22,473 nt of DNA from a virus, in IMG/VR virus record IMGVR_UViG_3300017987_000388, positions 1 through 22,473 of that record, one strand, 5' to 3'. How positions within the stretch are numbered: the first letter of the stretch is position 1; each line of letters begins with the position of its first letter. Shown here piece by piece: positions 1 to 22,473 of this stretch. The notes under the pieces were generated by a model. It saw nothing but the letters and a program-made list of their open reading frames with translations. It had not been told where the DNA came from and made no database searches. The translations under genes were made by a program, and so were the position numbers.

Positions 1-78
1 AGGGCCATTTATTTACCGAAAAACGTAAATCCAAATCCAAGCAAAAAAGACAAGCAAATACAAGTTGTTAAGCCATGA
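1..78 (+). CDS. Possible 3' end of an upstream gene (partial), A-rich
   Basis: The first 74 bases are much richer in A than the rest of the window. The frame starting at base 1 stays open for 25 codons and stops at a TGA that overlaps the next gene's ATG as ATGA, the tight coupling seen between later genes. The frame starting at base 3 is also open until a TAA at 69-71, so the reading frame is not certain. Alternatively this is an untranslated leader. I see no convincing promoter in it. No function can be proposed from so short a tail. Confidence 0.3.
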   Translation, partial: RAIYLPKNVNPNPSKKDKQIQVVKP

Positions 79-629
79 AGTCAGACCGGCCACATGTGAG
101 CAAAACGCCGAAAAAGGCCCCGAAAACGGCAAAACGGCGAGCAAAAACGACGGCCGCAAAAGCGACTCCGGCGGCGTCGAAAAGAACGGCCAAGCCGAAG
201 GCGAAAACCAAGGCAAAGAAGGCTGCTGAGGACAAGCCGAAGCGTGGCCCTGGGCGCCCTCGTATCCATCCGCCGAAGGATCCGAACGCCCCGAAGCCGA
301 AGCGCGGGCGACCTCGCAAGCACAACTACGACGATGTCTTTGCCGCACTCGAGGACCCGCCGAAGGACCCGCTTGAGCTGGCTGGCTGGTGCCAGTACGT
401 CGCCGCCAAAGCCCTCAAGGAGACCGTCGCCGGCCGTGGCAACCGCGAGATGAACCAGCAGATCCAGTCGCTCATCGGCGTGATCAATCGGTCGATCCCG
501 TTCGAGCGGCTGCGGCAGGCTGAGGCTCTCATCCGCAACGCGGCCGGGGCCAAGAAGCCGGCTCAGCGCAAGGGCCAGAAGGTCGTTGTGCGCGAGGCCA
601 AGCCAAAGAAGGGCCAACTCAGGAAGTGA
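75..629 (+). CDS. Basic AT-hook protein, putative small terminase subunit
   Basis: This 184-residue protein directly precedes the large terminase and overlaps its GTG start (GTGA at 626-629), the usual place of the small terminase subunit, which binds the packaging site and loads the large subunit. Residues 1-57 are a Lys/Ala/Pro/Thr-rich tail like histone H1. Two AT-hook cores follow, GRPRIH at 60-65 and RGRPRKH at 77-83, separated by PKDPNAPKPKR, which resembles the entry to HMG boxes. Residues 85-155 look helical and acidic-to-mixed, and could be the oligomerising part. The C-terminus is again Lys-rich. DNA binding is well supported by the motifs; the terminase role is inferred from position only. 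It could instead be a separate nucleoid-type protein. The start is the first ATG after upstream stops, with a weak ribosome site. Confidence 0.65.
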   Translation: MKSDRPHVSKTPKKAPKTAKRRAKTTAAKATPAASKRTAKPKAKTKAKKAAEDKPKRGPGRPRIHPPKDPNAPKPKRGRPRKHNYDDVFAALEDPPKDPLELAGWCQYVAAKALKETVAGRGNREMNQQIQSLIGVINRSIPFERLRQAEALIRNAAGAKKPAQRKGQKVVVREAKPKKGQLRK

Positions 630-2200
630 GCCGCGGCAGCCTACAGGGTCTCGCCGCCGAGCGCATCTACGCCGAGAAACTCGGCGGGCGCTACGTAGAT
701 CTCGCCATTGATCTGCGCACGGACAGCGAGGACAAGGATTGTCAAAGCCTGCTCGAGGTCGGCGGGCGCTGGGACAAGGAGGCCGGCGACTGGTGCGGCG
801 ACGCCGAGACCTGTGTGGTCTGGCACCTACAGGCGGCTCAATACGACGCGGCGCGGTGGTACGCGGATTGGCTAGCCGCCCACATCACCGGCGTCAACGA
901 TCCGGCGGCCGAGGCTATCAGCGCCCTATTCTACGGCGGGCGCCGCGGTGGTAAGTCGGATCTGGGCGTGCGCGCGCTGGCCATCTTCGCCGTTGCTGTG
1001 CAAGGGAGTCTGTGCTGGGCGATCAGCCCGACCCAAGAAGAGACCGACGAGCTCAAGCAGGTGCTCGACTCCACCCTGCCGCTGTCCTGGTATCAGTACA
1101 GCGAGAGCTCGGCGACCTACACGCTATGGAACGGCACGCGCATTCGGCTGATGTCTGGGTTCAAGCCGGCCAGTCTGAAGCGCGGCCGTGTCGATTTCTG
1201 GCTCATGAATGAGGGCCAAAGGTTCAACCGCGCCGCCTACCCAATCCTTGCTGCACCGCTCGCCGATGAGGGCGGCCTCGGGATCGTGACCGCCAACCCC
1301 CCAGACGAGCCGAAGGGCCGATGGGTGATGGACGTCCACGAGAAGGGCGACGTCGCCGGATGGCGCCTGTTCGAGTTCGACAACCGGAAGAACCGACACA
1401 CCGACTGGACGCTGCTCGAGCAGCTCAGGGATAACCCGGCCGTCTCCGCCGAAGAGTTCGAGCGCGAGATTATGGGTAAGTTCATCCCGATCGGTGATGT
1501 GGTCTTCCATGCCTGGAACGCCCGCGAGAACGTCCGCCCGGAGCCAGATCTCGGCCGCACCACGCCGGACTTCTGCAAGAAGCACCTCGGCCGAGCCTTC
1601 GAGCGGATCGCGGTCTGCGACTTTCAGATCCTGCCGCACATGGTCGCCACGATCTGGGAGACCTACCGCGGGCCAGACGGGACGGACCTGCTCTGGTGCG
1701 TCGATTGCGTCCTAGTCGAGAAGGGCGACGAGGACGACTTAATCGACGGCCTCGAAGCGCTTGGTCTGGATCCGGCGACGACGGCGGTCATCGGCGACGC
1801 GTCCGGTGAGTTCCAAGAGGGGAAGCGGACCCCGGGCCGTGGCAGCTTCGACCACTTTCGCAAGCGCGGATGGTCGCATCTCTACTACCCGGACGCGAAG
1901 ACGAAGAAGAACCCCGATATCATCGCGACCGTGCGCGTCGCCAACGGACTGATGCGTAACGCCGCCGGAGTCCGCCGCCTGTTCGTCTCCCCTGATAACC
2001 ACTACGTAATCGGCGCCTGCAGCAAATGGGCGATGCACAACGGCATGCCAAAGAAGAAAAGCCCGTACGCGCATATCGGCGACACTATTCGGTATTTCGT
2101 CTGGCGGTTCTTCCCGCGTCGTGCAGCTCGCAAGCGGTTCGAGTACAACAAGGTCGAGCGCAAGCGGAGCAAGCGTGAGCGCGATCTCGATTTGATCTGA
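626..2200 (+). CDS. Large terminase subunit (ATPase/nuclease), Mu gp28-like position
   Basis: This is the packaging motor that docks on the portal, pumps DNA with ATP and cuts it. The 524 residues show a Walker A motif GGRRGGKS at 104-111 and a Walker B-like strand FWLMNE at 191-196, in which Asn stands where Asp is most common, followed by the catalytic-type Glu196. The C-terminal RNase H-like nuclease has candidate acidic residues at Asp332 (VCDFQ), Asp391 (IGDASG) and Asp486 (HIGDTIRY). The HxxDxxRY ending is typical of terminases. The C-terminal tail is very basic (about 498-521). Start is GTG, overlapping the previous stop by four bases. Length is normal for the family. It is followed by a 35-base gap and the portal gene, the conserved order in tailed phages. 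Confidence 0.95.
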   Translation: MSRGSLQGLAAERIYAEKLGGRYVDLAIDLRTDSEDKDCQSLLEVGGRWDKEAGDWCGDAETCVVWHLQAAQYDAARWYADWLAAHITGVNDPAAEAISALFYGGRRGGKSDLGVRALAIFAVAVQGSLCWAISPTQEETDELKQVLDSTLPLSWYQYSESSATYTLWNGTRIRLMSGFKPASLKRGRVDFWLMNEGQRFNRAAYPILAAPLADEGGLGIVTANPPDEPKGRWVMDVHEKGDVAGWRLFEFDNRKNRHTDWTLLEQLRDNPAVSAEEFEREIMGKFIPIGDVVFHAWNARENVRPEPDLGRTTPDFCKKHLGRAFERIAVCDFQILPHMVATIWETYRGPDGTDLLWCVDCVLVEKGDEDDLIDGLEALGLDPATTAVIGDASGEFQEGKRTPGRGSFDHFRKRGWSHLYYPDAKTKKNPDIIATVRVANGLMRNAAGVRRLFVSPDNHYVIGACSKWAMHNGMPKKKSPYAHIGDTIRYFVWRFFPRRAARKRFEYNKVERKRSKRERDLDLI

Positions 2201-2201
2201 T

Positions 2202-2231
2202 TTGACGGATCTGGCCAGCGTGCTGTGGTGG
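2202..2231 (+). repeat. Dispersed near-identical 30-nt element, copy 1
   Basis: This lies in the short gap between the large terminase stop and the portal start. It matches 27 of 30 bases of 4101-4130, inside the protease gene, in direct orientation. Continuing the terminase frame past its stop would read a peptide with SGQRAVV, the same peptide the protease has at the second copy. Mismatches fall at offsets 7, 11 and 26. Its role is unknown; it may be a recombination relic. Confidence 0.6.
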
Positions 2232-2235
2232 CCAT

Positions 2236-3552
2236 GTGTTCCGCACGTACCGCCGAGGGTTGCCGCCACGTAATGGGCTAGCTGCCACAGAGCCGCGCCC
2301 GCTTCCGGCCTCGATGCCGCGTCGCCGGCAGGCAAGCCGCGTCGCAGAGATTGATCGCTACTCGGGTCACAGTGGCGTGGCCCTCGCTGTGAGCGGGCTA
2401 CTCGCCTCGTATCGCCTCGCTGATCAGGGCTACCCCGCTGATATGTGCGACATCTTCGAGGATCGAGTCGGGGCTGATGCGCATCTTCGGTCGCTCTACG
2501 AGAGACGCGTCGATGCAGTCGCTTGCTCCCCTTGGACAATCTCCGAGGGCGGTGACAGCGACGCGGACCGTGACGCAGCGAAGATGCTTGAAGACGCACT
2601 TCGCCGAGTCCCCAACTGGCTTGAGACGCTCGAACACCAACTCGCGAGCAACTTTTTCGGCTACTCGGGCTCCGAGGCCATATGGCAGCGCCGCGACGGC
2701 GTTGCCGCGCCGGTCTGGTTCGAGAACGTCCCACACCGTCGCTTCCGCTTCGGAGACGACGACGCCCCGCGCCTTCTGACCGCGACCGACAACGTCGACG
2801 GCGTCGAACTGGCGCCGGGCAAGTGGTGGTTCTCTGGGCGCGCAGGGCGGATCATGGCGGCGTCCGGCTTGTTCCGCACCGCGATGTGGTGGAGCCATTT
2901 CAAGACCCTTAGCATGAGGGACTGGCTCGTATTCGCTGGCCGCTTCGGGATCCCGTACGTGGCCGGCAAGTACTCTAGCGACGGGACGACGCCGCCAGAG
3001 GAGCGAGCAAAGCTCGAGCAGGCTGTCGCCGAGATTGGCAGCGACGGCTACGCGGTGTTCTCCGACGCCTGTGAGATCGCGATCCATGAAGCGAAGGCCG
3101 TCGGCGAGCAGCAGGTCCACGGCCTTCTAGTCAACGTCTGCGACAACCAGAACTCGAAGCTGATCGCAGGCGCCACACTGACGTCAGAGTCCGGCGGCAC
3201 GGGTTCGTGGGCGCTGGGCAAGGTCCATCAGGGCGCGTGGTTCCAGCTGCTGAACGGTGACGCGATGCGGCTGGCGAAGAGCTTCGAGGCTGCTATCGGC
3301 GCGCCGTTCGTCGCCTACAACGGGCTGAGCGCGCGCCCGCCGCGCCTAAAGATCCACCTCTCGCTCGACATCGGCGTAGCCGACCGCATCGATATCGCCG
3401 ACAAGGTCGTGAACAAGCTCGGGATGCCTGTTTCGCAGAGCCAAATCCGCGAGATGACGCAGCTCCGCGCGCCAAGTGGCGACGATGACTCGCTCGCAGG
3501 TCCGGCGCCAGAGCCGCAAGAAGACTCCGGAGGCGAAGATGAAACCGACTGA
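2236..3552 (+). CDS. Portal protein, DUF935 / Mu gp29-like
   Basis: The portal forms the dodecameric ring at the unique capsid vertex through which DNA enters and to which the neck attaches. The 438 residues match the DUF935 pattern. About 50-100 hold the region with IFEDRVGADAHLRSLYERR, 140-170 the FFGYSGSEAIW and ENVPHRRFRF segments, 218-245 the WWSHFKTLSMRDWLVFAGRFGIP block, and 300-332 the NQNSKLIAGATLT...WALGKVHQ block. The C-terminal 25 residues are acidic and Pro-rich. It is somewhat shorter than Mu gp29 (about 510). The GTG at 2236 has no strong ribosome site; an in-frame ATG at 2314 is an alternative that would remove 26 poorly conserved-looking residues. The 3' end overlaps the protease gene by 14 bases. 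Confidence 0.93.
   Translation: MFRTYRRGLPPRNGLAATEPRPLPASMPRRRQASRVAEIDRYSGHSGVALAVSGLLASYRLADQGYPADMCDIFEDRVGADAHLRSLYERRVDAVACSPWTISEGGDSDADRDAAKMLEDALRRVPNWLETLEHQLASNFFGYSGSEAIWQRRDGVAAPVWFENVPHRRFRFGDDDAPRLLTATDNVDGVELAPGKWWFSGRAGRIMAASGLFRTAMWWSHFKTLSMRDWLVFAGRFGIPYVAGKYSSDGTTPPEERAKLEQAVAEIGSDGYAVFSDACEIAIHEAKAVGEQQVHGLLVNVCDNQNSKLIAGATLTSESGGTGSWALGKVHQGAWFQLLNGDAMRLAKSFEAAIGAPFVAYNGLSARPPRLKIHLSLDIGVADRIDIADKVVNKLGMPVSQSQIREMTQLRAPSGDDDSLAGPAPEPQEDSGGEDETD
3529..3533 (+). promoter_or_regulatory. Ribosome binding site that decides the protease start
   Basis: GGAGG lies five bases before the ATG at 3539, inside the end of the portal gene. The longer in-frame GTG at 3476 and ATG at 3485 have no comparable site, so 3539 is preferred. 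The upstream extension would add 21 basic residues (RSQVRRQSRKK). Confidence 0.75.
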
Positions 3553-4819
3553 TATCCCTACAACGCTGGCGTGTGTCGGCGAGATCGTTGGCTTGTCCGT
3601 CGGCGGCAACAAGCTCAGCAAGACTGAGCGCAGGGAGCTCCTGCGCTCGCTAAGGCAGGGTGAGATCGTCGAGCTCGACGTCGAGGCGCTAGTGTTCCAC
3701 CAGCACTCGTCTCCGCTGCCGCTACCGATTGCTGAGGCCAAGAAAGCCAACGCCAACTTCCTGCGCTTCCGAGACGCAGACCTCGCCGCCCTTGCCAAGT
3801 CGTTCAAAGGGAAGCTGTTCCTCAAGGACCACAGCAGATCGTTCGACGACGTTGGCGGGAAGATCACCGCGAGCGAACTCGTCGAGAACGACGGCCGCTA
3901 CTCGTTTCGGCAGACCATTCACCTTATTCGGCCATGGGCTGCAGAGGCCGCGCTAGATGGCACCCTCGAGACCTTCTCCATAGGGTGGGCCCCAAAGAAG
4001 CGTAGCCACCGCGCAATACGTGGGTCGCTGTTGTGCTCAGTGTGCAATGGCCCGTGGCTATCCCGCGATTGCCCGCACATGCCAGGCGACGAGGTCCAAC
4101 TTGACGAATCGGGCCAGCGTGCTGTCGTGGAGCTCATATGCACGAGCGTCAAAGGCGCAGAGACCTCGGCGGTCCCGTTCCCAGCTGTAGATGGGACGCG
4201 AATCGATGAAGTCCGCGCGGCTTTGGCAGCAGTGAAGGCTGAAAACGCAAGCAAGGACAAAGACGAGATGAAGACGAGCGACATCGCCAAGAAGTTAGGT
4301 CTCGGAGAGGACGCCGACGAGGCCGCCGTCCTTGCCGAAGTGAAACGCCTCGCGGCAGCGAGTAAGGGCCAGGAAGCCCTGAGCACCGAGCTCGAAGCCG
4401 CACGCATCGCCTGCGAGTCCGCAAAGACCGCGCTCGCCGAGGTGACCGCGCAGCGCGCCGCTGAGCAGAAGGCTCGCGTTGACGCCGAAGTGGCGGCCCT
4501 GAAAGAAGGCGCACTGTCTAGCGGACTCTGGGAGCCTGGCAGCCGCAAGGAGGTCCTGTTCGACAAGCTCGCAACTCAGTCCGTCGAGAGCGCACGCGAG
4601 TTCGTCGAGTCGCTCGAGCCGACGATTCCTGTCGGCGCACCGCCGCAGTCCGTAGGGACGGCACCGCCGAAGCCGGCGGCAGGGTCCACCGACGCTTTGC
4701 TGCAGTCCGAATACGGCTGCGACGCGCTGCAACTCGCCGCCGCAAAGGCGCAGTTCAAGCAGCTCGGAATCACTGACGAAATGTTCGCCGCCCACGGCCA
4801 ACACAACTACGACGAGTAG
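3539..4819 (+). CDS. Prohead protease with C-terminal scaffold domain
   Basis: This 426-residue protein sits between portal and capsid genes, where phages encode the maturation protease that cleaves scaffold and capsid precursors inside the prohead. Numbered from the ATG at 3539, His98 (FLKDHSR) and Ser147 (LETFSIGW) sit in the contexts expected for the His and Ser of HK97/S78-type prohead proteases; positionally it is the counterpart of Mu gpI. Just after the serine strand is a cluster C166-x2-C169-x8-C178-x-H180 that could bind a metal. Residues from about 215 to 345 are Ala/Glu/Lys-rich and predicted coiled coil, typical of scaffold. A Pro-rich linker (about 362-382) leads to a compact C-terminus that would touch the shell. 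An internal start at 4268 likely yields the scaffold alone. Confidence 0.82.
   Translation: MKPTDIPTTLACVGEIVGLSVGGNKLSKTERRELLRSLRQGEIVELDVEALVFHQHSSPLPLPIAEAKKANANFLRFRDADLAALAKSFKGKLFLKDHSRSFDDVGGKITASELVENDGRYSFRQTIHLIRPWAAEAALDGTLETFSIGWAPKKRSHRAIRGSLLCSVCNGPWLSRDCPHMPGDEVQLDESGQRAVVELICTSVKGAETSAVPFPAVDGTRIDEVRAALAAVKAENASKDKDEMKTSDIAKKLGLGEDADEAAVLAEVKRLAAASKGQEALSTELEAARIACESAKTALAEVTAQRAAEQKARVDAEVAALKEGALSSGLWEPGSRKEVLFDKLATQSVESAREFVESLEPTIPVGAPPQSVGTAPPKPAAGSTDALLQSEYGCDALQLAAAKAQFKQLGITDEMFAAHGQHNYDE
4101..4130 (+). repeat. Dispersed near-identical 30-nt element, copy 2
   Basis: This lies within the protease gene, where it encodes LDESGQRAVV. It is identical to 2202-2231 at 27 of 30 positions, in the same orientation. 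Similarity does not visibly continue on either side. Confidence 0.6.
4268..4819 (+). CDS. Nested scaffold protein from an internal start
   Basis: An in-frame ATG at 4268 is preceded by AAGGA at 4253-4257, ten bases upstream. Translation from here gives 183 residues beginning MKTSDIAKKLGLG and covering only the Ala/Glu-rich coiled-coil and the C-terminal capsid-contact segment of the protease protein. Mu (I/Z) and lambda (C/Nu3) make scaffold in the same nested way. The boundary falls exactly where the protease fold ends, which supports the call. It remains an inference, since autocleavage of the full-length protein could give a similar product. Confidence 0.5.
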   Translation: MKTSDIAKKLGLGEDADEAAVLAEVKRLAAASKGQEALSTELEAARIACESAKTALAEVTAQRAAEQKARVDAEVAALKEGALSSGLWEPGSRKEVLFDKLATQSVESAREFVESLEPTIPVGAPPQSVGTAPPKPAAGSTDALLQSEYGCDALQLAAAKAQFKQLGITDEMFAAHGQHNYDE

Positions 4820-4831
4820 TAGGAGGCGCAG

Positions 4832-5866
4832 ATGACCGCTCTCGCAGCAGATCGCAACACGCGAAACAAACACACAGGGCGGAGCATCAGCCTTCTGGTT
4901 GCCGCTTCGACCACGATTTACAAGGGCGCTATCGTTTGCGTCAACACAACCGGCTACGCAGTAGCCGGGGCCAAGACGGCCGGCTACAAGGTCGTCGGTG
5001 TCGCTGAGGAGCAGGTCGATAACTCGGCGGGCTCCGACGGCGATCTGAGCGTGCGCGTCCGCAAGGGCGTGTTCGCGTTCAAGAACGACACCGATGCCGT
5101 GGCGCAGTCGCATATCGGGCGCCCGTGCTATGTCGTGGACGACCAGACTGTCGCCGACGAGGCCGAGGGTAGCTCGGTAGTCGCCGGTCTCGTCGAGGGC
5201 ATCGACGCCAACGATGAAATCTGGGTCTCCGTGATCGACGAGGCCATGGCCGCGTTGGCAGTCGCGAACTGCAACGCCGCTGTCGAGACCGTCACAAGCG
5301 GCGCGCTATCGCTGTACACCAAGACGAGCTTCATTTCGTGCACCGGCACGCAGGCCTATACCCTCGCGGCTGGCCTGTACCAGGGCCAAGAGAAGATCAT
5401 CAAGTGCTCGGTAGCGGCCTCGACTCCGGTAGGCACACTGACCCCGTCCACGTACGCCGACGGCACCACGATCGTCTTCAACTACGTTGGCCAGACTGCA
5501 CACCTGATCTGGGACGACACCAGCGGTTGGACCCGCGTCGATGCGCTGTATGGCGACCCGCGCGCCGCTGGCGCACCGGCAACGGTAACGACCGGCGCGA
5601 TCCCTGTCACGAACCTGGTCAGTTACGTCTCGGTCACCGGCACCGTAGCCTACACACTAGCCGATGGTCTCCATCAGGGGCAGCACAAGTACCTCTGGTG
5701 CACCGTCGCTGCGAGCACACCGGATGGCACCGTCACACCGGCCACATTCGCCGACGGCACCAGCATCACGCTGGACGCAGTTGACGAGTGGGTTCACCTC
5801 GTCTGGGACGACGCCAGCGGTTGGTATCTCGCACAGCCAGAGACGGGCGCAACAATCAACGCCTAA
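4832..5866 (+). CDS. Capsid decoration/cement-like protein with two C-terminal repeats
   Basis: This gene starts at an ATG five bases after AGGAGG (4821-4826) and lies between protease/scaffold and the major capsid gene, the place of decoration proteins. Residues 1-140 resemble DUF2190-type cement proteins: an ADRNTRNK start, a VVGVAEEQ strand, the VRVRKGVFAF strand and a final EIWVSVID strand. Residues 151-240 and 249-336 are two copies of a beta-rich domain sharing AYTLA-x-GL-x-QGQ, VAASTP-x-GT-x-TP, ADGT and a W-D-D-x-SGW ending. Such domains likely project from the capsid surface. The usual decoration protein is only about 110-150 residues, so the repeats are an addition. The exact fold of the repeats is not known to me. 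Confidence 0.75.
   Translation: MTALAADRNTRNKHTGRSISLLVAASTTIYKGAIVCVNTTGYAVAGAKTAGYKVVGVAEEQVDNSAGSDGDLSVRVRKGVFAFKNDTDAVAQSHIGRPCYVVDDQTVADEAEGSSVVAGLVEGIDANDEIWVSVIDEAMAALAVANCNAAVETVTSGALSLYTKTSFISCTGTQAYTLAAGLYQGQEKIIKCSVAASTPVGTLTPSTYADGTTIVFNYVGQTAHLIWDDTSGWTRVDALYGDPRAAGAPATVTTGAIPVTNLVSYVSVTGTVAYTLADGLHQGQHKYLWCTVAASTPDGTVTPATFADGTSITLDAVDEWVHLVWDDASGWYLAQPETGATINA
5282..5839 (+). repeat. Coding tandem repeat, two domains of about 88-90 residues
   Basis: Unit 1 spans 5282-5551 and unit 2 spans 5576-5839. The two encoded domains share most of their glycine, tryptophan and ADGT positions but have diverged at the DNA level, so this is an old domain duplication, not a recent one. Confidence 0.8.
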
Positions 5867-5893
5867 CCGCGGTGATCTCAAGGAGCACATGAC

Positions 5894-6826
5894 ATGGGCA
5901 AACGACTCGTAGACAACGCCAAGATCGCCGCCGCCCAGATCGGGTTCCAGACGGTTTTCAACGGCGCGCTGAAGTGGGCTGAAGAGCCGATCATGCAGCT
6001 CTCGATGCCGGTGACGAGTACCGGTAGCGAAGAGCAGTACAAGTGGCTCGGCTCCGTTCCTGGGATGGAGCGCTGGCTCGACGATCGCAAGATGTCGAAC
6101 CTGCGGGCCGAGAGCTTCACGCTCGAGAATCTCGATTGGTCAAACGGCCTCCGCGTCGACAAGAACGATATCCTTGACGACAAGCTCGGGATGGTCGAGC
6201 CGAGGATCCGCGAACTGGCCAACGTCGCCAGCAAGCATCCCGGCAAAATGCTCGCCGACCTACTGGTCAATGGCTTCGACGGTACCGTCGTTGATTGGTC
6301 CGATGGCAAGTCGTACGACGGCAAATACTTCTTTGCCGCTGACCACGTCGAGGGGGACGCTACCGGCCTCGACAATGTCGGCACCCCGGCGCTTGCGTAC
6401 GACGATTACCAGGCTGCCAGGATCGAGATGATGTCCCTCACAGACGAGAGCGGCGACTACCCGCTCGACATCAATCCCAACCTCCTCGTCGTCGGTCCGA
6501 GCAATGAGCGCACGGCGCTTGAGATCGTCAAGGCAGGTCTTCGCAACCCGGCATCGGACGCGGCCTCGATCGATAACGTCTACAAGGGCAGCGCCGACGT
6601 TATCGTCTCTCAGCGCCTCGTCGGCACCTATGCCAACTACTGGTTTCTTGCTGATGTCAGCAAGGCGATCAAGCCGCTCATCTTCCAGACGCGCGAACGC
6701 CCGACCTTCACCACGGATGAGTCGGATATGTTCAAGCGCAAAGAGATGCACTATGGCGTGGACGGTCGATACGCGGCCGGTTACGGCATGTGGCAACTGG
6801 CCTGGGGCTCCGACGGAACGACCTAG
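5894..6826 (+). CDS. Major capsid protein, Mu gpT-like
   Basis: This is the main shell subunit, 310 residues, close to Mu gpT in length. Family signatures include EQYKWLGSVPGMERW (47-61), a DLLVNGFDG helix end (122-130), the YDGKYFFAADH motif (141-151) that corresponds to YDGxxFFxxDH in gpT proteins, an NPNLLVVGP strand (194-202), KPLIFQTRERP (260-270) and the final YGVDGRYAAGYGMWQLAWGS. The fold is expected to be HK97-like. AAGGAG lies eight bases before the ATG. No long N-terminal delta domain is present, which agrees with a separate scaffold. Neighbours are the decoration gene upstream and a small connector gene two bases downstream. Confidence 0.93.
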   Translation: MGKRLVDNAKIAAAQIGFQTVFNGALKWAEEPIMQLSMPVTSTGSEEQYKWLGSVPGMERWLDDRKMSNLRAESFTLENLDWSNGLRVDKNDILDDKLGMVEPRIRELANVASKHPGKMLADLLVNGFDGTVVDWSDGKSYDGKYFFAADHVEGDATGLDNVGTPALAYDDYQAARIEMMSLTDESGDYPLDINPNLLVVGPSNERTALEIVKAGLRNPASDAASIDNVYKGSADVIVSQRLVGTYANYWFLADVSKAIKPLIFQTRERPTFTTDESDMFKRKEMHYGVDGRYAAGYGMWQLAWGSDGTT

Positions 6827-6828
6827 GC

Positions 6829-7176
6829 GTGAAACACCTCGGAGCAGATACGCGAGCCCTGCGAGTCGCAAAGGGCAAGCGCCTCAGACTCGGCCGGACC
6901 TTCGGCCGCGCAGGGATCACGTTCGGCGACGTGCCGAAGGTAATCCTACGTGACGAGGTCGGTGACCGCGTCTGCGAGATTCTGCTCAATGAGCGCGAGC
7001 TCGTCGTCGAAGAGCTCGCGCACGACCCAACCCAACCTGCTGCGGCGCCCGAGCCTCGCACCCCCCCCGTAGGGCTTGAGGCGCCGCGCAGGACTTCTCT
7101 CCCTGATGATACGCCGGCCAAGCCGGCACCTGCGAAAGCGAAGCGTCGGCGCAAGGCCTCCAAGCGGGGAGCCTAG
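6829..7176 (+). CDS. Small head protein of unknown function, Mu gp35 position
   Basis: This 115-residue protein starts at a GTG two bases after the capsid stop; a longer upstream ATG would overlap the capsid gene by 37 bases and is less likely. Residues 1-65 are a compact domain with LRLGRTFGRAGITFGD and a VILRDEVGDRVCEILLN stretch. Residues 68-115 are a Pro/Ala-rich linker ending in a very basic KAKRRRKASKRGA tail, probably disordered. In Mu-like genomes a short gene of this size lies between gpT and gp36. The reading frame is supported by tight spacing on both sides. The function is unknown; a minor head or neck role is inferred only from position. Confidence 0.7.
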   Translation: MKHLGADTRALRVAKGKRLRLGRTFGRAGITFGDVPKVILRDEVGDRVCEILLNERELVVEELAHDPTQPAAAPEPRTPPVGLEAPRRTSLPDDTPAKPAPAKAKRRRKASKRGA

Positions 7177-7178
7177 CG

Positions 7179-7619
7179 GTGGCGTATTGCACGCAGACGG
7201 ACGTCGAGCACGCCGCTGGCGGGGCCACAAAGCTCCTACAGCTGGCCGACTTCGACGCCGATGGCGTTGTCGATACTGCGGTGTTGACCGCCGCCATCGA
7301 TGAAGCCGAGGAGTGGATCAATAGCTACTGCGCCAAGCGGTATGCAGTACCTTTCGATACGCCCCCCGACATCATTGTGCGCGAGTGCGCGCGGGAAGCC
7401 GTCTACCGGATCAAGGACTCACGTCTAGCCGCGACTCAGCGCGACCACGACACTCACGACAAGCGCGAGGACTGGCTCGAAGGGATCAGCTACGGCCGCA
7501 TCTCATTGGGAGTCGATCCTCCGCCGACGAAGGCGTCAACCGTGGCGCCGACGGTGGAATCCGATCGCACGTCGGTCACCGGCGCTCTCAACCGCGAAGA
7601 CCTCGAGGGGTTCTGGTAG
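7179..7619 (+). CDS. Head-tail connector, DUF1320 / Mu gp36-like
   Basis: This 146-residue protein starts at a GTG two bases after the previous stop. It opens with AYCTQTDVE and continues with a helix ending in EAEEWINSYCAKRYAVPFDTPPDIIVREC, then REAVYRIKDSR, the typical DUF1320 pattern in which the helical core resembles head-completion adaptors such as HK97 gp6. It is expected to bind under the portal and begin the neck. The C-terminal 40 residues (ISLGVDPPPTK onwards) form the usual Pro/Thr-rich tail. Its stop overlaps the next start as TAGTG. Confidence 0.88.
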   Translation: MAYCTQTDVEHAAGGATKLLQLADFDADGVVDTAVLTAAIDEAEEWINSYCAKRYAVPFDTPPDIIVRECAREAVYRIKDSRLAATQRDHDTHDKREDWLEGISYGRISLGVDPPPTKASTVAPTVESDRTSVTGALNREDLEGFW

Positions 7620-8113
7620 TGGACGCGCAGCTCAATATCGATCTTGACGACCTCGTCAAGGCCGAGGGCGTGATCAAACGGCGCGCGCGCAACCTCAAGA
7701 AGCCGTTCTCGCGCCTCTCGTTGCCGATGAAATCGGATCAGAAGGCGAACTTCGCGCGACGTGAAGGCCCGGAAGGTAAGTGGCCGCCATTGGCTGCGGA
7801 GACGCGCGGGCGCAAAGGGCACAAGAAGCGCCGGGGCCAAACGGCAGGCCGCACAAAGACCGGCAGGCGTCGCAAGCGCGCCGCCACCCTCGGACTACTG
7901 AAACAGGCCTTCGTGATCCAGTTCGGAAAGCAGCACCTGATCGCCAGGAGTACTGCTCGTTTTGCCAACGGCACGACGGCTGAGATCCACCAGGATGGTG
8001 GCGTAGCCGGGCACGGCGCACAGATCCCTGCTCGTACGCACCTGTGGATGTCAGCGCAGTTCATCGAGCGCGCGCTGAAAGAGATCCGTAACTACATCGT
8101 GGAGAAGGCCTGA
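7619..8113 (+). CDS. Phage virion morphogenesis protein, Mu gpG / P2 gpS-like
   Basis: This 164-residue protein starts at the GTG overlapping the previous stop. A longer ORF in this frame exists upstream but would cover most of the gp36-like gene. The signature EGKWPPLAAET (about 46-56) matches the family's G-x-W-x-P-L-x-x-T motif. It is followed by a basic KGHKKRRGQTAGRTKTGRRRKR stretch, LLKQAFVIQF, and an IHQDGG...IPARTHLWMS segment corresponding to the family's H-x-x-G...PAR-x-FLG region. It is a tail-completion protein that caps the tail where it meets the head. In Mu, gpG lies upstream of the protease; here it is placed after gp36. Confidence 0.85.
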   Translation: MDAQLNIDLDDLVKAEGVIKRRARNLKKPFSRLSLPMKSDQKANFARREGPEGKWPPLAAETRGRKGHKKRRGQTAGRTKTGRRRKRAATLGLLKQAFVIQFGKQHLIARSTARFANGTTAEIHQDGGVAGHGAQIPARTHLWMSAQFIERALKEIRNYIVEKA

Positions 8114-8727
8114 TGTCGTCGCTCTTCGAACAGCTCGAGGACGCGGTGATCACGGCCCTCACCCCTTTGCTGCTCTCAGCTCTCGGTGGCGGAGCCTCTG
8201 GGTACCTCGAGGCCGTGCGCCCGTATCAAGGGGATCTGAGCCCACAAGCCGACGATGAGGACCTGAATCGCGTACTCGGCGGCGCATCGCCGGCAGTACT
8301 CGTCGCGATCGGCGACGACGGCAGCTATGGCGATGTGACCCTCAGCCGCTCGATGTGCGATCTCAAGACGACGCTCGAAGTGCTGATTGTCTCAGCCAAC
8401 CTCCGCTCCCCGGAGGCAAAGGCGCGCGGCGACGTCTCGGATGGCACCGGCGACGACCCGGGCATCTACGAGATCATGGAAGACGTCAGGGGCCTACTCT
8501 TCGGCGTCGAGATGGGCGTCGATGGCGTCGGCTTCCTGATCCCGTCGGCGTCCACAGCGATCCAGCGCGGCGGCGAAAAGGCGATTTGGCGCATCTCGTT
8601 CGACGTCGACATGGACGCCAAGAAGGCCGCGTACTCCGGCGACTACCACACCAGTATCCGTCAGAGCGTGAACAACGCCGACGACGATACTGCAGACCCG
8701 ATCGCCCAGGGCGACATCGACCTCTAG
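8113..8727 (+). CDS. Neck/tail-terminator protein, DUF1834 / Mu gp37-like
   Basis: This 204-residue protein starts at an ATG overlapping the previous stop (TGATG). It begins with LFEQLEDAVITAL, followed by a YLEAVRPYQGDL segment, a LGGASPAVLVAIGDD strand and LEVLIVSANLRSP, then IYEIMEDVRGLLFG, the features of DUF1834. Its place between gpG-like and gp38-like genes fits Mu gp37. It is expected to act at the head-tail junction or as tail terminator. The last 35 residues are acidic and probably flexible. Confidence 0.8.
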   Translation: MSSLFEQLEDAVITALTPLLLSALGGGASGYLEAVRPYQGDLSPQADDEDLNRVLGGASPAVLVAIGDDGSYGDVTLSRSMCDLKTTLEVLIVSANLRSPEAKARGDVSDGTGDDPGIYEIMEDVRGLLFGVEMGVDGVGFLIPSASTAIQRGGEKAIWRISFDVDMDAKKAAYSGDYHTSIRQSVNNADDDTADPIAQGDIDL

Positions 8728-8735
8728 GACTCACT

Positions 8736-8990
8736 ATGGCAACAAAAAAAACGATCTGGGTAGTCTGGGGCAACGAAGGCGTGCCGTGCCCGAAGCTGCG
8801 GACACGGCGCGTTGTCGATCGCCGCACCGGCGTCGATCGCACCATGATCTACGGCGAACCGGTCGAGGTCCCCTACAAGCGCTACTACCGCCGCCGTATT
8901 GCCAAGGGCGATTTGAAGCACGTCGAGGCGCCGACCGCGAAGCCGCTCAAAGCCAAACGCACAACCGCCCCCGCGGTGCTGGAGGACTAG
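8736..8990 (+). CDS. Small DUF2635 / Mu gp38-like protein
   Basis: This is an 84-residue protein. The ATG at 8736 is the only sensible start, since the longer open frame upstream lies wholly inside the gp37-like gene. The segment RTMIYGEPVEVPYKRYYRRRIAKGDL matches the DUF2635 ending (PxxxYWxRRLxxGDV). The family always sits just before the sheath gene in Mu-like phages, as here, with three bases between. Its biochemical role is not known. The tail is basic (KPLKAKRT). The start codons contain a run of eight A, with no useful alternative frame. Confidence 0.85.
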   Translation: MATKKTIWVVWGNEGVPCPKLRTRRVVDRRTGVDRTMIYGEPVEVPYKRYYRRRIAKGDLKHVEAPTAKPLKAKRTTAPAVLED

Positions 8991-8993
8991 CCG

Positions 8994-10418
8994 ATGACGA
9001 TCTCACACTCCATCCCGACCACGACTCGCCGGCCCGCGAGGTTCTACGAGTTCAACGTTGCGAGCTCGCAGCGCGGCCTCGTGCCGATCGATCGCAACCT
9101 CGCGCTTGTCGGAGTCTTCGACAGCTCTGGCAGTGCAACCGCGGCGACGATCTACTCGGTCAGTGAGGAGTCGCAGGCGGACTCACTCTTCGGCGTCGGT
9201 TCCGAACTGGCGCTCATGTGTCGCTGGGCGTTGAAGGGGTTCAGGGCTTACGGAAAGTCGGCCAACTTGTACGCGATCGGGATCGCCGACCCCGCCGGAA
9301 CGGCCAAGACCGAGACCCTAACCGTCACGGTCACGACCGCCACGGCTGGCGACGTCGTACTCGAGATCGCTGGTCGTACTATCCGTGCAGGCGTCAGCGC
9401 TGGCGACGCGAACTCAGACATCGCCGAAGCCATCGAGTCCGCCATCGACGAGAAGGTCGCAGAGCTGCCCGTTACCGCCGGTGTCGCTTCAAACGTCGTC
9501 ACCTGCACCGCAGTCCACACAGGGGTGGTCGGCAACGACGTCACCTATCGCGTTGTGTCTCAGCCGGACGGGGTTACCGTTACGCCCGCCGTTGGTGTGG
9601 CCGGTGTTGGCGCCGCAAGCATCGAGGCCAGCCTTGACCTGCTGATCGATCGCAACTACCACGTAATCGCGATCGGCAATCACACCACAGTCGACACGGC
9701 CTTCCTGGCTACCCATCTGGATGAGATGTGGGCGGCCGGCGAGAAAAAGTGGAGGCACGCGGTCCTGGCGGAGACCGGGTCTCTCGCCACCGCGCAGCTG
9801 CTGGCCGACGACGTGAACACGGACTACCGCATCTCAGTAATCAGCGCCGAGGGGTTCAAAAACGTAGACAGCGAGATCGCCGCCTACTGCGCAGCGATGC
9901 TCGCCGCCGAGGTGGACCCGGCGCAGCCGTTCAATCACCAGGAACTCCGCGACCTCTACATGCCGTTGGAGTCGGATGTTCCGACGAACGCCGAGATCGA
10001 GACCGGTATCGCCGGTGGCCTTACCATGCTCACGGTCAACGACTTCAAGACGCGGGCGAAGATGGTTCGCTTCGTGACAACCAAGACGATCCACGCCGCC
10101 GTCGCGTTCTGGACGATGCAGGACGTCACGATCCCTCGGAGCATGGCCTACGTGGCCGAGCAGGTAGACATCGCGCTGGCCGTCTTTTCGAACGTCAAAC
10201 AGTCGGCCCGCAATATCAGCGCCGTGCGGACAAAGGTACTCACGACGCTGAAAGCGATCGAGGACGCGGAGATCGTGCAGAACGTCGATGACCACGTCGA
10301 CGAACTGGTCGCCGAGACCGACGACAGCGTGGCTACGCGACTAAACGTCGCCATCCCGGCAAGCGTCGTCTCGCCGCTGAATCAGATCATCGGCGCAGTG
10401 AATCTCATCGTCGAGTAA
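8994..10418 (+). CDS. Tail sheath protein, Mu gpL-like
   Basis: This forms the contractile sheath around the tail tube. The 474 residues are close to Mu gpL (495). The N-terminus RPARFYEFNVASSQRG with NLALVGV is typical. Residues about 75-105 (ALMCRWALKGFRAYGKSANLYAIGI) are the core strand-helix region. A surface beta domain is inserted at about 106-195 (Thr/Val-rich, TLTVTVTTATAG onwards). The conserved C-terminal core includes NHQELRDLYMP, NAEIETGIAGGLTML and FWTMQDVTIPRSMAYVAEQ (about 380-398), ending in the strand that crosslinks subunits. ATG follows the gp38-like stop by three bases; the tube gene follows after nine. Confidence 0.93.
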   Translation: MTISHSIPTTTRRPARFYEFNVASSQRGLVPIDRNLALVGVFDSSGSATAATIYSVSEESQADSLFGVGSELALMCRWALKGFRAYGKSANLYAIGIADPAGTAKTETLTVTVTTATAGDVVLEIAGRTIRAGVSAGDANSDIAEAIESAIDEKVAELPVTAGVASNVVTCTAVHTGVVGNDVTYRVVSQPDGVTVTPAVGVAGVGAASIEASLDLLIDRNYHVIAIGNHTTVDTAFLATHLDEMWAAGEKKWRHAVLAETGSLATAQLLADDVNTDYRISVISAEGFKNVDSEIAAYCAAMLAAEVDPAQPFNHQELRDLYMPLESDVPTNAEIETGIAGGLTMLTVNDFKTRAKMVRFVTTKTIHAAVAFWTMQDVTIPRSMAYVAEQVDIALAVFSNVKQSARNISAVRTKVLTTLKAIEDAEIVQNVDDHVDELVAETDDSVATRLNVAIPASVVSPLNQIIGAVNLIVE

Positions 10419-10427
10419 GGAGATCCC

Positions 10428-10817
10428 ATGGCACGCGACTACATTGATATCGTCTACGTCGAGGCCAACGGCCAAGAACTCGACGACGTGACATCGCTCG
10501 AAGTGGGCGACACGCGGCCTAACGCCGAGGCGCTCCACACCATGAATCGACGTCGCAAGGCGCTCGGTTACAAGAAGGGCAACCGCGCAATCGAAGTGAA
10601 CATCGAAACGCGCATCCGTAACCCGCGCGAGTTCGATTGGCACGCTCTCTATCGCGCCGGGACGCTGTTCCCGGTCGCCTATGAGGAATCGGCCAGCGGC
10701 ACGAAGTGGGTTCTCCAGGACTTACTGATCACCGAGATCACGCCATCGCACAACAGCGACGGCGAGTCGATGGAGCGCATCCGCTGCCTTGCACTGGATC
10801 ACTACCCGGAGGCGTAG
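10428..10817 (+). CDS. Tail tube protein, Mu gpM-like
   Basis: This is a 129-residue protein directly after the sheath, close to Mu gpM (118). AAGGAG lies six bases before the ATG. IDIVYVEANGQEL, the EVGDTRPNAEALHTMNRR stretch, ALGYKKGNRAIEVNIETRI and the final ITEITPSHNSDGESMERIRCLA are the strands and loops expected of a contractile-tail tube subunit, hexamers of which stack to form the channel for DNA. The identification rests on both pattern and position. Confidence 0.88.
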   Translation: MARDYIDIVYVEANGQELDDVTSLEVGDTRPNAEALHTMNRRRKALGYKKGNRAIEVNIETRIRNPREFDWHALYRAGTLFPVAYEESASGTKWVLQDLLITEITPSHNSDGESMERIRCLALDHYPEA

Positions 10818-10818
10818 A

Positions 10819-11388
10819 GTGAAGGATCTCGAAGCACAGGCACTCTCGAAGCTCGCAGCTATGCGCGCCGGGAAGCGCCACCTGAAGCCAGGGGCGTTGC
10901 CTGTTGACGGTACGCCGTTTCTCTGGCGCGTGCTCACGAGAGGCGAGAAACAAGAGTGCGAAGCGGCAGCTGTTGCGCGATTCGCAGAGATGGGGATACC
11001 TGTCGAGCTTCGCGGTCATCAAGCCTTCGAGGATGAGCTGACAACACAGGTGCTGTGGCTCGCGATGCGCGATGCGGATAAGCCGGAGAGGCCGTTTGCG
11101 ACGGACGCGAAAGAGGTTCGAGATCTGCTCACCGCAGACGAGTTAGACGTTCTCTGGACGAAGTACGCCGACTTCGAGGAAGAGGTCAACCCAGACGAGC
11201 TCACGATAGACCCGGAGCTCAGTGCCGAGATCGATCGTGCGCTAAAAAAAAAGGACGCGAGAGTTTTGATTTCTTTCGGGTCACGTTCGCTAGCGAACTA
11301 TTTGCTTGCTACGGACAACCCGCTTTCGAGCTCACCGATGCCCAGATCCGAATTTGGCGAGGACTCAAGCACGGAGCCGCAGAGCTAG
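10819..11388 (+). CDS. Tail assembly chaperone, short (unshifted) product
   Basis: This 189-residue protein starts at a GTG one base after the tube stop. The gene lies between tube and tape measure, where phages encode the G/GT-type chaperones that coat the tape measure before tube growth. The predicted helical, acidic body (residues 10-140) includes PFLWRVLTRGEKQECE and DELDVLWTKYADFEEE. After the A9 run at 11244-11252 the unshifted frame continues for another 45 residues of Ser-rich, low-complexity sequence and stops at 11388. The downstream tail looks much less protein-like than the one reached by -1 shifting. This follows the known scheme in Mu gp41 and lambda G. Confidence 0.85.
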   Translation: MKDLEAQALSKLAAMRAGKRHLKPGALPVDGTPFLWRVLTRGEKQECEAAAVARFAEMGIPVELRGHQAFEDELTTQVLWLAMRDADKPERPFATDAKEVRDLLTADELDVLWTKYADFEEEVNPDELTIDPELSAEIDRALKKKDARVLISFGSRSLANYLLATDNPLSSSPMPRSEFGEDSSTEPQS

Positions 11389-11471
11389 CCGGCAGCGGAA
11401 GCGACGACGGTATAGCGCGGTTCAAGCTCGTGCCCAGAAAGTCAGGTCTAAGTGCCGCGCGGGAAACGTAA
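10819..11471 (+). CDS. Tail assembly chaperone, -1 frameshift fusion product
   Basis: Shifting back one base at the A9 run joins 10819-11250 to 11250-11471 and gives 217 residues. The added 73 residues include SFDFFRVTFASELFACYG, then ELTDAQIRIWRGLKHGA, aromatic-rich sequence that looks like a folded domain and resembles the T part of G-GT chaperones, which recruits tube subunits to the chaperone-bound tape measure. The frame stays open over 220 bases and ends at a TAA 20 bases into the tape measure gene. No credible ribosome site or start codon exists for this segment alone. Transcriptional slippage on nine A's could give the same protein. Confidence 0.75.
11244..11252 (+). promoter_or_regulatory. 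Slippery A9 run for -1 frameshifting
   Basis: Nine A's follow CT and precede GG. Codon phase is CTA AAA AAA AAG, which contains the heptamer A AAA AAA in the phase needed for tandem -1 slippage. It is placed near the 3' end of the chaperone gene, as expected for a programmed site. Confidence 0.75.
11285..11298 (+). other. Perfect 14-bp palindrome downstream of the slippery site
   Basis: GTTCGCTAGCGAAC can form a five-base-pair stem with a CTAG loop. It lies 33 bases past the A-run, farther than the five to nine bases usual for a frameshift stimulator, so a role is doubtful. Confidence 0.3.
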
Positions 11472-13050
11472 CGTCGAAGTAGGGGTCACTTCCAAGTCCC
11501 GCGACCTGGACAAGGACCTACGGAAGAACCGGAAGCGGTTCCAGGCCTTCGGCAAGAAGGCGCGCCGGGATCTTGCTCGCAGCTTCAGTGGCGTTCGCAG
11601 AGATCTTGTCGGTGCGATCGGGGTAGGCCTCGGATCCGCCGGTGTTGTCTCGGCCGTTCGCGGGCTGAACGAGTTCGAGACTCGAATGACGCGACTCGGG
11701 ATTCAGGCCGGCAAGTCCAGACAGGTAATGGACGGTTTCCGCAAGACCATAGATAGGCTGAGCCTATCGTCTGGGATTTCGCGAGACGATCTCCTCGGAG
11801 TGTCAGCTCAGTTCGTCTCGATGACAGGTGACTTCGCGACTGCAGAGCGAGCCCTCGACGTGTTCGCGCGAACAGCGGCGGCCTCCGGTGCTAGCACTGA
11901 GGATCTGGCCGGCGTCGCCGCATCGCTAAAGACGGTGTTCGATGTGGACGCCGACGACTTCGAGAAGGCGTTCTCGATCCTACTAGCGTCTGGTAAGAGA
12001 GGCTCTGTCGAGCTTCGGCAGATGGCGTCTCTGCTGGGTCCGATCGCTGCCGGTTATGCTGAGTTCGGCAAGACTGGCGTTAGCGCATTGGCGGATATGT
12101 CAGCGGCCTTCCAGGTGATACAGGCGCGCTTTGGCTTCAAACCAGACCAGGCGGCGACAGCCTTCGAGGGACTGTTCTCAGCGATCACGAAGAACGCAAA
12201 GAAGTTCAAGGGAGTGAAGATCTTCGAGAGAGGACAGGATGGTCGCAAAACGCTGCGGCCGTTTGCTGACATAGTTGACGACATCTCGAACTCGCGGCTA
12301 GCGAAGGACCCGACGGCGATACAGAAAGCATTCGGTCGCGTCGAGGCGTATCGCACATTCAAGGTTCTCGCGAGGAATAGAGATGAGTGGCGCAATATCG
12401 AGGCCGCGACCAGGGACGCGAACGACGTCTCCGAGGACTATGCCAAGTTTCAGCAGTCGGCGGCTGGCAAGACCTCGAAGGCATGGGCGGAGGTTAAGGT
12501 TGCTCTAGCTGCTGTGTTCAACGCGGAGCTCCTGAACGTTTTCGCTACCGGGCTGAAGGTTATCGGCGGGGTTGTCAAGGATATCGTTGACGCACTGAAG
12601 GCCGCCGAGGATCTGATCGACAGAAGCCAGAGCCGACGGATACGGCGGCGACAAGACACCGGCGGGTTCCTTGGGGCTGCCACGTCGCTTGGGGCGCGAT
12701 CTGGGAGCGGCGGTGGATTAGCGGCGCAGGTCGAAGCCGGGGTCTTCACGGATGTGCAGCGCCGAGAAGCGGATCTTGTACTACGAGAGGGGCGCAGGCT
12801 TGGCGTGATACGGCGAGACGCCAGTATCGACCCGAAGAAACTTGACGAGATATCGCAGATATCGAGGCGGGGCCAGTCCGATCGAGGCGGGGCCAGTCCA
12901 CGTAGTATCGCGCGGGCTATCAATGCTGCGCAGCGGATCAAGGGCTACCCGGAGAGCAAGGTCGAGAGCCGGGTCGTAGTGGAACTAGACGACGATCTGC
13001 GGATCAAAAAGAAAGAGCGTCGTGAGCGCACGAACTGGGTAGAACGCTAA
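11452..13050 (+). CDS. Tail tape measure protein (short)
   Basis: This 532-residue protein follows the chaperone, overlapping its shifted frame by 20 bases, and starts at a GTG with a weak AGGT site. A basic N-terminus (GKRNVEVGVTSKSRDLDKDLRK) leads to a hydrophobic helix at 52-68 and then the PhageMin_Tail-type core, with NEFETRMTRLGIQ, GISRDDLLGVSAQF, ASTEDLAGVAASLKTVFDV and ELRQMASLLGPIAA. A second hydrophobic stretch is at about 348-382. The C-terminal 150 residues are basic and flexible. Tape measures set tail length at roughly 0.15 nm per residue, so a tail near 80 nm is expected. A 20-bp tandem duplication changes reading frame at residues 470-483. Codons ATA, AGA and AGG are commoner here than in neighbours. 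Confidence 0.88.
   Translation: MPRGKRNVEVGVTSKSRDLDKDLRKNRKRFQAFGKKARRDLARSFSGVRRDLVGAIGVGLGSAGVVSAVRGLNEFETRMTRLGIQAGKSRQVMDGFRKTIDRLSLSSGISRDDLLGVSAQFVSMTGDFATAERALDVFARTAAASGASTEDLAGVAASLKTVFDVDADDFEKAFSILLASGKRGSVELRQMASLLGPIAAGYAEFGKTGVSALADMSAAFQVIQARFGFKPDQAATAFEGLFSAITKNAKKFKGVKIFERGQDGRKTLRPFADIVDDISNSRLAKDPTAIQKAFGRVEAYRTFKVLARNRDEWRNIEAATRDANDVSEDYAKFQQSAAGKTSKAWAEVKVALAAVFNAELLNVFATGLKVIGGVVKDIVDALKAAEDLIDRSQSRRIRRRQDTGGFLGAATSLGARSGSGGGLAAQVEAGVFTDVQRREADLVLREGRRLGVIRRDASIDPKKLDEISQISRRGQSDRGGASPRSIARAINAAQRIKGYPESKVESRVVVELDDDLRIKKKERRERTNWVER
12861..12899 (+). repeat. 20-bp tandem duplication within the tape measure gene
   Basis: Bases 12861-12879 and 12881-12899 are identical over 19 positions with a period of 20, so the two copies are read in different frames (SRRGQS and then DRGGASP). 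With one copy removed the gene would stop at a TAG directly after the repeat, giving 477 residues instead of 532. Confidence 0.9.
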
Positions 13051-13967
13051 TGGACGAGTGGGCACATCTTCTATTCGAAGCCAGCTACGGCGGGATGAAG
13101 CTCGACGTTGTCGGCGTCGAGGACAATGTGAGCCGTGATGTCGTGGTTACCACTTACCCGAGGCGGGACGGCGGACACGTCGACGACCAAGGAGCGGTGC
13201 CAAGAGATTGCCGGATCGTCGTCGTGTTCTTTCCATACGAAAACGAGACGACTGGGTCACACATTCAGCGGATGGCGGCGTTCAAGGCGTTGCTCCACGA
13301 TGGCAAGTCTCATCCGTTCGTGCACCCACTGACGGGGACCTTCGAGGCCAGGCCAAGCGACATCCGACTCAGTGCCGACGCACAGGAGCGCAACTGGATC
13401 ACGATGAGTGTGACGTTCCTCGAAGCCAGCGAAGAGCCGGCCGTGTTCGAACTCGGCCCGGGCTCACCGGTGCGTGCCGGTGTCGAGGAGGTGCTCGCGG
13501 CAGGCGTGGACCTCAAGAGCGCGCTGGACGATCTCGGCGAGACGTCCACGATCGCCGACGACGCCGACGCACTTGCCGAGTCATGGGAGGAGCGCGCGGA
13601 CACGATCAGCGCCCGCGAGATCAACCTTGAGCTCAACGATCTGGCCAACGACATCGCCGACGCCACTGACGAGCTAGAGCTTGCCAGCGACGTCGCGAAC
13701 TACCCCACAATCCAGGCATTCGATCGCCTGCGGAACAACCTGCGCAATCTCGCCGACACGGTCATCTCCAGGTCGCCGCAACTCATCAGCCACGGCGTTA
13801 CGCGGACGATGCCCTTGATGGCAATCGTGTCAGAGCTCTACGGTGACGACGACGCAGACACGCGGTACCAGCAGATCCTCGAGCTCAACGACATCCGCGA
13901 TCCACTACGCGTCGAGGCCGGGACGACGCTGACCGTACAGGCGCCCGGGAGCTCTGATGGCTCATGA
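13050..13967 (+). CDS. DNA circularisation-family baseplate protein, Mu gpN-like
   Basis: This 305-residue protein starts at an ATG overlapping the tape measure stop (TAATG). Residues 1-95 fit the DNA_circ_N domain, with WAHLLFEASYGGMKLDVVGVED, TTYPRRDGGHVDDQG and HPFVHPLTGTFEARPSDIRLS. In Mu, gpN is a tail protein of the baseplate hub; the circularisation name is historical. The middle (140-235) is acidic and helical. Residues 254-298 (MPLMAIVSELYGD...ILELNDIRDPLRVEAGTTLTV) look LysM-like. It is much shorter than Mu gpN (about 490), mostly through a reduced middle. It overlaps the hub gene by 11 bases. Confidence 0.88.
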   Translation: MDEWAHLLFEASYGGMKLDVVGVEDNVSRDVVVTTYPRRDGGHVDDQGAVPRDCRIVVVFFPYENETTGSHIQRMAAFKALLHDGKSHPFVHPLTGTFEARPSDIRLSADAQERNWITMSVTFLEASEEPAVFELGPGSPVRAGVEEVLAAGVDLKSALDDLGETSTIADDADALAESWEERADTISAREINLELNDLANDIADATDELELASDVANYPTIQAFDRLRNNLRNLADTVISRSPQLISHGVTRTMPLMAIVSELYGDDDADTRYQQILELNDIRDPLRVEAGTTLTVQAPGSSDGS

Positions 13968-15102
13968 TGTAGACGTCCGCATCGGCTCGAAGCTCGTCCG
14001 CCGCTGGACTGAGTACGAGGTCGAGAGCGACATGTTGAACCCCGCCGACTCGTTCTCACTCGGGCTGGCGCCGGTTGACTCGGAGCTATACGAGCTCTGC
14101 GCCCCTGATACCGCGGTGCAGGTGCTCATCGACGGCGCCCCGGTGCTGCGCGGGCTCATCGGCGAGCGCTCGACTGGCGGCGACAGGTCATCCGGCGACG
14201 TGATCAGGATCTCCGGGATGGATCTCGGTGGACGGCTCCTCGAAGAATCGATGGACCTGATCTCGTTCAAGGACCTCACCATCGGCGCTCTCGTGGCGCA
14301 GGCCGCGGCCCCATGGTTTACGACGGTCACCTTCTCCAACGCCCGCAACCGCGACCTAGTGCGGGGCCGGCGCTCAGGGAAGGCGAGGGCGGCATCGGAG
14401 CCGGCCGGTCTTGTGGCCAGGAAGGGCGCCCCCAAGAAGGTCTCGCCCGGGGAGACTCGCTGGGAGACGATGGTTGAGTTCCTCGAGGGCTCGGAGATCC
14501 TGATCTGGTCGTCCGGCGACGGCAAAGAGATCGTGATTGGGCGGCCGAACTACCAGCAGGAGCCACAGTATCGATTCTTCGTGGCCGCCGCTGGATCGAC
14601 GCGGACGCGAGAGGTCAACGTCGTCCGCTGGGAGGAGCGCGATTCCGTCGACGAGCGGTACTCACAGGTCACCGTGGTCGGTGCAGGCAAGGGCGACTCG
14701 TACAACTACGGCCAGCGGCTGATCAAGAATCAAGGCCACGCGCTCAACGGCAGCGGTACCAGTGGCATCGGCTCGGACTTCACGCACCGCAAGATCCTCA
14801 TAATCGGCGACGACAATGTGCGCTCGCCGGCGGACGCAAAACAGCGCGCTGAACTCGAGATGGCCTCCAGAGACGCCAAGCGCCACGTGGTCACCCTGAC
14901 GCTTCGTGGCCATGGTCAGCCCTACCAGCGCGGGCAGGCGCCGACGCTGTACGCATTCGATACCGTGTGCCACTACGAGAACGAGGTCACTGGGGCAAAA
15001 GGCCGTTACCTGATCACTCGCGTCCGTTTCCGCGAGGATCGCGTGAGCGGCCAGACCACCGAGATCGAGATGGTCCCGACCGGGACGAGGCTATCGCTAT
15101 GA
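13957..15102 (+). CDS. Baseplate hub protein, Mu gpP-like (gp27/gpD type)
   Basis: This 381-residue protein matches Mu gpP in length (379). It opens with DVDVRIGSKLVRRWTEYEVESDML, then a DSFSLGL strand, DTAVQVLIDGAPVLRGLIGE and VIRISGMDLGGRLLEES, the beta domains of the tube-like hub. Residues about 160-235 (ETRWETMVEFLEGSEILIWSSGDGKEIVIGRP) match the conserved central segment. The C-terminal DAKRHVVTLTLRGHGQPYQRGQAPTLYAFDT and GRYLITRVRFREDRVSGQTTEIEMVP are typical. The hub carries the spike and connects tube to wedges. The start is the ATG overlapping gpN by 11 bases; the stop overlaps the spike gene by four. Confidence 0.92.
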   Translation: MAHDVDVRIGSKLVRRWTEYEVESDMLNPADSFSLGLAPVDSELYELCAPDTAVQVLIDGAPVLRGLIGERSTGGDRSSGDVIRISGMDLGGRLLEESMDLISFKDLTIGALVAQAAAPWFTTVTFSNARNRDLVRGRRSGKARAASEPAGLVARKGAPKKVSPGETRWETMVEFLEGSEILIWSSGDGKEIVIGRPNYQQEPQYRFFVAAAGSTRTREVNVVRWEERDSVDERYSQVTVVGAGKGDSYNYGQRLIKNQGHALNGSGTSGIGSDFTHRKILIIGDDNVRSPADAKQRAELEMASRDAKRHVVTLTLRGHGQPYQRGQAPTLYAFDTVCHYENEVTGAKGRYLITRVRFREDRVSGQTTEIEMVPTGTRLSL

Positions 15103-15659
15103 GCTCGAGATGGACGCCACAGAAGCACCGAGCTCTACGCGGGCGCGTCGCGACCAAGATCAGCAACCTTGTGCGCCGCGTGGCTATCGCGCTCACCGAG
15201 GGCGGCCTCTGGCAGGCTGACGGCTACGAGGACGAGGCCAGGGCGGACGGCGTCGAGGTCTTCCAAGGCATCGGGTACGCGAGCCGCCCCTCCGCTACCT
15301 CGGTCTCAGACGGCAGCGCAGAGGCTATCCTGCTGCACGTCGGCGGGAAGAGCGGGCACCCGGTGATCGTGGCCACCCGGGATGAGTCAATCCGTGTCGA
15401 GCTCGACGAGGACGAGACGGCCATGTTCAACAGCCAGGCGATCGTCAAGATCAAGTCGGACGGGACGATCGAGGCGAGCAGCATCGGCGGATCTCCGGTG
15501 GCGCTGGCTACGAAGGCGGACCTAGATGCGCTTGAGGCATGGGCCACGGCTCACACTCACGCGGATCCAGCGACCGGGTACACGTCCACGCCGGCAAACA
15601 TCGGCGGTCCAGACCCAGCGCCGAGCGCGAGCGGCACCTCAGTCCTGAAAGGCGAGTGA
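15099..15659 (+). CDS. Central tail spike, Mu gp45-like (gpV)
   Basis: This 186-residue protein starts at the ATG overlapping the hub stop (ATGA); the longer open frame upstream lies inside the hub gene. VEVFQGIGYASRP, SAEAILLHVGGKSGHPVIVATRD and the SIRVELDEDETAMFNSQAIVKIKSDGTIEASS run are the OB-fold and the beta-helix typical of Mu gp45. Residues 152-154 form a His-x-His (AHTHAD), in the context where spike tips of P2 gpV type bind an iron ion with three such pairs. Length is close to Mu gp45 (197). The trimer pierces the outer membrane during contraction, which would imply a Gram-negative host if the tip is functional. Confidence 0.9.
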   Translation: MSSRWTPQKHRALRGRVATKISNLVRRVAIALTEGGLWQADGYEDEARADGVEVFQGIGYASRPSATSVSDGSAEAILLHVGGKSGHPVIVATRDESIRVELDEDETAMFNSQAIVKIKSDGTIEASSIGGSPVALATKADLDALEAWATAHTHADPATGYTSTPANIGGPDPAPSASGTSVLKGE

Positions 15660-15660
15660 T

Positions 15661-16044
15661 ATGGCAGGCCGTGACCGCAAGATCGACCCCACCACGAAGG
15701 ACTACGTCTCCGACGAAGCCGGCGGCTACGAGACCGTCACGGACGCCAGGACGGCGATTTACCTCGCGATCCAGGGCGAGCGCGGGCGCTGGTGGGGCAA
15801 CCCGACTGCTGGCTCGCGCCTCTGGGAGCTAGCCGGCGGGAAGAGCCTCGACCGGATCACGAGCGTCGAAATCGCCGACGCGCTGCGGCAGGCACTGCAG
15901 GGACTCGTCGACGCCGAGCGGATCACGGAGCCAGAGATCGTGACCGAGCGGGACGGTAACCGCGTGCTCTTCGAGGTCGTTACGGTGGACCGCAGCAACG
16001 GCGAGTCTATTGCGGTCTCAGAGCTGATCAGTGCCGGCCCGTGA
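15661..16044 (+). CDS. Baseplate wedge protein, Mu gp46-like (gpW/gp25)
   Basis: This 127-residue protein begins one base after the spike stop. The N-terminus DRKIDPTTKDYVSDEAGGYETV and the RTAIYLAIQGERGRWWGNPTAGSRLWEL segment are characteristic of the GP46 family, related to T4 gp25, which nucleates the inner baseplate and sheath. It is followed by TSVEIADALRQALQGLVDA, a strand with VLFEVVTVDR, and a closing SELIS. The 22-base gap to the next gene shows no clear hairpin. Confidence 0.9.
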   Translation: MAGRDRKIDPTTKDYVSDEAGGYETVTDARTAIYLAIQGERGRWWGNPTAGSRLWELAGGKSLDRITSVEIADALRQALQGLVDAERITEPEIVTERDGNRVLFEVVTVDRSNGESIAVSELISAGP

Positions 16045-16066
16045 CCAGCTTGCTAGCGTGGCCTAG

Positions 16067-17470
16067 ATGGCCCTTTCGCTCCCCAGCCTAGAGACGTTCC
16101 ACGCCGACCTGCTCGCGTCCTACCGCGGGCGCTTCCCGGACGACGACATCTCGATCGGGTCCGATACGTGGAAGCGCTTGCGCACACTGGCCGGCGGGTT
16201 GCTCGGTATCTGTCATCAGGTCTCGATCGCCGAGAACGATGTCTTCCCGGACACGGCGACCGGCACGATCCTTGACCGCCACGCCACGATCCACGGGATC
16301 ACGCGACGAGCGGCGACGCCAGCACGCAAGAGCGACGCGCTACGGGTCTACGGCACGGCGGCCTCGACTGTCTCTGTCGGCGACGAACTCACCAGCAACG
16401 CTGGGCTGACCTACCAGATCAACGAAAACGACACGGTGCCCGCTGCTGGTTACGTCGACGTCGATGTGGTCGCAGTGGACGTCGGCTCCCAGACTCAGAT
16501 CCAGGCCGGGGAGACCCTAACCTTCACATCGGCGCCGGCCGGCATCGAAGACGAGGCCGAGCTGCAGCTCGACATGGACGAGGACGGCGAGGACGAGGAG
16601 TCCGACGGCGAACTCAGCAAGCGCATCCTGGCCAAGATCGCATCGCCAGGCATGGGCGGCAACGCAAACGACTATCGGACGTGGGCGCTGGAGATCACTG
16701 GCGTGGCCACGGCCTACGTCTACCCGCTGCGGCGCGGGCGCGGCTCAGTCGATATCGCTGCGCTGCACACTGGCAGCGGCTCAGTACGACTACTCGACAG
16801 CGACGAGCGAGACGAGCTCTTCGACTACATCGACGAACTCAGGCCGGTGCACCTCAAGAGCTTCCGCGTACTCGAGGTGACCACTGAAGAGGAATCCGTC
16901 GAAGTGACTATCGAAGCCCGGCCCGGCAGTGACTACGCGTGGGATTGGGACGACTCGACGCCGCTGGTCGTCTTGTTGTGGACCAACGTCAACAACGAAC
17001 GCTTACTGCAGTTCACGACGTCCGTACCAGACGACCTGAAGAAGGGCGATCGCATCGTGATCAAGGACGCCGCTGGCGCTGGCGACGGAATCCCGTTGGA
17101 GATCGAAGCGACCGACGACGACGACGCGACGCTGGGCGCCGACGAGGTGCGACTCACCACGGCCCCGTCACACGCGCCGGCCAGTCCAGATGTCGTCTAC
17201 GCAGGCGGCGAACTCACCACCCCGATCCGTGACGCCATCGTCACTCTCTTCGATGCGCTCGGGCCCGCGGTCGGTACCTACGGCACCGGCGAGTGGGACG
17301 ACGAGCTCAATCCCGCCAAGATCGGGGTCGCTGTCATCGCAGTCGACGGCGTGCGCGACTTCACGGTCGTAACGCCCGCGACCACGCAGACGCCTGAAGA
17401 CCCGAGCTTTCCGAACGACGACGATATTGAGTTGCTGATCCCTGGCGAGATCATCGTGAGGAAGCAGTAG
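16067..17470 (+). CDS. Baseplate wedge protein, Mu gp47-like (Baseplate J)
   Basis: The 467 residues contain the Baseplate J pattern: LPSLETFHADLLASYRGRFP, a SDTWKRLRTLAGGLLGICHQV helix, TATGTILDRHATIHGITR, the ATPARKSDALRVYG strand, and the hallmark GMGGNANDYRTWALEITGVATAYVYPLRRGRGSV (195-228). The C-terminal domain includes VTIEARPG and a RDAIVTLFDAL helix, and ends IELLIPGEIIVRK. It is about 100 residues longer than Mu gp47, mostly from a beta-rich insertion at about 290-388 (TPLVVLLWTNVNNERLL to VVYAGGEL) in the second half. The protein makes the dimeric wedge arms that attach fibres. Confidence 0.92.
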   Translation: MALSLPSLETFHADLLASYRGRFPDDDISIGSDTWKRLRTLAGGLLGICHQVSIAENDVFPDTATGTILDRHATIHGITRRAATPARKSDALRVYGTAASTVSVGDELTSNAGLTYQINENDTVPAAGYVDVDVVAVDVGSQTQIQAGETLTFTSAPAGIEDEAELQLDMDEDGEDEESDGELSKRILAKIASPGMGGNANDYRTWALEITGVATAYVYPLRRGRGSVDIAALHTGSGSVRLLDSDERDELFDYIDELRPVHLKSFRVLEVTTEEESVEVTIEARPGSDYAWDWDDSTPLVVLLWTNVNNERLLQFTTSVPDDLKKGDRIVIKDAAGAGDGIPLEIEATDDDDATLGADEVRLTTAPSHAPASPDVVYAGGELTTPIRDAIVTLFDALGPAVGTYGTGEWDDELNPAKIGVAVIAVDGVRDFTVVTPATTQTPEDPSFPNDDDIELLIPGEIIVRKQ

Positions 17471-18214
17471 GTGGCGAACACCTATTCAGCACTGTTCGAC
17501 CAGAGCGCGTCACAAGGCGCGCTTCGCAGCCTTGCGTCGCTGCCAAACACGATCATGACCTACGAGATGTGGCTGCGGATCAACTCGTTCCAGGCCACAA
17601 CGATGGTCCCCTTCGGCAAGACCGGCTCCTTCGGGATCACACCTTACTGGCTGGGCATCTCTGGTACAGCCGGCACCGCTGGCCGCATCTATGCCGGCGC
17701 GAAGAACCCAAGCAACCAGGAGAGCACCAACCGCTGGGACACGCCGATCCTGCAGCTACACCGCTGGTACCACATCGCTGTCAAGTACGATCTGTCCGAG
17801 GCCACCGCGACCGAGAAGGAACTCGTTCTCGATGGGGCGAACCTCGGCAACGGCACGGTGGACGCGGGCGCGAATGTCACCGCGTTTGCAACCGGCACCG
17901 GCAACATGGGCATCGGCCAAGCCGCGGCTGGCTTCTACTTCGATGGCTATATCGATGAGGTCCGCGTCTGGAACGAGTGGCGCAGCGACGCCAACCTGCA
18001 GGCGCATATGTTCGAGGAGCTCGCCGGTTCGGAGAGCAACCTCTTTCAGTACTGGCCGCTCAACAACGACTGGAACGACTACGGGCCGAACAGCCATCAC
18101 TTGACGCCGTACAACAGCCCGGTGTTTTCAACCGAGATCCCGGACTGGACAATCGCGTCCGTGCGGGCCGCCGAAGAGTCACCGGTACGAGGAGGGATAC
18201 CCTTTGCCCTCTGA
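17471..18214 (+). CDS. LamG/concanavalin-like lectin domain protein
   Basis: This 247-residue protein starts at a GTG that immediately follows the gp47-like stop. LamG (Laminin_G_3 type) hallmarks are visible: YEMWLRINSF (31-40), a RWYHIAVKYD strand (98-107), LVLDGANLG (119-127), and FDGYIDEVRVWNEWRS (157-172) followed by a helix and LFQYWPLNNDWNDYGPNSHHLT (191-212). Such jelly rolls often bind sugars. It has no signal peptide or membrane segment. In Mu, gp47 and gp48 are adjacent; this gene interrupts them. A role in adsorption or as a baseplate accessory is inferred. Its 3' end overlaps the gp48-like gene by 11 bases. Confidence 0.82.
   Translation: MANTYSALFDQSASQGALRSLASLPNTIMTYEMWLRINSFQATTMVPFGKTGSFGITPYWLGISGTAGTAGRIYAGAKNPSNQESTNRWDTPILQLHRWYHIAVKYDLSEATATEKELVLDGANLGNGTVDAGANVTAFATGTGNMGIGQAAAGFYFDGYIDEVRVWNEWRSDANLQAHMFEELAGSESNLFQYWPLNNDWNDYGPNSHHLTPYNSPVFSTEIPDWTIASVRAAEESPVRGGIPFAL
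18191..18196 (+). promoter_or_regulatory. Ribosome binding site supporting a TTG start
   Basis: GGAGGG lies seven bases before the TTG at 18204, within the end of the LamG gene. The site and the start of recognisable protein sequence agree, so TTG is a credible initiator. Confidence 0.7.
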
Positions 18215-20096
18215 TCCGACTACAGCGATCCTGCTTCGGTTCACCGAGCCGGAGACGGCCGTTCTTCCGAGCGACATCGCGGAGGGCCTCAACGACCTCA
18301 CTGGCGATTCCGGGTCTACACCAGCACTCGGGCTCGCGACAGTAGGCGAGGCTCTACTGGGCCTTGGTCGCGTGTTTGATACCGACTACGGCCTAGTAGG
18401 CGACGAGGCCACATCGGACCAGACACGGCTGCTACGAGACGTCACGATCGAGGTGCTGGCGGAGTACGATCTCGCATCAGCTAGCGTCGGCGACGAGCAC
18501 GTACTCATTGCACGCGGCAAGAGCGGCTCGGCAGCAGAGCGCACTCTCTGGGGCCTGAAGCTCGTCAAGATCAACTCGACCACCGTGCGCCTGCAGATGT
18601 TTTGGGAAGAGACTGGCGGCGGGTTTGCCACCGTCGACGGCCGCATGTTCCAGCCGCCGAGTTCCGGCTACCTATACCTCGCCGCCTCGCGCCGATGGAT
18701 CTCGTCGACGTCGTGCGAAGTGCAGTACATCGTCAACGATGAGGCACTCGAGCTCGCGACGAGCATCGGCGGCGATCTCACCGAGGGCGACGGCGGGTCT
18801 GTGACTGTCGGCTGCAAGGGTGATGGCTCGGGCAACTACGAGGACTTTTTCCTCGGCACGATCGATTCGCTCCGTGTGACCGAAGGCGTGCGCTCCAACG
18901 AAGAACTGATCGCTGAGTACAGGCGAATCGCCGAGTACCTACCGCAGGGCTACGAGAGCGTGCGCGCACTCGCACCGCCGGCCGTCTACTCGCAGGACCC
19001 CGACTCAGTGATCCAGCGCGAGCTGATGGTCGAGGGCGACGGCCTCGGTCAGGTGCGGTCAAAGATCGCTGAGCTCGGTACGGATGGCCTGCCAGACCGC
19101 GCATGGTCGCTGCTCTCTCGCTGGGAGACGATCACTGGCCTACAGCCGAAGTGGGGCGACTCGTACGCAGTGCGCCGCGCGCGGATCATTTCGTTTCTCT
19201 CGACCGTGCACGGCTACTCGGAGACCTCGGTCAAGCTGGCACTCGAGGAAGTCCTCGACCTCGACAGCGACGACATCGAGATCCTGAACTACACCAATCT
19301 CTACGAGGACGACTTCACCACGGCTCACGAGGATTGGCTGCAGGAGATGGCTGGGGCCGGGACGATCTCGATCTCGTCCGACCAACTGAAGCTCGAAGTC
19401 GCCACGGCGACTGACGCGCAGTGGGAATATCGCAACTCGGTCTTCGTGCGCCAGTCCATCGATGGCGACATGCTCGACGATGATCCGTCACAGTACGCCG
19501 AGGCTACCGTCAAGATCGTGAGCCGCACGCTTGCGCAGAGCGTGATGGCCGGGCTCATTGCGTACAACGGCGTGACGCGCGACCTGCTGATCTACGGCCA
19601 CTACAACGACGCCGGGACGTACAAGCTCGGCTACCGGCTCTATTCTGGCCACAGCTGGGGCGCCTTCGTCGCAATCGACGATCCAGCGCCAGCGCTGCCC
19701 ACATGGATCCGTTTTCGCTTCGAGGGTAACGACGACTGGAACCTGAACGACTCGCAAACCAGTGCCGATGAGGTCGTATCGCCGACACTTGTTGGCGCTG
19801 GACTTGAGTCTCCGACGTGGCTTGGTGTCGGTCTGATCAGCTTCATCGCGTCGCCGACTGGTGCCTCAGAGATGATTTTCGATGACTGGCGCGCTTGGAT
19901 GCCCAACGGCCTGCGCGTGTTCAACTGGTATGCGTATCGCGATCAAGCGCTATCGGGTACGCCGGACATGCCTGGGGCGCGCTTCGTTGTCGAGAAGCTG
20001 AAGCCGGCCGAGACGCACGCAAGCGCCGTCGAGGTCACCGGGCTGCTGTGCAATGACACCGAGTCACTCTGCGACGATGGGCCGCTAGGAGCGTGA
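18204..20096 (+). CDS. Mosaic Mu gp48-like baseplate protein with LamG-like domains
   Basis: This 630-residue protein is three times the size of Mu gp48 (about 190). Residues 1-245 are LamG-like, with YLYLAASRRWISSTS and the FLGTIDSLRVTEGVRSNEEL ending usual in these domains. Residues 285-360 (VRSKIAELGTDGLPDRAWSLLSRWE...YAVRRARIISFL) match the gp48/YmfQ helical core. Residues 366-565 are a second beta-rich insert (DDFTTAHEDW to MIFDDWRAWMPNG) that looks like a lectin or carbohydrate-binding module. Residues 572-630 return to the gp48 C-terminus (FNWYAYRDQ, PAETHASAVEV). The baseplate part would anchor the lectins at the baseplate edge. Start is TTG. Confidence 0.82.
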   Translation: MPSDPTTAILLRFTEPETAVLPSDIAEGLNDLTGDSGSTPALGLATVGEALLGLGRVFDTDYGLVGDEATSDQTRLLRDVTIEVLAEYDLASASVGDEHVLIARGKSGSAAERTLWGLKLVKINSTTVRLQMFWEETGGGFATVDGRMFQPPSSGYLYLAASRRWISSTSCEVQYIVNDEALELATSIGGDLTEGDGGSVTVGCKGDGSGNYEDFFLGTIDSLRVTEGVRSNEELIAEYRRIAEYLPQGYESVRALAPPAVYSQDPDSVIQRELMVEGDGLGQVRSKIAELGTDGLPDRAWSLLSRWETITGLQPKWGDSYAVRRARIISFLSTVHGYSETSVKLALEEVLDLDSDDIEILNYTNLYEDDFTTAHEDWLQEMAGAGTISISSDQLKLEVATATDAQWEYRNSVFVRQSIDGDMLDDDPSQYAEATVKIVSRTLAQSVMAGLIAYNGVTRDLLIYGHYNDAGTYKLGYRLYSGHSWGAFVAIDDPAPALPTWIRFRFEGNDDWNLNDSQTSADEVVSPTLVGAGLESPTWLGVGLISFIASPTGASEMIFDDWRAWMPNGLRVFNWYAYRDQALSGTPDMPGARFVVEKLKPAETHASAVEVTGLLCNDTESLCDDGPLGA

Positions 20097-20097
20097 T

Positions 20098-20610
20098 ATG
20101 AGCCTGCCACTCACCAGAAACCGCAACTACGCGCAGGGCGTCCAGATCGAGAGCGCCGACCTCAATGATCTACAAGACCAGGTCATCGGCGGGAAGCACG
20201 GGTACAAAGAGCTATTGATCCCGGCGTCCGCGATGCACACGTCGACCGCGGCGCCGGCAGACTTCTCCGGCACGAGGTGGACCGAGAACAGCGGCAGCGA
20301 TATCGTGTACGCACCGATCGCACTGCACGTCGGCGACGTGATCACGGCGATCGAGGTCTATGGCTTTGAGAGCGCGGCCGACGAGTATGACTGCGATCTC
20401 TACGAGACGAACCTCGCGACCGGCGGCGACACGAACCTGGGCAACAAAACCAGCGGCACAACCAACGCGTGGACGTCGGTCACCTATACGACCGCTGACG
20501 CCAACATTCCGCTAACACTACTCGATGACCGCGCCTACCAGCTCAGGATCGATCTGACTGGCGCTGGAGTCATCGTCCTCGCAGTCAAGGTCACCTACTA
20601 CCGCCCATAA
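20098..20610 (+). CDS. Small tail fibre-like beta protein
   Basis: This 170-residue protein starts at an ATG one base after the previous stop, with TAGGAG upstream. The N-terminus LPLTRNRNYAQGVQIESADLNDLQD followed by IIGGKHG-like sequence (VIGGKHGYKEL) is a short motif found at the start of many phage tail proteins and is likely an attachment segment. The remainder (40-170) is a beta-rich domain with WTENSGSDIVYAPIALHVGD, AIEVYGFES and LRIDLTGAGVIVLAVKVTYYR, probably a receptor-facing jelly roll. It is not a clear homologue of Mu gpS or gpU. Function is inferred from position. Confidence 0.6.
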   Translation: MSLPLTRNRNYAQGVQIESADLNDLQDQVIGGKHGYKELLIPASAMHTSTAAPADFSGTRWTENSGSDIVYAPIALHVGDVITAIEVYGFESAADEYDCDLYETNLATGGDTNLGNKTSGTTNAWTSVTYTTADANIPLTLLDDRAYQLRIDLTGAGVIVLAVKVTYYRP

Positions 20611-20620
20611 GGAGCGAGCA

Positions 20621-20998
20621 ATGCGAAGCAAAAAACTACACGGCAAAAAAGTAACGCTCCACACGGCGGCGACAAGCCTGCCATCGCCATCACTCAGTAC
20701 GGACGGGCAGGCTATTACGACATGGGGTAATCATCGGCCCGACGTCGCATCGATCGCGATCGACTCAGACGGAGTAGGCACTCTCGGGAACGCATACCTG
20801 TGCGGGTACGACGCGCAGGATGCAGCATGGCGCGCGATTTGCCAAGTGCACCGCGGAGCGACAATCACACTCTCAGCTACGCTGGGCCACGAAGAGCGAG
20901 TACTTGACATCGGCGCCTTTGACAGCCTCGCCGTAAAAGGGACGCTGACCGGCGGGATCGCTGTGACGATCTCGATCAAACCGATCGAGAGGCTGTAG
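20621..20998 (+). CDS. Small beta-rich protein of unknown function
   Basis: This 125-residue protein has AAGGAG seven bases before its ATG, so expression is well supported. A basic N-terminus (RSKKLHGKK) leads to alternating strands (VASIAIDSDGVGTLGNAYL, AAWRAICQVHRGATITLSATL, LAVKGTLTGGIAVTISIKPIE). No cysteine pair, signal peptide or membrane segment is evident. It lies in the adsorption region between two tail fibre-like genes, so it is probably part of the fibre or its assembly. I do not recognise a family. It could be a small tail-tip, adaptor or chaperone protein. Confidence 0.65.
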   Translation: MRSKKLHGKKVTLHTAATSLPSPSLSTDGQAITTWGNHRPDVASIAIDSDGVGTLGNAYLCGYDAQDAAWRAICQVHRGATITLSATLGHEERVLDIGAFDSLAVKGTLTGGIAVTISIKPIERL

Positions 20999-21005
20999 GT
21001 GATGC

Positions 21006-21848
21006 ATGGGGTACAACAACGAAAACTTCGGCGCGCAGGATGAACGACCAGGCGGTCTCGGCGTATACGGAGACGGCTCGGACGGCGCGATCACGTATAG
21101 CAGCAACACCGATCTGACCGGCGATGTCTATGCGAGCGCGATCACGGTCGAGTCAGGCGTCGTGGTCAATGCAGCTGGCTTTCGGATCTTCTGCACCGGG
21201 ACACTACTGAACCTCGGCACAATCAAAGCTACACCAAATGACGCTTCTGCCGGCACGGGCGGGACTGAGTTACGTACTGGCACGATGCAGTGCGACGGCG
21301 AGGCTGGTGGCGATGGGACTGTCGGCGGCGGAAACAACGGCGTTGGTGGCGCGACGGCTGGCATCGGCGGTGACGGTGGGAACGGAGGTAGTGGCGCTGC
21401 AGGTGGTGGCGGAACTGGTGGCGCAAATTCATTCGCCGCCACCACATACACGAAGCCTCAAGCGTTGCCATTTGCGCTGATCGGCAACATCATAAGCAAC
21501 GGCGCCTATCGCTACTCAATTGGATGTGGCGGCGGCGGCGCTGGTGGCAACGGCGCCGCTGTTGGCGGTGGTGGCGGTGGTGGCGGCCAGATAATGGCAA
21601 TCGCCGCGAAGACGATCAATAACGCCGCCGGGACGATCACGGCCCCTGGCGGTGCTGGCGGTGCTGGACAGGGAGTCAACACCGGCGGTGGCGGAGGCGG
21701 CGGTGGCGGTGTAGCTATCCTAGTGTACGACGAGCTGATCGCCGGGACAGAGACAGCACCCGGCGGCGCTGGCGGCGCTGGAGACGGCACCGGCACGACA
21801 GGTGCGGATGGATCGGACGGATCGGTGATCAAGATCTCAAACAGGTGA
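21006..21848 (+). CDS. Glycine-rich fibre tip protein with polyglycine segments
   Basis: This 280-residue protein has an N-terminal part of about 95 residues (GDGSDGAITYSSNTDLTGDVYASAITVESGVVV...) that resembles a beta-helix, followed by four glycine-rich stretches at 99-139, 174-194, 214-235 and 252-272, separated by strands such as QIMAIAAKTINNAAG and VAILVYDELIAG. The pattern resembles phage fibre tips with packed polyglycine-II helices, as known for the adhesin of phage S16. This supports a receptor-binding role at the fibre end. The ATG at 21006 is used; an out-of-frame ATG lies four bases upstream. The opposite strand has a proline-rich shadow ORF. Confidence 0.72.
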   Translation: MGYNNENFGAQDERPGGLGVYGDGSDGAITYSSNTDLTGDVYASAITVESGVVVNAAGFRIFCTGTLLNLGTIKATPNDASAGTGGTELRTGTMQCDGEAGGDGTVGGGNNGVGGATAGIGGDGGNGGSGAAGGGGTGGANSFAATTYTKPQALPFALIGNIISNGAYRYSIGCGGGGAGGNGAAVGGGGGGGGQIMAIAAKTINNAAGTITAPGGAGGAGQGVNTGGGGGGGGGVAILVYDELIAGTETAPGGAGGAGDGTGTTGADGSDGSVIKISNR

Positions 21849-21851
21849 CCC

Positions 21852-22142
21852 ATGGCAGCCCTCAAATGCACGAACGCACTCCACGCCGAACGCAACCCAC
21901 GAAACGCCGGCTTTGAGCATCTCGCCGGTCTGTGGTCGGATCGGGTACTACTACAGGTCAGCGGCAACGCGAGGACCCAGGCAGTCAACTGCCCCGGGTG
22001 CGGACGACAAGACAGGATCGATGCGGCCATGCGAGTCGTACCTGAGGACGAAAAGCCGATCGATGAACAGCTGGCAAAGATCCGCGATCGGCTTGATGCG
22101 CTGGAAGTAAACCCGGCCGCATTGCGTGGCCGGCAGCCGTAG
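21852..22142 (+). CDS. Small protein with a CPGC zinc-knuckle-like motif
   Basis: This 96-residue protein starts at an ATG three bases after the previous stop. Cys6 and His11 near the N-terminus and the pair Cys47-x2-Cys50 (NCPGCGRQ) could bind a metal, though the first half lacks the usual second cysteine. Residues 68-85 form a probable helix (DEQLAKIRDRLDALE). Mu Com is a small protein with a similar C-terminal CPRCKR half, but the likeness is slight. The gene is coupled with both neighbours. Function is not known. Confidence 0.6.
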   Translation: MAALKCTNALHAERNPRNAGFEHLAGLWSDRVLLQVSGNARTQAVNCPGCGRQDRIDAAMRVVPEDEKPIDEQLAKIRDRLDALEVNPAALRGRQP

Positions 22143-22155
22143 CCGAGGAGTAACC

Positions 22156-22449
22156 GTGTTGGAATCACTGCAAGGCGTATCAGTACCGGGGATCTTTGTG
22201 ATCCTGTTACTTGCAACGATCACAAACCTCGCAAAAGTCCTCGTCCCGACATGGAAATCGAGGATGTCTCAGATGTCTCAGAAGCCTCCTACAGCAAACG
22301 GAACGAAGGCTGTGATGGCCGACTCGATAGCGCGGATAGACCGCAGGACCGAGTCAACCGCGGCGGAGGTCACCGCACTGGTCCCGGCGGTGCGCAATCT
22401 CTCAACGTCAATCGACCGACTCAGCGATCGTATCGATCGCGTGTCCTAG
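22156..22449 (+). CDS. Single-pass membrane protein, candidate lysis-region gene
   Basis: This 97-residue protein starts at GTG with GAGGAG five bases upstream; a longer frame from 22126 would overlap the previous gene and lacks a site. Residues 8-30 (VSVPGIFVILLLATITNLAKVLV) form one membrane segment. The rest is polar with a heptad-like region (ARIDRRTES..., LSTSIDRLSDRIDRV) suitable for coiled-coil pairing. The layout suits a holin accessory, a spanin subunit, or a phage membrane protein. No lipobox or paired second membrane segment is visible. A short in-frame repeat (MSQMSQ, 22264-22281) is present. Confidence 0.6.
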   Translation: MLESLQGVSVPGIFVILLLATITNLAKVLVPTWKSRMSQMSQKPPTANGTKAVMADSIARIDRRTESTAAEVTALVPAVRNLSTSIDRLSDRIDRVS

Positions 22450-22457
22450 GAGGATCT

Positions 22458-22473
22458 ATGTCCACAGCGAAGA
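22458..22473 (+). CDS. Start of a further gene (partial)
   Basis: An ATG at 22458 is preceded by AGGAGG at 22448-22453 (four bases away), overlapping the previous stop. Only five codons (MSTAK) fall inside the window. The position after a membrane-protein gene would suit a lysis gene, but nothing can be concluded. Confidence 0.55.

Follow-up and report, generated by a model that had tools for sequence, protein, structure and literature searches.

A two-copy 19-base repeat in the tape measure gene of a Mu-like phage fragment: probably an ordinary short duplication in a length-tolerant linker

Mu-like phages encode tape measure proteins that belong to PF10145 and to PHROG 28 and 794, and the genes around them follow the order sheath, tube, chaperone, tape measure, DNA circularisation protein and hub. 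The tape measure gene studied here resembles these systems in both its domain match and its gene order, but its product is short (532 aa), and its relatives are only 33-36% identical to it over the full length. A second point of comparison is offered by contingency loci, which are phase-variable short tandem repeats. The present locus shares with them a direct repeat within a coding sequence, with a unit length that is not divisible by three. In contrast to those loci, which consist of many near-identical units, it has two copies only, and these lie in an essential structural gene. What the C-terminus and the interior of a tape measure protein contribute has been described for the lactococcal phage TP901-1, in which about 60 C-terminal residues are needed and removal of the last 30 abolishes plaques, lysogens and tails, whereas an internal region tolerates deletions (PMC5099701). 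We liken the present protein to that of TP901-1 by analogy only; the latter is the 937-aa protein of a distant siphophage. A literature search for tandem duplications in tape measure genes contributed nothing to the comparison.

The window analyzed here is a whole virus record of 22,473 bases, a viral contig assembled from a metagenome. As well as the tape measure protein, it encodes a Mu-type portal, a contractile sheath, a tube, a DNA circularisation protein and a Mu gpP-like hub protein, and it is therefore regarded as a fragment of a Mu-like contractile-tail phage. The assignment of the gene as a tape measure gene, which had been made in the original prediction from the letters alone, is supported by a match to PF10145 (PhageMin_Tail) at residues 98-281 (E = 1.3e-16, above the curated cutoff) and by matches to PHROG 28 (1.5e-24) and PHROG 794, both of which are families of tail length tape measure proteins. 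The gene follows those for the tail tube and the chaperone and precedes those for the baseplate hub, an order kept in the relatives L002, L004 and L005, so that family matches and gene position agree in identifying a phage tail tape measure protein. As had been described, its stop codon overlaps the ATG of the next gene in the junction TAATG (Table 1).

The tail assembly chaperone gene (10789-11388) has a feature of its own. It contains an A9 run at 11244-11253 with an in-frame A AAA AAG, after which the -1 frame continues without a stop for 72 codons, to 11471, and has the look of coding sequence. In L002, L004, L005 and L014, a run of A8-A9 followed by G is found at the matching place. This is probably a G/GT-type programmed -1 frameshift site such as that of lambda, which has been reviewed (PMC5009743).

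Table 1. Features of the tape measure region, in coordinates of the window
Feature	Position	Strand	Evidence or reading
Tape measure gene, 532 aa, GTG start	11452..13050	+	ORF; PF10145; PHROG 28, 794; relatives L002, L004, L005
Poorly conserved tape measure linker holding the repeat	12618..12900	+	alignment gaps; codon-phase scores; pLDDT
Repeat copy 1	12861..12879	+	read as (I)SRRGQS
Spacer base G, unlike either flank (T, A)	12880..12880	+	sequence
Repeat copy 2	12881..12899	+	read as (D)RGGASP, in a different frame from copy 1
Coding stretch after the repeat, ending in the conserved C-terminal motif RVVVELDDDLRIKKKERR	12901..13047	+	codon phase; local alignment to L004/L005 C-termini
Next gene, DNA circularisation / baseplate hub protein	13050..13967	+	PF07157, E = 4.4e-10; phrog_184 baseplate hub

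An exact-repeat search of the window found the 19-mer ATCGAGGCGGGGCCAGTCC twice, in identical copies with a period of 20 bases, just as the original prediction had described them. At lags of 10-60, the window contains no longer exact repeat, and the length is far beyond chance, since the longest repeats in 20 first-order Markov simulations reached only 9-14 bases. Copy 1 is preceded by T, copy 2 is followed by A, and the single base between them is G. A clean 20-base copying event would have put T or A in that place, and the repeat is therefore not a perfect, fresh duplication. Either the spacer G is a later substitution, or 19 bases were copied together with one extra base.

To see which of the possible frames is functional, the three phases were scored by codon preferences derived from the window's remaining genes. 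Over 12900-13047, the other two phases fall 32.5 and 40.1 nats below the current, two-copy frame, which thus has a strong coding bias over the last ~50 codons. Homology points to the same frame. The motif at the end of the protein aligns with KIVVELDDGLRERKAERQ, the extreme C-terminus of the L004 tape measure protein (580 residues), and the L005 protein gives much the same alignment; none of 2000 shuffles was as good. As L004 and L005 have almost the same sequence, the two together amount to roughly one independent witness. The alignment to the 529-residue protein of L002 is weaker (10 of 2000 shuffles as good), and the other two frames of the same C-terminal DNA give lower alignment scores against the relatives. 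The relatives' tape measure genes are intact (529 and 580 aa), each abutting the same downstream tail gene. When one 20-base period is removed in silico, the protein ends as ...ISRRGQST* after 477 residues instead of 532, a loss of 55 residues that had been foreseen. Based on codon bias, C-terminal homology and the junction with the next gene, we suggest that the two-copy, 532-residue form is almost certainly the normal working gene. The earlier view that the long form is the real one is thereby upheld. The earlier statement that the duplication extends the protein is misleading in wording, because the last 55 residues are the conserved end of the protein and not an added tail.

The conserved domain extends to about residue 390. 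The repeat lies beyond it, in a linker that leads to the C-terminal motif and aligns poorly among the relatives. A structure model built from a shallow alignment of four sequences gives low confidence in the linker and the C-terminus, with pLDDT of 22-35 for residues 401-510. Between L004 and L005, 28 differences fall in the 174-base bin of residues 465-522, compared with 0-8 in each other bin. Little or no codon bias is seen at 12618-12719 or over the repeat itself. At 12618-12719 the +1 phase scores 8.3 nats better, with 13.2 nats in the best segment (12622-12654), but a gene at 75-629 in the same window reaches 13.1 nats, and the reading that this stretch was once translated in the +1 phase is only suggestive. 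The weak codon bias would fit past frame changes, but as a signal that is not unique in the window it proves nothing. The segment 12622-12654 encodes the arginine-rich RSQSRRIRRRQ in codons that are atypical for the window; a shift of one base raises its score by 13 nats. Codon bias gives no support to a compensating indel immediately before the repeat, since at 12809-12858 the current frame scores best.

Taken as a whole, the locus is very probably a short tandem duplication of an ordinary kind, or else a complex indel, fixed in a length-tolerant linker, with the two-copy sequence as the functional allele. The event would have been either an older duplication or a complex indel in which 19 bases were copied and one more base was added. 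It would have been fixed in frame within the linker of a Mu-like tape measure protein, where the two-copy sequence joins the upstream frame to that of the conserved C-terminus. Because a 20-base duplication shifts the frame, the change must have been accompanied, at once or through a nearby indel, by a compensating frame change, and either of the two may have come first. This compensating change is deduced from the reading-frame requirement rather than from an observed one-copy ancestor.

It might also be proposed that the repeat is a mosaic recombination scar, in which a foreign middle part of the gene was joined to a resident C-terminus. The gene is indeed mosaic relative to L014 (L003), the nearest relative by its sheath (91% aa identity): with a boundary at ~11422-11632, the two tape measure proteins are nearly identical over their first 50 residues, beyond which identity drops to about 40-45% despite the similarity of the sheath. 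The codon bias, which is lowest at 12618-12719 and across the repeat, would also agree with a join. However, the visible breakpoint is near 11600, away from the repeat, and L014 ends at tape measure residue 191, before the repeat, so that no join can be demonstrated there. We consider this origin improbable.

Slightly less probable still is an assembly or sequencing artefact, in which the true sequence has one copy and the second was made by joining overlapping contig ends. The window is a metagenome assembly and the repeat unit is short, and no second, independent record of the region turned up: the only other match to the 19-mer is in L007, where no tape measure match is found, and is taken as a chance match. 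Scans of viral records and genomes yielded no locus that is both close and spans the repeat. On the other hand, the one-copy form stops directly and cuts off a C-terminus that is conserved and strongly coding, and an artefact would have had to restore the frame by luck, a matter of roughly one chance in three that arises only if the gene was otherwise broken. Nor would a simple overlap join be expected to give the spacer G.

It has further been proposed that slippage between one and two copies toggles the full-length tape measure protein or alters its C-terminus. Direct repeats 20 bases apart can be lost through replication slippage, and the loss of one copy does truncate the protein in silico. 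But there are two copies only, with a boundary degenerate by one base; an exact-repeat search of the tape measure genes of L002, L004 and L005 found no comparable short-lag repeat; and neither a one-copy allele nor any other sign of variation was seen among the scanned records, where no close relative spans the repeat. The truncated product would lack a C-terminus of the kind that is essential in TP901-1, and by this analogy the 55 residues lost would inactivate the protein and yield dead particles rather than a variant. The infectivity loss in TP901-1 thus argues against a viable or useful off state, and the most likely effect of copy loss would be death of the phage, not switching. The proposed copy-number switch of the C-terminus therefore finds no support, and we regard it as very improbable. 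It is scarcely credible that the repeat is a reversible switch by which a fraction of the phage population makes a C-terminally truncated tape measure protein serving some separate purpose.

Annotation should retain the 532-residue reading, and "correcting" the repeat down to a single copy should be avoided. Beyond annotation its significance is small: the repeat is real, was correctly described and is of an ordinary kind. It may serve as a small example of how the linkers of tape measure proteins absorb indels without loss of conservation at either end of the protein.
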